64,000 bases of DNA from positions 1 through 64,000 of the forward strand of contig JACXUM010000007.1 in the NCBI GenBank assembly GCA_014763895.1, given 5' to 3'. The notes below the pieces were generated by a model. It worked only from the letters and a program-made list of their open reading frames with translations. It had not been told where the DNA came from and did no database searches. Positions 1 to 64,000 of the stretch are shown piece after piece. A program made the position numbers and the translations under genes. Position 1 is the first letter of the stretch; every line of letters starts with the position of its first letter. The stretch is from Campylobacterales bacterium (GTDB lineage Bacteria; Campylobacterota; Campylobacteria; Campylobacterales; Sulfurovaceae).

Positions 1-991
1 GATATTGTCTATTGACCTTCCTTTACCGTTCATTGAGATTTGTATCTCATGATCTTTGAGCATCTGCGTATGTTCATAACTGGTATATTGGCTGCCCTGA
101 TCTGAGTTGAAGATCTTCGGCGCAGGATACCTGCTCAGTGCATCTTCCAGTACTTCAGTAGCCAATGTCGCATCCATCGTATTGGATAGCTTATACGAGA
201 GGATAGCTCTGGTATGCCAGTCAATGACGGCAGCCAGATACATGAAGCCTCCGTTGGTTCTGATATAGGTGATATCACCGCTCCATACTTCATTTGCAGT
301 ATCGACCTGCACCTGTTTGGTCTTACCAACGGTTGTCCAGTACTCTTTGAGAAGATACGGATAGATCTTATGTTCGCTGTTTTTAAGCGATGTCACACGT
401 TTCTTGGTTGGGTAGATCGCCTGTATGCCTAGCACTCCCATATACTTCAGCACCCTGTCCTTACCAATGGAATGACCGTCTTCGAGTAGTTGCCTATGGA
501 TCATCCGATAGCCATACTCTGAGTTATCGGTATAGATCTCATCGATAGCATCAAGGATCTTTTTATCCCTGATGGACATCGGTCGTGGTTTGTAGTAGAG
601 TGAGGTACGGCTCACTTTTAACAGCTGACACTGTCTTGTCTTTGATATCTTGAGCTTGGAGTCGACAAGACATTTCTTATTTGATAAGTCCAAGCTCTTT
701 AGCTTTCCCACTGCCCAATCTCTCTCAACGGTGGTTCTGCCAAGTGTTTTTGCAAGTTCATCGTTCTCAGCTTTGAGCTTGTCTATCTCTTTTTGCTGCT
801 CTTTACTGGATGCATCATCTTCAAAGGCTTTGGATGCGTTCTCTAAGAACTGCTTCTTCCAATTAGTTATTGATTTAGCAGTCACTTTATATTTGGTAGC
901 CAACTGGCTTACTGTTTGTTCTTCTTTGAGCAGCTCTAAGACAATTTTCGTCTTCTGCTCTACACTGTAGGTCTGACTTTTTTCTAGCCAT
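1..991 (-). pseudogene. IS3-family transposase, fused OrfA-OrfB frame, 3' truncated by window, frameshift at the start
   Basis: Seen: from about 975 down to 1 one uninterrupted frame encodes an N-terminal helix-turn-helix region (TYSVEQKTKIVLELLKEE, then ITNWKKQF), a coiled-coil linker, then the integrase core with DIT-YIRT, the region around AAVIDWHTR and the NSDQGSQYTS block containing the second catalytic Asp. The third catalytic residue (Glu) would lie beyond the window. OrfA and OrfB are joined in one frame, unlike most IS3 members, which need a -1 shift. The only good start, ATG at 991 after GGGAGATAAAA, is in another frame and stops after 34 codons. Removing one A from the A6 run at 978-983 gives a continuous start (MARKSQTYSVEQ). 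This may be a real inactivating indel, transcript slippage at A6, or a sequence error. Confidence 0.75.
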
Positions 992-1067
992 TTTTATCTC
1001 CCGTTTTCAATTCATTTATTATATCATTGGGAAATAAATCTGAGGATTTGGCTGTCTAAAATATTCA
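1..1067 (-). mobile_element. IS3-family insertion sequence, one end (runs off the left edge)
   Basis: Seen: about 1 kb on the minus strand encoding an OrfA-type helix-turn-helix region followed in the same frame by an OrfB-type DDE integrase region. The coding part stops at the window edge, so only the upstream end of the element is present. The likely outer tip is the 5'-TGAATATTTTAGACAGCC sequence read leftward from 1067, because the neighbouring membrane-protein frame is terminated exactly by the TGA of this tip. The other inverted repeat and the target duplication lie outside the window. Family assignment rests on the protein; the exact boundary is inferred. Confidence 0.8.
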
Positions 1068-1634
1068 GGCCATTATAAAAATCCACAAAAAATGTAGATA
1101 AAAAATTTCTTTTGGAATATCTATCGAACTTTGATAAGCCAAAAATATAATGAAAGTGGTCATCCCACTGATAAGTGCTTCATAAAATCTTAATCCTGAA
1201 ATAGCAAAAATCCAAATCATACTCAAATAAATTTCAGGCAAATAAATTTCTGAAAGATGCTCTGATCCGGTACGTAACATGGTATTAAGATATAAGTTTC
1301 CGATGTTGGCTATAACCGGAGCCAACATAAGCAGCCCTATCATCGGTTTGTATAATTTTTGGGAAAAAGAGATGATTGCTATCAAGGAAAGCAGGATGGG
1401 CAAAAAATATAAATGCATAAAAGTTGCAAATGAGAGCGCTTCATCAACCAAAATTTCATGGTCCATCCCAGCATAGATAATGTAAAGGGATGCTGTTAAA
1501 AGGGTTATGGAACGAATTTGAAGGACCTGGGAAGTTTTATCCCATTCTTTAAAATCATTTTTTACAGCATTGGTCTCATGTCTAAGCGGATCAAGATAAT
1601 CTAATATATTTTGAAAAACTTTATGCTTGAACAT
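1065..1634 (-). pseudogene. N-terminal remnant of a multi-pass membrane sensor gene, interrupted by the IS
   Basis: Seen: 189 codons with a short cytoplasmic N-terminus (about 1-40) and roughly five to six hydrophobic segments (about 41-58, 70-92, 96-115, 135-152, 154-170, 176-189). The frame ends inside the last hydrophobic segment at a TGA that appears to be the first three bases of the adjacent insertion sequence. The start is supported by AAGGTAGC upstream of ATG. Known: membrane modules of this shape (MASE-type) usually precede GGDEF or other output domains. Inference: this is the truncated sensor half of a signalling protein, perhaps a diguanylate cyclase; the output domain should lie on the other side of the element. 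The family name is not secure. Confidence 0.6.
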
Positions 1635-2058
1635 AATGCTACCTTATTATTACATATTTCAATTCTAACATAAAAAATATTTTTTAGTAGCAATGCAATA
1701 TTGGTATGATATATATTGTTTTTAGATCTTGATGCATCTTTTGTTCCCACACATTCGTGTATGTGAAGAAGGTTTTATATGAAAAGCAAAGCAGGATGTT
1801 TTAAAAGTGTAATCTAACACTGATAGATATATTGTTACAATGAATTGATTTCTCCAGAGATAAAAAATTGAGAATGGAATGTCTAATATAACTAATTGAT
1901 AGCAACTTATTTCAGAACAAATACACTTAAAATTTAGTGTATTGGAATTTATAAGAAACAATGAAATAATAGTATGTACAATGATTCCAATGCTAAATGG
2001 TATTTTGATAATTGATCTAAATTTAATGATATTCAAAATATATGTATAGAAGATTGCC
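1635..2058. other. AT-rich intergenic region with no convincing gene
   Basis: About 420 bases between the truncated membrane gene and carB. A minus-strand frame at 1722-2060 (112 codons, TTG start, no ribosome-binding site, Ile/Phe/Cys-rich) overlaps the putative carB terminator and resembles nothing known to me, so I do not call it. The region just above 1634 would contain the promoter of the interrupted sensor gene. No RNA gene or repeat was seen. Confidence 0.5.
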
Positions 2059-2076
2059 AAGAGCTCAAAAGCTCTT
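2059..2076 (-). terminator. Hairpin overlapping the carB stop codon, possible weak terminator
   Basis: Seen on the minus strand: AAGAGCT-TTTG-AGCTCTT, a perfect seven-base-pair stem with a four-base loop, starting at the last bases of the carB stop codon. There is no strong T-run after it, only GGCAATCTTCT. It may be a weak terminator or an mRNA 3'-end stabiliser. Confidence 0.4.
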
Positions 2077-5000
2077 ATGCAAGGTAGTCTTGGATCGCTT
2101 TAGGTTCAAGCTCTCCGCCATGCTCTTTAAGCTCTTTAATTGCCATTGCAGTTGCTCTGGCGGCTGCAATCGTAGTGAAGTAAGCGACATGATTGGAAAG
2201 AACGGACTGTCTGATCGTTTTTGCATCATCTTTGCTTGATTTGTTATCGCTGGTGTTGATCGCAAGGGCGATCTCTCCATTTTTGATCATATCGTCGATG
2301 TTCGGACGTCCTTCGCTGATCTTAAGCACCTTAGTTGATGGTACGCCTGCAGCTTCAAGTGCATCATGTGTCCCTGAAGTGGCAACGATCTCAAATCCAA
2401 GATCAACGAACATCTTACCGATCTCACCGGCAAATGGTTTGTCGATCTCTGTGAGAGAGATGAAAAGTTTACCCGAAAGTGGGATATTGTTTTTACTTGC
2501 AAACTGGCTTTTTGCAAAGCTCATCCCGAAGTTGTCCGAAATACCCATAACTTCACCGGTAGACTTCATCTCAGGACCAAGGATGAGGTCTGATCCCGGA
2601 AGTTTGTTGAATGGGAAGACCGCTTCTTTAACCGCAACGTGACCTTTTAGGTTTGGCTCCATGATCTTTTTATCAAAGTTTACCACTTTGAAAGTATCGT
2701 AGTACTTGAGAGCTTCTTTCAGATCACCCTGAACCATAACTCTTGTTGCAACTTTCGCCAAAGGAACACCTGTAGCCTTGGAAACAAACGGAACCGTTCT
2801 GGAAGCTCTTGGATTTACTTCAATCAGGTATATCTCACCTCTGTGGATCGCATACTGTATATTAAGTAATCCAACAACGCCTAACCCAAGTGCGATTTGG
2901 GCAGTCTGCTCTTTCACTTTTTCCTGCAACTCATCAGAGATAGAAACCGGTGGGAGTGAACAAGCACTGTCTCCTGAGTGGATCCCGGCTTCTTCGATGT
3001 GTTGCATGACCGAACCGATATAAACATCTTCACCATCACATATTGCATCTACATCTAGTTCGATCGCACTGTCAAGGAACTTGTCAATGAGTACCGGGGC
3101 GTCATTACTCACGCTGACTGCTTCATCCATGTACTGTCTTAGTTCATTGTCAGAGTAAACCGTACGCATACCACGACCGCCAAGTACGAAGCTAGGGCGT
3201 ACAAGTACAGGATATCCGATACGGTTTGCGATGGCCATTGCCTCATCTTTTGCAAACGCTGTTCCGTTATCTGGTTGTTTAAGACCAAGATCCCTGATGA
3301 ATGTGGAGAACTGTTCTCTATCTTCTGCAAGATCGATGACCTTGGCAGATGTACCAGAGATCTTAGCCCCTATGGCAGTAAGGTTTTTAGCCAGTTTTAG
3401 TGGTGTCTGACCGCCAAAGTGTACGATTACCCCGTCAGGTTTTTCAACTTCGATGACGTTTCTGACGTGCTCGAAGTCGATCGGTTCGAAGTAGAGCATA
3501 TCTGAAGTATCATAGTCTGTTGAAACTGTTTCAGGGTTACAGTTGTACATGATAGACTTGATACCCATATCTTCCAATGCAAAAGCAGCATGTACACAGC
3601 AGTAGTCAAACTCGATACCCTGACCTATACGGTTAGGACCACCACCGATAACAAGTACTTTTTTGTCATCACTGGCTGCTGTTTCAGTTTTAGGAAGTTT
3701 TGTGATATTGGTCGTTGAATAGAGGTATGGAGTCAATGCTTTAAACTCTGCTCCACAGGTATCTACTTCATTGTACTCATGACAAACATGCTGTTTTTCT
3801 CTTGCATTGTAGATATCGTTCTCTGAAAGTGAAAGACCTTCTTTTTTGTTAAGGATCTCAGCGATCATTGCATCGCTGAATCCATCCGCTTTTGCTGCTC
3901 TGAGTCTTACAGGATCTGAAAGCAGGGCGATATCCATAGATTTTTCATGTGCGACAAGTTCTTCGAACTGATAAAGGAACCATGGATCTATCTTTGAAAG
4001 CTCGAAAATTTCTTCAACGCTCATACCGCGTCTAAACCCTTCGTATACATAAAGCATACGATCGGCATTTGGTCTTCTGATCTCTCGTACAAGTATTTCG
4101 CTGTCACAGTCGATTGTTTTAAAACCTGTAAGACCTGTTTCAAGTGAACAAAGTGCTTTTTGGAAAGATTCCTTGAATGTTCTTCCTATAGACATAACTT
4201 CACCAACAGACTTCATACCTGTAGTCAAAGTAGAATTGGCATTAGGGAATTTTTCAAAAGTAAATCTAGGAATTTTAGTTACAACGTAGTCAATGACTGG
4301 TTCGAAACTTGCAGGAGTGCCAGTGATATCGTTGGTGATTTCATCAAGGGTAAATCCTACAGCAAGCAAGGTTGCAACTTTTGCGATAGGGTAACCGGTT
4401 GCTTTGGAAGCGAGCGCAGAAGAACGGCTAACGCGCGGGTTCATTTCGATAACGATCATACGTCCTGTTTCAGGGTTGATAGAGAACTGAACGTTTGATC
4501 CACCCGTATCAACTCCGATTTCACGAAGGATCTTGAAAGATGCGTCTCTCATGTTTTGATACTCTTTGTCAGTCATTGTAAGAGCCGGTGCAACAGTGAT
4601 ACTGTCTCCCGTGTGTACACCCATAGGATCGAAGTTTTCAATAGAACATACGATGATACAGTTATCTTCTCTGTCACGGATAACTTCCATCTCATATTCT
4701 TTCCATCCAAGCATCGATTCCATGATTTCGATTTCATTGATCGGACTTGCTTCAATACCTGTTTTAGCAAGCTCTTTGAACTCTTCCATGTTATATGCTA
4801 CACCTGAACCGCCACCGGCAAGCGTAAAAGAGGCTCTGCTGATTACCGGAAAACCGATCTCTTTTGCTACTTTTATCGCTTCATCAACACTATAGGCATT
4901 GGCACTTCTTGGTAGATCCATACCAATCTTGATCATTGCTTCATTAAAAAGATGTCTATCCTCACCTTTTTTGATCGCATCAGGGTTTGCCCCTAAAAAT

Positions 5001-5335
5001 TCGATATTATCAAGCATCCCTTTTTTGTACATGCTCATAGCAACGTTGAGTGCTGTTTGTCCACCCATGGTTGGAAGAATTGCATCTACATTCTCTTGCT
5101 TGATAATCTTTGCAACTACATCTTCAGTGATCGGTTCGATATATGTTCTGTCTGCAAACTCGGGATCCGTCATGATTGTAGCAGGATTTGAGTTGATAAG
5201 TACGACCCTATATCCGAGTTCTTTAAGCGTTTTGGCCGCTTGGGTACCTGAATAGTCAAATTCACAGGCTTGTCCGATGACGATAGGTCCCGAACCGATA
5301 AGTAAAATTGTTTTGATATCTTCGCGTTTTGGCAT
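2075..5335 (-). CDS. carB: Carbamoyl-phosphate synthase large subunit
   Basis: Makes carbamoyl phosphate from bicarbonate, ammonia (channelled from the CarA glutaminase subunit) and two ATP, feeding arginine and pyrimidine synthesis in the cytoplasm. At 1086 residues it is full length. Two homologous ATP-grasp halves are visible: the first opens with [17 protein letters not shown] (about 13-29) and phosphorylates bicarbonate; the second opens with [17 protein letters not shown] (about 560) and phosphorylates carbamate. The last 150 residues form the MGS-like allosteric domain. carA is not adjacent, so the genes are split as in other Campylobacterota. It has its own -10 box (5365-5370) after the mreC terminator, so it is probably transcribed separately. 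Confidence 0.98.
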
Positions 5336-5364
5336 GGAGAAAAACCTTGATTTTTAGTTAGATA

Positions 5365-5370
5365 TTATAC
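5365..5370 (-). promoter_or_regulatory. Candidate -10 box of the carB promoter
   Basis: Seen: a perfect TATAAT on the minus strand, about 30 bases before the carB ATG, embedded in TTGCGTGTATAATATC. No clear -35 hexamer is visible. The position expected for one falls in the mreC terminator hairpin, so terminator and promoter are packed back to back. Confidence 0.5.
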
Positions 5371-5382
5371 ACGCAAGAGATA

Positions 5383-5409
5383 AAAAAAGCCCTTAATTCA
5401 GGCTTTTTG
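5383..5409 (-). terminator. Rho-independent terminator after mreC
   Basis: Seen on the minus strand: AAAAAGCC-TGAATTAAG-GGCTTTTT with further T residues, a GC-containing stem followed by a T-run, 20 to 40 bases after the mreC stop. It ends the fabZ-to-mreC operon ahead of carB. Confidence 0.8.
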
Positions 5410-5426
5410 TATCGTAAAAAGAGTGA

Positions 5427-6491
5427 TTAGAACATATCAAGGCTGTTATGCAGTTTATTATCTTTCTTTGGTTTTGGCTGAGTAATAATATGCGGCTTTT
5501 CAAGTATCGTATCTTCAGGTTTTTCTGACGGAATATCCGGTTCTATGGTATTTTCCTGTGTTTGGTCGATACGTTTTGGGATGCTTGATACTTCCGGTAT
5601 GGTCTGGTTTAGCTCTTGAACAGTGACGTTGGTTTCATTGTTCTCATGGCTTTTTTGCAGGGTTAAGCTGGCAAAATTGATCGGGAACTTTGTGGCATTG
5701 CTGTCAAAGTTTTCTGCCAAAGTTGCTTTGGACTCATTGATCAGAAAAAATGTTTCAGGGTGAAACACATCTGCATAAGTCTTGATACGAGCGACTTTGT
5801 AGGAACTTTCTACTTCAACATCGGTGACAATCCCAACAGGAATATCACTAAAGAAAATATCATCAAGGCCGTTGGTGATGACCTGGTCACCTTTTTTGAT
5901 CTCATTCCATTTTGGAATAAATTTAACGAGCATTTCATTTTCTTTAAGTCCAATAGCAATTCCAGGTGCTTTTTTCTCGCCGATAAAAACGGCAAAACGG
6001 CACATATCATCCGAGGTCAGGTATCCATAAAGCTGATCGTTATGGACCTGTGCCGTTCCTGCAACCACATTGTTTTGGATCAACCCGTAAAGTTTTCCTT
6101 GCTTGAGGTCTTTTGGCTTGGTCAATATGATCTGAGAAAAGCTGTTGAGCTTGACATAGGAGATCGTATCAGTGATCGAAATGTTATGCAAAGGCATTTT
6201 GCTTAGCTGTGGCAGAATACTGTAAATGTCTTTGACCTGTTTGATGTAATGTGTTTGTTCAAGTAGTCGTTGACGAAGAATACGGTTTTCTTTGTCAAGT
6301 TTTTCAATAGTCTCTTTTTGAAAAAAATAACTTTGTGTTTTATCTTCGATGTCTTGTGTGAAATCTTTGTAGTTTTGTTTGATAGGGTTGATAACCACTA
6401 AGAGCGTATGGGCAATACGCTCGTCGTTTCTTGTTAAAAGAATCATTAAAACAAGCAGTAGTATGACAATGATAACGATTCTAGTCTTCAT
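5427..6491 (-). CDS. mreC: Rod shape-determining protein MreC
   Basis: Inner-membrane, periplasm-facing scaffold of the elongasome, which links MreB to the PBP2/RodA wall synthases. The 354-residue product has one N-terminal membrane anchor (about 3-20, Ile/Leu-rich), a coiled-coil stretch (about 55-85) and the beta-barrel MreC domain (about 100-270, including the GL-DDIFF-DIPVGIV segment). An unusually long C-terminal tail (about 275-354) rich in Glu, Pro, Thr and Lys has no recognisable fold and is probably disordered. It overlaps the 3' end of mreB by 11 bases, which implies translational coupling. MreD is not in this cluster. Confidence 0.93.
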   Translation of the reverse strand: MKTRIVIIVILLLVLMILLTRNDERIAHTLLVVINPIKQNYKDFTQDIEDKTQSYFFQKETIEKLDKENRILRQRLLEQTHYIKQVKDIYSILPQLSKMPLHNISITDTISYVKLNSFSQIILTKPKDLKQGKLYGLIQNNVVAGTAQVHNDQLYGYLTSDDMCRFAVFIGEKKAPGIAIGLKENEMLVKFIPKWNEIKKGDQVITNGLDDIFFSDIPVGIVTDVEVESSYKVARIKTYADVFHPETFFLINESKATLAENFDSNATKFPINFASLTLQKSHENNETNVTVQELNQTIPEVSSIPKRIDQTQENTIEPDIPSEKPEDTILEKPHIITQPKPKKDNKLHNSLDMF

Positions 6492-7515
6492 ATGCCGTTT
6501 GCTGTAGGAGGTCTAATTCTTCAAGTGCTTTTCCGGTTCCTTTTGCAACAGCAAGAAGAGGGTCTTCAGCGACATAAACAGGCAGTTTGACGATATCTGA
6601 AAGATATTTGTCCAGACCTCTGATCAATGCACCGCCTCCTGTCAGTACGATACCGTTCTCTACGATATCCCCGGCAAGTTCAGGCGGAGTCTCTTCAAGT
6701 ACACTTTTAAGTGCATTGGCAATCTCTTCCAGAGAGTCTTTCATCGCTGCTCGGATATGCTCACTGGTGATATCAATGGAGGTCAAGCTTCCTTCGATCT
6801 GGTCTCTACCCCTTACGACAGTCGTAAGTTCTGTTTCTAGCGGAATAGCTGTACCGATCTTGATCTTCAACTCTTCAGCCACTCTCTCACCGATAAGAAG
6901 GTTGAAATTCTTTTTGACATAATCCACGATCGCCTGATCAATCTTATCCCCGGCAACACGGATCGATTTGCTTAGTACCAAACCGCCAAGAGAAGTTACA
7001 CCGATCTCGGTTGTTCCACCGCCGATATCAACAACAAGGTTCCCGTTAGGGTCCTTCACGGGAAGTCCTGCACCGATCGCTGCAGCCATCGGTTCTTCAA
7101 TGAGATAGACGTAGCGTGCTCCTGCATTTTGAGCGGAGTCTTTAACCGCTCTTCTTTCAACCTGTGTCAAACCGTAAGGTACACAGATGATGATACGGGG
7201 GCTGAAGAAACTTTTTCTTTTGTGCGCTTTTTCGATGAAATATCGGATCATCATCTCGGTTATTTCAAAATCTGCGATAACCCCGTCTTTCATCGGTCTG
7301 ATCGCCCTGATATTGCCCGGTGTTTTACCCACCATGTCTTTGGCTTCCTGTCCGACTGCAAGGATTCGCTGATGGCCGTGTTTATCGACTTGGATAGCAA
7401 CGACAGAGGGTTCATTGATCAAGATCCCTTCACCTTTGACCAACACCAGTGTATTTGCTGTTCCCAAGTCGATGGCAAGGTCGCTTGAGAACATTCCTAA
7501 TAATTTTTTAAACAT
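6481..7515 (-). CDS. mreB: Rod shape-determining actin homologue MreB
   Basis: Cytoplasmic actin-like ATPase that forms membrane-associated filaments directing lateral wall synthesis. The 344-residue length is typical. The actin-fold phosphate-binding loops are visible: DLGTANTLV near residue 16 and DIGGGTTEIGV near residue 167, plus GIVLTGGGALIRG in the adenosine-binding region near 290. It lies 27 bases downstream of clpX and overlaps mreC, so it is part of the fabZ-lpxA-clpX-mreB-mreC operon typical of Campylobacterota. Confidence 0.97.
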   Translation of the reverse strand: MFKKLLGMFSSDLAIDLGTANTLVLVKGEGILINEPSVVAIQVDKHGHQRILAVGQEAKDMVGKTPGNIRAIRPMKDGVIADFEITEMMIRYFIEKAHKRKSFFSPRIIICVPYGLTQVERRAVKDSAQNAGARYVYLIEEPMAAAIGAGLPVKDPNGNLVVDIGGGTTEIGVTSLGGLVLSKSIRVAGDKIDQAIVDYVKKNFNLLIGERVAEELKIKIGTAIPLETELTTVVRGRDQIEGSLTSIDITSEHIRAAMKDSLEEIANALKSVLEETPPELAGDIVENGIVLTGGGALIRGLDKYLSDIVKLPVYVAEDPLLAVAKGTGKALEELDLLQQTAYED

Positions 7516-7542
7516 TTAACTTTCCTTTTTTATATGCCTATA

Positions 7543-8760
7543 TTATGCTGTTTTTTTATTTTTGATATATAAAGGCTTGGCACCGGTCTTTATCACATCT
7601 TCCGTGATAACTACTTCATAGCCTGTTAGTTCAGGCAGTTCATACATGATGTCAAGCAGGATCTCTTCCATGATCGAGCGCAATCCCCTTGCACCGGTTT
7701 TCCTATCGATCGCTTTTTTGGCGATCAATGAAAGTGCCTCTTCTTCAAACGTCAGCTTAACTTCATCGATCTCAAAAAGTTTTTGGTACTGTTTGACCAA
7801 TGAATTCTTCGGTTCGACAAGGATACGCACCATATCTTCTTGAGTGATCTCTCCCAATGTTGCGATCACATGAAGACGTCCGATCAGTTCAGGGATCAGC
7901 CCAAAAGAGACCAGATCATCGGGCTCAACCAAGTGAAGAAGGTTCCCTTCCTCTTTTTTACTGCGTTTTTCCTGGCCAAATCCAAGGACGTTGCTTCCCA
8001 GTCTTCTTTTGATGATATCGTTCAGACCGTCAAATGCCCCTCCACATATAAAGAGGATGTTTGAGGTATCGATCTGGACGAAATCCTGGTTTGGATGTTT
8101 TCTTCCGCCTTTTGGAGGAATGTTGACTACTGATCCTTCGATCAGTTTCAAAAGGGCTTGTTGTACACCTTCTCCTGAAACATCACGTGTAATGGAGCGG
8201 TTTTCGCCCATTCTTGCGATCTTATCGATCTCATCGATAAATACGATCCCTTGTTCTGCACGTTGGACATCACCCTCGGCAGCCATATAGAGTTTGGTAA
8301 GGATGTTCTCCACATCTTCCCCCACATAGCCCGCTTCAGTAAGATTGGTCGCATCCGCTATCGCGATAGGGACATTCAAAAACTTTGCGATGGTCTGCGC
8401 CAAAAGGGTTTTTCCTGATCCGGTAGGTCCGATGAGAAGAACGTTTGATTTGGCAATCTGCGTATCATCTGCGACCATTTCGTGCCTGAAGATACGTTTG
8501 TAGTGATTGTAAACTGCTACTGCCAACGTCTTCTTGGCATTTTCCTGTCCGATCACATAATCATCCAGCAGCGTATTCATCTCTTTTGGTGTATAGAGTG
8601 TATGGGCTTCCCACTCCTTTGGATTTTCTTCCTGCTCTTCATCCCCAAAAAGTATCTTGTATGCGGATACTACACAGTTGGAACAGATATAGGCACTTTC
8701 ACCGGCAATGATCGGATTTTCTTCACTCTCGGTGCTGTGACAAAAGCTACATTTCTTCAT
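7543..8760 (-). CDS. clpX: ATP-dependent Clp protease ATP-binding subunit ClpX
   Basis: Hexameric AAA+ unfoldase that recognises tagged or degron-bearing proteins and feeds them to ClpP. The 405-residue product has the four-cysteine zinc-binding domain at the N-terminus (CSFC near residue 4, CSNC near 26), Walker A GPTGSGKT, the pore loop GYVGED, Walker B IVFIDEID and the sensor-2 region KTGARGLRS. It overlaps lpxA by 14 bases. clpP is not in the window. A heat-shock promoter is not obvious. Confidence 0.97.
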
Positions 8761-9559
8761 TCATATTCTCTTTTTTTGTTTCTTTTCTTGTGAAAGGAAT
8801 CCCTCGTTTAGAGGTGACGATAAATTCACATAATTGATTGACTTTTGGTGTACGGTTTTCTTCCAAAAGACGTTCTGCAACCTCTTGCAACGGTTGCCCT
8901 TGTTCAAACAACTCTCTGTATGCCAGTTTGAGCGCATCGATATCCTCGCGTTCCATCTTTCTTCTCAATCCGGTGAGATTGAGGCCTCTAAGAGTGGCAC
9001 GGTTGCCTTCTGCCAGACAGAAAGGAGGAATATCCTGTGAAAGTGCGCTAGCACCGCCGATCATCGCATAGTCACCGATATGGACGAACTGGTGTACTGG
9101 GGTCAGACCGCCAATGACGACGTAATCACCCAGTTCGACATGGCCTGCAAGTGTAACTCCGTTGGCCAGGATACAATGGTCTCCCATGATGACGTCATGT
9201 CCCAAATGAACATATCCCATCAAGAGATTGCCGTTCCCGACTTTCGTTACAGACCCGCCGCCTTTAGTTCCAGGATTGAGAAGTGTGAATTCCCTGATGA
9301 TGTTGTTGTCACCGATGATAAGCTTTACATCCTCACCGGCATATTTGAGATCTTGAGGAATCGTACCGATGGCAGCATGGGAGAAGATACGGTTATTCAT
9401 TCCGATCGTCGTGTCTCCCTCGATAAGAGTATGGGCACCCACAGATGTACCATCACCGATCGTCACCTTCGGACCGATATAGGCATAAGGACCTATCTTG
9501 ACATTATTCCCGATTTTTGCACCTTCCTCGATGATAGCGGTTGGATGGATAGACATCAT
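8747..9559 (-). CDS. lpxA: UDP-N-acetylglucosamine acyltransferase LpxA
   Basis: Transfers a 3-hydroxyacyl chain from ACP to UDP-GlcNAc, the first step of lipid A synthesis. Its 270 residues start with left-handed beta-helix hexapeptide repeats (about 4-190), including the segment [15 protein letters not shown] with the catalytic-type His, followed by the alpha-helical C-terminal domain. The start [10 protein letters not shown] is standard for the family. It lies 15 bases downstream of fabZ, the usual pairing of lipid A and fatty acid synthesis, and its 3' end overlaps clpX. Confidence 0.96.
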
Positions 9560-9574
9560 AAACCTTGTTTAAAA

Positions 9575-10024
9575 TTATTTATCGACGATCATGGCTTTAA
9601 GCTCGGCTTGTGCCACAAGTTTATCGTCTACATACGCTTTGCCGTCTAGGTTCCACACAGCACCTTTGTTTTTAAGAACCGTAAGCTTGTAAATCAGCTT
9701 ATCACCGGGTGTAACAGGGGCTCTGAACTTGGCTTTATCGATACTCATGAAGTAGACAACCTTGTTCTTTATATCTTCCTGGCTTTCCGTATCCATACTT
9801 TTGAATGCCAGCACGCCACCTGCTTGTGCCATACCTTCGATGATCATAACACCAGGGTAAATTGGGTGCCCCGGAAAATGTCCCTGAAATACGGGTTCAG
9901 CGATGGTGATGTTCTTGTAACCCTCGATATATTCTCCCTCTTTGAGTTCCGTGATACGATCAACCAGTAAAAACGGATATCGATGCGGTAAAATCTTTTG
10001 AATATCAACTACATTGTAAAGCAA
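9575..10024 (-). CDS. fabZ: 3-hydroxyacyl-ACP dehydratase FabZ
   Basis: Dehydrates 3-hydroxyacyl-ACP in the type II fatty acid synthesis cycle. The 149-residue hotdog-fold protein shows [13 protein letters not shown] and the active-site stretch [20 protein letters not shown], with the catalytic His and Glu. The start appears to be TTG with AAGGG seven bases upstream; an overlapping ATG is out of frame. It is first in the operon with lpxA, clpX, mreB and mreC. Confidence 0.95.
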
Positions 10025-10103
10025 ATCAAACCCTTGATGATAAAATTTGCAATTATTTTATCCAAGATTTGCTAAAAATCATATAAGCCCAGTGTTATAT
10101 GGA

Positions 10104-11183
10104 CTAAAGCTCTACAAGGTTCTCCTTGACATCGCTGTAGGTTTTGCTTTCGCAGAGGATTTCGATCTTATTTTGAGGGATCTCATCGACAACCAGGATC
10201 AAGCCCATGTCAAACGGAGTATGGGTGATCTGGGATCTTAGCGCTACTTCTTCTTCAAAAGTAGGGGGATGATAGATCAGTTCAGTGATGTCTTGATAAT
10301 CCGTATCCGCAAGAGAGTTGTAGGTTTCAAGTGTTATGAAGCGTACCTCATCACGATTCATGTGATATACTCCGCCGATCGTATATTCGATTTTCCCTCT
10401 CGTATAGGTACTTTTTAGGGTTGAGTAGGGCAAGAAGTGTGCCGGAATGATATCTTTTCTTACACGAAGCAGTCCGCTGAGCAGACGCCAGTTTAAGAAA
10501 CGTTCTTTAATGATCTTGTGCGGGATGTTCTTTTCTTCAAGTTCCCACCTTCTTTCATACATCTCAACGCGTGCTTCGATAGATTCAGGCTGGATCTGTC
10601 CTGAGATAGGGCAAAATAGCTCATCAGCCAGTTTGTCCTGCTGGTCTCTTTGTATCGTTAGTCCATAGATGCATCCGCAATAATCCTGCCTGTAAAGTGC
10701 ATCTTCTTTGGCAAGGATATTCTGCTCCTGTGTGCCCGAAGCTTTTCGGTAGTCAGGAGCCACAAAAGCGATACCTTCGCGTTGTGCCAATACATCTCCC
10801 GCATTTTTAAGTTGTTTGAGCGATTTTTTGGGACTTGTAAGCAGGGTGGAAGTAAAAGTGCTTTCGCCAAGTTCTTTGGCTTTCTGTGCCGATACATCGA
10901 AGCGTTTGTCAAAACAGACACTGCATCGTGCACCTTTTTCAGGTTCATGTTCCAGCCCTTTGACTGCTTTGAGCCAATCTTCAGTATCGTAAGGTCCTTC
11001 TATCAGGTCGATACCGAGCATCTTGCAGCTGCGTTTGACATCGAGCAGTCTGAGGTAGTATTCGCTGTATGGATGAATGTTGGGATCGTAAAAAAAGCCC
11101 GTGAGTTTTTCATTCGGATAATCTTCACGAAGTTTTTGCAAAAAATAGTGGCTGTCTACCGAACAGCAGATATGGACTAACAT
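10104..11183 (-). CDS. queH: Epoxyqueuosine reductase QueH (DUF208 family) with C-terminal extension
   Basis: Catalyses the last step of queuosine tRNA modification, reducing epoxyqueuosine to queuosine with a [4Fe-4S] cluster. Visible family marks are HICCSVDSHYFL at the N-terminus, the YDPNIHPYSEY segment, RCSVCFDKR near residue 95 and YCGCIYGL near residue 172, which together give the Cys pairs expected for the cluster and active site. The protein is 359 residues, clearly longer than the roughly 200-residue core. The last 150 to 160 residues are an extension I cannot assign. The ribosome-binding site is embedded in a perfect hairpin, and a heptamer tandem repeat lies just upstream. Confidence 0.85.
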   Translation of the reverse strand: MLVHICCSVDSHYFLQKLREDYPNEKLTGFFYDPNIHPYSEYYLRLLDVKRSCKMLGIDLIEGPYDTEDWLKAVKGLEHEPEKGARCSVCFDKRFDVSAQKAKELGESTFTSTLLTSPKKSLKQLKNAGDVLAQREGIAFVAPDYRKASGTQEQNILAKEDALYRQDYCGCIYGLTIQRDQQDKLADELFCPISGQIQPESIEARVEMYERRWELEEKNIPHKIIKERFLNWRLLSGLLRVRKDIIPAHFLPYSTLKSTYTRGKIEYTIGGVYHMNRDEVRFITLETYNSLADTDYQDITELIYHPPTFEEEVALRSQITHTPFDMGLILVVDEIPQNKIEILCESKTYSDVKENLVEL

Positions 11184-11186
11184 AGT

Positions 11187-11203
11187 CGTCCTTTGAAAGG
11201 ACG
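11187..11203 (-). promoter_or_regulatory. Perfect inverted repeat covering the queH ribosome-binding site
   Basis: Seen on the minus strand: CGTCCTTT-C-AAAGGACG, eight paired bases around one central base, ending three bases before the queH ATG. The AAAGGA Shine-Dalgarno core is the 3' arm. With only one central base, an RNA hairpin would open to a loop of three or more bases but still pair most of the ribosome-binding site. This could limit translation or be a protein-binding operator. Confidence 0.45.
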
Positions 11204-11207
11204 AAGT

Positions 11208-11235
11208 GAAGAGTGAAGAGTGAAGAGTGAAGAGT
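11208..11235. repeat. Four tandem copies of the heptamer GAAGAGT
   Basis: Seen: GAAGAGT repeated four times without interruption, preceded by a partial unit (GAAGT), between the lpxB stop and the queH start. Seven is not a multiple of three, but the array is outside both reading frames, so copy-number change would alter only the spacing of the leader or intercistronic region. Confidence 0.9.
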
Positions 11236-11243
11236 TCATTGAT

Positions 11244-12290
11244 TTACTCCATAATGATCTTGGCTACATTTCCACTGCTGCCGTATCCGAGATAATCTCT
11301 AAGCTCTCCCGCCTTTTGGGCAAACAGTTTTCGGTCGGCATTGTAGTACTCTTGGAGCAGATTGTCAACCGTTACCTCTTTTTGCAGCAATTCACGGTGA
11401 AGCGTAGAGCCGTTATAGTGGGAAAGGATGATGTTGGCAAGTCCTACCTGTTTGATCCCAAGCAGTTTTGTACCTATGAAAAAGTCTATCTTTTTTGCGA
11501 TGAAGGCCAGAGTGAACGGCGTACCGATGAGTGCCGCTTCCAGCGTCGCAGTCCCCGAACAGATGAAGGCAAACTCGGAACGTCTAAGCGCTTCATGCGT
11601 GTTGCGAACGATCTCGAATTCTCGGTTTCCGATGTAGAGTTTGGCGATCTGCTGTCTGCTAAAATGCGGCGGGATGACAAGGAGGGGACGTATCTCATTG
11701 CCCAGTTTGCGTCTGAGCTCCAAAAAAACAGGCATCAGTTTGCTGATCTCGCCTCTTCGGCTTCCCGGAAGAAAGGCGATGCAGCCTTTGGTCTCATCGG
11801 GGTCTCTTGCAACATGGATCTCATCGAGCAGGGGATGACCGACATACTGTGCTTTGCCGCTTGGATAGTAGTCTATCTCAAAAGGCAGGATACCAAGCAG
11901 CCTGTCACAGTAGGCTTCAAGCTTTTTTACCCGTTTTGGACGGCTTGCCCAAACCTGAGGGAGGATGTAGTAGAGGATCTCTTTGTTTGGATATTTTGTT
12001 TTGAGCTTTTTGGCCAAGGGTAGGTTGAATCCTGAGCTATCCATCAAAAGGACTTTATCTGCCTTTGCCGCAAGTTCCACCATTTCATCTGCAACTTTGA
12101 AAAACCAGGGCAGTTTTTTGAGCGCATCGACCACCCCCATGATCGCCATTTCGCTGATATCATACAGCGGCGTTCCTTCTTTGATACTTTTATCAAATAT
12201 CCCCAGCAGTTCTACATTCTGAGTATGCTTAAGTACCTCTTTGAGATGAAGATTGGCTGAGGGCTCAAGGGCTGAGACGAGAAGTTTCAT
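11244..12290 (-). CDS. lpxB: Lipid-A-disaccharide synthase LpxB
   Basis: Glycosyltransferase of family GT19 that condenses UDP-2,3-diacylglucosamine with lipid X at the inner membrane. The 348-residue product shows the N-terminal SALEPSANLHLKEVLK segment (normally A-GE-S-D), LMDSSGFNLPLAKKLK, YYILPQVWASRPKRVKKL, the FLPGSRRGEI nucleotide-binding loop and CSGTATLEAALIGTPF. It is slightly shorter than the enterobacterial enzyme (about 380), as is usual in this group. The heptamer array and queH follow closely. Confidence 0.93.
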   Translation of the reverse strand: MKLLVSALEPSANLHLKEVLKHTQNVELLGIFDKSIKEGTPLYDISEMAIMGVVDALKKLPWFFKVADEMVELAAKADKVLLMDSSGFNLPLAKKLKTKYPNKEILYYILPQVWASRPKRVKKLEAYCDRLLGILPFEIDYYPSGKAQYVGHPLLDEIHVARDPDETKGCIAFLPGSRRGEISKLMPVFLELRRKLGNEIRPLLVIPPHFSRQQIAKLYIGNREFEIVRNTHEALRRSEFAFICSGTATLEAALIGTPFTLAFIAKKIDFFIGTKLLGIKQVGLANIILSHYNGSTLHRELLQKEVTVDNLLQEYYNADRKLFAQKAGELRDYLGYGSSGNVAKIIME

Positions 12291-12359
12291 AAGATCGGTA
12301 TCCTCTTTGTTGTTTGAAGTATTTTAGCATGTTTTCTTTGGAAGGCTAAAAAACCTATT

Positions 12360-13073
12360 TTAAACCATTCCCTTTAAGTACTTCTCCCCCAGCTCTCCAT
12401 CAAACTTTTCTATGGCATATCTGAGCATGGTTCGCGGCATCTTTTTGTATCTTGAAAGTAGATAGTCAAGTTCGGTTTGGAGGTCTTTTATGCCAACATT
12501 TCTTAAGGCCCATCCTACCGCTTTATGGATGAGATCATGCTTGTCTTTGAGCAGGATATCGGCGATATGTAACGTATCGTCAAATTCGCCTATGTTGATA
12601 AAAGCAAACGTGCTGATGATGGCGATGCGTTTTTCCCATAGGTTTTCAGACTTTGCTAACTCGTATAATAAACTTCTGTCTTTATCGAACAAATGCGCTC
12701 CTACGATGTGATGGCAGGAAACATCTACCAAATCCCAATTGTTCACTTGAGCATGATGTTTCAGATAAAAATGATAAATGGCCTCTTTTTTAGAAGTATT
12801 GTTGATTTTTTTTGACTTGTATTGCTCGACGAGTACTAACAAAGCGAACAACCGATGTTCGTGATATTTGGAGTATAAAAATACTTCGATCTCTTCAAAT
12901 GTCATATTTAAAAAGTGCTTTTTGACTACTTTGCGGGTATCAGGTACTTTGATACCCAAAAATACATCGCCTTCGCCATATTCGCCGATTCCGGTCTTGA
13001 AAAAACGCTTAGAGTCAGGTATTCTGCTTGTATCCGCATATGCATTGAGTTCATCAACTATGCTTTGGTTCAT
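12360..13073 (-). CDS. DNA alkylation repair enzyme, AlkD-like
   Basis: HEAT-repeat DNA glycosylase family that removes bulky or cationic alkylated bases. The 237-residue protein matches the family length and shows GVKVPDTR-like GIKVPDTRKVVKKH (about 41-54) and NNWDLVDVSCHHIVG (about 111-125), which holds the Trp and Asp of the AlkD active site. KAVGWALRNVG near residue 190 fits the later repeats. It starts inside the stop of the upstream 155-codon gene (ATGA overlap), so the two are co-translated. Substrate range is not predictable from sequence. Confidence 0.88.
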   Translation of the reverse strand: MNQSIVDELNAYADTSRIPDSKRFFKTGIGEYGEGDVFLGIKVPDTRKVVKKHFLNMTFEEIEVFLYSKYHEHRLFALLVLVEQYKSKKINNTSKKEAIYHFYLKHHAQVNNWDLVDVSCHHIVGAHLFDKDRSLLYELAKSENLWEKRIAIISTFAFINIGEFDDTLHIADILLKDKHDLIHKAVGWALRNVGIKDLQTELDYLLSRYKKMPRTMLRYAIEKFDGELGEKYLKGMV

Positions 13074-13537
13074 TTTGGACGATAGGGGCTTTCATGTTGC
13101 GCAGCTTCGAAACCGTAGCGTATAAATGCGTGAAGGGTTTCATCATGACGGTTGATCAGATCACGGATCCTTGGATCTTCAGAAGACAGACTTACCTTGA
13201 TACCGTTTTCCAGCATTTGGGCTGATAGCTTTATCTCATCTTTATGGTCAAAGAGTTCAATGAAGAGCGGATCCCACGAGCGTATGGCACGCCCGCTATC
13301 GAAACGTTTTTTCATCCCCAAAGCGTGATCCTGCAATGTTTTGACCAATTTGAGATCTCCCGAAGTGATGATCGTTTTCACCTCGATCCCATTATCAGAT
13401 ATTGTCGTGATGCGTTCTATCTCTTCATGGCGTTTCAAGAGTTCATGAAAGAGCGCCTCATCTTCCAAGTGCTGCGGATCGCCGCCCCCTCTGCCTCGCT
13501 TGAAGACTTTTTCTTTTCTAAATGATGTGAATTCCAT
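13070..13537 (-). CDS. Uncharacterised 155-residue protein coupled to the AlkD-like gene
   Basis: I do not recognise this family. The protein is soluble and highly charged, with a basic glycine-rich N-terminus (FKRGRGGGD), two similar halves around ERITTISDNGIEVKTIITSGD and KLSAQMLENGIKVSLSSEDP, and a His/Glu-rich helical start. The pair NGIEVKTIITSGDLKLVKTL and NGIKVSLSSEDPRIRDLI looks like an internal duplication of about 65 residues. It has no signal peptide or membrane segment. Overlap with the AlkD-like gene suggests shared expression but does not establish function. Confidence 0.75.
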   Translation of the reverse strand: MEFTSFRKEKVFKRGRGGGDPQHLEDEALFHELLKRHEEIERITTISDNGIEVKTIITSGDLKLVKTLQDHALGMKKRFDSGRAIRSWDPLFIELFDHKDEIKLSAQMLENGIKVSLSSEDPRIRDLINRHDETLHAFIRYGFEAAQHESPYRPK

Positions 13538-13565
13538 GAAAATTCCTTTTTAGAATTTATATAGT

Positions 13566-14444
13566 TTATATTTCTTCTGTATCAAAAAAATCATTATCTA
13601 ATATTTTAACCTCATAATAACTTTTAACCTGTACACCAACATTGAATTTATGCATTAAATCCACAAGTTTAGAGCCATCAATAAGAATGATTGTATGATG
13701 CGCTTCACGAGCTTTTATTTTAGCACTATCATCGAATGTGGATGTTGTAACAAAAATCCCTTTTCTTGTGTCCCCACTCATTGCGCCGATAAAATTTCGA
13801 ATGTCAGTTTCTCGAACTTTGTTTTCGTTATATCTTTTTGCTTGTATATAAATCTTCTCTAGTCCGAGCTGATCTTCATTGATAATGCCATCAATTCCAC
13901 CATCTCTTGATTTGGAAGTTTCAACAAAATCACCATAACCCATCTTATTTAATAAAATCAAAATGATCTTTTCAAAAGCATAAGGATCAATTTCTTTGAG
14001 CTTGGAAAGTAATTCATTCTTTACTTCTCTTTCAATTTTTTCAATACCTGAATCAATTAAATCTTGTGGGGTTGCATCGTCTTGAACTTCTATAGTAGAT
14101 ACAGAACGTTTTTCAGGTTCATAGAATGAAATTACATTAGATTGAATTTTCTCTAAAGATACACTTTCAGGATTAACCTGAATCCCTTTTTCTGTAATTT
14201 GGATATATCCTCTCTGAGGATAATGAACTAATCCACCCTTTTTTAGATAGGACTTCCCCCATGCTATTCTATTTTCAATCAATCTATCTCCACTTTTTGT
14301 TGTTTGAGATAATAATTCATCAGGTAAATTTGAATAGTATTTTTCTACAACGAGCTTGATTAGATCGCTACCTTTCAAAATTTTACCATCACGCAACACT
14401 TCAAGTATTGGCAGAAAGGTTTCATTAAATTTTGGTAATTCCAT
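13566..14444 (-). CDS. mrr: Mrr-type restriction endonuclease (type IV)
   Basis: Predicted nuclease acting on modified or foreign DNA. The 292 residues have an N-terminal winged-helix Mrr_N region (about 1-95, with IAWGKSYLKKGGLV and GYIQITEKG) and a C-terminal restriction-endonuclease-like Mrr_cat domain (about 150-280). In the latter, FEKIILILLNKMGY, RDGGIDGII and IYIQAKRY supply the E, D and QxK residues of the PD-(D/E)xK-like active site. All key residues are present, so it is probably active. No methyltransferase is adjacent, consistent with a solitary type IV enzyme. It lies 10 bases downstream of nhaC. Confidence 0.9.
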   Translation of the reverse strand: MELPKFNETFLPILEVLRDGKILKGSDLIKLVVEKYYSNLPDELLSQTTKSGDRLIENRIAWGKSYLKKGGLVHYPQRGYIQITEKGIQVNPESVSLEKIQSNVISFYEPEKRSVSTIEVQDDATPQDLIDSGIEKIEREVKNELLSKLKEIDPYAFEKIILILLNKMGYGDFVETSKSRDGGIDGIINEDQLGLEKIYIQAKRYNENKVRETDIRNFIGAMSGDTRKGIFVTTSTFDDSAKIKAREAHHTIILIDGSKLVDLMHKFNVGVQVKSYYEVKILDNDFFDTEEI

Positions 14445-14454
14445 ATTCGTTCCT

Positions 14455-15834
14455 TTATCGTGTCATCCATCCAGCGATCAAAAACGCCAAAGCCGCCAAT
14501 CCACTGCCGATGAGGGCATAGGGCAGCTGGGTACGTACGTGTTCTACATGGTCACACCCCGCGGCCATGGATGAGATGATCGTCGTATCGGAGATAGGTG
14601 AGGCGTGGTCACCGAATATACCGCCGCTGATGACTGCCGCGATCACAAGAGGAAGGTCAAGATGCAGTGTCGCTCCAAGTGCCAGTGCGATAGGCATCAT
14701 GATGCTGAAAGTCCCCCAGCTTGTTCCTGTAGAAAACGAGGTGATACTGGCTACCAGAAAAATAAGCATCGGTACGATAATGGGAGAGATATTGCCCTGT
14801 AGGATATGTGAAAGGTAGGATGCCGTTCCAAGGTCGCCGATGACCTTGCCTATGAAGAGCGCCAATATAAGGATAAGTGAAACAGGGATCATCTCTCCCA
14901 TTCCCTCATAGAGTCCGACAAAGTAAGCTTTGTGAGTCAGTATCTTTGCAGGGATAAAGTAAAGGTAGATAAAAAAGAGCGTCAATATCACTGCATAGTA
15001 TACCGAGGTCGAGCCGCTTCCTTTGAAGATATTGCCATGACCCGTAAAGTAAAGTGCCGCAGGAACCATCCCGACCATGAAAACCAATGGCAAAAGCATC
15101 GGATAAGGTGTGGATTTGGCTTTGATCTTTGCCGGATCTCCCTGATAAGGCTGAGGTAGGGCCGATCTCATAGGGCCGATCTCAAACTTGAAAAAAATGA
15201 CTGCCAGAACGATAAGTAGGGTAAAGATCCCATAAAAATTGTAAGGAATGGAAGCGATCAGCAAGGTGATGGCATCTCCCTCGATCACATGTGCTTCAAT
15301 GGCTGTAAGGATAAGCCCCAGAAGCAGGGCACCCCAGGCATTGAGCGGGATGAGCGAACAGATCGGTGCAGAGGTCGAGTCGCAGATATAGGCCAGCTTC
15401 TCCCTGCTCACGCCGTTCTTATCGCACAACGGTTTGGCAACGGTACCTGCGACAAGGGAGGTGATGGAAGATTCGATAAAGATGATAACACCGATCACAT
15501 AGGCTAAGAGCATGGCGCCTTTGGGAGAGTCAATGCGTTTGGCCCTCGCTCCCAGATAGGCAACGAAGCTGTCTACCGCCCCGCTGAGGGTGAGCAGTCT
15601 GATGATCGAACCTACCAACAGCATGAAGATCAGCGTTTTGGTGATCCACCCCTCGGCAAAGAGTGAAACAATGCCGTCAAAAAGGGCAAGAAATGCCTGT
15701 ACGGGATCATAACTGTGCAGTACCAATAGCCCTGCGAAGATACCGCCTATGAGAGAAACGACGACATCTTTGGTTATAATAGCCAAAATGATTGTCAGCA
15801 ATGGGATTGCTATCGATAAAATTCCATATTCCAT
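14455..15834 (-). CDS. nhaC: Na+/H+ antiporter, NhaC family
   Basis: Inner-membrane antiporter exchanging sodium for protons, or an amino-acid-linked variant, since the family is broad. The 459 residues contain about eleven to twelve hydrophobic segments. Characteristic elements are the cytoplasmic stretch AKPLCDKNGVSREKLAYICDSTSAPICSL split around residues 135-162, STGTSWGTFSIMMP near residue 372 and IFGDHASPISDTTIISS near residue 411. The start codon is 18 bases from the divergent L,D-transpeptidase start, has no Shine-Dalgarno sequence and follows a perfect TATAAT by seven bases, so a leaderless transcript is possible. Confidence 0.9.
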   Translation of the reverse strand: MEYGILSIAIPLLTIILAIITKDVVVSLIGGIFAGLLVLHSYDPVQAFLALFDGIVSLFAEGWITKTLIFMLLVGSIIRLLTLSGAVDSFVAYLGARAKRIDSPKGAMLLAYVIGVIIFIESSITSLVAGTVAKPLCDKNGVSREKLAYICDSTSAPICSLIPLNAWGALLLGLILTAIEAHVIEGDAITLLIASIPYNFYGIFTLLIVLAVIFFKFEIGPMRSALPQPYQGDPAKIKAKSTPYPMLLPLVFMVGMVPAALYFTGHGNIFKGSGSTSVYYAVILTLFFIYLYFIPAKILTHKAYFVGLYEGMGEMIPVSLILILALFIGKVIGDLGTASYLSHILQGNISPIIVPMLIFLVASITSFSTGTSWGTFSIMMPIALALGATLHLDLPLVIAAVISGGIFGDHASPISDTTIISSMAAGCDHVEHVRTQLPYALIGSGLAALAFLIAGWMTR

Positions 15835-15841
15835 GAGAAGG

Positions 15842-15847
15842 ATTATA
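15842..15847 (-). promoter_or_regulatory. Candidate -10 box for nhaC, possible leaderless start
   Basis: Seen on the minus strand: TATAAT, then CCTTCTC, then the nhaC ATG. Transcription starting at the usual distance would begin at or within a base of the start codon. No ribosome-binding site precedes the ATG. The same 18 bases carry the AGAAGGA ribosome-binding site of the divergent gene. Confidence 0.5.
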
Positions 15848-15852
15848 ACACA

Positions 15853-16533
15853 ATGAAAGTTTTACTTGTACTCTTTTTTTCATTCTTGGCACTATCCGCT
15901 GCTCCGATAAAAAGCTCCCAGCTTTTGGTCGTTACTTCCAAGTCATGGATGTCGCCTACGGCGGTGTTGCAACGCTATGCAAAACACAACGGACAGTGGC
16001 GCAAGGTTGGTGAAGCTTTTGAGGTAAAGATAGGACATAAGGGCATGGGATGGGGATTGGGACTGCATGAGATACCCAAAAATGCTACCAATATCAAAAA
16101 AGAGGGGGACGGCAAATCTCCAGCAGGGATTTTTACCCTTGGGCAGGCTTTCGGATATGATCCGTTTAGGATAGCTTATCCTTATGAAGTATACAAAGAG
16201 ACTGACTACTGCGTGGATGATGTAAATTCAAAGTATTACAACCAGATCGTGGATTCTACGGCAGTTGAGAGAGACTATCGAAGTTTTGAACATATGAAAT
16301 TCTCCCAAAATTACTACAAGTATGGGATCGCCGTGGCACATAATGCACAGAGAAAAAGAGGGGCAGGATCATGTATCTTTATCCATATTAAAGAGATACC
16401 GACTGTGGGATGTACGGTGATGAAGGAAGAACAGATCAAAGAAGTACTGAAATGGCTCGATCCAAATGCCGATCCGCTATTAGTACAGGCTCCAAAAGAG
16501 GAGATGAATGCTTTGTTAAAAAGCATTCGATAA
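15853..16533 (+). CDS. Secreted L,D-transpeptidase, YkuD/YafK-like
   Basis: Periplasmic peptidoglycan enzyme forming 3-3 crosslinks, attaching lipoproteins or trimming stem peptides. The 226-residue product has a signal peptide (MKVLLVLFFSFLALSAAP, cleavage around residue 17) and a YkuD catalytic domain (about 60-205). The latter has the PAGIFTLG segment, the conserved His of AVAHNAQ and the nucleophile motif HIKEIPTVGCTVM, where the Cys is catalytic. Helical-shape Campylobacterota use relatives such as Csd6 for wall trimming, but that role here is only suggested. It ends five bases before the convergent apt gene. Confidence 0.85.
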   Translation: MKVLLVLFFSFLALSAAPIKSSQLLVVTSKSWMSPTAVLQRYAKHNGQWRKVGEAFEVKIGHKGMGWGLGLHEIPKNATNIKKEGDGKSPAGIFTLGQAFGYDPFRIAYPYEVYKETDYCVDDVNSKYYNQIVDSTAVERDYRSFEHMKFSQNYYKYGIAVAHNAQRKRGAGSCIFIHIKEIPTVGCTVMKEEQIKEVLKWLDPNADPLLVQAPKEEMNALLKSIR

Positions 16534-16538
16534 AAAAT

Positions 16539-17081
16539 TTAGTCTATCGTGATGACCGAGTAGACTTCGCTCTCAAACCCCTCTCTCCCGTTCAAAAACC
16601 CAAGTTCCATGACAAAACAGGCCTCGATGCAGTGTGCACCCACTTTATTGATAAGATTTACGGCTGCTTTTGCCGTACCGCCTGTCGCGATGAGATCATC
16701 GACCAGAAGCACTTTGGCTCCTTTTTTTTCTCCGAATGCATCGATGTGGATCTCAACCTCGTCAAAACCGTACTCTAAAGAGTATTTTTCTGCTACGGTC
16801 GTATAGGGGAGCTTCCCTTTTTTGCGTACTGGAACAAACCCGATACCGAGTCTATCGGCAAGGATTGATCCGAAGATAAAACCTCTTGCATCGATCCCTG
16901 CGACATAGTCCAGGTCATACCCAAGATAACGGTTGGTAAGATGGTCCATCAGTACGCTAAAGGCTTTCGGATTGCCAAGCAGGGTAGTGATATCTTTGAA
17001 GATGATGCCCGGTTTTGGAAAATCCGGGATATCGCGGATACTGTCCATGATAATAGTTCTTTCTTCGCTTGCTAGTGACAT
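16539..17081 (-). CDS. apt: Adenine phosphoribosyltransferase
   Basis: Purine salvage: adenine plus PRPP gives AMP. At 180 residues it is the usual size. The PRPP-binding motif [16 protein letters not shown] is at about residues 124-139, and the N-terminal [18 protein letters not shown] segment is diagnostic of Apt. The start is supported by AAAGGAG with TTTTCC before ATG. rpiB is 34 bases upstream in the same direction. Confidence 0.96.
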
Positions 17082-17115
17082 GGAAAACTCCTTTAAAAGT
17101 ATTCGTTAGGATTTT

Positions 17116-17574
17116 TTAGCCTAGATCGGCACCGAAAGAGCAGCCTTCGATCTTTTCAACACGTCCAGCATGTCTGCCGCCTTCGAACTCTGCCTCGCAG
17201 AAAGCATCGATCATACTTTCGATCACTCCTCTGCCCACGACACGTTCACCAAAGCAGAGAATGTTCGCATCATTGTGCTGACGTGTCAACTTTGCGGTAT
17301 AGGCATCATGGCAGAGTGCTGCACGGATACCCGGAACTTTATTGGCCGCGATGGAGATACCGATACCCGTACCGCAGATAAGAATCCCAAAACTTCCTTT
17401 ATCGGCAAGTACTGCATGAGCACACTTCTTCGCATAATCAGGATAATCGACCCTGTCTGCACTGTCCGGCCCAAGATCGATGATCTCATGTCCGAGTGAT
17501 CGTACATAATCCTTCACAAAATCTTTGACCTCAAATCCTGCGTGGTCTGTTGCAATATAAAATTTTTTCATCAT
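17116..17574 (-). CDS. rpiB: Ribose-5-phosphate isomerase B
   Basis: Interconverts ribose 5-phosphate and ribulose 5-phosphate in the non-oxidative pentose phosphate pathway. The 152-residue protein shows ATDHAGFEVKDF at the N-terminus, DYPDYAKKCAHAV, the catalytic Cys in ILICGTGIGISIAANK and HNDANILCFGERVVG. It supplies ribose phosphate for PRPP, consistent with apt next to it. lepB lies 5 bases upstream in the same direction. Confidence 0.96.
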   Translation of the reverse strand: MMKKFYIATDHAGFEVKDFVKDYVRSLGHEIIDLGPDSADRVDYPDYAKKCAHAVLADKGSFGILICGTGIGISIAANKVPGIRAALCHDAYTAKLTRQHNDANILCFGERVVGRGVIESMIDAFCEAEFEGGRHAGRVEKIEGCSFGADLG

Positions 17575-17579
17575 TTTCC

Positions 17580-18551
17580 TTACTCTATAGGTTTTTCAAC
17601 TTCGATGGTCTCGATACGTCTTCCTACACGTCCCCATCTTACCGTAAAGCGCTGGCGGTTCCAAAGTGTTTCACACTCTTTGGAAGCAAGGTCGATATCA
17701 CCGCAGACACGTTTCAGCCCGTCATTGTCTCTTCCGCTGCCATACTCATCCCCTTTAAAGACTTGTTCATAGGATCGCATTTCTACACTCATATAGATCA
17801 GCCAAGGTTTGCCTACGATCAGCTTATAAGGTACGGAACCCCAGAAACGGCTGTCGTTGGAGTTGTCACGGTTGTCCCCGATCATATAAAAATGGTCATC
17901 TTCGACTTTTTTATAGAACGCATTGATCGGTTTATCACCAAGATCGTATGCAACGCTGTCAAGCTCAGGCACATATACGGGTGTCATATCGATCTCTTTA
18001 TTATAGGCATAATAGCGCAGGAGTACCTCAAAGATATTCATCCCTTCTGGTACATACTGGATACCCGGATATTTGTCCATATACGGGTTTACAACCCATA
18101 GCTTGTCATTGATCGTGATGATTTTATCTTGTGGATAGTACTCCTTGATATATTCGTCTCCCTCATGGAAATGGACCATCAGTTTTTGATCTGCATAGAG
18201 TAGCTCATCGCCCCCTACGGCAACACAACGTTTGACATAGTGGATCTTGGTGTTTTTAGGATAGCGGAAGATTACGATCTCTTCTCTTTGAGGTCTAGGC
18301 CCTTCGATCAAATGTCCATTCCCGTTAAAATCCGGTAGAACGGGTATTTCAAACCAAGGCAGATGAGGGATAGGAATACCATAACTGAATTTTTTTGCAA
18401 AAAGAAAATCCCCGATCAGCTCTGTACGTTTCATCGAACCGCTTGGGATAACAAAAGATTGGGCGACGAAAAAGATCAGCATCAATACAATAATGATTGT
18501 TCCCGTCCACGATGTTGAAAATTTATAAACTGCATTAACCGTCTTTTTCAC
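17580..18551 (-). CDS. lepB: Signal peptidase I
   Basis: Membrane-bound serine protease that removes Sec and Tat signal peptides on the periplasmic face. The 323-residue product has an N-terminal membrane anchor (about 13-31), the catalytic Ser in IPSGSMKRTELIGDFLF (near residue 37), the general-base Lys in VKRCVAVGGDEL and the GDNRDNSNDSRFWG box near 225. It starts with GTG placed directly after the folD stop codon. The insert between the Lys box and the GDNRDNS box (about 120-215) is longer than in E. coli, as is usual for Campylobacterota. Confidence 0.95.
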   Translation of the reverse strand: MKKTVNAVYKFSTSWTGTIIIVLMLIFFVAQSFVIPSGSMKRTELIGDFLFAKKFSYGIPIPHLPWFEIPVLPDFNGNGHLIEGPRPQREEIVIFRYPKNTKIHYVKRCVAVGGDELLYADQKLMVHFHEGDEYIKEYYPQDKIITINDKLWVVNPYMDKYPGIQYVPEGMNIFEVLLRYYAYNKEIDMTPVYVPELDSVAYDLGDKPINAFYKKVEDDHFYMIGDNRDNSNDSRFWGSVPYKLIVGKPWLIYMSVEMRSYEQVFKGDEYGSGRDNDGLKRVCGDIDLASKECETLWNRQRFTVRWGRVGRRIETIEVEKPIE

Positions 18552-19397
18552 TTAAGGCCTTTGTTTAGCTGATTTGAGTGTATTGGAAAGTAGCATCGCG
18601 ATCGTCATGGGACCAACTCCTCCCGGTACAGGGGTGATGTAAGAGCATTTTGGTGCAACATGCTTGAAGTCGACGTCTCCAACCAATGAGCCGTCTTCGA
18701 TACGATTGATACCGATATCGATAACAATAGCACCTTCTTTGACCATATCTTCTTTGATAAGTCCCGGAACACCGACACCAACAACAACAATATCGGCTTT
18801 GCTTGTATGTGCTTTAAGGTCTTTTGTAAAGATATGCGTAATGGTTACCGTTGCATTGGCATTGAGCAGGAGACTTGCCATCGGTTTGCCCACGATATTG
18901 CTTGCCCCAACAACACAGACATCTTTACCTTGAAGGTCGATCTTGTACTCTTCAAACATTTTCATAACCCCAAGCGGTGTACAGGCTACAAAGCTGTCAA
19001 GACCGGTCACCAGACGTCCTACATTGTAGGCATGGAAACCGTCAACATCTTTTTTTGGGTCGATTACTTCGAGGATCTTGGTTGTATCGATATGTTTTGG
19101 CAACGGAAGCTGAACCAAGATACCGTCAATGCGAGGGTTGCTGTTCATCATCTCGATCGTAGCGATAATCTCGTCCTGACTGATGGTATCTGGCATATTG
19201 TGGGTAATAGAATAAAAGCCGACCTTTTCGCATGCCTTTGCTTTCATTTTGACATAGGCATGGCTTGCCGGATCGTCACCGACCAGGATGACTGCAAGTC
19301 CCGGAACGATGTTTCTTTCCTGTTTGAGTTTTTCTACTTCACTTTCTACTTCTTTCTCTACTTTTTGGGCCAAAGCTTTACCGTCAATCAGTTGCAT
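18552..19397 (-). CDS. folD: Bifunctional methylenetetrahydrofolate dehydrogenase/cyclohydrolase
   Basis: Interconverts 5,10-methylene-, methenyl- and 10-formyl-THF with NADP, supplying one-carbon units. At 281 residues it is typical. It contains SHAYVKMKAKACEKVG with the active-site Lys, the QLPLPKHID segment, the Rossmann loop VVGASNIVGKPMASLLL and the C-terminal ITPVPGGVGPMT signature. Its stop abuts the lepB start, so the two genes form an operon with rpiB and apt downstream. Confidence 0.97.
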   Translation of the reverse strand: MQLIDGKALAQKVEKEVESEVEKLKQERNIVPGLAVILVGDDPASHAYVKMKAKACEKVGFYSITHNMPDTISQDEIIATIEMMNSNPRIDGILVQLPLPKHIDTTKILEVIDPKKDVDGFHAYNVGRLVTGLDSFVACTPLGVMKMFEEYKIDLQGKDVCVVGASNIVGKPMASLLLNANATVTITHIFTKDLKAHTSKADIVVVGVGVPGLIKEDMVKEGAIVIDIGINRIEDGSLVGDVDFKHVAPKCSYITPVPGGVGPMTIAMLLSNTLKSAKQRP

Positions 19398-19422
19398 AGT
19401 ACTCTCTTTACATTTTTAGGGT

Positions 19423-19428
19423 ATTATA
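19423..19428 (-). promoter_or_regulatory. Candidate -10 box of the folD operon
   Basis: Seen: TATAAT on the minus strand, 26 bases before the folD ATG, in the 71-base divergent gap shared with the cytochrome c gene. No convincing -35 hexamer is visible, which is common in Campylobacterota promoters. Confidence 0.45.
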
Positions 19429-19468
19429 TCAAAATTAGTTTAGGGGAATTGAACGCAAGGAGGAGAGG

Positions 19469-19837
19469 ATGAAGAAACTGTTGTTTTTATTGCCGCTTGT
19501 GATGCTGAATGCCGGCGAGGATTTTATCTCTCATTATGAATACGGTGAAATGCTCTATAACAACCCTAGAGGTGTCAGTTGTGCCCAGTGCCACGGAGAA
19601 GACGGTTCTGGAACGATGATTGTTTCGCTTAAAGATGCCAACGGCGTCAATGAGATCGTGGGTGCGGATATCCGTCAAAAAACATTTGAAGAGATAGTAC
19701 AGAGTCTCAACGGCTATCATGAGATCATGCCGCGTTACTATCTCACCGATGAAGAGGTCAAAGCAATTTATGATTTTCTCAAAAAGAAAAATAAGCGTTT
19801 TCTGATAGCTCAGAAAGATACGAACACTTCACGATAA
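19469..19837 (+). CDS. Small periplasmic cytochrome c
   Basis: Predicted electron carrier. The 122-residue precursor has a signal peptide (about 1-16), one haem-binding motif CAQCH at residues 38-42 and a probable distal Met ligand in HEIMPRYYL (near residue 88), which is the class I c-type cytochrome arrangement. A strong AAGGAGGAGAGG ribosome-binding site precedes ATG. Its redox partners cannot be deduced here. The next gene is unrelated in type. Confidence 0.85.
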   Translation: MKKLLFLLPLVMLNAGEDFISHYEYGEMLYNNPRGVSCAQCHGEDGSGTMIVSLKDANGVNEIVGADIRQKTFEEIVQSLNGYHEIMPRYYLTDEEVKAIYDFLKKKNKRFLIAQKDTNTSR

Positions 19838-19876
19838 TAGGTTATAATGGTCCTATCTCTTTAGAAAGGATTAAGG

Positions 19877-21292
19877 ATGTCTCTCTCTTTTACAAAATTG
19901 GGATGCGGGCTGTTATTCTCTTCTGCTTTGAGCTATGCTTCTGCTTTAAGCATCTATCAGGATAGTACGATTTATACCTTTACACCGGAGGGTGGATATC
20001 TCGGTTTTACCCAGGGTATTGAGGCAAGCTGTCAAGGAAAGGAATTCTCTTTGCTCATTAAAGAGGAGTGTCCTTTGGATGATCGGCTATGTAAAGAACA
20101 CGATCTGATCGAAAAGACCAAATACGATCTTGTTTCAGTGACGCAAAAATTAAAGACACTTGAACACTTTGTTGCTCTATCCAAACTGACACAGATTGAT
20201 CCCAAAGCGTGGATAGAGGGTTCCAAGATGATAGGTGAAGAGAGTGCTTCTATGATGATCGAACAGGATAAACTCAAAAACCGGCTAAGTATCAAGGAAG
20301 ATGAATTTGCCAAACAGGCCCCATCACAAAACCCGCTTTACCTTGCTCAAACATGCCCTGAAAGTATCAAACTGACTTTTCCGTATGGACAGATCAGATT
20401 TTCAAGCTATTACGAAGCAGGAATAATAGATGAAAATCAGATAGAAGTGACCCAATATCTCTCGATACGCAATGCCAGCGGATTGGATATCAAAGCAGAT
20501 GAGGCAATGCTTTATTACCGGTCTGCACGAAGAACTGTAAATCCCATACATTTTTCGCCCTGGATTGCCAGGAAATATAGCCCTCAGCCACGCATGGAGT
20601 ATAAATCTGCTATGCCTGTGGCACGCAGTACAGCCCAAATAGCTTCGGATGAGATGATAGCTGCACCCGCACCGATGGAAGTCAGTTATGAGGATGCAAG
20701 GGAATATAAGATCAAAAATCTGACGTTGTCCTCTTCAGGTGAAGCGGTAGAAGTTCCTGTCATTTCATGGAAAATACCGGTCAAGTGTGAGATTGTGGTC
20801 TATCCCTATGCCGATATGATACCCTATAGGGTCTGCAAATTTGAACCCAAATATCAGATCGATACAAACCGGTGGAAAATAAAAGCAGGTGATGAGATCA
20901 TCAACAAACAGGCCATCGGAGAATATGAAGAGGGCATATACAACCTTTATACTCAGATAGAAGAGGATCTACAGCTTAAGCGAAAACCGATCGTCCAGAA
21001 TGAAGCAAACACGGGATTTTTCGGCAATACGGTACGCAAAAAAGACGGTTTTGTGCTTGAAGTAATGAACAAATCCGATAAGCCAAAATCACTGACTATC
21101 ACTGAACGTATCCCAACTTCAACAAGCGAAGAGATCAAAGTAAAACTTTTAAGTGTGACACAGGGTATTTTGTACAAAGAACTTAAAGACGGAAAGATAG
21201 AAATGAAACTTGATCTAAAAGCGCATGAAAACAAAACGATAGAAGTATTATTCGAACTTTCTTATGATAAAGAGTTGAAAGTAGTGTATTAA
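19877..21292 (+). CDS. Exported DUF4139/MuiA-like protein
   Basis: The function is unknown. The 471-residue product has a signal peptide (about 1-23), an N-terminal beta-rich region, a helical coiled-coil segment (about 70-150) and a C-terminal DUF4139-type beta domain. The last includes IEVTQYLSIRNASGLDIKA, the KAGDEIINKQ-like region, FGNTVRKKDGF-LEVMNKS, ITERIPTS and the final LFELSYDKEL. It resembles the mucoidy-inhibitor MuiA family by overall layout. A Pro/Ala/Met-rich linker (about 230-265) joins the parts. A bidirectional terminator follows. Confidence 0.75.
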   Translation: MSLSFTKLGCGLLFSSALSYASALSIYQDSTIYTFTPEGGYLGFTQGIEASCQGKEFSLLIKEECPLDDRLCKEHDLIEKTKYDLVSVTQKLKTLEHFVALSKLTQIDPKAWIEGSKMIGEESASMMIEQDKLKNRLSIKEDEFAKQAPSQNPLYLAQTCPESIKLTFPYGQIRFSSYYEAGIIDENQIEVTQYLSIRNASGLDIKADEAMLYYRSARRTVNPIHFSPWIARKYSPQPRMEYKSAMPVARSTAQIASDEMIAAPAPMEVSYEDAREYKIKNLTLSSSGEAVEVPVISWKIPVKCEIVVYPYADMIPYRVCKFEPKYQIDTNRWKIKAGDEIINKQAIGEYEEGIYNLYTQIEEDLQLKRKPIVQNEANTGFFGNTVRKKDGFVLEVMNKSDKPKSLTITERIPTSTSEEIKVKLLSVTQGILYKELKDGKIEMKLDLKAHENKTIEVLFELSYDKELKVVY

Positions 21293-21298
21293 AAAGTG

Positions 21299-21323
21299 AT
21301 AGAGGGCAATTACTGCCCTCTAT
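21299..21323. terminator. Bidirectional hairpin terminator
   Basis: Seen: ATAGAGGGCA-ATTAC-TGCCCTCTAT, a perfect ten-base-pair stem between the convergent DUF4139 and cold-shock genes. T-runs are weak on both sides, so efficiency is uncertain. Confidence 0.7.
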
Positions 21324-21335
21324 CTCTCAGTGTTC

Positions 21336-21554
21336 TTAGAGTGCTGTAACGTTCTCAGCCTGAGGACCTTTTTGACCTTGACCGATCTCAAATGTTACGG
21401 CTTGTCCCTCTTTCAAAGAGACACGTCCATTAGATGTGTTGTTTACTTGTCTGAAATGAACAAATACATCACTTCCTCCATTTGCCGGAGTGATAAATCC
21501 ATACCCTTTTTCATCGTTGAACCATTTAACTGTTCCCTTGACCAATTCTGCCAT
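21336..21554 (-). CDS. Cold-shock domain protein (first of two)
   Basis: Single-stranded nucleic-acid chaperone of the CspA family. The 72-residue protein has the RNP-like motifs [12 protein letters not shown] and DVFVHFRQV, the expected nucleic-acid-facing aromatics. Its C-terminus is identical over [13 protein letters not shown] to the second cold-shock protein at 28695. A leader of roughly 140 bases with a perfect hairpin suggests post-transcriptional temperature control. Confidence 0.95.
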
Positions 21555-21708
21555 TGTTATACCTTTTATTTGTTTTGGCTTTGAAGCCTTTGAATTAACA
21601 CTTAAAATTAAGCGGAGTCTAAAATCGGAGAGAGTCTTTCGGGGCTAGCAATGATACTTAACGCACAAAAGATGAACTCGAACCTCATCTTTCTTCACTG
21701 TTATTGTA
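21555..21708 (-). promoter_or_regulatory. Long 5' leader and -10 box of the first cold-shock gene
   Basis: Seen on the minus strand: TACAAT (-10) at 21703-21708, then about 140 bases before the ATG. The first transcribed part holds AAAGATGA-(9 bases)-TCATCTTT (21668-21692), a perfect eight-pair hairpin. The same stem, followed by a similar GACT-CTCC/ACTCC segment, occurs in the leader of the second cold-shock gene. Known: cspA-type leaders act as RNA thermosensors. Inference: this is a conserved cis-acting RNA element. Confidence 0.6.
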
Positions 21709-21764
21709 TCAGTTTTTAGAAATTAACACCTTAAGGAAGGAAAAGATTACAAAAATATAACAAT

Positions 21765-22457
21765 TTAAAGTTTGAAAGTCTCTTTTTGTAATTTATTTTG
21801 ACCGTTTGGATGTTCTTGAAGCCATTGGGTTAAAGGTTCTAATTCTTCGATAGATCTCGGCTCAGTTTTAAGGATCTCCGCAAAACTCTTGACACCCATG
21901 GAGAGAAGATACTGCAGGTTGTCATCGAAAGTAGCATCCTGTATGATATAGATCTGGTCTTTATGTACCTCAAACATATACCCGCCGTTGGGGATAGGGG
22001 ACATCGAAAGGGTGATCGTATAGTGATCTTTGATAATGCTCTCTTTTTGTGAGTACATGAGCCCGATGTTGTACCCCTCATTGGCAAAACCTTTGATCGC
22101 CACGACAAGGACCCTGTTTTCTCCCTCTTTAGAGGAGTTGAAGATATTGATGATATCTTTGATCGTTTTGTAGCCGGGTATCTTTGTAAGCAGGTTTTCA
22201 AAGTATCCTGCAAGCCTTGTCTTCATGAGATGCCCCATGACATAGAGCAGTACAAAAAAGAGCGTGATGGCTACCAAAAACCACAAAAACTCATGATTTT
22301 TAGGGACAAATCCGACAAGGTGAAAAAGCTTTTCAACCAGCAGGTCGATCTTGCCGTAGAGCCAGAGGATGACCACGACTGTGATGGTAACTGGCAATAG
22401 CCCAAAAAGCCCTTGCAGAACAGTTTGCGTAAAGTGTTTAAGTGGAGAGTTCTTCAT
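21765..22457 (-). CDS. DUF502 family membrane protein
   Basis: Uncharacterised inner-membrane protein. It has two hydrophobic segments (about 11-36 and 59-84) followed by a soluble domain with ENLLTKIPGYKTIKDIINIF, AIKGFANEGYNIGLMY and TLSMSPIPNGGYMFEVH, the conserved DUF502 blocks. The likely start is the ATG at 22457 (AAGGG nearby); an upstream TTG would add six residues. It overlaps the 3' end of the DUF2569 gene by 20 bases, so the two are coupled. No function is inferred. Confidence 0.8.
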   Translation of the reverse strand: MKNSPLKHFTQTVLQGLFGLLPVTITVVVILWLYGKIDLLVEKLFHLVGFVPKNHEFLWFLVAITLFFVLLYVMGHLMKTRLAGYFENLLTKIPGYKTIKDIINIFNSSKEGENRVLVVAIKGFANEGYNIGLMYSQKESIIKDHYTITLSMSPIPNGGYMFEVHKDQIYIIQDATFDDNLQYLLSMGVKSFAEILKTEPRSIEELEPLTQWLQEHPNGQNKLQKETFKL

Positions 22458-22965
22458 TTGTTTTTCCCTTAACAAAAGTGGCTTTTACCCGTTTTGATAC
22501 ATACATATAGGGTATCCAGATGATAGCATAGATTCCTGATCTAAAGAGTTCTCTACCTGTTTCATTATCGATGAAAGGCGTTTTCAAAATAATGGCCCCA
22601 ACCCAAGCGTCAATAAGTACAAAAATGAATGTGAATCCTGCAATGAAAATGAATATTTTTGGAAATAAGTAATGCTTTGTAAAGAAGAGATATAGAAGAT
22701 AAAATGCTGCAACAAATAAGAAAATATTTATTAAACTTTCTCCTATGATAAAAGGTACCAGGGTGTGACCATATGTTTGAGCACCTTCGGTTGTTATGAT
22801 TTCCCATTGTGTAGAGGAAAATATCTCTTGGTATATTGGCACTAAAGAAACAATGAGATAAACGGGTTTAAATATAAGGCCAAATCCGACTAAGATAAGC
22901 CAACCTTTTAATCCATTCAAATCTTTTTGCTGCTGTGTATAATGATTGTCTGTCATATTTTCCAA
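22438..22965 (-). CDS. DUF2569 family membrane protein
   Basis: A 175-residue protein with four hydrophobic segments (about 19-45, 68-94, 99-121, 140-160). The family landmarks GLKGWLILVGFGLIFKP near the N-terminus and IPYMYVSKRVKATF near the C-terminus are clear. It is of unknown function and predicted in the inner membrane. It is upstream of and overlaps the DUF502 gene. Confidence 0.8.
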   Translation of the reverse strand: MENMTDNHYTQQQKDLNGLKGWLILVGFGLIFKPVYLIVSLVPIYQEIFSSTQWEIITTEGAQTYGHTLVPFIIGESLINIFLFVAAFYLLYLFFTKHYLFPKIFIFIAGFTFIFVLIDAWVGAIILKTPFIDNETGRELFRSGIYAIIWIPYMYVSKRVKATFVKGKTNEELST

Positions 22966-23018
22966 GCCTTTTTTATAAAATAAATCGTAAATCTTTTATA
23001 ATGTTTAAACTTCAAATA

Positions 23019-24914
23019 TCATTTTAATTGTTCCAACCACGCTTCCACATCTGCATCACTAGGCATCCTCCAGTCAGCTCTTGGAGAGAGGCTGATCGTA
23101 CCGACTTTCGGGCCGTCAGGGATGCAGGAGCGTTTGAACTGTTGGGTGAAGAAGCGTCTCAGGAAGAGCTTGAGCCACTTTTTGATCGTCTCTTCATCGT
23201 ATTTTCCCTCAAAGGCCAGTTTTGCCAAAAAAAGTATCTTGTCAGGTTTGGCACCGTACTTGATGAAATGATAGAGAAAAAAATCATGCAGTGCATAAGG
23301 CCCTACGATCTCTTCGCTCTCCTGAACTATGGTATCTTCATCATGAGGCAGGAGCTCCGGGGAGATTGGGGTATTGAGTATATCATGGAGATATAAGGCG
23401 ATCTTCTCTTCCTCGGTAAAGTACTCAATGACATACTTGATAAGGGTTTTTGGAATCCCGTTGTTAATCGCATACATACTCATATGATCCCCGTTGTATG
23501 TGCTCCATCCAAGGGCGACTTCACTAAGGTCTCCAGTACCGATGACAAGGCCGCCTTCTTTATTTGCCATATTCATTAATATCGAAGTTCTTGCTCTGGC
23601 TTGAACATTTTCATAAGTGATATCATGTGTATCTTTATCGTGTCCGATAGCCTCGAATTGACCCAGTGCCAGATCGGTGATATCAATCTCTCTGAGTGTT
23701 ACATTCATGGCTTCACAGAGTTTAACTGCATTGTTTTTGGTGCGGCTTGTCGTACCAAAGCCAGGCATGGTCACGGCGATAATGTTTTGATGATCCCATC
23801 CCATGATCTCGAAAGCTTTGTGCGTTGAGAGCAGGGCAAGGGTAGAGTCAAGGCCTCCGGAAATGCCCAGTACGGCTTTTTGGATATGCGCATGTTTCAT
23901 ACGTTTGATCAGGCCATGAGCCTGGATATGGATGATCTCGTCGCAACGATGTTTTTTATCCGCATATTTTGATGGAACGAACGGCATCGGTTCGATGCTT
24001 CTTTGCAGTGATGTGATAGAAGGCAAACCCCCAACCTTTATGATCCGTACTGGGCTTTTTGGCGTATCGCAGAAGCTTGATTCGTTCAATCTTAGCCATC
24101 TGAGACGCTCAAGGTCCACATCAGCAGAGATAAGGTGGCTTTGGAGGCTGAAACGTTCGTTTTGGGCGAGGGTGGTGCCGTATTCGCTGATAATGGCATG
24201 TCCGCCAAAAACCGTATCGGTAGTAGATTCGCCTACACCTGCAGATGTATAAACGTAAGCCGACATACATCTGGCGCTTTGTGTTCTCACCAGTTCTTCC
24301 CGGTATTCATGTTTACCAATGAGCTCATTACTTGCAGAAAGATTGAAGATCAGGTTTGCTCCATTGCTTGCCATTTGGTTGCTAGGAGGCATGACATTCC
24401 AAAGATCCTCGCATATCTCCACGCCAAAGGTCATATCTTTTCCGTCACTAAAGAGCAGATCGCATCCAAAGGGGATCTCTTCATCAAGAAGCAGTACGGT
24501 CTTTTGTACATTTTCTTTACCGCTGGTAAACTGCCGTTTGTCGTAGAACTCTTTTTTGTTGGGAAGATAGGTTTTGGGAACGATACCGAGGATCTTTCCT
24601 TTTTGCAGTACAATGGCACAGTTATAGAGTCTATCGGCATCAAGTATGGCAATACCGATAATCGCTACCGTATCGACTGTTTCAATATTTTTTAATATAT
24701 ATTTGAGTGCCTGGGTCTGCTGATCTAAAAGGGTCTGGTTTAGGAAAAGGTCACTGGCTGTGTATCCGGTAAGTGTGAGTTCGGGAAATACAACGACACT
24801 GACCTCGTTGTGATGAGCTTCTTGGATGAGTGTGATGATCTCTTTGGCGTTTTCATAAGGATTTGCAACGGTAGTGTTGTTGACTGCAGATGCGACTCGG
24901 TAATATCCATACAT
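23019..24914 (-). CDS. nadE: Glutamine-dependent NAD+ synthetase
   Basis: Final step of NAD synthesis: amidates deamido-NAD using glutamine. The 631-residue product has an N-terminal nitrilase-type glutaminase (about 1-270), with catalytic Glu in FPELTLTGY, Lys in VPKTYLPNKKEF and Cys in EICEDLW. A C-terminal synthetase (about 310-630) follows, with the P-loop LGISGGLDSTLAL and GTGDLSEVALGW. Both halves look intact. Some relatives in this phylum use an ammonia-only enzyme; this one carries its own glutaminase. Confidence 0.96.
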   Translation of the reverse strand: MYGYYRVASAVNNTTVANPYENAKEIITLIQEAHHNEVSVVVFPELTLTGYTASDLFLNQTLLDQQTQALKYILKNIETVDTVAIIGIAILDADRLYNCAIVLQKGKILGIVPKTYLPNKKEFYDKRQFTSGKENVQKTVLLLDEEIPFGCDLLFSDGKDMTFGVEICEDLWNVMPPSNQMASNGANLIFNLSASNELIGKHEYREELVRTQSARCMSAYVYTSAGVGESTTDTVFGGHAIISEYGTTLAQNERFSLQSHLISADVDLERLRWLRLNESSFCDTPKSPVRIIKVGGLPSITSLQRSIEPMPFVPSKYADKKHRCDEIIHIQAHGLIKRMKHAHIQKAVLGISGGLDSTLALLSTHKAFEIMGWDHQNIIAVTMPGFGTTSRTKNNAVKLCEAMNVTLREIDITDLALGQFEAIGHDKDTHDITYENVQARARTSILMNMANKEGGLVIGTGDLSEVALGWSTYNGDHMSMYAINNGIPKTLIKYVIEYFTEEEKIALYLHDILNTPISPELLPHDEDTIVQESEEIVGPYALHDFFLYHFIKYGAKPDKILFLAKLAFEGKYDEETIKKWLKLFLRRFFTQQFKRSCIPDGPKVGTISLSPRADWRMPSDADVEAWLEQLK

Positions 24915-25009
24915 TTAAAACCTTTTTGACTAAGTTCTTTTGAATCCAGAGAAAAGCTCTGGATTCATTCACCTTACTGAAGCTTCGTCTATCGACTCAG
25001 AAGACCATC

Positions 25010-25540
25010 TTACGCTTTTGAAGCAAAAATCTCGATAGAGACGATATCATCGTTTTGTTTGATATCGTCAAGCACCATAAAGCTATCCGTATCATTTTCT
25101 TCAATTCCGCCAAATACTGTGTGAACACCATCCAGGTGAGGACATGGTACAAAACAGATAAAGAACTGGCTCCCTCCTGTATTTGGTCCGGCATGCGCCA
25201 TGGAAAGAGCACCTTTTCTGTGGCGGTGGGTACTGGTATCGGTTTCACAGTCAATGCACCAGTCAGGTCCGCCTGTTCCAGGCATGCCTGTTCCTTCCGG
25301 TCCAGAATGTGGACATCCGCCCTGAGCCATAAATCCAGGGATCACTCTGTGGAATTTGAGATTGTTGTAAAATCCTTCGTTGGCAAGGTGTGCAAAGTTT
25401 GCTACCGTATTGGGTGCATCTTCACCATAGAGTTTGATCCAGATGACACCTTTGTTTGTCGTTATTTTTGCATAATTGTAGGTTTCCATGATAGTTTGAG
25501 GAATGTCATATCTTTTTGTTTCGCGTTTTCTTCCAAACAT
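25010..25540 (-). CDS. Cyclophilin-type peptidyl-prolyl isomerase
   Basis: Accelerates cis-trans isomerisation at proline. The 176-residue protein has the cyclophilin core with [13 protein letters not shown] (the catalytic Arg region), [18 protein letters not shown] and HTVFGGI. There is no signal peptide, so it is probably cytoplasmic. An insert rich in Gly/Cys/His (about residues 90-120, [14 protein letters not shown]) is unusual and could bind metal. The N-terminal [16 protein letters not shown] segment is an extension; AGAAGGA before 25540 supports this start. Confidence 0.9.
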
Positions 25541-25605
25541 CTTGTTTAGTCCTTCTATAGTTAAATTAGGCTATTATTATACCAATATTTATTTAGGGGT
25601 GAGTT

Positions 25606-26298
25606 ATGGAACTTTGTGTAGCGCTTGATCTGCCTTCAGCTGAAGAGAACCTTGCACTTGCGGGGTCTTTGAAAGGACATGATGTCTGGATGAAAGTAGG
25701 GTTCCGTACCTATATCCGAGACGGAAAGGCTTTTATTGAGGCTCTCAAAGCGATCAATCCGAACTATAAAATCTTTCTTGATCTAAAACTCTATGATATT
25801 CCAAATACCATGGCTGATGCTGCCGAAGAGATCGCCAAACTGGGTGTAGATATGTTCAATATCCATGCAAGTGCAGGAGCAGTGGCGATGCAGACGGTGA
25901 TGCAGAGACTTTCAGGTTATGAGAAACGCCCTTTGGTTCTTGCAGTAACGGCACTGACCTCGTTTGATGAAGAAAACTTTCAATTGATCTACGGAAAAAG
26001 CATCGATGAAAAAGCCGAACAGTTTGCAAAAATGAGCTATGAGAACGGTTTGGACGGTGTGGTATGTTCCGCATTTGAAAGCAGGGCGATCAAAGAGGCT
26101 ACATCAGATGAGTTTCTGACGCTTTGTCCCGGGATCCGTCCTTTCGGTGAAGATGCGGGTGACCAGCAGCGTGTAGCGACATTGGAAGTTGCAAAGAATG
26201 AAAAAGTTGATTTCCCAGTAGTGGGAAGACCGATCTATAAAGATACCGATCCTTCCGAAAAAGTTGAAAAGATACTCGAAGTGATTGCCTCTTTATAA
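25606..26298 (+). CDS. pyrF: Orotidine 5'-phosphate decarboxylase
   Basis: Decarboxylates OMP to UMP, the last step of pyrimidine synthesis. At 230 residues it is the standard length. The signature [15 protein letters not shown] (about 62-76) contains the catalytic Lys and Asp residues, and the C-terminal [15 protein letters not shown] binds the phosphate. It is a single gene with its own GGGGTGAG ribosome-binding site. Confidence 0.96.
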
Positions 26299-26307
26299 TT
26301 CCAAGCT

Positions 26308-26454
26308 TTAGTTAGAGCCGTTCGTTGCGGCTTTTTTCTCTTTGACTTTTTGATGGTCTGTCATTTCTACTGCCTTATGCATACCTTGTATCATAAAATA
26401 GGTCCCCAAAGCAAAAAGACCCAGGATAATCAGCGGCGTAAATTTTTTAAACAT
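26308..26454 (-). CDS. Small single-pass membrane peptide, 48 residues
   Basis: Seen: ATG preceded by GGAAAC, then 48 codons. A basic start (MFKKFTP) is followed by one hydrophobic helix (about 7-24, LIILGLFALGTYFMIQG) and a charged C-terminus rich in Lys, Glu and Asn. It converges on pyrF. I do not recognise the family. The layout, with few charges in the helix and a positive-inside N-terminus, fits a small inner-membrane protein. Coding status rests on the ribosome-binding site and the composition only. Confidence 0.55.
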   Translation of the reverse strand: MFKKFTPLIILGLFALGTYFMIQGMHKAVEMTDHQKVKEKKAATNGSN

Positions 26455-26634
26455 CGTTTCCCTTATTATTTTATTTGTGAATCATACTATAAAAAACTTT
26501 CATGATTCAAGTTATATCCTAAAATATTTTTATCGTGATCATTTAGTTTTTTGATAAAAGAGAATATTTTTGAAATTAGATGAAGTATTGGGCAAAAAAT
26601 AGTTTTTTTAAGCTTCGGTTTAAGGCTAATGCAT

Positions 26635-26640
26635 TATAAT
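26635..26640 (+). promoter_or_regulatory. Candidate -10 box for tRNA-Ser
   Basis: Seen: a perfect TATAAT 20 bases before the mature 5' end of tRNA-Ser. The rest of the 26455-26659 gap is AT-rich without other visible features. Confidence 0.5.
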
Positions 26641-26659
26641 TCCTTCACGCAAAACACAT

Positions 26660-26750
26660 GGACAGTTGGGTGAGTTGGCTGAAACCACATCCCTGCTAAG
26701 GATGCGTACGGGTAACTGTACCGAGGGTTCGAATCCCTCACTGTCCGCCA
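26660..26750 (+). tRNA. tRNA-Ser (anticodon GCU)
   Basis: Seen: a 91-base class II tRNA with acceptor stem GGACAGT/ACTGTCC, discriminator G and encoded CCA. The anticodon loop CTGCTAA gives GCU for AGC/AGU codons, there is a long variable arm, and the T-arm is GAGGG-TTCGAAT-CCCTC. Its last 23 bases are repeated with one mismatch at 29102-29124, the pattern left by site-specific integration into a tRNA 3' end. Confidence 0.97.
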
Positions 26751-26900
26751 GCTAGAATCCCCTAAAACACAGCATTTCCAACTAACTAATTTTCAACTCT
26801 GCCAAAAAATAATAATTTCAATTCGCTATTTCCGTAATTAATGCTATACTTTTTATGTATTTGCGTACACAGATATAATGACAAAAAAGAAGGGGGAGTT

Positions 26901-27749
26901 ATGAAAATATGTAATGCAATAAACTTATCTTTTGTCGCAGCATCTTTTTTGTTAGTAGGGTGCAATGGGAGCGGTGGTACAAGCACTGAAACATGCTACA
27001 AAATAACCACACAAAGTAAAGACATTGATGCTGATGGGACTGCAGATGAAATTTATAGTTATACCTATGATGCCAATGGCAATATGTTAACTAGAAGTGA
27101 TGACATTGATGCTGATGGGACTGCAGACGCAATCACACTCTATAACCGTGATATCAACGGTAAATTGTTGACTACAAGTGTTGATTGGGGTGTTGATGAT
27201 AATATAGATCAAATGACTGTCTATACCTATAATGCTAACGGTAGTTTATGTTGTGTATGGTTTGATGGTGATAATAACGGGGATCCCGATGAGATCACGA
27301 GCTATACCTATGATGCCAATGGCAATGTGTTGACTAAAAGTTTTGATTCTGATGCAAACGGCGATATAGATAGGATCACTACCTATGCCTATGATGCAAA
27401 CGGTAATATAGTGACTGAAAGTTTGGATTCTAATAACGATGGAGACATAGATAGTATCACTACCTATACGTATGATGCAGACGGCAATAAACTATCTACA
27501 AGTTATGACAATGATAACGATGGGGACATAGATAGTATCACTACCTATACCTATGATACCAATGGTAATGTGTTGACTAAAAGTATCGATTATGATGCTG
27601 ACGGGTGTATAGATAGAATTGATTCTTATGCCTATACCTATGATGCCAATGGCAATAAGCTGACTGAAAATTATGACGCTGATACAGATGGTCATGTAAA
27701 TTTGATCACGACCTATACATGGGAGGCATTTGAGAATTGTCAGAATTAA
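26901..27749 (+). CDS. Lipoprotein with eight to nine 27-residue Asp-rich repeats
   Basis: Seen: 282 residues starting at the ATG after GGGGGAG. A lipoprotein signal ends in the lipobox LLVGC (about 18-22). Nearly the whole remainder is a tandem array of about 27-residue units. Each has an Asp/Asn-rich loop of the form D-D-DG-D-I, followed by ITTYTYDANGN and a short variable segment (LTKS, VTES). Known: such DxDxDG loops resemble calcium-binding repeats, and YDANGN resembles YD-type repeats. Inference: this is a surface or periplasmic calcium-binding rod. Units 5-8 are most alike, which suggests recent expansion; the last unit is degenerate. The partner is unknown. Confidence 0.8.
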   Translation: MKICNAINLSFVAASFLLVGCNGSGGTSTETCYKITTQSKDIDADGTADEIYSYTYDANGNMLTRSDDIDADGTADAITLYNRDINGKLLTTSVDWGVDDNIDQMTVYTYNANGSLCCVWFDGDNNGDPDEITSYTYDANGNVLTKSFDSDANGDIDRITTYAYDANGNIVTESLDSNNDGDIDSITTYTYDADGNKLSTSYDNDNDGDIDSITTYTYDTNGNVLTKSIDYDADGCIDRIDSYAYTYDANGNKLTENYDADTDGHVNLITTYTWEAFENCQN

Positions 27750-27821
27750 AGCTGAATTTTATAAAAAGACAGTTTGATCGATTGCAAAACAAAAAATGTA
27801 CTTTGATACATAAACAAATTT

Positions 27822-27896
27822 TGGCAGAATCTGCCAGATTTGTACGTCAATTGTTCGCCAACAGCTAACTGTTAAAATCGTGGATGCTCTAAAATA
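27822..27896. repeat. Structured dispersed repeat, copy A
   Basis: Seen: 75 bases matching copy B (29002-29076) with five differences. It contains three inverted repeats: TGGCAG-AAT-CTGCCA, AACAG-CTAA-CTGTT and CTCT-AAAAT-AGAG. The last pairs as CCCT/AGGG in copy B, a compensatory change. Sequence to the right of copy A (to about 27945) keeps a weaker resemblance to the region downstream of tRNA-Ser. It lies in the 270-base gap after the repeat lipoprotein. Confidence 0.75.
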
Positions 27897-28019
27897 GAGT
27901 ATTTCAAGACTTTCTATTTTTACAATTTGGGCAAAAAATTAATTTTTATCTAAATCTTTAATTAATAATTATTTAACAAGGATATGAATAAAGTGAGGAT
28001 ATTACTTATGAAGTTTTTA

Positions 28020-28175
28020 TCAGTACTGGTTTGCAATGTTTTTATTTAAAAGTTTTTTAGCTTCATTCAGTGTTAACCCTGATTTAGAACAGGCAACATC
28101 AAATAGTTCATTATTTTTTAAAAGTCTCATTAAGACGGTTAATCTAATTTTTTTAGATACATGTTTGATCGACAT
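28020..28175 (-). CDS. Small basic 51-residue protein beside the tRNA-fMet gene
   Basis: Seen: a strong ribosome-binding site (AAGGAGAAAAT before ATG) 25 bases downstream of the tRNA-fMet 3' end, then 51 codons. The product begins MSIKHVSKKIRL and is Lys/Leu-rich, predicted mostly helical, with ELFDVACSKSGLTLNEAKK, which could form a helix-turn-helix. Similarity to DUF1456-like half-repeats is faint. It is probably co-transcribed with tRNA-fMet on the minus strand. No firm family is assigned. Confidence 0.6.
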   Translation of the reverse strand: MSIKHVSKKIRLTVLMRLLKNNELFDVACSKSGLTLNEAKKLLNKNIANQY

Positions 28176-28200
28176 ATTTTCTCCTTATATTTTATGTAAT

Positions 28201-28277
<77 letters not shown>

Positions 28278-28527
28278 ATAAGTAAAAGTGGATTATAAAT
28301 TTCAATAGATAGGAAAGTTACAAAATAGACTCGAAGTATATCCATATAAACTTAACTAAGCATAAATTCATATAGATAACCAAATATTTTCGGTTTAAAG
28401 TAAAAGAAATATATTGGTGGACGCTCTAGCCAAAAATTTTCTTTTTATTACTTCTCTTTTGGTAGATTTTGGTATTAGATTTTTTTACTGTCTGTGGCAA
28501 CAAAACAATCCAATATTGATAAAGCCC

Positions 28528-28694
28528 TTGTTGTTCGTCATTTTTTCAGATATAATGAAACCGTTGAAAGATGATTTAGAGTTTCATCTTGGTTTGAAGC
28601 TATATGAAGACCTTTCGTTTACAGTATGACTACTCCTTTAAGAATACTCCATGTTTTATTTCTACTAATTAATCTAATATATAAAGGAATTGCA
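28528..28694 (+). promoter_or_regulatory. Promoter and long leader of the second cold-shock gene
   Basis: Seen: TTGTTG (28528-28533), a 17-base spacer and TATAAT (28551-28556), then about 130 untranslated bases. Soon after the predicted start lies AAAGATGA-(9 bases)-TCATCTT (28567-28590). It is the same stem as in the leader of the first cold-shock gene, with a different loop and a similar downstream ACTACTCC/ATACTCC segment. The ribosome-binding site is AAAGGAA. A 71-codon frame across this region (28414-28629) is not called as a gene. Confidence 0.6.
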
Positions 28695-28913
28695 ATGTCA
28701 AATCTAATTAACGGAACCGTAAAATGGTTCAACAGCGAAAAAGGTTTTGGGTTTATCTCTCCAGAAAACGGGGGTGATGACGTATTTGTACACTTCAGTC
28801 AAATAAATAACAGTGGTTATGGACGTGTTGAATTAAAAGAAGCTCAGAAAGTAACTTTCAAAATCGGCCAGGGACAAAAAGGACCGCAAGCTGAAAACGT
28901 TACGCCACTGTAA
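28695..28913 (+). CDS. Cold-shock domain protein (second copy)
   Basis: A 72-residue CspA-family RNA chaperone very similar to the product of 21336-21554. It has [12 protein letters not shown] and DVFVHFSQI (RNP motifs) and the shared C-terminal block [15 protein letters not shown]. The ATG at 28695 with AAAGGAATTGCA upstream is preferred over longer frames. Its location between tRNA-fMet and repeat copy B suggests that it may have moved with the accessory segment or been duplicated from the core copy. Confidence 0.94.
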
Positions 28914-29001
28914 CAAACAGGCCTAGTCAGACCTTTTTGTTACTCATCTTAAAAGACAGTTGATTTTTTATAAAACGTGTGCGCTTCAGTGCTTATGAGA
29001 G

Positions 29002-29180
29002 TGGCAGACTCTGCCAGATTTGTACGTCAATTGTTCGCCAACAGCCAACTGTTAGAATCATGGATGCCCTAAAATAAGGGTGTGGGGGATTTGAAGAAGT
29101 TTTCGAATCCCTCATTGTCCGCCAGCAAAGCTCGATTTCATGGGCATTTGTAAACTTCTATTTTCCACTCTACCCAAAAT
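29002..29180. repeat. Structured dispersed repeat, copy B, joined to a tRNA-Ser 3' fragment (att-like)
   Basis: Seen: 29002-29076 matches copy A. At 29102-29124 there is TTCGAATCCCTCATTGTCC followed by GCCA, the 3' end of tRNA-Ser with one mismatch. The T-arm 5' strand is missing, so it is not a functional tRNA. Bases after 29125 keep resemblance to the sequence downstream of the real tRNA-Ser (GCATTT, AACT, ATTTTC, ACTCT, CC in order). This fills most of the 361-base gap 28914-29274. Inference: attR-like or duplicated tRNA-Ser end. Confidence 0.75.
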
Positions 29181-29274
29181 CATAAAATATTTATAACTTA
29201 ACATAAGTCAAGTTTGATGGGAATTCAACATGCTAAGATACGATTTTTTGTAAAAGTCAATAGAGGAATAGAGA

Positions 29275-29721
29275 ATGAAAAAAAGCTTTGGAATCATCAT
29301 AGTATTGACAGCTATGCTTTTAGCGACAGAGAGTCAAAAAGGAGTTGAATCATTATCGGGAGGTACAAGAGCCTTGCTTGCTGATGAGATGAGACATATT
29401 GAAAAAGGGATGCACGGTATCTTTTCTAATATCGTTAAAGGTGAGTATGATCAGATAGCCAAAACAGCGACAGATATCCACGATAGTTTCATTTTCGCAA
29501 AGAGTTTGACAGATGCACAAAGAACCGAATTAAAAGCAAACTTGCCTCAAGGATTTATTGAACTTGATCGCTCTTTTCATGCTGCAGCAGGTCAGTTGTC
29601 TGAAGCAGCAGAGTTTGAAGACAAAAACGAAATAGAGCAAAATTTTGCTCAAATGATGGGTCTCTGTGTGAAATGCCATTCTACTTATGCAACACAGCGA
29701 TTTGATACTTTTTCTGAGTAG
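29275..29721 (+). CDS. Cytochrome c'-like periplasmic haem protein
   Basis: A 148-residue precursor with a signal peptide (about 1-19), a helical body and a single haem motif CVKCH at residues 131-135, close to the C-terminus. This is the hallmark of class II (c'-type) cytochromes. The axial His is in the motif and no conserved Met ligand is evident. Such proteins bind NO or transfer electrons, but the role here is not known. The gene has its own AGAGGAATAGAG leader and stands alone between repeat copy B and the convergent glucan operon. Confidence 0.8.
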   Translation: MKKSFGIIIVLTAMLLATESQKGVESLSGGTRALLADEMRHIEKGMHGIFSNIVKGEYDQIAKTATDIHDSFIFAKSLTDAQRTELKANLPQGFIELDRSFHAAAGQLSEAAEFEDKNEIEQNFAQMMGLCVKCHSTYATQRFDTFSE

Positions 29722-29737
29722 ATTATATATATCGAGA

Positions 29738-30547
29738 TCATAAATATTTCGTTCCTTCCAGTGATCCTTCTTCTAATGTGGAGAGTACTATCTTGAGCCC
29801 TGTTTTGTGAAAGGAACATTGTGTAAATTCTTCTTTGAGAAAGTGTTTGATCTCTTCATGTTGACCGACACTGCCGCCCAAAACCAGTGTGTCAAAATCA
29901 AAAAGATTCAATGCCGTGTGAAAAGCATGGGCTAAGCCATGGTAGAAATTTTCTACAATTTTTTTTGCCACAGGCGAATCGAGTGTTTGCAGCCGGTCAA
30001 GTCTGTGATATGCTTTTTCGATATTCAAGTGTTCACACCACTTTTCAATGCCGCTTCCACTCGTATAAAGTTCCAGGCAATCCTCTCTGCCGCAGTTGCA
30101 GCGAAACGGCGCTTTTTGGTAGGGGATGTGTCCGATTTCACCGCTTTGGTTTCGGCTGCCAAGTATCAGTTTCCCGCTCTCGATGAAAGCGCTTCCAAAT
30201 CCGGTGCCGATATAAAAGACCGCCAGATGATCACTTTTCCAAAGTGCCTGTTCTGCTAAAGCGGCACATTTGAGATCGTTTTGGATTTCAAGGCGGATAG
30301 GGTATTTGGATTCTATATATCTTTTGACGTCAAATCTTGTAGAGTGGATATTGGGGGATGAGAGGATCACCCCCTCTTTGACCTGCCCGGCAAATGAGAT
30401 ACCGATCGATTTGATGTCCGGATGTTTAGAAATAATAGCATCCAAAAAAGAGGGAAGGTTGATCTCTTTGCTGGGTTTTGTGATGATTGTTCCCTCGTCT
30501 ATACGATATCTAAAGTGGGTACCTCCAAAATCGATTTGCAGTTTCAT
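29738..30547 (-). CDS. ROK-family sugar kinase (probable glucokinase)
   Basis: Predicted to phosphorylate free glucose released from glucan by amylases. The 269-residue protein has the N-terminal phosphate loop IDFGGTHFRYRI, the glucose-binding END equivalent in QNDLKCAALAE, IGTGFGSAF, and the zinc-binding ROK signature G-IGHIPY followed by CNCGREDCLE. It is a little shorter than usual (about 290-310). ROK proteins can be repressors, but there is no DNA-binding domain here. Its start overlaps the glgA stop by four bases, making it the last gene of the minus-strand glucan operon. Confidence 0.85.
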   Translation of the reverse strand: MKLQIDFGGTHFRYRIDEGTIITKPSKEINLPSFLDAIISKHPDIKSIGISFAGQVKEGVILSSPNIHSTRFDVKRYIESKYPIRLEIQNDLKCAALAEQALWKSDHLAVFYIGTGFGSAFIESGKLILGSRNQSGEIGHIPYQKAPFRCNCGREDCLELYTSGSGIEKWCEHLNIEKAYHRLDRLQTLDSPVAKKIVENFYHGLAHAFHTALNLFDFDTLVLGGSVGQHEEIKHFLKEEFTQCSFHKTGLKIVLSTLEEGSLEGTKYL

Positions 30548-31989
30548 GGCTTTGTATATAGGTCAATATAGGTTTTGGCAGATTTTTTCCAAGAGTTATC
30601 TACTTGCATATCGTGTTTGGAAATTTTTTCAAATTTTTTGCGGTTTCCGTAAAGAGAAAGGGCTTTGGCAATGGCATGCATGAACCAAAAGAGATTATGC
30701 TCTTCATAGGTGATGCCGATGCCGCTGTATGCTTTGAGATGGTCATAATCCACATCGGTAAAATCAACCACTGTATCCTTTAAGCCGCCTGTTTTGGAGA
30801 CGATAGGAAGGGTTCCATACTTCATCGCAATCATCTGGTTCAATCCGCACGGCTCAAAGAGTGAGGGCATGATCAAGAAATCAGCCGCCGCGTACATCCT
30901 TCTGGATCTTGCCTCATCGTAGCCGACGATGATATTGATATTGTGATAATTAGTTGCGATGCTTTTAAAGATATGGTTATAGTGTTCTTCTCCGCTTCCG
31001 AGGATCACGAAGTTTGCTTCGAAATCTTTTAAAAGATTGAAACTTTCAATCAACAGATCAATCCCTTTTTGATGGGTAAATCTGCCTATAAAGATGAAGA
31101 GAGGTTTGTCAACACTCATAAATCCAAGCTCTTGGGCAAGTGCTTTTTTGTTATCATGCTTATACTTATAATCTCTGACGTTGAAATTTTTATGGATCAT
31201 CGTATCCACTTTGGGACCGAACACTTCCTCGCTGACGCCGTTCAAAACTCCCTGCAATTTCCAGCTGTTGTTTCTGAGAACATCATCCAGACCGCATCCG
31301 TAAGCAAGCGTTTGTATCTCGTTGGCATAGGTGGGAGATACGGTGGTTACCGCGTCGGCAAAATGGATACCTGCTTTTAAAAAATTCACCGAATCATAAT
31401 ACTCCAAGGATTCTGGTTTAAAGACACGTTCCCAGTCCAGCTCAAGGTCAAGCATCACCTCTTTGCCGAATATCCCTTGATACATCAGGTTGTGGATCGT
31501 CAAGATGCATTTTTGCGTCAAATAGTAGTGTGTCTTTGCCAGTACAGGAATCAGCGCAGTTTGCCAGTCATTGACATGGATGGCATCGATTTTGAGGTTC
31601 ATCCGTATCATGACTTCTAAACAGGCATACGACAATAGACCGAATCTCAGTCCGTTGTCCCCGAAATCCCCGTAAGCATCATAGTATAGTCCTTCTCTGT
31701 CGCAAAGGATAGGATTGTACACAAACAGTTCATATAGGTTGCATTTATTGACAAAGATATCAAACTGGTGTGACACGCCGCGTAAGACATACTTAAATGT
31801 CAGCCCGCTATACTCTAAGCCGAATTTTTCCCTATCGATGGTTTGGTAAAGAGGCATGATCGTATAGACTTTGACGCCTTTTTCTTTTCTGAGCGCTTCG
31901 GGAAGGGATTGGGAGACATCACCAAGTCCTCCGCTTTTGGCATACGGATACATCTCACTTGTACAAAATAAAACACCCAGTTCTGACAT
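30544..31989 (-). CDS. glgA: Glycogen synthase (GT5)
   Basis: Elongates alpha-1,4-glucan from ADP- (or UDP-) glucose. The 481-residue product has the N-terminal nucleotide-sugar site YAKSGGLGDVSQSLP, the HVNDWQTALIPV segment, IFIGRFTHQKG starting the second GT-B lobe and the C-terminal EPCGLNQMIAMKYGTLPIVSKTGGL region, given here only by its ends (EPCG near 385, KTGGL near 405). All catalytic marks are intact. It is followed by the ROK kinase. No glgC lies nearby, so the source of its nucleotide sugar must be elsewhere or the fusion gene at 42778. Confidence 0.95.
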   Translation of the reverse strand: MSELGVLFCTSEMYPYAKSGGLGDVSQSLPEALRKEKGVKVYTIMPLYQTIDREKFGLEYSGLTFKYVLRGVSHQFDIFVNKCNLYELFVYNPILCDREGLYYDAYGDFGDNGLRFGLLSYACLEVMIRMNLKIDAIHVNDWQTALIPVLAKTHYYLTQKCILTIHNLMYQGIFGKEVMLDLELDWERVFKPESLEYYDSVNFLKAGIHFADAVTTVSPTYANEIQTLAYGCGLDDVLRNNSWKLQGVLNGVSEEVFGPKVDTMIHKNFNVRDYKYKHDNKKALAQELGFMSVDKPLFIFIGRFTHQKGIDLLIESFNLLKDFEANFVILGSGEEHYNHIFKSIATNYHNINIIVGYDEARSRRMYAAADFLIMPSLFEPCGLNQMIAMKYGTLPIVSKTGGLKDTVVDFTDVDYDHLKAYSGIGITYEEHNLFWFMHAIAKALSLYGNRKKFEKISKHDMQVDNSWKKSAKTYIDLYTKP

Positions 31990-32103
31990 CTGCTACTCCT
32001 TACTCTTCAATCATTCAAGCTAATTTATTTTACCCGACCAATCACTTACACTTTTTAAACGGCATTAAAAACTTTTGCTTTTATATGCCGCTCTACGTTT
32101 ATT

Positions 32104-33684
32104 TTATGTATAAATTTTATAATCTATAAAATTAAAAATCGAGTTTTTGTATTCCAGCTCTTCCAAACGGGAAAAGTCAATTTCACCGGATTCAATCATA
32201 CCTTTTAGTGCATTAAAATTTGAGATGTGCTCTTTGGTTCTTTGTACACTATATTCAACGGCGGTTTTTGTTGTCATTAAAAATGCCCAGTCACTACTTT
32301 GGGCAAGTAAAAGTTCTCTTACCATTTGATTGAGTGCGCGATAGGTATTGAACTGGGCTCCGTTTTTGTATCTGTAGGCAAGTTCACACATTTCATCTGC
32401 CATTGCATGCAAATGTCTGTATATCCAGGCGTTTGAACCGTTTAACCATACGTCATAATACCCTTGGTCTCCCCAGGATGAAGGCGAAGGATTGACCACC
32501 TGGTTTTTTGGATACATCATGAGGTATTCGCTCGGTGTGACTGCTTTAAATACTTTGTGCGTATCGATCTCTTTAAAGAGATTGTATAAAAAGTGTGGAC
32601 CTTCAAACCACCAGTGACCAAAAAGCTCGGCATCATAAGGTGAAACAATCATCGGTGTTCTGTCCATATACGCACCTAAATGCTCAAATTGTTTGGCTCT
32701 GTTGAAATGGAAATCTTTTGCATGTTCTACGGTTTTCTGCCAGGCAGTTTCAGGCTGATAGACCTCTTTATAGTTGGTTGTTCCGGTGACTTTGTGGTAT
32801 TTAAACCCGGTAAATACTCGAGTGCCGTCAGGGTCGATGTAATCTTTGATATACTCATCATCCAAATCGTACCCGATATCTCTATAAAAATCTCTGTAGT
32901 TGAAATCTCCGGGATACCCCTCTTTGGAACTCCAAACCTGTTTGGCAGATTGTGCATCTCTGGCAAATGCTGCTATGGCATGCGGAGTATAAGTTGGGGC
33001 ATAGACACCGTAGTTTGCTGTAGGTTCTCCGTAGATCAGTGCATGGGAATCGACAAAGAAAAATTCAATACCGTTTTCTTTCAGGATGATGTCTAGTCCG
33101 TCATAATAGGCACATTCGGGCAGCCAGATACCACGCGGCGCTTTGCCGAAATGTTTTGTATGTGCTTTGACCGCTACTTCGATCTGTACTTTCACCGCTT
33201 TTTCATTGATACTCAGAAGCGGCAGGTAACCGTGTGTTGCACCGCATGTGATCACCTCTATTTTTCCGAGGTCATTGAAAAACCGATAGCCGTTCAAGAC
33301 GTTTCTATTTAAAAAGCCGTGAAAAAAATCTCTGGTTTCTTCATAGAAGTTTGTATAAAAATGTGCAATTTCTGAAAAAACCATATCGTTTTTGGTGCGC
33401 TCGATCTCTTTATATCCAAGCTCGATCTGTTTTTCCAGATGTTTTTCATATTTTTCCATCAGGTTTCTATCGGCAAGCATTTCAGCTAACGGCGGAGTCA
33501 CGGACGTTGTGAACCTGAAGTCGATCCCTTCTTCATAGAGTCTTTGGCAGTTTCTTAGCAATGGGATATAACATTCCGTGATCGCTTCAAAAAGCCAGTG
33601 CTCTTCTAAAAAGTAATCATGCTGGGGATGTTTGACAAACGGTAGATGTGAGTGAAGTACAGGTATCCAGTAACCGCTGATCAT
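32104..33684 (-). CDS. GH57 1,4-alpha-glucan branching enzyme
   Basis: Introduces alpha-1,6 branches in the glucan made by GlgA. The 526-residue protein follows the GH57 branching-enzyme pattern: HSHLPFVKHP near residue 11, the nucleophile Glu in GIWLPECAYY (near 190), the acid/base Asp in SPYDAELFGHWWFEGP (near 350), and the C-terminal helical region with SSDWAFLM. Length and motifs match the branching-enzyme subfamily rather than amylase. It starts one base after the DUF4912 stop, so the two are coupled; glgA follows after 114 bases. Confidence 0.88.
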   Translation of the reverse strand: MISGYWIPVLHSHLPFVKHPQHDYFLEEHWLFEAITECYIPLLRNCQRLYEEGIDFRFTTSVTPPLAEMLADRNLMEKYEKHLEKQIELGYKEIERTKNDMVFSEIAHFYTNFYEETRDFFHGFLNRNVLNGYRFFNDLGKIEVITCGATHGYLPLLSINEKAVKVQIEVAVKAHTKHFGKAPRGIWLPECAYYDGLDIILKENGIEFFFVDSHALIYGEPTANYGVYAPTYTPHAIAAFARDAQSAKQVWSSKEGYPGDFNYRDFYRDIGYDLDDEYIKDYIDPDGTRVFTGFKYHKVTGTTNYKEVYQPETAWQKTVEHAKDFHFNRAKQFEHLGAYMDRTPMIVSPYDAELFGHWWFEGPHFLYNLFKEIDTHKVFKAVTPSEYLMMYPKNQVVNPSPSSWGDQGYYDVWLNGSNAWIYRHLHAMADEMCELAYRYKNGAQFNTYRALNQMVRELLLAQSSDWAFLMTTKTAVEYSVQRTKEHISNFNALKGMIESGEIDFSRLEELEYKNSIFNFIDYKIYT

Positions 33685-33685
33685 C

Positions 33686-34315
33686 TTAAGATCCTTTAAC
33701 CAATGAATCAGAGCTGTAATGTTTGATCATTTCAGCCTCAAATTGTTTCAATCTTTCAATCTCTTCCACGTAAGAAGCTGAAGATAGACCTAAGGTAAAG
33801 TGCTGCATTGAAGCACGGATCACTTCGGTGAAGCCTTTTTCTTTTTTGATCCAAACCTCTTTTTGTTTGTCGCTGAATTTTAATTTTTTATCGAACAGTT
33901 TGAGCTGATTGGATTGTAGCATGGCAACAAATGTATTTTCACGGTAAAATCCGGCAAATACTTTGATAGATCGGCAATTAAATTCTTGGTTGACAAAGTA
34001 CTCTGCTACTTCACTGTGACAGTGGATCTCAAATACCATCTTATCTAGTTCGTCAACGATTCGAAAGAGGATATCGTTACAACTGTGGAGTGCATACTTC
34101 TCTAACAGTGATGGTGTAATCTCCCAATAGAGATAATACTTTTTGGTATTGACCGGCAGGATTACCACCCGGTCTTGATTGTATCTATCAGGGATAACGT
34201 AATGTGAACTGTGGTTTACATGATTATCTGCTGTAATTGCATCGATACCGTGCGTACAGCTTGAAAAGGTGCTTTCCTCTTTTAAACTTTCATCTACTAT
34301 TTTTTGATTTTCCAT
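33686..34315 (-). CDS. DUF4912 protein
   Basis: A 209-residue protein with the central DUF4912 block (about 45-135): DRVVILPVNTKKYYLYWEIT, a beta-rich region and FAGFYRENTFVAML. The C-terminal part is helical. Its function is unknown. The family commonly sits next to GH57 glucan enzymes, and here it is translationally coupled to the branching enzyme, so a role in glucan binding or regulation is plausible but unproven. It has no signal peptide. Confidence 0.8.
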   Translation of the reverse strand: MENQKIVDESLKEESTFSSCTHGIDAITADNHVNHSSHYVIPDRYNQDRVVILPVNTKKYYLYWEITPSLLEKYALHSCNDILFRIVDELDKMVFEIHCHSEVAEYFVNQEFNCRSIKVFAGFYRENTFVAMLQSNQLKLFDKKLKFSDKQKEVWIKKEKGFTEVIRASMQHFTLGLSSASYVEEIERLKQFEAEMIKHYSSDSLVKGS

Positions 34316-34424
34316 TGGTAAACTTTCATCCTTTGGTTTTTATTTTATCATATGAAGACTTCAAAATGATTACAGTTGCTTTCATCGGTTTTTTAAGATA
34401 GGCAGCACTGTCTTTCAGTGATAT

Positions 34425-35641
34425 TTATGAATCGATCTTATCCAGATTTTCAAACCCAGGCAGCACTTTGCCTTCCAAAAGCTCCAGTGAAGCCCCTCCG
34501 CCTGTGGAAATAAAGCTGATATTTTCTTTTTCGCCAGCTTTTTCTGCTGCATTTGCTGTGTCGCCACCACCGACAATGCTGTATGCATACGTATCGGCAA
34601 TCACATGGGCAATCCTAAAGGTACCTTTTGAAAACCTGTCGATCTCAAAAATCCCCATCGGCCCATTCCAAATAATTGTATTGGATAAGCCGATTACCTC
34701 TTCAAAAAGTTTTACCGATGCCGGCCCGATATCGACTGCAGAGTATCCGTTCATCAGATCTTGAACGGGAACAATCGCTGTGTTAACAGGTTGTTCAATA
34801 TTATCTGTAATGACGACATCTGGAGGAAGATAGACATTGACACCTGCTTTTTTTGCTGTATCTAAAATCGTTAGCGCTTCTGAGAGATATTCATTTTCTA
34901 TTAAAGAATTTTTCATATCATATCCTAATGCTTTGAGAAATGTGTTGGACATCGCTCCGCCTATGATGATCTTATGAACCTTAGGAATGATATTGTTTAA
35001 AAGTGTGATTTTTGAACCGACTTTGGCTCCCCCTATCACAAGGCAAATAGGAGATAATGGCTGAAACAACGCTTTTGCAAAGGCGTCGATCTCTCTTTTG
35101 AGCAAAAAACCGGCGACTTTGTGTTCGACAAATTCTGTGATACCGACTGTTGAAGCGTGTGCCCTGTGGCTGGTACCGAAAGCATCATTGACATAGATAT
35201 CGCATAGTGAGGCGAGTTCTTGTGAAAATGCTCTGTCATTTTTGGTTTCTTCTTGAAAGAACCTGATGTTTTCAAGCAGAAAAATTTCGCCGTTCTTTGC
35301 ATTTAAAATCTTTGGCTTCTCCTCTATAAAATTTTCTATAAAAATAATTTTCCGATCCAGGAGTCTGTCCACCCTTTTAGCAATATGTTTTAAAGAGAAA
35401 TTCTCGTTATCTTGGTCTTTTTGGGGCGTCCAAGGTGCGTGACAAGGATAATCGATTTTGCTTCATGGTCGATACAGTGATTGATGGTCGGAAGCGCTTC
35501 TTTGATCCTGGTATCATCGGTGATATTCCCGTGTGAATCCATCGGAACATTGAAATCTACTCTGATTAAGACTCTTTTTGTGTTCACATCAATATTTTTA
35601 AGTGTTTTAACCTTTTGCATCCATTCAATATTGCTATGCAT
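34425..35641 (-). pseudogene. pgk: Phosphoglycerate kinase, split by a -1 frameshift in an A5 run
   Basis: Converts 1,3-bisphosphoglycerate and ADP to 3-phosphoglycerate and ATP. The N-terminal frame starts at ATG 35641 (AGAAGGA upstream), encodes [12 protein letters not shown] and VTHLGRPKK, then runs into TAA. The rest continues in the -1 frame to 34425 with [40 protein letters not shown] and VGGGDTANA. Restoring one A at 35418-35422 joins the two frames as [16 protein letters not shown] and gives 405 residues, the normal PGK length with all motifs. It may be a sequence error, a true mutation or a slippage-decoded gene (C-AAA-AAG heptamer). The gene is 13 bases downstream of the phosphorylase. 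Confidence 0.85.
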
Positions 35642-35654
35642 TTGTCCAGTCCTT

Positions 35655-37319
35655 CTATAAATTGTATAGTTTTTTATAATACATATGTGCCATGAAACCA
35701 GAGTCAAATTCAAACAACACATCTTCCATGGAGTTTTTCATAATTTTTTCCCATTGCTCTTGATCATCGTAATAAAGAGGAATGATCTCATTTTCCAATC
35801 GGTCGAGCATGCTTTTATTATCTTTTTTATCTTGTTCTTCGATAGGCAGTGTGTGATCTGCTCCTAAAATGGTAAAGCTGTTAATGCCGTCTTTGCAAAA
35901 TTCCGGAAACCATCCGTCATTGATGGAAAAGTTGATAGCTCCGTTCATAGCGGCAGTCATACCGCTGGTACCGCTGGCTTCTCTGGTGATTCTTGGGGTA
36001 TTGAGCCAGATATCTGCCCCTTGTTTGAGTACACGTGAAAGTTCAAGTTCGTATCCGATCAAAACGGCCACTCTTTTAAATGTTTTGGACATATACGCAA
36101 GATCATTGAACATACTGATCGCATGTGTATCATGCGGATAAGGTTTTCCCGCCCAGATAACTTGGATGGGCCGTTCTTCTCTGGTGACTAGTTTTTGAAA
36201 TCTTTCAAAGTCAAGTTTTAAAAGGCCGGGTCTTTTATACTCAACAAACCTTCTGGCCCAGACAATAGTAAGGATTTCAGGGTCTAACATTTTTCCCGTT
36301 TGGTTTGCAACGATATCAAAAAGTATTTTTTTCATATGTTTTTTTCTTGCAATCAACTCGAAGTATTCATGCTCATCCAGCGCTCTGACAAGCGGTTTAT
36401 CTGCCCAGAATCTTTTATTTTGGGCATTGGTAATCGAGATGATCTCACAGATATTCGGATAATCTTTCCACATTTCATTGGCGACTTCACCGTGAAGTTT
36501 GGATACTGCGTTTGCGATTTTTGCCGTTCGCAAAGCACCAAGGGTGAGTGAAAAGTCATCGTTGTTGATTTCGGTGAGCTCCCGGACGCTCTTAAGATCA
36601 TGCTTTGCAAAATATCCCATTCTTTGCAGCAGATGAATGTTGTGCACCTCATTGCCTGCCGCTTCAGGGGTATGCGTTGTAAATCTGACGGCTTCTCTGA
36701 GCGTTTCCTTGTTTTTATAATGTTTTTTATAAAGTTCAAAGACCAAAGGAAATGAATGCCCTTCATTCATATGATAGATATCTATGTGGTATTTTAACGC
36801 TTCGAGTACCCTGACTCCGCCGATCCCCAGTACAATCTCTTGGGCTACTCTTGTCTCCTCATTGGGATCATAGAGTTTATGGGTGATCGTTCTTGAGAGA
36901 TAATCGTTCTCTTCATTGTCGGTTGAAAGCAGAATCAACGGAGCAGAACCAAAGAGCTCTGGAGGAACCAGATAGGCGGTAACAACAACATCTTTTCCAT
37001 TGATCTGGACGTGTACTTTGACATTGAGGTCTTCAAGGAAATAGTATTTTTTTCTTCTAAATTCTATTCTTAGATTTCTGTCTTCGTCTCTTGCCTGGTC
37101 ATAATAACCGAAACTCCAGAGAATGCCGATACCGACTACATTTTGTTTGAGATCATAGCAGCTTCGCATATGTGAGCCGGAAAGAAATCCCAAACCGCCC
37201 GAATAGATCTTGAGCGCTTGGTGTATGGCAAACTCCATTGAAAAATATGCTACGTTCTTTTGATACTCTTTGTTCATTTCATAGGTATGTAATTGCATTG
37301 TTCTGTCCTTACCGGTCAA
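35655..37319 (-). CDS. Short alpha-glucan phosphorylase-family protein (GT35-like) lacking the PLP lysine
   Basis: Expected to release glucose 1-phosphate from glycogen. The 554-residue protein is of the short type (classic GlgP is about 800). It has [21 protein letters not shown] at the N-terminus, [29 protein letters not shown] and [17 protein letters not shown]. In classical phosphorylases the last block reads GTGNMK, with Lys forming the Schiff base to pyridoxal phosphate; here that position is Thr (ACT codon), so PLP chemistry cannot work in the usual way. Some annotated short family members may share this change (from memory). The gene overlaps the pyk stop by four bases and precedes pgk. 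Confidence 0.8.
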
Positions 37320-38740
37320 TTATGGTCTAAGAGGTATCTCATCGTACCCTCATCTAATAGTTTGATATCGTTTGCTGGATGTTGAAAGTTGAATGGGAAT
37401 CCGATGGTCATGATATATTTTTTTTCCAGAGCGATCATTCCTAGATCAAGCGCTTTGATCAAAAACTCTTTGATCGCTTGATTGGCATGATCTCCCTCTT
37501 GGCTGAGGAGTATAGCATCAATCCCCCAAATCACTTGCAGTTTCCTTAGTACTTTAATGTTTTGGGATTTGACCAGAATTTTTTGTTTGGGTCTTAACGC
37601 CGCCAATGACATCGCGCTTTTCCCGCTTCTTGAAAATGCGATCAATGCATCCGGTTCAATGGCTTGTGCCAGCGTAATGACCGCCGCAGAGATAGGATCT
37701 GCGACCGGGTTGTTTTGATGTTCTTTAAAATAGGGATAATCTTTTTCAATCTCCATGATCGTATTATGAAGCGTTTGTACTGCAGCATTTGGATATTTTC
37801 CAATCGTCGTTTCATCCGAGAGCATCACGGCATCACATCCATCCAGCACGGCATTGGCGATATCGGAAATCTCTGCTCTGGTTGGATAGGGCGAGTCGAT
37901 CATGGAGGTAAGCATCTGTGTTGCAACGATTGAGGGTTTTGCACGTTTTGCAGCGGCTTTGATGATCTTTTTTTGAATGGACGGTACTTTCTGGAGACCC
38001 AACTCGACGCCAAGATCTCCTCTGGCAACCATAATGCCGTCTGCTGCTTCCAAGATTTGTTCGATATTGGCAACGGCATCGTCTGTTTCGATCTTTGCAA
38101 AGATCAGCGGGTTTGCTCCGTTTGCTTCAAGAATCGATTTGGCAATGTTGATATCATTTTCATTATGTACGAATGATAAAGCAACCAGGTCGATATCGTT
38201 TTTCGCACCAAATTCCAAATCTTGTTTGTCTTTGGGTGTGATAGCATCGATCTTGAAATGGGAATCGGGGAAATTGACCCCTTTTCTGGAATTTAACGTC
38301 TGGGCTACGGTAATTTCGCATTTGGTTTCTGTCGCATTCTTGTCGATGACTTTCGCCCTGATCGTTCCGTCAGAGAAAAATATCTGATCGCCGATCTGAA
38401 GCGTATCGATGATTTCGGGATAACTGATCGTGATCGTCTTAGTCGTTTCATCGATAGTCTCTTTGGATAATGTGATGATGTCTCCGACTTCCAGTTCCAT
38501 CGGTTTTTTTAAATGGCAAATTCTGATCTTCGGACCGGAGACATCCTGTAAAATGGCGACCTCTTTACCGATTTTGGCAGAAGCTTTTCTGATCTTTGTG
38601 ATCAAAGTCCGGTGATACTCATAAGTGGCATGTGAAAAATTGAGCCTAAAGACATTGACACCGGTTTGAATAAGCTGTTCAATCGCCTGGAAGGAGTCTG
38701 TTGCAGGTCCCAAGGTTGAAACTATTTTGGTTTTTCTCAT
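37316..38740 (-). CDS. pyk: Pyruvate kinase
   Basis: Transfers phosphate from PEP to ADP, the last glycolytic step. The ATG at 38740 (preceded by GGAAG) is preferred over one 12 bases upstream, giving 474 residues. It shows TKIVSTLGPAT, FRLNFSHA, IFAKIET, the MVARGDLGVEL block and TRAEISDIANAVLDG plus MLSDETTIGKYP. The A, B and C domains are complete. It is first in the minus-strand operon pyk-glgP-pgk-DUF4912-GH57-glgA-ROK and divergent from gap. A second, unusual homologue lies at 40967. Confidence 0.96.
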   Translation of the reverse strand: MRKTKIVSTLGPATDSFQAIEQLIQTGVNVFRLNFSHATYEYHRTLITKIRKASAKIGKEVAILQDVSGPKIRICHLKKPMELEVGDIITLSKETIDETTKTITISYPEIIDTLQIGDQIFFSDGTIRAKVIDKNATETKCEITVAQTLNSRKGVNFPDSHFKIDAITPKDKQDLEFGAKNDIDLVALSFVHNENDINIAKSILEANGANPLIFAKIETDDAVANIEQILEAADGIMVARGDLGVELGLQKVPSIQKKIIKAAAKRAKPSIVATQMLTSMIDSPYPTRAEISDIANAVLDGCDAVMLSDETTIGKYPNAAVQTLHNTIMEIEKDYPYFKEHQNNPVADPISAAVITLAQAIEPDALIAFSRSGKSAMSLAALRPKQKILVKSQNIKVLRKLQVIWGIDAILLSQEGDHANQAIKEFLIKALDLGMIALEKKYIMTIGFPFNFQHPANDIKLLDEGTMRYLLDHN

Positions 38741-38873
38741 CTTTCTTCCCATTATCCAACATTTTACAATTGTACTGAAAAAAACACAATCTGACTACAT
38801 GGTATTATTACCAAATTGTAAACAATGTGTCATATAATCCTAACGCTCAAACACTAATAAAGGTCAAACAAAA
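38741..38873. promoter_or_regulatory. Divergent promoter region between pyk and gap operons
   Basis: Seen: a perfect plus-strand TATAAT at 38833-38838, about 35 bases before the gap ATG, and an AT-rich stretch with ACAAT and GATAAT candidates on the minus strand. An imperfect dyad (ACAATTGT, 38766-38773) is visible. A shared regulator could control both glucan operons from here, but no operator can be assigned from one copy. Confidence 0.5.
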
Positions 38874-39869
38874 ATGGCATTGAAAGTCGCAATTAACGGA
38901 ACCGGACGGATCGGCCTGATTGTAGCAAAAATCGTTACAAGCAGAGAAGATATGGAACTTGTGGCGATGAATACCACAGCCGATATGGAGATGTTGAAGT
39001 ATCTCTTAAAATATGACTCTATTCATGATGGCGTGGATGCGCAGATCGTGGATGATACGACGATGAATATCAACGGTCATCAAGTCAAAATCTCTTTTAC
39101 AAGAGACATTGATGCATTGGAGTTCGGCAAACACGGTGCCGAAGTGGTCATAGAGTGCACTGGCGTGTTTTTGACCACAGAAAAGTGCCAGGGCTATCTC
39201 AAAGACGGCGTGCGAAAAGTAGTGATGTCGGCCCCTGCCAAAGATGCTACCCCAACCTATGTATTGAATATCAACACCGATCAATATAGCGGCGAAGCTA
39301 TCATCTCAAATGCTTCGTGTACGACTAACTGTTTGGCACCTATTTGTAAGATTTTGGATGATGCGTTTGGTATCGAGAACGGGCTGATGACCACCATTCA
39401 CTCCTATACCAACGATCAAAATATCCTCGATATAAAACATAACAAAGATGTCCGAAGAGCAAGAGCTGCAGCGATCAACATGATCCCGACAACCACAGGC
39501 GCGGCAAAAGCCATCGGTCTTGTGATGCCGCATCTTCAAGGAAAACTGAACGGTTATGCGATGAGAGTTCCGACTGCAGATGTTTCTGTTGTGGATTTAA
39601 CGGTCAATCTTAAGCGATATGTAACCAAAGAAGAAGTCAACGAAGCGATGGTAAGAGCAAGCCAAGGTGTTTTTGATGGATTGATCGAGATCGATTACGA
39701 CAAAAGAGTTTCGAGCGACTTTATCGGCAGCACCTATTCTGCCACATTTATTCCGGATATGACAAGCGTAGTGGATGATAAAACGGTAAAAGTTTTGGCG
39801 TGGTATGATAATGAATGGGGCTATAGTGCAAGACTGGTAGATATGGTTGCACTGGTAGGTTCAAGATAA
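38874..39869 (+). CDS. gap: Glyceraldehyde-3-phosphate dehydrogenase with non-canonical coenzyme residues
   Basis: Oxidises glyceraldehyde 3-phosphate to 1,3-bisphosphoglycerate. The 331-residue protein has GTGRIGLIVAKI, the catalytic SNASCTTNCLAP (Cys near residue 145) and WYDNEWGYSARLVDM. The residue after the second beta strand, normally Asp in NAD-specific enzymes (as in NDL), is Thr here (AMNTTADME). The Leu-Pro pair near 187-188 is replaced by Ile-Lys (LDIKHNKD). Known: these positions decide NAD versus NADP, so relaxed or NADP-preferring use is inferred. It is first in the plus-strand operon. Confidence 0.93.
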   Translation: MALKVAINGTGRIGLIVAKIVTSREDMELVAMNTTADMEMLKYLLKYDSIHDGVDAQIVDDTTMNINGHQVKISFTRDIDALEFGKHGAEVVIECTGVFLTTEKCQGYLKDGVRKVVMSAPAKDATPTYVLNINTDQYSGEAIISNASCTTNCLAPICKILDDAFGIENGLMTTIHSYTNDQNILDIKHNKDVRRARAAAINMIPTTTGAAKAIGLVMPHLQGKLNGYAMRVPTADVSVVDLTVNLKRYVTKEEVNEAMVRASQGVFDGLIEIDYDKRVSSDFIGSTYSATFIPDMTSVVDDKTVKVLAWYDNEWGYSARLVDMVALVGSR

Positions 39870-39870
39870 A

Positions 39871-39981
39871 CATTACAAAGTACCGACGTCAGTGGTTGGG
39901 GCGATGCTGGATATCAATACCTATAACCAACCTGATGTTGAGCTGGGAAAAATCATTTTGGATCAAAAATTAAAACAGTAA
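39871..39981 (+). pseudogene. Relic of the C-terminus of glucose-6-phosphate isomerase (pgi)
   Basis: Seen: an open 36-codon frame without a start, directly after gap, reading HYKVPTSVVGAMLDINTYN then QPDVELGKIILDQ and a stop. The AMLDINTYNQPDVELGK stretch is the conserved C-terminal signature of glucose-6-phosphate isomerase (A-L-I-YNQPGVE-GK). The remaining roughly 400 codons are missing. It carries the TAAGGA used as the pfkA ribosome-binding site, which may be why the tail survives. Inference: the ancestral operon was gap-pgi-pfkA and pgi was deleted. Confidence 0.75.
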
Positions 39982-39991
39982 GGACACATTG

Positions 39992-40957
39992 ATGTCAATA
40001 GCTATTTTGACCTCCGGAGGCGATTGTGCCGGAATGAATCCGGCAATCAAACAGTTTGTGGATTATTGTCTTGCACAAAATGTAGAGCCTTATTTGATTT
40101 ATGACGGGCTGGAGGGGATCATAGACGGCACGATTCAAAAAGCCGGTTATGCTGACGTATCCGGTATTATGCATTTAGGCGGTACGATTTTAAGGTCTTC
40201 AAGGTCTAAAAGATTCTTTGAGTATGCCTATCGCAAACAAGCATATGAGAATCTTCAAAAACACGGCATCGATAAACTGGTGATCCTCGGAGGAGACGGC
40301 TCTTTTAGAGCGCTGAACCGGTTTTATCAAGATTTCGGTGTGAGATTTATCGGGATTCCGGCAACGATCGACAATGATATTTTCGCAACGGAATACTGCC
40401 TTGGAGTGGATACGGCGCTCAATATCATCCGAAATGCCACAGATGCCATCCGAGATACTTCCTCTTCGTTTAAAAGAGCGAGTGTGATTGAAACAATGGG
40501 AAGAGAGTGCGGTTATCTTGCACTGATTTCAGCGATCGTCAGCGGTACCGAAGTGTGTGTCATTCCTGAAGTCGAATGTGATTTTGATGCGCTGGCTTTA
40601 AAGCTTAGATCACAGCTAAAGCAGGGAAGAAAGTACATTATGTGTATAGTGGCTGAAGGGACAAAGATGACCCATCAAGTGGTTGAGTGGCTGGAGCATG
40701 AAATCGGGATCGAAACAAGAGCGACTGTGTTGGGACATGTTCAACGGGGAGGCAATCCTACGGTATTTGACAGGCTCATGGCTACAAAGTTTGTGGAACA
40801 TGCCGTGGATAATCTTTTGGATGAAACGACCAAAGGCGGGTTGGTAGTCGTGTATCAAAACTCAAAATGTGAGTTTGTTACGATAGAATATGTAAACTCT
40901 AACAGCTATAAGCTCGAAGAAGAATTGCTCATCATGGCAAAAGATATGATGCACTAG
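39992..40957 (+). CDS. pfkA: 6-phosphofructokinase (ATP-type group A)
   Basis: Phosphorylates fructose 6-phosphate, the committed glycolytic step, unusual in Campylobacterota, which are mostly gluconeogenic. The ATG at 39992 with AAGGA is chosen over a TTG three bases earlier; the product is 321 residues. It shows LTSGGDCAGMNPAI, LGGDGSF (Gly at the position that is Asp in PPi enzymes), PATIDNDIFATE (the Lys typical of PPi enzymes is absent; Ala instead), DTSSSFKR and MGRECGYLAL. ATP dependence is inferred from these residues. Confidence 0.94.
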   Translation: MSIAILTSGGDCAGMNPAIKQFVDYCLAQNVEPYLIYDGLEGIIDGTIQKAGYADVSGIMHLGGTILRSSRSKRFFEYAYRKQAYENLQKHGIDKLVILGGDGSFRALNRFYQDFGVRFIGIPATIDNDIFATEYCLGVDTALNIIRNATDAIRDTSSSFKRASVIETMGRECGYLALISAIVSGTEVCVIPEVECDFDALALKLRSQLKQGRKYIMCIVAEGTKMTHQVVEWLEHEIGIETRATVLGHVQRGGNPTVFDRLMATKFVEHAVDNLLDETTKGGLVVVYQNSKCEFVTIEYVNSNSYKLEEELLIMAKDMMH

Positions 40958-40966
40958 GGTGTAAAG

Positions 40967-42781
40967 ATGAATGTAAAAGTTTTACAAAACATACTTGATG
41001 ACCTCTTGGCGTTAAGGGATGAGATTTTAGACTACGAGATAGATGAAGAAGTATCTCAAAATGAAAGTGTGCATAATCTCAAAGCCTATATCAATCTTAG
41101 GTCAAAAGATATCGTTGATCTGCAAAACAGACTCACTTCCATCGGGCTCTCTTCTTTGGGGCGTGCACAAAGCTGCGTGATCCATTCGATCAACCAGGAT
41201 ATCGAGATACTCTCATATATTTTAAAGATGAAGAAAGATCTGCATACTCCCCATTTTTTGAGTTGTGATGCCGCAAAAAAAATCATGTTGAAAAATGCCG
41301 AAGTGTTCGGTAAACATAGTGGAGATTTTGAAACGAAAGTGATGGTGACGCTCCCTTCAGAAGCGGCAGATTCGCCAAAGCTGATTTCTGAACTGATCGT
41401 GAACGGCACCTCTATAGTGCGCATCAATACGGCACATGACGATGAAGCGGCCTGGCAGAAGATGGCTGCATTTGTCAAAGAGGAAAATAAAAAACAGCAT
41501 ACGGATACAAAGATCTACGTGGATTTGGCAGGCCCTAAAAATAGAACAGAAGAGATCATCAAACTCTTTAATCCTTTTACGATCGGTTCAAGAAAAAAGC
41601 CAAAGCGCGTAAGGCTTTTGCCCAAATCATTCGAAGACGCTATGACATTTAAAGCTTCCGAACAAAAAGAAGGTACGTTCAGCGAGGCAACGCTTGTGAT
41701 CAGCGATAAGCTCTATAAGCAGTGTAAAAAGAGTAAAAAGATACAGATCAGTGATTTGGAAAGGGAAAAAGATCATACCTGTGTGCTGCTGCATGAAGAG
41801 GATGGTATCTATCTTTTGGCAGATAAAAAAATCACAGTTTTTGAAAAGACAACGCTTTGGATCGGCAAAAATGAGAGTAATCTCTACCATCTAGCGCTTG
41901 AACCGCAAAAGATAAGGGTGTTTCAGGGGAATGAACTGATTATTACCAAATTGCATATGCAAGGTTGTGCAGATTTTGAATATGATGGCAAAGTATATGT
42001 AGGAGTAATCGAGTGTTCGAATAAAGATATTTTCCCCTATGTCAAAATCGGTGATCCGATTTTTATCGATGACGGGAAAATCGGTTGTGTAGTCGTAGGG
42101 ATCAATGAGATCGGTTTGGTATGCAGGGTCTTTTTGGCCAAAGAAAACGGTACGGTTCTAAAAGAAAAAAAAGGGATCAATTTCCCCAACTCCGATTTAG
42201 AGATCAGTGCGATCACCCCAAGTGATGAACAAAATTTTGAAGCTATTATATCATTTGCGGATATTATCGGTATTTCATTTGCTCAAACTAAAAATGATAT
42301 TAAGAAACTTCAAGATATGCTTGTTATGAGAGATAAAAAACAGATTGCGATCGCTCCAAAGATCGAAACCAAAACAGCGCTGCGCAATCTGCCGGAAATC
42401 TTAGAACAGTTGATCGGATGGGATCGGTTTGCATTGATGATTGCAAGAGGTGATCTTGCCATTGAAGTAGGATTTGACAATCTTCCTTATATACAAGAAG
42501 AGATATTCGGTATTTGTGAAGCAGCCCATGTACCGGTGATCTATGCTACACAAATCATGGAGGGACAGATGAAAAACAATCTGCCAAGCAGGTCAGAAGT
42601 TACCGATGCTGCTTTGGCGCAAAGGGCTGACTGCGTAATGCTCAATAAAGGCCCTTATGTTTTGGATACGCTGATGACGATCAAGCATATCCTACAACAG
42701 GCTCATACGTTATTCCAAAAAAACAGACAGCTTTTAGGGATTTGTGCTACCTGGAAGATTCAAGCAAAGGAGAGTAAATGA
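40967..42781 (+). CDS. Long divergent pyruvate-kinase-family protein
   Basis: A 604-residue relative of pyruvate kinase with an N-terminal helical extension (about 1-120). The barrel begins TKVMVTLPSEA (instead of TKIV-T-GP), followed by IVRINTAHDD and YVDLAGPKNRT. A large insert in place of the normal B domain (about 200-370) follows, then APKIETKTAL, MIARGDLAIEVG, YATQIMEGQMKN, PSRSEVTDAA and MLNKGPYV (instead of M-LSGETA). The usual C-terminal allosteric domain is absent. Substrate-binding residues (Arg, Lys in KIE, Asp/Glu metal sites) are partly kept, so it may be a kinase with another role or a regulated PYK. It overlaps the next gene by four bases. Confidence 0.8.
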   Translation: MNVKVLQNILDDLLALRDEILDYEIDEEVSQNESVHNLKAYINLRSKDIVDLQNRLTSIGLSSLGRAQSCVIHSINQDIEILSYILKMKKDLHTPHFLSCDAAKKIMLKNAEVFGKHSGDFETKVMVTLPSEAADSPKLISELIVNGTSIVRINTAHDDEAAWQKMAAFVKEENKKQHTDTKIYVDLAGPKNRTEEIIKLFNPFTIGSRKKPKRVRLLPKSFEDAMTFKASEQKEGTFSEATLVISDKLYKQCKKSKKIQISDLEREKDHTCVLLHEEDGIYLLADKKITVFEKTTLWIGKNESNLYHLALEPQKIRVFQGNELIITKLHMQGCADFEYDGKVYVGVIECSNKDIFPYVKIGDPIFIDDGKIGCVVVGINEIGLVCRVFLAKENGTVLKEKKGINFPNSDLEISAITPSDEQNFEAIISFADIIGISFAQTKNDIKKLQDMLVMRDKKQIAIAPKIETKTALRNLPEILEQLIGWDRFALMIARGDLAIEVGFDNLPYIQEEIFGICEAAHVPVIYATQIMEGQMKNNLPSRSEVTDAALAQRADCVMLNKGPYVLDTLMTIKHILQQAHTLFQKNRQLLGICATWKIQAKESK

Positions 42782-45279
42782 AAGCGATTGTTTTAGCAGG
42801 AGGATTCGGTACAAGAATTCAACCGTTGACCAATTCGGTACCCAAACCGATGTTGCCTATCTTAAATAGACCGATGATGGAGCATACGATCATCAAACTC
42901 AGAGATGAACTGGGGATTACCGAAATCGCCGTGCTGCTTTTTTTTAAACCTGACGTAATCAAAAACCATTTTGGTGATGGCAGGGCGCTTGGTGTCAATA
43001 TTACTTATGTACTGCCGGATGATGACTATGGAACAGCAGGTGCGGTAGCTTTTGCAAGAGAGTTTTTGGATGAGACATTTATTATCGTCAGCGGTGATTT
43101 GGTGACCAATTTCAATTTTGCCGATGTGAAAAAGTTTCATGAAGCCAAAGAGTCCAAACTGACAATTACACTCACTTCTGTGGAGAATCCGCTTGCGTTC
43201 GGTGTGGTGATCGCAGATGAAAACAGCGAAATCAAAAAGTTTTTGGAAAAACCGAGCTGGGGAGAGGTCTTTAGCGATACGATCAATACCGGTATCTATA
43301 TGATCGAACCGGAGATTCTGGAATATATTCCTTACGGAACCAATTTTGATTTTGCCAAAGATCTTTTCCCGCTTTTGATGAAAAAGGGGATTTCGCTTTG
43401 GGGATGTTCCATGAAAGGATACTGGAGGGATGTAGGAAATCCTGAAAGTTACCGAGACGTCTATCATGATATCTTCAGCGGTGAAGTAGAGATGCTATGC
43501 AAGGGTGAGAAAAAAGAGATCGATAAAGGTGTGGTATACTGCGAAGAAGGGGTGGAACTGGACGACAAAATCAGGGTCAAAGGGACTGTCATTTTAGGAA
43601 AAAATGTCAAGATTGCCAAAGGGGTCACACTTTCAAACTGTTGTATCGGAGACAATACAAAGATCAAAGAGCACGCAGAGATCATCGATACGGTCATATG
43701 GCAGGATGTGCAGATCGGTACGAAAGTCAAACTCAAAAACAGCATCATTTGTAACGATAATGTTTTAAAAAGTGATGTGAAAGCACCATTCGGCGTGATC
43801 ATTGCAGAAAAATGCAAGATCAATAAGAAAGTAGCATTTGAGAGAGATATTATCGTGTGGCCTGATAAAGTCATTGAAGAATCTTCCGTTGTCAGCACCA
43901 ATATCATATGGGGAGACAAATACAAATCTTCTATCTTCGAAAACGGTATGGTGACCGGGCGAACCAATATCGAACTTTCAGCCCAAATGAGCACCAAACT
44001 TGCCGAAGCATTCGGTTCGATCTTTCCTGTCGGAAGCAAAATTTATGTTTCCAGGGATTATCATAAATCATCCCGCATGCTTAAAAGAGCCTTTCTAAGC
44101 GGTATCCTTTCTACCGGCGTAAATGCCGTGGATGTTTTTGATGTGCCTTCAAACGTCATGCGGCACAGTCTTAGTAAAAATGAAGATATCGTTGCGGGAG
44201 TGCATTTCAGACAATCGGTTCTTGACTCCCAAGATACCGAGATTATCTTTTATACCTCTGAAGGCCTTGAAATCGATACCAAGGTCGCGCAATCGATCGA
44301 AAGAATCTTCTTTAGAGAGAATTTCAGAAGGGTATCTTTCAATGAAATCGGCGAGCTGTATGAAAGCCCGCGGATGAAAGAGGAATATATCAGGGATATT
44401 GAAGAGAAAGCCGAGTCTCAATTTTTTAGGAACAATGATGTGAAAATTGCCGTAGACATCATGAACGGTTCGGTTAGCGATGTCTATCCGGAGATTGTAA
44501 GTACGTTAGGCATCAATAATATTATCCTCAACGGACATAAGTTCGATAGCGGGAATAAGCTTGGAAATTTTTCATCGAGTAAAATCATCAAATCCCAGCA
44601 TGATGTGGAAAGTATCGTAAAGTCTTTAAAGCTTGATTACGGTTTTTTGATCTATCCAAACGGCCATAAACTGCAAATGGTTGATAACAGGGGTAGGCTG
44701 GTCTATGACTATATTCTACTTCTGGTAGTTCTGGAACTTTTGGATAAGACGGCTGAGCGGGAAATGAAAGTTTTGCTTCCTGCGTGGGCGCCAGATTTTA
44801 CAAGTTATAAAAATCTCAAAATTTCCAAAGACAAATGGTCCAATTTTAAAGCTTCGCAACTAAGAGAGTATGACCTGATCGCCGATACGGACGGTTTCTT
44901 TACATTTACCGAATTTAATCTAAACAGAGATGCCGTATTTGCGCATATCAAGATTTTAGAACTGATCCAAAAGTCTGGACTTAGCGTGTCAAAGATCATT
45001 GATGGCCTGCCTGAACACTGTTACAGAGGGGGGAACATTCATTGTCCGAGTCAGAAGAAGGGCAAAATGATGCGAAAATTCCTCGAAGACGGAAACGATA
45101 AAGAAGTCTCCTCTATCGATGGTGTTCAAATCCGTTTAAATGAAAACGAGTGGATACTCATGGTGCCGGACCAATATAAAGAGTATTTGAACATTTATGT
45201 TCAAGCCGAGGATGAGAAAAGCGCAGGTAAAATCTTTTATCAATACCAAGACAAAATAGAAAAGTGGATCAGTGAATAA
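42778..45279 (+). CDS. Sugar nucleotidyltransferase fused to a degenerate phosphohexomutase domain
   Basis: The N-terminal third (about 1-235) is an active-looking nucleotidyltransferase: VLAGGFGTRIQPLTNSVPKPM, GTAGAV, VSGDLVTNF and the GYWRDVGNPESY end. A left-handed beta-helix (about 245-400) follows. The C-terminal PGM/PMM-like region (about 410-830) begins SRDYHKSSRMLKRAFLSG, but the catalytic serine loop (TASHNP in true mutases) is replaced by GVHFRQSVLD and the metal loop (D-DGDR) by DTDGFFTF. Mutase activity is therefore doubtful. Known: relatives are annotated mannose-1-phosphate guanylyltransferase. Inference: here it may make NDP-glucose for GlgA, since glgC is missing from the cluster. 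Confidence 0.85.
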   Translation: MKAIVLAGGFGTRIQPLTNSVPKPMLPILNRPMMEHTIIKLRDELGITEIAVLLFFKPDVIKNHFGDGRALGVNITYVLPDDDYGTAGAVAFAREFLDETFIIVSGDLVTNFNFADVKKFHEAKESKLTITLTSVENPLAFGVVIADENSEIKKFLEKPSWGEVFSDTINTGIYMIEPEILEYIPYGTNFDFAKDLFPLLMKKGISLWGCSMKGYWRDVGNPESYRDVYHDIFSGEVEMLCKGEKKEIDKGVVYCEEGVELDDKIRVKGTVILGKNVKIAKGVTLSNCCIGDNTKIKEHAEIIDTVIWQDVQIGTKVKLKNSIICNDNVLKSDVKAPFGVIIAEKCKINKKVAFERDIIVWPDKVIEESSVVSTNIIWGDKYKSSIFENGMVTGRTNIELSAQMSTKLAEAFGSIFPVGSKIYVSRDYHKSSRMLKRAFLSGILSTGVNAVDVFDVPSNVMRHSLSKNEDIVAGVHFRQSVLDSQDTEIIFYTSEGLEIDTKVAQSIERIFFRENFRRVSFNEIGELYESPRMKEEYIRDIEEKAESQFFRNNDVKIAVDIMNGSVSDVYPEIVSTLGINNIILNGHKFDSGNKLGNFSSSKIIKSQHDVESIVKSLKLDYGFLIYPNGHKLQMVDNRGRLVYDYILLLVVLELLDKTAEREMKVLLPAWAPDFTSYKNLKISKDKWSNFKASQLREYDLIADTDGFFTFTEFNLNRDAVFAHIKILELIQKSGLSVSKIIDGLPEHCYRGGNIHCPSQKKGKMMRKFLEDGNDKEVSSIDGVQIRLNENEWILMVPDQYKEYLNIYVQAEDEKSAGKIFYQYQDKIEKWISE

Positions 45280-47365
45280 AAAAACGTTAAAGCTTGCCTT
45301 TGTTTGGCACATGCATCAGCCTTACTATAAAGATGACAAAGCCAAACAGACCTTGATGCCGTGGGTTTTTCTCCACTGTATCAAAGATTATTACGATATT
45401 CCGTGGTATGGGTTGAAGTTTCCTTCTATCAAAGCCACATACAATCTTGCACCTTCTCTCCTCTTTCAGATTCAATCCTATATCGACGGTACCGCTGGGG
45501 ACAAACTTCTATATATCATCAAAAAGCCGGTGGAAGATCTTAGCGGCGATGAAAGAGATTTTTTAGAGAGTTATCTTTTTTTAGCCAATGAGAAGAATAT
45601 GATCAAACCTCTTGGCAGATATCATCAAATTTATATCAAATATAAAGCGCACAATGAACTCGGCCGGTTGTCGGATGAAGAGATTAATGATTGTCAAGTG
45701 CTTTTTTTACTGGCATGGTGCGGTAATTTCCTGAGAAAAAAGAATGCAACAATCAAGAGACTGATTCTCAAGCAGCAGTTTTATACCCATGAGGATAAAA
45801 TCACTTTGATCGAAGAGCTGAACAAATTTCTCCCCTCTATTTTGGATCTTTACAAAGAGCTTGAAAAATGCGGGCAGATCGCCATTTCCACAACTCCTTT
45901 TTATCATCCCATTACGCCTCTTTTGCTGGATAAACAAAGTGCCGTGGAGGCAAGGTATAATGTAACGCTTCCGAATACGACCGAGAGTTTTGAAAGTTTT
46001 GCCAGACAAAATACCCAAATGGCGGTCGATTACTATGAAAAAGTATTTGGGAAAAGACCGGGCGGTTTTTGGCCGGCTGAAGGAAGCGTCAGCCTTAAAA
46101 CAGCAGAACTGTTTGCCGATAATGATCTTGAGTGGTTTTGCACCGATGAAGAGATCTTGTTTAAAACTACCAAAAGCCGTGACAAACAGCAGATTTATAA
46201 AAACTATGCCCTCCAAGTAGGCGGAAAAAAAATCGATGTCAGGTTTAGAGATCGCTATTTAAGTGATGCGATAGGATTTGAATACGCTAAAAAAGATCCC
46301 AGAGTTGTAGCAAAAGAGTTTGTATCATATCTTCAAAATATCTATGATGCGCACGATTTTTCTCCTTTGGTCAATGTCATCTTAGACGGAGAAAATGCAT
46401 GGGAGTTCTTTCCGAACAATGCGCAGGAGTTTTTCTGTGAACTTTACCGCGAGCTTGAAAAAACTGACTGGATCGAGTGTATTACACAGGATCAGATCGC
46501 CAAAGACCCCATGGTCGTGACGGAAAAATTGACTTCTTTGGCAAGCGGAAGCTGGATCAACGGCAATTTTGATATTTGGATTGGAAGCAAGCAGAAAAAC
46601 AGGGCTTGGGAACTTCTGGATATGACTAAAAAAGAGTATGAACAACGCAGGGAGTTACTTAATAAGCGGACTAAAGCTCTGATCGATCATGAATTGATGG
46701 TGGCATTGGGAAGTGACTGGTTTTGGTGGTACGGGGATGACCATTTTACCCTTTTAGCGTCACAATTTGACGAACTTTTTCGAAAACATCTGATCAATAT
46801 CTATGAATATATGGAAGCCGTTGTTCCAAAAGAAATACTGACACCTATCATACCTTCCGATCAGAAGAAACATAAATTTCATATCAAGCCGGTGAACTAT
46901 ATCTACCCTGCAATCGATGGGAAGAAAAATAACTTTTTCGAGTGGCTGAATTCGGGATATATCGATATCGGAAAAGAGTTCTCCGTCATGGACTCCAAAA
47001 GCAACGTGATCAAAGAGGTGCGATACGGCTACAACAAAGAGAGGCTTTTTTTCCTGTTTGACAGTAAAACCAGGGAGCTCCGCTATGATATGACCCTTCA
47101 TCTCTGCCTTGATGATATCTGTGTCCTCATCGATGTGATCAAAGGAAAACAGTATATTTCTTTTGAGCATTTTGAAGTGGAACTTTTTTGCAATATGCAT
47201 ATTATTGAGCTTGGTATTTCCAGGGAGTATTTCGGGGATAAAGAGATCAAGTTTGCATTTTCTCTTGAAGAGAAAGAGACGGCAAAAGTGATTCAAACCT
47301 TCCCGCTTTATGAAGATTTTTATATTACTATTGAAGATCTTGAATTAAAAAACTGGTATGTATAG
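45272..47365 (+). CDS. GH57 alpha-amylase/amylopullulanase-type hydrolase
   Basis: Predicted cytoplasmic glucan hydrolase or debranching enzyme of 697 residues. The GH57 barrel shows FVWHMHQPYYKD at the start, the nucleophile Glu in GGFWPAEGSVS (near 268), the acid/base Asp in VILDGENAWEFF (near 373) and SDWFWWYGDDH near 490. The last 150 residues form a beta-rich domain. There is no signal peptide, so it acts on stored glucan inside the cell. The start overlaps the fusion gene by eight bases. Exact specificity (alpha-1,4 or alpha-1,6) cannot be told from sequence. Confidence 0.85.
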   Translation: MNKKTLKLAFVWHMHQPYYKDDKAKQTLMPWVFLHCIKDYYDIPWYGLKFPSIKATYNLAPSLLFQIQSYIDGTAGDKLLYIIKKPVEDLSGDERDFLESYLFLANEKNMIKPLGRYHQIYIKYKAHNELGRLSDEEINDCQVLFLLAWCGNFLRKKNATIKRLILKQQFYTHEDKITLIEELNKFLPSILDLYKELEKCGQIAISTTPFYHPITPLLLDKQSAVEARYNVTLPNTTESFESFARQNTQMAVDYYEKVFGKRPGGFWPAEGSVSLKTAELFADNDLEWFCTDEEILFKTTKSRDKQQIYKNYALQVGGKKIDVRFRDRYLSDAIGFEYAKKDPRVVAKEFVSYLQNIYDAHDFSPLVNVILDGENAWEFFPNNAQEFFCELYRELEKTDWIECITQDQIAKDPMVVTEKLTSLASGSWINGNFDIWIGSKQKNRAWELLDMTKKEYEQRRELLNKRTKALIDHELMVALGSDWFWWYGDDHFTLLASQFDELFRKHLINIYEYMEAVVPKEILTPIIPSDQKKHKFHIKPVNYIYPAIDGKKNNFFEWLNSGYIDIGKEFSVMDSKSNVIKEVRYGYNKERLFFLFDSKTRELRYDMTLHLCLDDICVLIDVIKGKQYISFEHFEVELFCNMHIIELGISREYFGDKEIKFAFSLEEKETAKVIQTFPLYEDFYITIEDLELKNWYV

Positions 47366-47374
47366 GAATGCGTA

Positions 47375-48349
47375 GTGTCTGAATTTCGATATAATAAACT
47401 TACAAGAAAATGGGTTCTTTTTTCGCCGAACAGGGCGAAAAGACCCGTTGAGGTCTGTCAACAGGATAAGTCGGTGCAAACCGAAAATCTTGAAAGCTGC
47501 CCTTTTGAAACCGGACGCGAACATATGACGCCGGATGAACTCCTTCGCATCGGAGACAAGGATCATTGGCGGGTCAGGGTTGTCCCCAATCTCTATCATG
47601 CTCTTTCGATCGATGATGAACTCATATCCCATAAATATCAGTCATTTGAGGTTAAAAGCGGTTTTGGCGCCCATGAAGTGATCATTGAAACTCCGGACCA
47701 TACCAAGCAGATGTATCATTTCACATTGGATGAATTTGTCGATTATTTCACTGCGATCAAGCTGCGAATCGAAAATCTCAAAAAAGATACGAGGCTTCAA
47801 TATTTTTCACTTTTTAAAAATTGCGGCAACAATGCGGGAGCTACTTTGGACCACTCTCATACGCAGCTCATAGCCATGCCTTTTATTCCTAACAAGATCA
47901 AAGAAGATCTGGAGTTTTATCGCAAGCATAAAGAGGAGACACAGAGAGATTTTTTTGATGATCTGATTTATGATGAACAGCGTTTCAAAAAAGGTCTTCT
48001 CTTTGAAAATAACTCCTTTATCGCATTTTGCCCTTACGCCTCTACATTCCCGTTTGAAGTGCTGGTGGTTGCACAAGAGCCTATCTGTTCCATTATTGAG
48101 TGTGAAAGTGTCCAGATTTATGCACTCAGCGAGATCATGGAATTTCTGTTTAAAAATCTTCACAAAGCATTGGGTGAATTCTCATTCAATTTGCTGATCA
48201 AAAACGGAGACATGAACCATCCGGACAATCCCAATAGGCTGCATCTGCAAATTCTGCCCAGACTCACCGGGGTTGCTGGATTTGAACTGGAGAGTGATAT
48301 TTTTATCAATACGATTTTACCCGAGCTTGCAGCGAAGGTGTTGAAATAG
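47375..48349 (+). CDS. galT: GalT-like hexose-1-phosphate nucleotidyltransferase
   Basis: A histidine-triad enzyme family that swaps nucleotides between a nucleotide sugar and hexose 1-phosphate. The 324-residue product starts at GTG (AGGAA upstream). It has SPNRAKRP, CPFETGREHMTP (partial zinc site), the catalytic-type triad in GATLDHSHTQLIAMP (HxHxQ; classic GalT has HPHGQ) and a second HIT-like half ending LHLQILPRLTG. No galK or galE is nearby. Relatives include ADP-glucose phosphorylase, which would fit a glucan cluster. Galactose use is therefore not assured. Confidence 0.75.
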   Translation: MSEFRYNKLTRKWVLFSPNRAKRPVEVCQQDKSVQTENLESCPFETGREHMTPDELLRIGDKDHWRVRVVPNLYHALSIDDELISHKYQSFEVKSGFGAHEVIIETPDHTKQMYHFTLDEFVDYFTAIKLRIENLKKDTRLQYFSLFKNCGNNAGATLDHSHTQLIAMPFIPNKIKEDLEFYRKHKEETQRDFFDDLIYDEQRFKKGLLFENNSFIAFCPYASTFPFEVLVVAQEPICSIIECESVQIYALSEIMEFLFKNLHKALGEFSFNLLIKNGDMNHPDNPNRLHLQILPRLTGVAGFELESDIFINTILPELAAKVLK

Positions 48350-48375
48350 GCTTACACATTCATAAGGAGGTATAC

Positions 48376-51300
48376 ATGGAAAAACGATTTATAACCGTCG
48401 ATGGAAATGAAGCAGTTGCGAGAATAGCGCATAAGATCAATGAAGTCATTGCGATCTATCCGATCACCCCTTCCTCGCCGATGGGTGAATACAGCGATAT
48501 GTATAGTGCAAAAGGGGAAACAAATATTTTCGGAACGGTGCCCCAGGTGTATGAGATGCAAAGCGAAGGGGGTGCTAGCGGCGCCATTCATGGGGCACTT
48601 CAGGGCGGTGCGCTTGCTACGACATTTACCGCATCGCAGGGTCTTTTGCTGATGATTCCAAATATGTACAAAATTGCCGGTGAATTGACCCCTACGGTTT
48701 TTCATGTAGCATCAAGAAGTTTGGCGGCACAAGCGCTGTCGATTTTCGGGGATCACCAGGATGTGATGGGGGTCAGACAGACAGGTTTTGCACTGTTTGC
48801 TTCAAACTCGGTTCAGGAAGCCCACGATTTCGCGTTGATCGCCCAAGCAGCCTCCTTAAGATCCAGGATCCCTTTTTTACATTTTTTTGACGGTTTCAGA
48901 ACATCGCACGAAGTGAGCAAAATCGTCCAGATCGATCAAGGGGTGATGAAACAGATGATCGATACCGAGCTGGTTAATCTCCATAAACAAAGAGCCTTAA
49001 GTCCGGATCATCCCGTTTTAAGAGGTACGAGCCAAAATCCGGATGTCTATTTCCAAGGCAGAGAGACGGTCAATCCCTACTATCAAGCGGTTCCGGGAAT
49101 ACTCCAAAAAGAGATGGACAAATTTTTTGAACTTACCGGAAGGGAGTATCGGCTTTTTGATTATGTCGGGGCGCCGGATGCAGATGAAGTGATCGTATTG
49201 ATGGGTTCGGGGGCTGAAGCGGTCGAAGAGAGTGTTGAGTATCTTGTGGCCAAAGGCGAAAAGGTCGGGATGGTCAAAGTCAGGCTGGCGCTTCCTTTTG
49301 ACATCCGGGCGTTTATCGATGTGTTGCCCAAAACACTCAAAGCTATAGCCGTACTTGATCGGACCAAAGAAGCCGGAAGTTTAGGCGAACCGCTTTATCA
49401 CGATGTCGTTGCTGCGCTCTTTGAGTCGCGATCTACGTTGCCGTTTGCAATGCCCAAAGTCATCGGCGGAAGATACGGACTCTCTTCCAAAGAATTCACG
49501 CCTGCCATGATCCTTGCGATTTATAAAGAACTTCAAAAATCCTCTCCCAAAAATCATTTCACGATCGGTATTTTGGACGATGTGACACACAGCTCATTAA
49601 CCTATGACAAAGATTTTATTTTAGAAAACAAGGATCAATTCCAGGCTATATTTTACGGTTTGGGTTCAGATGGAACGGTCGGTGCCAATAAAAACACGAT
49701 CAAGATCATCGGAAGCGAAACAGAAAACTATGCCCAGGGGTATTTTGTCTATGACTCCAAAAAATCGGGTTCTATGACGACTTCCCATGTCAGATTTGGA
49801 AAAGAGCCGATCAAGTCAACCTATCTGATCCAAAAAGCAGATTTTATCGGCGTGCACCAGGGCGTTTTTTTAGAAAAATTCAATCTGCTCGATAGCATCA
49901 AAGAGGGCGGCGTTTTTCTACTCAACAGCAGGTATCCAAAAGACCGGATCTGGGATAAGCTGCCACGTATCACACAAAAACAGATCATCGATAAAAGGCT
50001 TAAGTTCTATGCGATAGATGCCTACAGCGTGGCCAAAGCATCCGGTATGGGTTCCCGTATCAATACGGTCATGCAGACGTGTTTCTTTGCGATCAGCGGC
50101 ATACTGCCAAAAGAGGAAGCGATTGAAAAGATCAAACAATCGATTCAGAAAACCTATGGTAAAAAAGGTGATCTCATCGTTGAGATGAATTATCAAGCCG
50201 TCGATCATACGTTAAAAAATCTCTTTGAAGTGGAGGTTCCAATCAGTATCACCGGTACGATCGAGCTTCAACCTGCACTCAAAGGAGAGCTCGACAGTTT
50301 CAGTCGGGAGGTTATCCAAAAGATCACTGAATACAAAGGCGATGAGATACCGGTCTCAAAAATGCCGGCTGACGGTACGTGGCCCACAGGGACGACACAG
50401 TATGAAAAAAGAAATATTGCCGCTGAAGTACCCGTGTGGGACAGTGAAACCTGTATCCAGTGCAATAAATGTGTTTCGGTCTGTCCGCATTCGGTGATCA
50501 GATCAAAAGTGTTTGATATTGGTTTGGTGGGCAATGCTCCCGAGACATTTACCTATAAACCGGCAAAAGGTAAAATGTTTACGGAAAATGACGTTTTTAA
50601 TATCTCAGTTGCCGTTGAGGATTGTACCGGCTGTGCACTCTGTGTGGAAGTATGTCCAGCAAAGAATAAATCCCAGACCAATCTTAAAGCGATCAATATG
50701 CAACCTCAGCTTCCTATCCGTGAGGAAGGGATCAAGCAATGGGACTATTTTTTAAGCCTTCCAAATGTCGACAGGGCATTATTGGACCATAACGACTTCA
50801 AGCAATCCCAATTTTTAGAGCCGCTTTTTGAGTTCAGCGGCGCCTGTCCGGGATGTGGTGAGACGCCATACATCAAGCTCGCATCCCAGCTTTTTGGTGA
50901 CCGCATGGTCGTTGCCAATGCCACTGGATGCAGTTCGATATACGGCGGCAACCTTCCGACCACGCCTTGGAAGAAAAACAGTGAAGGCAGGGGCCCTGCC
51001 TGGTCGAACTCCCTCTTTGAAGACAATGCCGAGTTTGGACTTGGGTTCAGGCTTGCCATAGACAACCATGAGAAAAATGCTCGAGATCTCTTAAAATCAT
51101 TGCAGATCGATGAGGTTTTCAAAAACGAGATATTGGATGCCGTCCAAAAAGGTGAGGGCGAGATCAACCTGCAGAGAAAAAGGGTAGATGATCTTAAAAA
51201 GATGTTGGTGCTGATGGATGATGAAGGAGCCAAAGCGCTGCTGGAGGTTGTGGACTATCTGGTTAAAAAATCCGTTTGGATCATCGGAGGCGACGGATGG

Positions 51301-51930
51301 GCCTATGATATTGGCTACGGCGGTTTGGATCATGTCCTTGCCAGCGGCAAGAACGTCAATATACTGGTTTTGGATACGCAGGTCTACTCCAACACCGGCG
51401 GGCAGCAAAGTAAAGCGACGCTGACCGGAGCCGTTGCGAAATTTGCCGCAGGCGGAAAAGCGGCGGCTCCCAAAGACCTTGCTGCAATGGCGATCAACTA
51501 CCAACATGTCTATGTCGCCAAAGTGAGCCTGGGTGCCAATGACAAAGCGACGGTCAAAGCCTTTATGGAAGCAGAACAGTATGATGGCCCATCGATCATC
51601 ATCGCCTACTCACATTGTGTTGCCCACGGATATGATCTCAGATACGGTATGGAGCAGCAAAAAGCAGCCGTAGACTGCGGACTCTGGCCGATATTCCGAT
51701 TCAATCCCGAACTTTTGCAAAACGGCGAAAATCCTCTTATTTTGGACTATAAAGGGATCAAAACCGACGTCAAAGAGTTTATGTATAAAGAAACCCGATT
51801 CAAGATGGTCGAAAAGATGGATAAAAAAAGGGCAGAAGGATTTTTACAGACTGCAAGAGAGACGGCTCAAAGCTACTATCAGCGTTATACGCATCTTCAA
51901 GAGCAATTTGATCACAAAGAGGAGAAATAA
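48376..51930 (+). CDS. nifJ: Pyruvate:ferredoxin (flavodoxin) oxidoreductase, single-chain
   Basis: Converts pyruvate and CoA to acetyl-CoA, CO2 and reduced ferredoxin. The 1184-residue chain contains, in order, the alpha and gamma domains (YPITPSSPMGEY at the start), two [4Fe-4S] motifs (CIQCNKCVSVCP near 692 and CTGCALCVEVCP near 750), the proximal cluster and TPP domain with GACPGCGETPY and ATGCSSIYGGNLP, and the Mg/TPP site GGDGWAYDIGYGG with DTQVYSNTGGQQ. It is complete. Most Campylobacterota use a multi-subunit Por; the single-chain form together with the glucan genes suggests acquisition. A strong AAGGAGG ribosome-binding site precedes it. Confidence 0.96.
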   Translation: MEKRFITVDGNEAVARIAHKINEVIAIYPITPSSPMGEYSDMYSAKGETNIFGTVPQVYEMQSEGGASGAIHGALQGGALATTFTASQGLLLMIPNMYKIAGELTPTVFHVASRSLAAQALSIFGDHQDVMGVRQTGFALFASNSVQEAHDFALIAQAASLRSRIPFLHFFDGFRTSHEVSKIVQIDQGVMKQMIDTELVNLHKQRALSPDHPVLRGTSQNPDVYFQGRETVNPYYQAVPGILQKEMDKFFELTGREYRLFDYVGAPDADEVIVLMGSGAEAVEESVEYLVAKGEKVGMVKVRLALPFDIRAFIDVLPKTLKAIAVLDRTKEAGSLGEPLYHDVVAALFESRSTLPFAMPKVIGGRYGLSSKEFTPAMILAIYKELQKSSPKNHFTIGILDDVTHSSLTYDKDFILENKDQFQAIFYGLGSDGTVGANKNTIKIIGSETENYAQGYFVYDSKKSGSMTTSHVRFGKEPIKSTYLIQKADFIGVHQGVFLEKFNLLDSIKEGGVFLLNSRYPKDRIWDKLPRITQKQIIDKRLKFYAIDAYSVAKASGMGSRINTVMQTCFFAISGILPKEEAIEKIKQSIQKTYGKKGDLIVEMNYQAVDHTLKNLFEVEVPISITGTIELQPALKGELDSFSREVIQKITEYKGDEIPVSKMPADGTWPTGTTQYEKRNIAAEVPVWDSETCIQCNKCVSVCPHSVIRSKVFDIGLVGNAPETFTYKPAKGKMFTENDVFNISVAVEDCTGCALCVEVCPAKNKSQTNLKAINMQPQLPIREEGIKQWDYFLSLPNVDRALLDHNDFKQSQFLEPLFEFSGACPGCGETPYIKLASQLFGDRMVVANATGCSSIYGGNLPTTPWKKNSEGRGPAWSNSLFEDNAEFGLGFRLAIDNHEKNARDLLKSLQIDEVFKNEILDAVQKGEGEINLQRKRVDDLKKMLVLMDDEGAKALLEVVDYLVKKSVWIIGGDGWAYDIGYGGLDHVLASGKNVNILVLDTQVYSNTGGQQSKATLTGAVAKFAAGGKAAAPKDLAAMAINYQHVYVAKVSLGANDKATVKAFMEAEQYDGPSIIIAYSHCVAHGYDLRYGMEQQKAAVDCGLWPIFRFNPELLQNGENPLILDYKGIKTDVKEFMYKETRFKMVEKMDKKRAEGFLQTARETAQSYYQRYTHLQEQFDHKEEK

Positions 51931-51931
51931 C

Positions 51932-52954
51932 ATGGATCTGTCAACAAGCTATTTGGGATTTGAACTCAAAAACCCTCTCATTGCAAGTGCATCACCCCTC
52001 ACAAGTTCGCCAGAAAGCATCAAAAAGCTTGAAGACAATGGCATTGCAGCAGTGGTATTGCACTCTTTGTTTGAAGAGCAGATCAACCATGAGCTGCAGC
52101 AACTGGATCATTTTTTATTTTCTCACAATGAATCCTACGCAGAAGCGATAGACTATCTGCCTCATGAGGTTGATTTTGAGAATCTGCAAGCCGACCATTA
52201 TCTTAAAGAGATCGAAGAGATCAAAAGGTCGATCGATATCCCGGTTATCGCCAGCTTAAACGGTGTGAGCAGCGGAGGATGGGTCAAATATGCCTCCAAA
52301 CTGCAAGAAGCAGGCGCTGATGCGCTGGAACTCCATATCAGCTATATTCCCACAGATATTGATATGGATTCTGCAACGGTGGAAAAGATGTATGTCGATA
52401 CGGTTTCATTGGTCAAAGAACATATTTCTATCCCATTAACAGTAAAGATGAACCGGTATTTCAGCAATCCTGCGAATATGGCAAAAAGATTTGTAGAATC
52501 AGGTGTGAGTGGTTTGACCCTGTTTGACAATCCAGTTACGGTTGATATCGATCTGATGACGCTCAGTAGTGTGCAAAAAGCGCAAATCACTACCTCCAGA
52601 CAACTGAGCGAAAGTCTGCGATGGTGCGGTATTTTATACCGTAAGCTTCCGTGTTCTTTATGTGCCGGTACGGGCGTACATACCGGTGCTGATGTGCTTA
52701 AAGCCGTTATAAGCGGTGCGGATGCAGTATCACTGGCGTCGGTGCTGCTGATGAAAGGTGAAAAGGAGGTGCAGGAGATACTGCATTTTATCCGCCATTG
52801 GATGGAAGAAAACGAATACCAGTCGATCAGTCAAATGAAAGGAAGCGTCTCGCTGGAACATACCGATAATCCTTCTGCATATGAAAGGAGTTCCTATATG
52901 AGTGCGCTTCAAAATTTTGACAGAGATTCTGATCTTCCAAGAAGATTTTTATAG
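51932..52954 (+). CDS. Dihydroorotate-dehydrogenase-like flavoprotein
   Basis: A 340-residue TIM-barrel FMN protein related to class 1 dihydroorotate dehydrogenase: YLGFELKNPLIASASPLT, PVIASLNGVSSGGWVKYA, LTVKMNRYFSNPANMAK and ISGADAVSLASVLL. The catalytic Cys/Ser loop of true PyrD (with NCPN) is not present. A copy of this family usually follows nifJ in bacteria with single-chain PFOR, and here its ATG is two bases after the nifJ stop. A link to PFOR electron transfer is inferred; real pyrimidine synthesis is unlikely. Confidence 0.8.
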   Translation: MDLSTSYLGFELKNPLIASASPLTSSPESIKKLEDNGIAAVVLHSLFEEQINHELQQLDHFLFSHNESYAEAIDYLPHEVDFENLQADHYLKEIEEIKRSIDIPVIASLNGVSSGGWVKYASKLQEAGADALELHISYIPTDIDMDSATVEKMYVDTVSLVKEHISIPLTVKMNRYFSNPANMAKRFVESGVSGLTLFDNPVTVDIDLMTLSSVQKAQITTSRQLSESLRWCGILYRKLPCSLCAGTGVHTGADVLKAVISGADAVSLASVLLMKGEKEVQEILHFIRHWMEENEYQSISQMKGSVSLEHTDNPSAYERSSYMSALQNFDRDSDLPRRFL

Positions 52955-53000
52955 TTTGAAAAATGGATTGATGAGGATTCAAAGCAGATAGGCAATCATT

Positions 53001-53027
53001 TTGTGATTCTGACTTGTTCGTTATAAT
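53001..53027 (+). promoter_or_regulatory. Possible internal promoter before the last GH57 gene
   Basis: Seen: TTGTGA at 53001-53006 and TATAAT at 53022-53027 (spacing 15, shorter than ideal), about 30 bases before the ATG at 53058, in a 103-base gap that breaks the otherwise tight operon. The ribosome-binding site is AAAGGA. Confidence 0.4.
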
Positions 53028-53057
53028 GCAATAAACTTACCAAAAGGATTGTGATCG

Positions 53058-55076
53058 ATGCGTACTGTATTATTATTGGGGATTCACTGTCACCAGCCGG
53101 TCGGTAATTTTGACGAAGTGGTATATGATGCCATTGCACGATCCTACAAACCGTTCTTTCAGGTTCTAAAGGCGTATCCAAAGTTCAGGATTTCGGTACA
53201 TTACAGCGGCTGGCTGCTTGAATTTATCCAAAAAAACGATCTGGAGCTTTTTGGTTTGATGCAGTCTTTATCAGATCAGATCGAATTTTTTAGCGGAGGG
53301 TATTATGAACCGATCCTTGCCTCCATTCCTTCTCAAGATAGAATCGCGCAGATCACCAAGTTAAACAATTTTATCAAAACATATTTTCATCAAACGCCTA
53401 AAGGACTATGGCTCACTGAAAGGGTCTGGGATAATTCGATTATTCAAGACTTGAAGTCTTGCGGTATCGAGTATGCAATTGTGGATGATTATCATTTTAT
53501 CGTCAATGGATTTGATAAAGAGCGGTTGAAGGGCTACTTTATCACCGAAGAGGGCGGTGAAGCGCTCGGACTCTTTCCGATAGACCAGACGCTGCGCTAT
53601 GCCGTTCCATTTTATCCGCAGCAAAAGGTCAATGAGATCCTGCACCGATATGTCCATGAAGAGGGCAAAAATGCAGCGATTATCTTTGATGACGGTGAAA
53701 AATTCGGTATCTGGCCTCATACCTATGAAACAGTCTATGAAAAAGAGTGGCTTAGAGCGTTCATTGAAAACTGTCTTGCTGATGAAATGATAGCCGTACA
53801 GACCTTTAAGGAGTTTTATGAAGAGCATCATGCGATTTCGCTGGCATATCTCTCGACAGTTTCCTATCAAGAGATGGGTGAATGGTCTCTTTTGGCCGAT
53901 GATACGCTTGCTTTGGAAGGGCTGTTATCAAGCAATCCGAATTATGAAAAATTCATCAAAGGTGGTACCTGGAAAAACTTTTTGATCAAATACCAAGAGA
54001 GCAACTGGATACACAAAAGAATGCTGGAACTTTCCAAAAAGCAAATAGACTCACAAAAATACAAAGAGGCCCTTTATAAGGCACAATGTAATGATGTCTT
54101 GTGGCACGGTGTATTCGGGGGCATCTATCTGCCGAATCTAAGAGACAATGCTTATCGGTTTATCATGGAGTGCGAAGAGATATTGGGAGAAAAGAGCAGT
54201 ATACTTGATACCGATTTTGACGGTGTGCCGGAGTATAAAATGCACAGTGAGAACCTGCTTGCGATCGTTTCACCTGGTACTGGCGGACAGATTTTCGAGC
54301 TTGATATCAAAGATCGCTATTTTAACCTTCAAAATACTCTAACCAGGTACAAAGAGGCATACCATACCAAGATAGTGTTTGATGAATCTCAAGAAATGGT
54401 AGAAAAAAAGAGTAAAGAGATTACTACGATTCATGACAATAAACTTGTAGTAGATAGCTCCGTAATACTTGCTTATGACTGGTATCTCAAAAAGTCCGGT
54501 ATCGACCATATCTGTGATGAGACATTTACGATCGAAAATTTTAAATACAACCGTTTCAAAGAGCTTGGTGATTTTACGGATCAGCCTTACAAAGTGCTTA
54601 AGTATAGTCACGATACTCTATCATTACAGCGGGAAGGGGGCATCTATAATGAGACGAGACATGATGCCTTCGTCAATAAAGCGTATCAGATCAAGCAAAA
54701 TGAGATCACTTTACATGCGAGCATCCATATCTCATATAATCAAAACCTAAACTATGTCAATGAATGGAATCTGCACTTTCCCAATGTCAGCAGCGTGATA
54801 TTCAATGGACAGAAGCTTGGAGGCGGACTTGTTTTTCATACTTCCAAACTGGTCATGATCGATATGATTTTAGATAAAGAATTGATATTTGAGTGTGACA
54901 GAATGGTTGAAATGATAATCGTGCCGATCGAAAGCGTGAGCCAAAGCGAACGCGGAGTGGACTTCACTCTGCAAGGGGTCTCTTTTGCATTTGTCTATAA
55001 ATTTGGCGACAGTTTGGAAACTACCGTCTCGTTGAAAATCGAAAACTGTCCCGCTATATCAGAGCCACAGAGATAA
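53058..55076 (+). CDS. GH57 4-alpha-glucanotransferase/alpha-amylase
   Basis: Third GH57 enzyme of the block, 672 residues, of the Thermococcus 4-alpha-glucanotransferase type. It has LLGIHCHQPVGNFDEV at the start, ILASIPSQDRIAQI, the nucleophile Glu in GLWLTERVWD (near 122), the acid/base Asp in IIFDDGEKFGIWP (near 215) and LWHGVFGGIYLPNLRDNAY (near 355). A C-terminal DUF1925/1926-like beta domain follows (about 395-670). It would rearrange or shorten maltodextrins for the phosphorylase. It is cytoplasmic (no signal peptide). Confidence 0.88.
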   Translation: MRTVLLLGIHCHQPVGNFDEVVYDAIARSYKPFFQVLKAYPKFRISVHYSGWLLEFIQKNDLELFGLMQSLSDQIEFFSGGYYEPILASIPSQDRIAQITKLNNFIKTYFHQTPKGLWLTERVWDNSIIQDLKSCGIEYAIVDDYHFIVNGFDKERLKGYFITEEGGEALGLFPIDQTLRYAVPFYPQQKVNEILHRYVHEEGKNAAIIFDDGEKFGIWPHTYETVYEKEWLRAFIENCLADEMIAVQTFKEFYEEHHAISLAYLSTVSYQEMGEWSLLADDTLALEGLLSSNPNYEKFIKGGTWKNFLIKYQESNWIHKRMLELSKKQIDSQKYKEALYKAQCNDVLWHGVFGGIYLPNLRDNAYRFIMECEEILGEKSSILDTDFDGVPEYKMHSENLLAIVSPGTGGQIFELDIKDRYFNLQNTLTRYKEAYHTKIVFDESQEMVEKKSKEITTIHDNKLVVDSSVILAYDWYLKKSGIDHICDETFTIENFKYNRFKELGDFTDQPYKVLKYSHDTLSLQREGGIYNETRHDAFVNKAYQIKQNEITLHASIHISYNQNLNYVNEWNLHFPNVSSVIFNGQKLGGGLVFHTSKLVMIDMILDKELIFECDRMVEMIIVPIESVSQSERGVDFTLQGVSFAFVYKFGDSLETTVSLKIENCPAISEPQR

Positions 55077-55107
55077 AAACGGTATTCTTTATCCTGCCAT
55101 GAGGCTG

Positions 55108-56478
55108 TTAAATCGTTTTTGAGATTGAAGTCTCAATGACTTTTTGTGCAGCCTTGATGATAGGGTAGGTTGTCGGAGCTGCAGTAAGCAGCGGTTGAGT
55201 TGCAACCTGCAGCGATATGATATTGTGAGCTGTCAGTTTTGATTCTATGGCCAAACCCAGGGTATTGATCATTTCGCCTGCTTCTTTATCGCCGATTACC
55301 TGGCCGCCGATGATCTGTCCGCTTGACTTGAGGGCGACGAGTTTAACAGACTGTTTAGAGGCATCGGGGATCGTCCCTGGGTGTCTGTTGAGACCTTCGA
55401 ATGAACCGATGACATGATCAATATTCTCTTCTTTGGCCCGCTCTTCTGTGACACCCGCGCTTGCAAAAACCCTGTTTCCGATCTTCGTGGAAAAAATGGC
55501 AATGGTCCCGTCAAAACCTTTAAGATACTTCAAGCCGTAAAGCGAGTATCCGGCGACTCTTGCTTCAGATGCAGAGGTCGATGCCAACATGATTTTGGAA
55601 GGGTCTCTAGTGATAAAATCCCGCCTGCCGGAGCAATCTCCGACGGCAAAGACATCCTTGTTGCGGGTTCTCATATACTCATCGACCCAGATACCGCCGT
55701 AACGTGCCAGTTTCAGTCCGGCGCTTTGGGCTAATTGGGTATTGGGTTTGTAGCCTGTACAGAATATAATGACCTCTCCGTTTATCTGGGTATCGTCTTG
55801 CAGCAAAACGCCTGTGGCCAGATTATTCTCTTTCAGTACTTCGCAGGCATGCTGGCCAAGAGCCAGCGTGATACCTTTTTTCTTCATGATCTCTTCGGCC
55901 TGTACCGCCATCTCGTAATCGAATGATCCTGCCAGAATGTGATTGCCGCCGATGATGGTGACATCTTTGCCGATATCAGCCAGCTCTGTGGCTATTTCTA
56001 CCCCAATGAATCCGGTACCGATAACAATAATTTTTTTCTTGTCATCCAGATAGTTTTTCAGTTTCTCAATCTGCTCGACGTTTTTGTTTACGGTAAAACA
56101 GTTTTCCAAAAGAAGCGCATCTTCAAAAACAGGATGCACGAAGGGAACCGACCCTGTCGCAAAAACAAGCTTCTCAAAAGAGATCTCATAATTGGCAGAT
56201 TTAGCCTGTTTGTTATCAATATCCACATCCAGAACTTTGTCAATGAGGATAGCTACCACTTCAGCCATGGGGGCGCCACAGGCCATGATATCTTTTTCTG
56301 CCGATCCCAAAGTCTTTCCGAATATATAGGGGATTCCGCAAGGAACAAGCGATTGTTTCTCTTCTTTTATCACGGTGATTTTTTTATCCGGATAGTGCTC
56401 CAATGCCGTTGCAACCATAACAAATGCGGCCGGACCGCCACCAATTACCAGAATGTCCGTTTTTAGTGATTCAATCAT
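55108..56478 (-). CDS. CoA-disulfide reductase/NADH oxidase-like flavoprotein
   Basis: FAD and NAD(P)H-dependent pyridine nucleotide-disulfide oxidoreductase of 456 residues. It has the FAD loop ILVIGGGPAAF (about 9-19), a single redox Cys at residue 47 in SLVPCGIPY (the CoADR/Nox signature), the NAD loop VIGTGFIGVEIA (near 153), an FAVGDC FAD box (near 280) and a dimerisation domain. Members reduce CoA disulfide, polysulfide or O2 to water. Next to oxygen-sensitive PFOR and a CoA-using pathway, either CoA recycling or oxygen removal makes sense. It converges on the last GH57 gene. Confidence 0.85.
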   Translation of the reverse strand: MIESLKTDILVIGGGPAAFVMVATALEHYPDKKITVIKEEKQSLVPCGIPYIFGKTLGSAEKDIMACGAPMAEVVAILIDKVLDVDIDNKQAKSANYEISFEKLVFATGSVPFVHPVFEDALLLENCFTVNKNVEQIEKLKNYLDDKKKIIVIGTGFIGVEIATELADIGKDVTIIGGNHILAGSFDYEMAVQAEEIMKKKGITLALGQHACEVLKENNLATGVLLQDDTQINGEVIIFCTGYKPNTQLAQSAGLKLARYGGIWVDEYMRTRNKDVFAVGDCSGRRDFITRDPSKIMLASTSASEARVAGYSLYGLKYLKGFDGTIAIFSTKIGNRVFASAGVTEERAKEENIDHVIGSFEGLNRHPGTIPDASKQSVKLVALKSSGQIIGGQVIGDKEAGEMINTLGLAIESKLTAHNIISLQVATQPLLTAAPTTYPIIKAAQKVIETSISKTI

Positions 56479-56617
56479 TTTTTGTACCTTCCCCTCTGTT
56501 TTTTGGAAAACTTTGTGTTAGTTGTTTCAATGCAAATGTATTTAACGATAGATAATAGTAGTGAAAGAATGTAACAAATATATAACTTGCTATGAATGAT
56601 TTTCAACCTTTAGAAGT

Positions 56618-56780
56618 GACAATGTTTTGCACGTCGATTGTTTGCCAATATCTACCTATTAAAATCAAAATAGGGTTTTTGATGGATTTGAAGATATTTT
56701 CGAATCTTTTATACACGCTGCTTCTAATTTAATAAATCACAGCATTTATCACTATCCATTTTTAAAGTATCAGATTTTTA
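56618..56780. repeat. Decayed third copy of the tRNA-Ser-linked repeat (copy C)
   Basis: Seen: TTGCACGTCGATTGTTTGCCAA aligns with TTGTACGTCAATTGTTCGCCAA of copies A and B (here shown split by mismatches). AAAATAGGG, GATTTGAAGA and TTTTCGAATC follow in the same order as in copy B. At 56748-56757 CACAGCATTT matches the sequence 17 bases downstream of tRNA-Ser. The 397-base gap 56479-56875 holds this and otherwise AT-rich sequence. It is degenerate, so the assignment is moderate. Confidence 0.55.
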
Positions 56781-56875
56781 TGAATACAAAGTATAATTTG
56801 CAAAAATATCCAATTTAAAAATGTTTTTTTGAATGGTGAAGATAAAAGCTGTTTATCTAAAGAAAAAGGGGAGTT

Positions 56876-57325
56876 ATGTATCGGTTTATAGTATTGTGTT
56901 CATTGGCTTTTTTTGCAGCAGGGTGTAGTCATACTCCTGAGGTTCCCCCGCAGCAAAAAAAGGTTAAGGGTCAAACTCCTTGTTCTGCCTATTATGATGA
57001 AAAGCAATACCGTCTTAATAAAAAGGCGAAAGTGGAAATCGGAAATGCCTCCTATTATGCTGCTTGTATGAATGGACGGCATACTTCAAGCGGAGAATTA
57101 TGTGATCTTCATAAATTTACGGCCGCTCATAAAACGTTGCCTTTTGGAACGATGGTGCGTGTTACCATGCTTCAAAACGGGAAAAGCGTAATCGTCAAGG
57201 TGAATGACAGGGGTTCATATGTGAGAGGAAGGGTCATTGATCTATCGACTGCTGCAGCAAGGAAGATCGGTTTGATCCGTGCAGGTGTTGCAAAGGTAAA
57301 GGTGGAAAGACTGGAAAAACTGTAA
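56876..57325 (+). CDS. rlpA: RlpA-family septal ring lipoprotein
   Basis: Outer-membrane-anchored peptidoglycan hydrolase family acting on denuded glycan. The 149-residue precursor has a lipoprotein signal ending in FFAAGC (lipobox Cys at 17), a short linker and the double-psi barrel: GNASYYAACMNGRHTSSGELCD, split at residues 56-77, with TAAHKTLPFGTMVRVT and VNDRGSYVRGRVIDLSTAAA. The DRG and the preceding His/Asp region are the expected active site. There is no SPOR domain, so it is shorter than enterobacterial RlpA (about 360). Confidence 0.85.
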   Translation: MYRFIVLCSLAFFAAGCSHTPEVPPQQKKVKGQTPCSAYYDEKQYRLNKKAKVEIGNASYYAACMNGRHTSSGELCDLHKFTAAHKTLPFGTMVRVTMLQNGKSVIVKVNDRGSYVRGRVIDLSTAAARKIGLIRAGVAKVKVERLEKL

Positions 57326-57342
57326 AAAATATGCAGATGAGA

Positions 57343-59091
57343 TTAGGGTTTCAGAATGGTTTGATTGCGCCCATTGTTTTTAGCATCATAAAGTGCTTCA
57401 TCGGCTCTTTGGAGTAGTTCGTAGGATTCCTCATTTTTATGATAAGATGAGATACCGATACTGACTGTTATCCTTTTGTCTGTATCAAAAATATGTGCTT
57501 CGATTGAAGTACGGATCCTTTCTGCTATAATAGCGGCATTTTGAATTTCAGTGTATGGAAGTATGATGATAAATTCTTCTCCTCCGTAACGAGCAAAAAA
57601 GTCTTCTTCTCTTAGCATAGAGACAACTCTATTTGTCATCCCTTGAAGGATAATATCTCCTGTGGCATGCCCATAGGTATCGTTTATCTTTTTAAAGTAA
57701 TCAAGATCGAATATCATTAGGGATAATGAAGTGTCATTGCGATTGGCCCGGTGGATTTCATCGCTTAGGGTTTTATCAAAAGCATAACGGTTTGCTATGC
57801 CGGTAAGCGAATCGGTCATTGCCAATGTTTCCATATTATGATAAGCTTTTTGAAGTTCCAATGTACGGGCTTTGACAGTTTCTTCAAGAGAATGATTTAT
57901 CTTTCTTAACTCGATAGTTTTTTGGCGTATGGTTAAAGTATAACGTTTGAACCTTTGCTGCAAGAGTTTTGAAAGCTGATAGGAGCCTAAAAGTCCAACA
58001 ATTGTAAGTAAAAAACTTATGATAAATGTAACTTTGAATTGTTTTTGATATATGCGTGAGAGGTCATCTTTTTTTAACTGTATCTGTTTATCCAGATCAC
58101 CTTGATAATATCCGCTTCCAATAATCCAGTCTTTTCCATCGACTTTTTGTATATAAGAGTATTTTTTGTCTATTAGACCATTTTTCGGGTTTTTCCAATA
58201 ATAGGATATAAATCCAAGATTTGTTAGTTTGGCCTGTTGAATAATCTCTTGAATAAACATTTTGCCATCTTTGTCTTTTAGGTCAAGGATGTTGCTTCCT
58301 TCAAGTTCTTTGTTTTGGATATTTCTGATCATAGTTCCATTACTATCTAGCACAAAAATGTAACTACTGTCATCTGTTGCGAGATGATCTATAATATCAA
58401 GAAGATGTTTGTCTATCTCATTTTGCCTTGTATCCAAATATTCTGCCGATCCTATATACCAATTAAATACGTTGAATTTTTTGACAAAAGCAAGTTGTTT
58501 GAACTGTTTGGTTTTATCGTATCTCGGTCTGGTGAAAGTATCCCACAGATATCCTTCGCCCTTCGTTTTGGCAAGAGCGATCTCTTCACGGATCACATAA
58601 CGCCCCGTAGCATCCTGAAAATCGATTATACTTTTCCCTTCCTTATCGCGTAAATAACTTGGTGCCAAGTGAAAAATACCGTTAAAATCAAGAATGAAAA
58701 TAAAACTTTCTCCACCATTCCATGTCAAGGGGCGAAGAGAGTCGATGATCATTTTCTGGATCTCTTCATGTGATTTTTTATCTCTGTTCTCAAAGTAGAT
58801 GTTACTTGCTATACTATAGGCTGCATCAACACGGTTCTTTACTTTTTCTTTTAATATCTCACGTGCCATCGATCTTTTATATTCAATTAAATTGATGACG
58901 CTTTTTACTTTTGAGAGCGTTATGTTTTTTTGAGTTTGGATAATCGATGTTTGTAGCTGTTCAAGAGACTGTTCAAATTGGTGTTCATTTGTACTAACGA
59001 TGAGATAGAAGATCAAAACAATAATGGTAGGAATAAAAAAGAAAGGTATATATGTAACGAAACGGATTAATTTTGCATCTTGATTCTTCAT
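57343..59091 (-). CDS. Diguanylate cyclase with tandem periplasmic Cache domains
   Basis: Makes c-di-GMP in response to an extracellular ligand. The 582 residues comprise membrane segment 1 (about 10-32), two Cache_2-type modules (first about 100-215, with FIFILDFNGIFHLAPS; second about 240-335, with YIFVLDSNGTMIRN), membrane segment 2 (about 350-372), a coiled coil and a C-terminal GGDEF domain (about 420-582). The GGEEF active-site motif and the RxxD inhibitory site (REED, five residues before it) are intact, so it should be active and product-inhibited. It is a stand-alone gene with its own promoter. Confidence 0.93.
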   Translation of the reverse strand: MKNQDAKLIRFVTYIPFFFIPTIIVLIFYLIVSTNEHQFEQSLEQLQTSIIQTQKNITLSKVKSVINLIEYKRSMAREILKEKVKNRVDAAYSIASNIYFENRDKKSHEEIQKMIIDSLRPLTWNGGESFIFILDFNGIFHLAPSYLRDKEGKSIIDFQDATGRYVIREEIALAKTKGEGYLWDTFTRPRYDKTKQFKQLAFVKKFNVFNWYIGSAEYLDTRQNEIDKHLLDIIDHLATDDSSYIFVLDSNGTMIRNIQNKELEGSNILDLKDKDGKMFIQEIIQQAKLTNLGFISYYWKNPKNGLIDKKYSYIQKVDGKDWIIGSGYYQGDLDKQIQLKKDDLSRIYQKQFKVTFIISFLLTIVGLLGSYQLSKLLQQRFKRYTLTIRQKTIELRKINHSLEETVKARTLELQKAYHNMETLAMTDSLTGIANRYAFDKTLSDEIHRANRNDTSLSLMIFDLDYFKKINDTYGHATGDIILQGMTNRVVSMLREEDFFARYGGEEFIIILPYTEIQNAAIIAERIRTSIEAHIFDTDKRITVSIGISSYHKNEESYELLQRADEALYDAKNNGRNQTILKP

Positions 59092-59114
59092 TCCGACTGT
59101 CCCTTCTTGGTTTT

Positions 59115-59144
59115 AGTATAGCTAAATTTTTAGTTGTAATGCAA
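59115..59144 (-). promoter_or_regulatory. Sigma-70-like promoter of the diguanylate cyclase gene
   Basis: Seen on the minus strand: TTGCAT, an 18-base spacer and TATACT, about 25 bases before the ATG. The rest of the 59092-59410 gap is AT-rich. A plus-strand TTGACA at 59164 with TACAGT 18 bases later could serve the DUF523 gene but lies 240 bases upstream of it. Confidence 0.55.
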
Positions 59145-59410
59145 TATGATGCGATACTTATCAATTGACATTTTTCGACTATTAAAAATACAGTTATTGT
59201 TTTATATTATGGTATTTGTATCGCATTAAAATAGTTGATACTTGAGCATCTTTGGTTCCCCTAAGTGTTTTGATCTCAATTTTGAGTTCATGGCATTTGA
59301 AAGAGGAGCTCGAAGCTTGAATTATAAGAATTAAAATAAACGTTATCCGGCATGATTAGATATATTTCATCAGACAAAAAAGACTATACTAATCTTCAAA
59401 GGAGTCATAT

Positions 59411-60358
59411 ATGAAGATTGCAGTTTCTTCCTGTCTATTAGGTGCAAGGATACGGTATGACGGTGGGCATAAGCACGACCGTTTCATTACCGATGAGCTT
59501 GGCAGATATGCAGAGTTCGTTCCGTTTTGCCCTGAGCATTTGGCATTTGGTACACCAAGACCTACCATAAGACTGGTGGATGCCAAAGAGAAGCATATCG
59601 TTCAAAGCAACAAGGATGGCAGAGATCTGACCGAGCAGTTGATGCAGACAAGCCGGAGTGAACTTGAGGTATTGGAACACTCCTCCATCGGCGGTATCAT
59701 TTTCAAGTCAAAGTCTCCCAGCTGCGGTATGGGAAGCGCTGTTCTATACAGAAAAAACGGGTATGCAGAAGGGAAGGGAAATGGAGTATTTGCGGAACTT
59801 TGCAAAGTAGCATTTCCTCTTTTGCCCATGGAAGAGGAAGGTAGACTCCTCGATCCTTGGCTGAGGGAAAACTTCGTGATGCAGCTATTTGCCTATGATG
59901 ATTTTGAACGGTTTCAATCCGCTCATCCTGGAATGAATGAGCTGGTGGCTTTTCATCAAAGCTACAAGTTCATGCTCCAGGCAAAAGATGAAAAAGCTTA
60001 CAGGGCACTTGGAAATATCGTAGCAAACCATGACAAGTTGGCGTTTGAAGAGGTATTGAAGCATTATGAACTTCTCTTTAAACGGGCTATTGCGCAAAAA
60101 AGCAGTATCGGAAAAACCCGAAATGTCCTTGAACATATGGCAGGGTTTGTGAAAAATCTCATCACTCCGGTGGAAAAGTCGATTCTTCATGAACAGATTA
60201 AAGACTATGCCAATAAGATTATACCATTGATCACACCGCTTGGCACACTGGATATGTTTGCCAAAAAATACGAAGTGGCTTATCTTCTGGGTCAGAAATT
60301 TCTTCATCCTTACCCAAAAGAGCTGGCTTTAAGATCTGATATGAGAAGTGGTAGATGA
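59411..60358 (+). CDS. DUF523-DUF1722 (YbgA-like) protein next to photolyase
   Basis: A 315-residue fusion of DUF523 (about 1-145) and DUF1722 (about 190-305). The DUF523 part has VSSCLLGARIRYDGGHK, FCPEHLAFGTPR and SKSPSCGMGS with conserved Cys residues; the DUF1722 part has LVAFHQSYKFMLQA and NVLEHMAGFVK. Its biochemical function is unknown. The pairing with phrB, as in E. coli ybgA-phrB, and the four-base overlap with photolyase suggest a role tied to light-dependent repair. The conserved Cys residues suggest metal or Fe-S binding (inference). Confidence 0.85.
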   Translation: MKIAVSSCLLGARIRYDGGHKHDRFITDELGRYAEFVPFCPEHLAFGTPRPTIRLVDAKEKHIVQSNKDGRDLTEQLMQTSRSELEVLEHSSIGGIIFKSKSPSCGMGSAVLYRKNGYAEGKGNGVFAELCKVAFPLLPMEEEGRLLDPWLRENFVMQLFAYDDFERFQSAHPGMNELVAFHQSYKFMLQAKDEKAYRALGNIVANHDKLAFEEVLKHYELLFKRAIAQKSSIGKTRNVLEHMAGFVKNLITPVEKSILHEQIKDYANKIIPLITPLGTLDMFAKKYEVAYLLGQKFLHPYPKELALRSDMRSGR

Positions 60359-61713
60359 GACGTATTCTCTGGTTCAGGCGTGACCTTAGGGTGAAAGATA
60401 ACCCTCTTTTGTCTTTGGATGGTGAGGTTCTGCCGATCTTCATTTTTGATACAAATATTCTGCAACATTTAAAAAAAGACGATAAAAGGGTTTCTTTTAT
60501 CTTTCATTACGTAGCCAAGCTTAAACGATCGTTACAGGATATGGGATTGGATCTGAAGATATTTTCAGGCAAGCCGGCTGATGTTTTTAAGCTGTTGGAT
60601 AAGTGCGGCTTTGATGAGGTGGCTGCAAGCGGGGACTATGATAATTACGCCAGACAAAGGGATCTTGAAATTTCCCATATCCTTCCTTTTAGATATATAC
60701 ATGATACCTATATTTTCAAACTTGATGAGATACTCAAGGAGGATGGAACACCGTACCTTGTCTTTACGCCGTTTTACAACAAGGCTAAAAGCATTTTTTC
60801 AAAAGAGCATTTAACGAGCTATGTCTTTGAGAATCAAACGCTCTTTGATACTACTTTTAAAGGTGTCACAAAGGTGAATGGGGGAGTGAGTACCATTTTG
60901 CCATTCGAGATTAAATCACTGGGATTTGAGATGAATCTTCCTAAGATCATCGATCCTTATAAAAAACTGCATCATTTCGCAAAATATCTTCCAAAGTATG
61001 CTCATGACAGGGATATCCCTTGGCTTGATTCAACCTCTGCGCTAAGTGTAGATCTGCGTTTCGGGACGATCTCTATCCGGTCTGTTCTACATTTTTTGGT
61101 CGTGCAAAAGAAAAAAGGTATGGAAACGGAAGCGTTTTTCAGACAACTCATTTTCCGTGACTTTTATGCCTATCTGCTTTTTTATTTTCCTTATCTTGCT
61201 ACAGATAACCATAAATACCGTTTTAACGGTATAGCCGATGATGAAAAGTATGCAATGTTCTGTGAAGGCAGAACAGGCGTGCCGATCGTGGATGCAGGGG
61301 TAAGGGAACTTTTGCAAACAGGGCTGATGCATAACCGTGTCAGGATGATCTGTGCTTCGTTTTTTACCAAGGACCTGTTGCTTCCCTGGCAATGGGGAGA
61401 GTCATTCTTTGCGAAGCATCTTTTGGACTATGATGCGGCATCCAATATACTTTCATGGCAGTGGAGTGCCGGGACAGGTATCGATCCGCAGCCTTATTTT
61501 AGGATATTCAATCCCTATTTACAAGCTAAGAAGTTTGATAAAGATGCTGTCTACATTAAAAAATGGTTGCCCGAACTTGCCCACTTAAATCCAAAAAATA
61601 TCCATGACGAATCTTATCTTCTTGCATATGAGATCAAAGGATATCCAAAACCTAGGTTAATCCATAAAGAGGCTTCGCAAAAAGCATTGGCGTATTTTAA
61701 ACAATGTCTTTGA
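60355..61713 (+). CDS. phrB: Deoxyribodipyrimidine photolyase
   Basis: Repairs UV cyclobutane pyrimidine dimers with blue light and FADH-. The 452-residue product has the N-terminal antenna-binding domain beginning ILWFRRDLRVKDNPLL and the FAD domain with REL-like FRQLIFRDFYAY, GVPIVDAGVRELLQTG, MHNRVRMICASFFTKDLL and NILSWQWSAGTGIDPQPYFRIFNP (block near 360-385, quoted only to orient). Motifs match class I CPD photolyases. It starts within the stop of the YbgA-like gene, so the two are co-translated. Confidence 0.94.
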   Translation: MRRILWFRRDLRVKDNPLLSLDGEVLPIFIFDTNILQHLKKDDKRVSFIFHYVAKLKRSLQDMGLDLKIFSGKPADVFKLLDKCGFDEVAASGDYDNYARQRDLEISHILPFRYIHDTYIFKLDEILKEDGTPYLVFTPFYNKAKSIFSKEHLTSYVFENQTLFDTTFKGVTKVNGGVSTILPFEIKSLGFEMNLPKIIDPYKKLHHFAKYLPKYAHDRDIPWLDSTSALSVDLRFGTISIRSVLHFLVVQKKKGMETEAFFRQLIFRDFYAYLLFYFPYLATDNHKYRFNGIADDEKYAMFCEGRTGVPIVDAGVRELLQTGLMHNRVRMICASFFTKDLLLPWQWGESFFAKHLLDYDAASNILSWQWSAGTGIDPQPYFRIFNPYLQAKKFDKDAVYIKKWLPELAHLNPKNIHDESYLLAYEIKGYPKPRLIHKEASQKALAYFKQCL

Positions 61714-61885
61714 GAACAAAAAAAGGTGAATGATATATACATGTCGTATCGATAACAACTTCAAAGGACTTTGCAGGTGATATTAAGATTGAAGATATCG
61801 ATCAGGTAGAAGTAAAAATAACATTTTGGAATGACATTTTGAAATTTTTTCACATTGTCATTTTATGTTTGGCTAGACTTCTTCT

Positions 61886-63121
61886 ATGCAAATAGAAGAA
61901 AAACTTTCCATCCTTTCAGGTTCAGCAAAATATGATGTTTCCTGTTCATCATCGGATTCGCAGCGTAGCGAATCATTCGGTTCGTTGGGATCGACCTATA
62001 AAAGTGGGATATGTCATGCTTTTTCGGCTGACGGACGATGTATCTCTCTGTTAAAGATCCTCTTTACCAATCAGTGTATCTATGACTGTGCTTACTGCAT
62101 TAACCGCAGCAGTAATGATATCAAACGGGCTGCATTCACTCCTAAAGAGATTGCGGAACTGACAGTGAACTTCTATAAACGAAACTATATCGAAGGGCTT
62201 TTTTTGAGCTCCGGTATCATCAGCAGTGAAGCCCATACGATGCATTTGCTCCTTAAAACACTCAAACTGCTTCGGCATGAGTACGGCTTTAACGGGTATA
62301 TCCATGTCAAGTTGATACCCGGAGCACCGGAAGAACTGATCGTAGCAGTTTCAAAACTGGCCGATAGGGTCAGTTCCAACATCGAACTGCCCAGTGAAAA
62401 AAGCCTTGTGTTGCTGGCTCCTGAAAAGAGCAGAACGAAAGTGTTTGAGCCACTGGAGATAGCCAAGAATCATTCTATGGAACAGGGTAAAACCCCCATA
62501 GGGATGAGTACGCAGATGATCATCGGTGCAACCCCTGAAAGTGACTTTGAGATCTTGCGTCTAAGCAGTGCACTCTACAAAAAAGCTCTTTTAAAAAGGG
62601 TTTATTACTCTGCCTATATCCCGGTTAATAACCATATCAATCTGCCGGCATTATTGACACCGCCTCCGCTGCTCAGGGAACACAGGCTTTATCAGGCAGA
62701 CTGGCTGATGCGGTTTTACCATTTTAGATATGATGAGATATTGGATACGCAAAATGCTTTTTTGGATGAACGTTTTGACTCTAAACTGGCTTGGGCTCTG
62801 AGAAATCTTCACTTTTTTCCTATCGAGATCAACCGTGCAGATAAAGAGACTTTGCTTCGTGTTCCGGGTCTTGGTATAAGAAGCGTACACAAGATACTTT
62901 ATGTCAGACGGCAAAAACGTCTGAGTCTGCGTGATCTTGAAAATATGAAGATTCCACTTAAAAGGGCACGGTATTTTATAACCGTCGATGGTGTCATCGC
63001 TGCCAGAGAGATGAGAGGATATGAAAGGTTAGAGTCAAGACTGTTGGCACTCGAAAAGCCTTTACCTCATTTTCAACCGACACTCTTTGACCAGCTGCAG
63101 AGTATCAGCGGAGAGATCTGA
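61886..63121 (+). CDS. Putative DNA modification/repair radical SAM protein
   Basis: A 411-residue radical SAM enzyme with the cluster motif C64-xxx-C68-xx-C71 (CIYDCAYC), EIAELTVNFYKRNYIEGLFLSS following it, and a C-terminal helix-hairpin-helix region (VPGLGIRSVHKIL near 325). This suits DNA binding. It matches the TIGR03916-type family, which always pairs with the TIGR03915-type gene found here (overlap of one base). The family is thought to act in DNA repair or modification, but the reaction is not established. The 172-base gap before it holds a 40-codon frame with no start codon and nothing recognisable. Confidence 0.88.
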   Translation: MQIEEKLSILSGSAKYDVSCSSSDSQRSESFGSLGSTYKSGICHAFSADGRCISLLKILFTNQCIYDCAYCINRSSNDIKRAAFTPKEIAELTVNFYKRNYIEGLFLSSGIISSEAHTMHLLLKTLKLLRHEYGFNGYIHVKLIPGAPEELIVAVSKLADRVSSNIELPSEKSLVLLAPEKSRTKVFEPLEIAKNHSMEQGKTPIGMSTQMIIGATPESDFEILRLSSALYKKALLKRVYYSAYIPVNNHINLPALLTPPPLLREHRLYQADWLMRFYHFRYDEILDTQNAFLDERFDSKLAWALRNLHFFPIEINRADKETLLRVPGLGIRSVHKILYVRRQKRLSLRDLENMKIPLKRARYFITVDGVIAAREMRGYERLESRLLALEKPLPHFQPTLFDQLQSISGEI

Positions 63122-63858
63122 TGGTTTGGGTTTATGACGGGAGCATGGAAGGTTTTCTAACCTTGGTTGCCAGGAGCTATCTGACAAAAACAGTGCCAGA
63201 AAAAATCTCCAAATATCCTTCAAAAATCTCTCTTTTTGATGATCTTATGCAGATCCAGACAGAAGATGAACTTGTGACAAAACTGCTTGGGACAATGCAG
63301 CAGAGACTGGATCCTCTGTTTTATAGGCGTATTTTTCATGCTTTTTTATGTGATGACTGTGAAGTGGAATATAAACTTTTATTCTATATCCGTTTGGGGT
63401 TGAAAGATCCGTCCCTGCTCTATGATATCTCTCATCCGATTATTCACGCAATAGGAAGTTGTGAAAAAATGGTACTGAGCACACTGCACAGGATGAATGC
63501 TTTTTTGCGTTTTGAGATACTACAGGATGGAACACTCTATGCCAAGATGGAACCTCCAAGAAATGTTCTTCCCTTGATGGGAAAACATTTTTGTAAACGG
63601 TTTAGCAATGAACGTTTTATTATTCATGATCTTAAGCGCGGTTTGGCACTTGTTTATGACGGCAGATCGATGCAGATCTATCCGGTAGTAGAATATGATA
63701 TACCCAGGCATATGGAAGATGAACGGCACTATCAACAGTTATGGCGATGTTTTTTTCATCAGATAGCCATCGAATCAAGGATAAACCCATCCTTGCAGAA
63801 GTCACATGCTCCTTTGAAATACCGTTTATGGATGACGGAGTTTATGCAGCTAGTATAG
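63121..63858 (+). CDS. TIGR03915-type putative DNA repair protein (DUF4130)
   Basis: The 245-residue partner of the radical SAM protein. The family start WVYDGSMEGFLTLV, a helical middle and the DUF4130 block (RFEILQDGTLYAKMEPP, LMGKHFCKRF and FIIHDLKRGLALVYDG) are clear. It ends with an ordinary stop, so it is complete. Its ATG overlaps the upstream stop (TGATG). The C-terminal region resembles the uracil-DNA-glycosylase-linked domain seen in fusions in other bacteria; that domain is not fused here. Its exact role is unknown. The last 140 bases of the window hold nothing recognisable. Confidence 0.85.
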   Translation: MVWVYDGSMEGFLTLVARSYLTKTVPEKISKYPSKISLFDDLMQIQTEDELVTKLLGTMQQRLDPLFYRRIFHAFLCDDCEVEYKLLFYIRLGLKDPSLLYDISHPIIHAIGSCEKMVLSTLHRMNAFLRFEILQDGTLYAKMEPPRNVLPLMGKHFCKRFSNERFIIHDLKRGLALVYDGRSMQIYPVVEYDIPRHMEDERHYQQLWRCFFHQIAIESRINPSLQKSHAPLKYRLWMTEFMQLV

Positions 63859-64000
63859 CTTTTCATTTTTCATGGTTGTATGATAAAAGAAGTAAATATC
63901 TGTGCCTAAAGCAGTTTGCTAAAAGAGGATTTTAAGTTAATATAGATTATATCTTTAATATAGATCCAAAAAAGTGGAAGGAATAAGAAAACGATAGTAA

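Follow-up and report, generated by a model that had tools for sequence, protein, structure and literature searches.

In a bacterial relative of Sulfurovum and Arcobacter, a glycolysis operon very probably lost its glucose-6-phosphate isomerase gene (pgi) by deletion, with the 3' tail of the gene left behind. We analysed positions 1 to 64,000 of contig JACXUM010000007.1 from a Sulfurovaceae genome (assembly GCA_014763895.1); this whole stretch is referred to as the window. Between gap and pfkA, where relatives carry a full pgi in a gap-pgi-pfkA-pyk operon, the window holds a remnant of the 3' end of pgi (39871-39981, + strand). The loss would be tolerable with the intact pgi carried on another contig, C11.

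The segment between gap and pfkA matches the C-terminus of glucose-6-phosphate isomerase

The stop-to-stop frame at 39859-39981 (+) reads VQDKHYKVPTSVVGAMLDINTYNQPDVELGKIILDQKLKQ followed by a stop codon and includes the stretch AMLDINTYNQPDVELGK, which a preliminary description of this DNA had quoted as the C-terminal Pgi signature of a startless 36-codon frame. Against a profile of 419 positions built from 26 related intact Pgi proteins, the remnant scored 40.5 bits (E 1.3e-11 over all 1770 window frames) and covered profile positions 383-418. No second match to this profile was found among the 1770 frames at E < 0.1, and the top score obtained with ten shuffled sets was 7.8 bits. The preliminary description had regarded a failure to match Pgi profiles as evidence against its reading; the match to the 26-protein profile disposes of that objection. 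The Pgi of L062, a locus from the same genus, independently picked out the remnant when used as a query against the complete genome (54% identity, residues 396-430 of 431, E 4.3e-7); tblastn between L062 and the remnant gave 53%. The Pfam PGI family (PF00342) aligned to 30 residues of the remnant (positions 434-463 of 486) with an E of 0.012 and 14.8 bits, short of the cut-off of 22, so that the remnant fails the full-length match required of a functional glucose-6-phosphate isomerase. Judged by the profile match and by collinearity with the ends of intact Pgi proteins, L062 included, positions 39871-39978 encode the last ~31-36 residues of the enzyme, followed by the stop codon TAA. With its collinear similarity, most of the protein missing and an intact gene in relatives, the segment can be classed as a pgi pseudogene.

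The proposed C-terminal signature stands as far as the collinear match is concerned, but it is broken by a substitution of Asp for Gly: the remnant contains QPDVE where the intact form is QPGVE. This Gly is invariant, being present in 26 of 26 intact related Pgi proteins, and its replacement suggests decay or relaxed selection. Compared with the pattern that we take to be the Pgi signature, the remnant mismatches solely at this position. The frame is startless upstream of the homology but not within it, where both a GTG (39892) and an ATG (39904) are found.

In MAFFT alignments the remnant is 57-59% identical to the Pgi proteins of L062 and L063 over 37 aligned positions, compared with 51% for the type encoded on C11. 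Its probable assignment to the operon subtype rests on synteny and on this slightly higher identity, the remnant being too short to be placed in a separate tree. A remnant made of two pieces was considered and rejected: MAFFT placed the first residues (KHYKVP) on an internal Pgi stretch (IKxFxIP), and the DNA identity there (7-11 of 19) was about that of random placements.

Relatives carry an intact gap-pgi-pfkA-pyk operon

The genes on both sides of the remnant are intact. Upstream lies gap (38874-39869, +), encoding a type I glyceraldehyde-3-phosphate dehydrogenase (TIGR01534, 408 bits, over the cut-off), and downstream pfkA (39992-40957, +), encoding an ATP-type 6-phosphofructokinase (NF002872, 340 bits, over the cut-off) that is 80% identical to its counterpart in L062. 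A pyruvate kinase gene (37316-38752, -; TIGR01064, 477 bits) is divergent from gap, and a second one of 604 residues (pyk2, 40967-42781, +) follows pfkA. For the latter protein, which is additional to the ordinary pyruvate kinase, NCBIfam PRK14725.1 is the closest family, with a score below its cut-off. The next gene (42778-45279, +) encodes an 833-residue fusion of sugar-1-phosphate nucleotidyltransferase and phosphohexomutase domains; such a fusion adjoins pfkA in Arcobacter-type loci too.

The locus L063 equals the window gene for gene, with a divergent pyk followed by gap, pgi, pfkA and a second pyk, and has a full pgi in the place of the remnant. The order gap-pgi-pfkA-pyk2 is also present in L065, L069, L105 (genome G337) and L109 (genome G358, same family as the window genome), and gap-pgi-pfkA in L012, L021, L004/L077, L005, L078 and L118. 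The intact operon that the preliminary description predicted for relatives thus exists, and its own counter-case, that no homologous operon has pgi between gap and pfkA, does not hold. The window shares gene order, orientation and the pfkA start region with the five gap-pgi-pfkA-pyk operons, as well as the position of pyk2 3' of pfkA seen in L063, L065 and L069, and differs in that a tail stands alone where they have a full pgi. The remnant runs collinear with the C-terminal residues of the glycolysis-operon Pgi of Campylobacterota (PF00342; L063 and L062) and occupies the same operon position; while these proteins have about 415-431 residues and the invariant Gly, only 31-36 residues are left in the window, with Asp at that site. 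In both the gap and the pfkA tree, the window falls inside supported clades holding intact-operon loci.

A different arrangement is found in five Arcobacter-type loci (L067, L071, L073, L081 and L107), where pfkA directly follows gap without an intact pgi, as in the window. Their gap-pfkA spacers are at most 45 bases long and, unlike that of the window, leave no room for a pgi remnant. These loci possibly represent an independent loss or an older arrangement.

The closest pfkA relative is L062, which we take to be the same contig as C40 of genome G065 (pgi 100% identical). Here pgi precedes pfkA at the spacing seen in the window, and the ribosome-binding sites of the two loci resemble each other; the gene upstream of pgi is not gap but one resembling trehalose-phosphate synthase, as judged by eye from its translation. 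The arrangement of L062 would be compatible with a rearrangement that attached gap to the end of a pgi-pfkA pair, destroying pgi. We consider this unlikely, since both flanks of the remnant match the intact L063 operon, the divergent pyk and pyk2 included, and since both trees, that of gap and that of pfkA, group the window with operons of this kind. No close sister strain with the pre-deletion state was found, the nearest relative with an intact pgi being this one, 80% identical in pfkA and without gap directly upstream.

The junction is consistent with a deletion that spared both neighbouring genes

The gene-for-gene match to L063 and the collinear remnant support the earlier proposal that pgi was deleted from an ancestral gap-pgi-pfkA operon. 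The stop codon TAA of gap ends at 39869, and clear DNA homology to the pgi tail begins at about 39886, 17 bases past it. The 16 bases in between (39870-39885, +) form the putative deletion junction zone, whose origin is uncertain: they agree with the pgi stretch expected there at 5-8 of 15 bases, a level that the best chance placements also reach. At the other end, the stop codon of the remnant overlaps a Shine-Dalgarno-like site for pfkA (TAAGGA, 39979-39984, +), in agreement with the earlier suggestion that the remnant supplies the pfkA ribosome-binding site. The spacer before pfkA, TAAGGACACATTGATG, is very similar to TAAGGAGAGAATGATG in L062, where it follows an intact pgi. The same gap-remnant-pfkA junction was not found in 78 genus and 299 order genomes, with few candidates scored per genome.

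In the course of events that we infer, the window's lineage would have possessed a gap-pgi-pfkA-pyk operon, from which a single deletion would have removed about 1.1-1.2 kb (estimated from intact lengths), from about the start of pgi, immediately downstream of the stop codon of gap, to ~31-36 codons before its end. In the intact loci L063 and L069, pgi begins directly at the end of gap or overlaps it. Such a deletion would spare the stop codon of gap as well as the ribosome-binding site of pfkA, and both neighbours would still be expressible. The tail would have no enzyme function and would be drifting.

An assembly error or collapsed repeat hiding a full pgi seems improbable, even though the assembly is a draft of 47 contigs: the remnant is situated in the interior of its contig, the rest of the genome yielded no orphan 5' portion belonging to this pgi subtype, and the invariant Gly is already altered, which is unlikely for a functional gene.

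Across the 29 codons compared between the remnant and L063, differences affect 14 of 29 third positions, as against 7 of 58 at the first and second positions (Fisher p 0.0004). A sample of this size has low power to tell weak constraint from none, and the divergence of the remnant at first and second positions is not above that between pairs of intact genes. The third-position bias and the still-open frame suggest that most of the divergence arose under coding constraint and consequently that the deletion is recent on the scale of this comparison. The same two features might be read as signs of a maintained small gene or leader regulating pfkA, for example a 25-residue peptide starting at the ATG at 39904, which is most improbable given that the coding-like pattern is inherited from pgi, that the sequence is a Pgi C-terminus in register at the ancestral place, and that the short form was found in no other genome among the 78 genus and 299 order genomes searched (few candidates scored per genome).

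A second intact pgi is present elsewhere in the genome

The preliminary description had called for a search for another pgi, noting that glucose 6-phosphate made by the ROK kinase of the window would need a Pgi from elsewhere. The ROK kinase gene is real (29738-30547), and the genome contains one other pgi, an intact gene on C11 encoding 416 residues (Pfam, 122.7 bits, over the cut-off), so that the C11 enzyme can supply this step and glucose 6-phosphate can presumably be isomerised. The C11 Pgi is of a subtype different from the operon type and common to many members of the genus. Second, diverged copies of other glycolytic genes are also present: gap on C3 (57-58% identity), with pgk beside it, and pfkA on C18 (55%); the second copies on C3, C11 and C18 correspond to loci L095, L001 and L097 of the window genome (G000). 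With the intact C11 pgi and these second copies, no metabolic gap follows from the loss. The presence of another intact pgi would make the deletion tolerable and the lost copy dispensable.

The cluster in the window represents a second glycolysis set and lies beside genes for glycogen synthase, a GH57 branching enzyme and alpha-glucan phosphorylase. Its pgk (34425-35722, -) occupies two frames, 35390-35722 for the N-terminal part and 34425-35372 for the C-terminal part, owing to a frameshift near 35390-35420 that falls within or close to a C/A run; at this point the frame is continuous in L064, L102, L103 and L042. This frameshift may be real or a sequencing error. If it is real, two genes of the cluster, pgi and pgk, are broken, with substitutes for both elsewhere in the genome. 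Tentatively, this second glycogen and glycolysis set might be undergoing trimming gene by gene, through the deletion of pgi and the frameshift in pgk, wherever a substitute exists on the chromosome, with a mixed pathway as the outcome that relies on the C11 Pgi and the C3 Pgk.

No mention of this gene arrangement was found in the titles and abstracts of papers on glycolysis in these bacteria. As the scar of a gene deletion within an operon, with the lost gene backed up by a redundant copy elsewhere, the remnant is ordinary, and ideas on glycolysis or genome evolution are not changed by it. Its recognition averts annotation errors, such as calling a spurious short gene or predicting that the pathway is blocked at glucose 6-phosphate, and it provides a well documented snapshot of gene loss within an operon in which the scar can be seen together with the intact forms and with the back-up copy.
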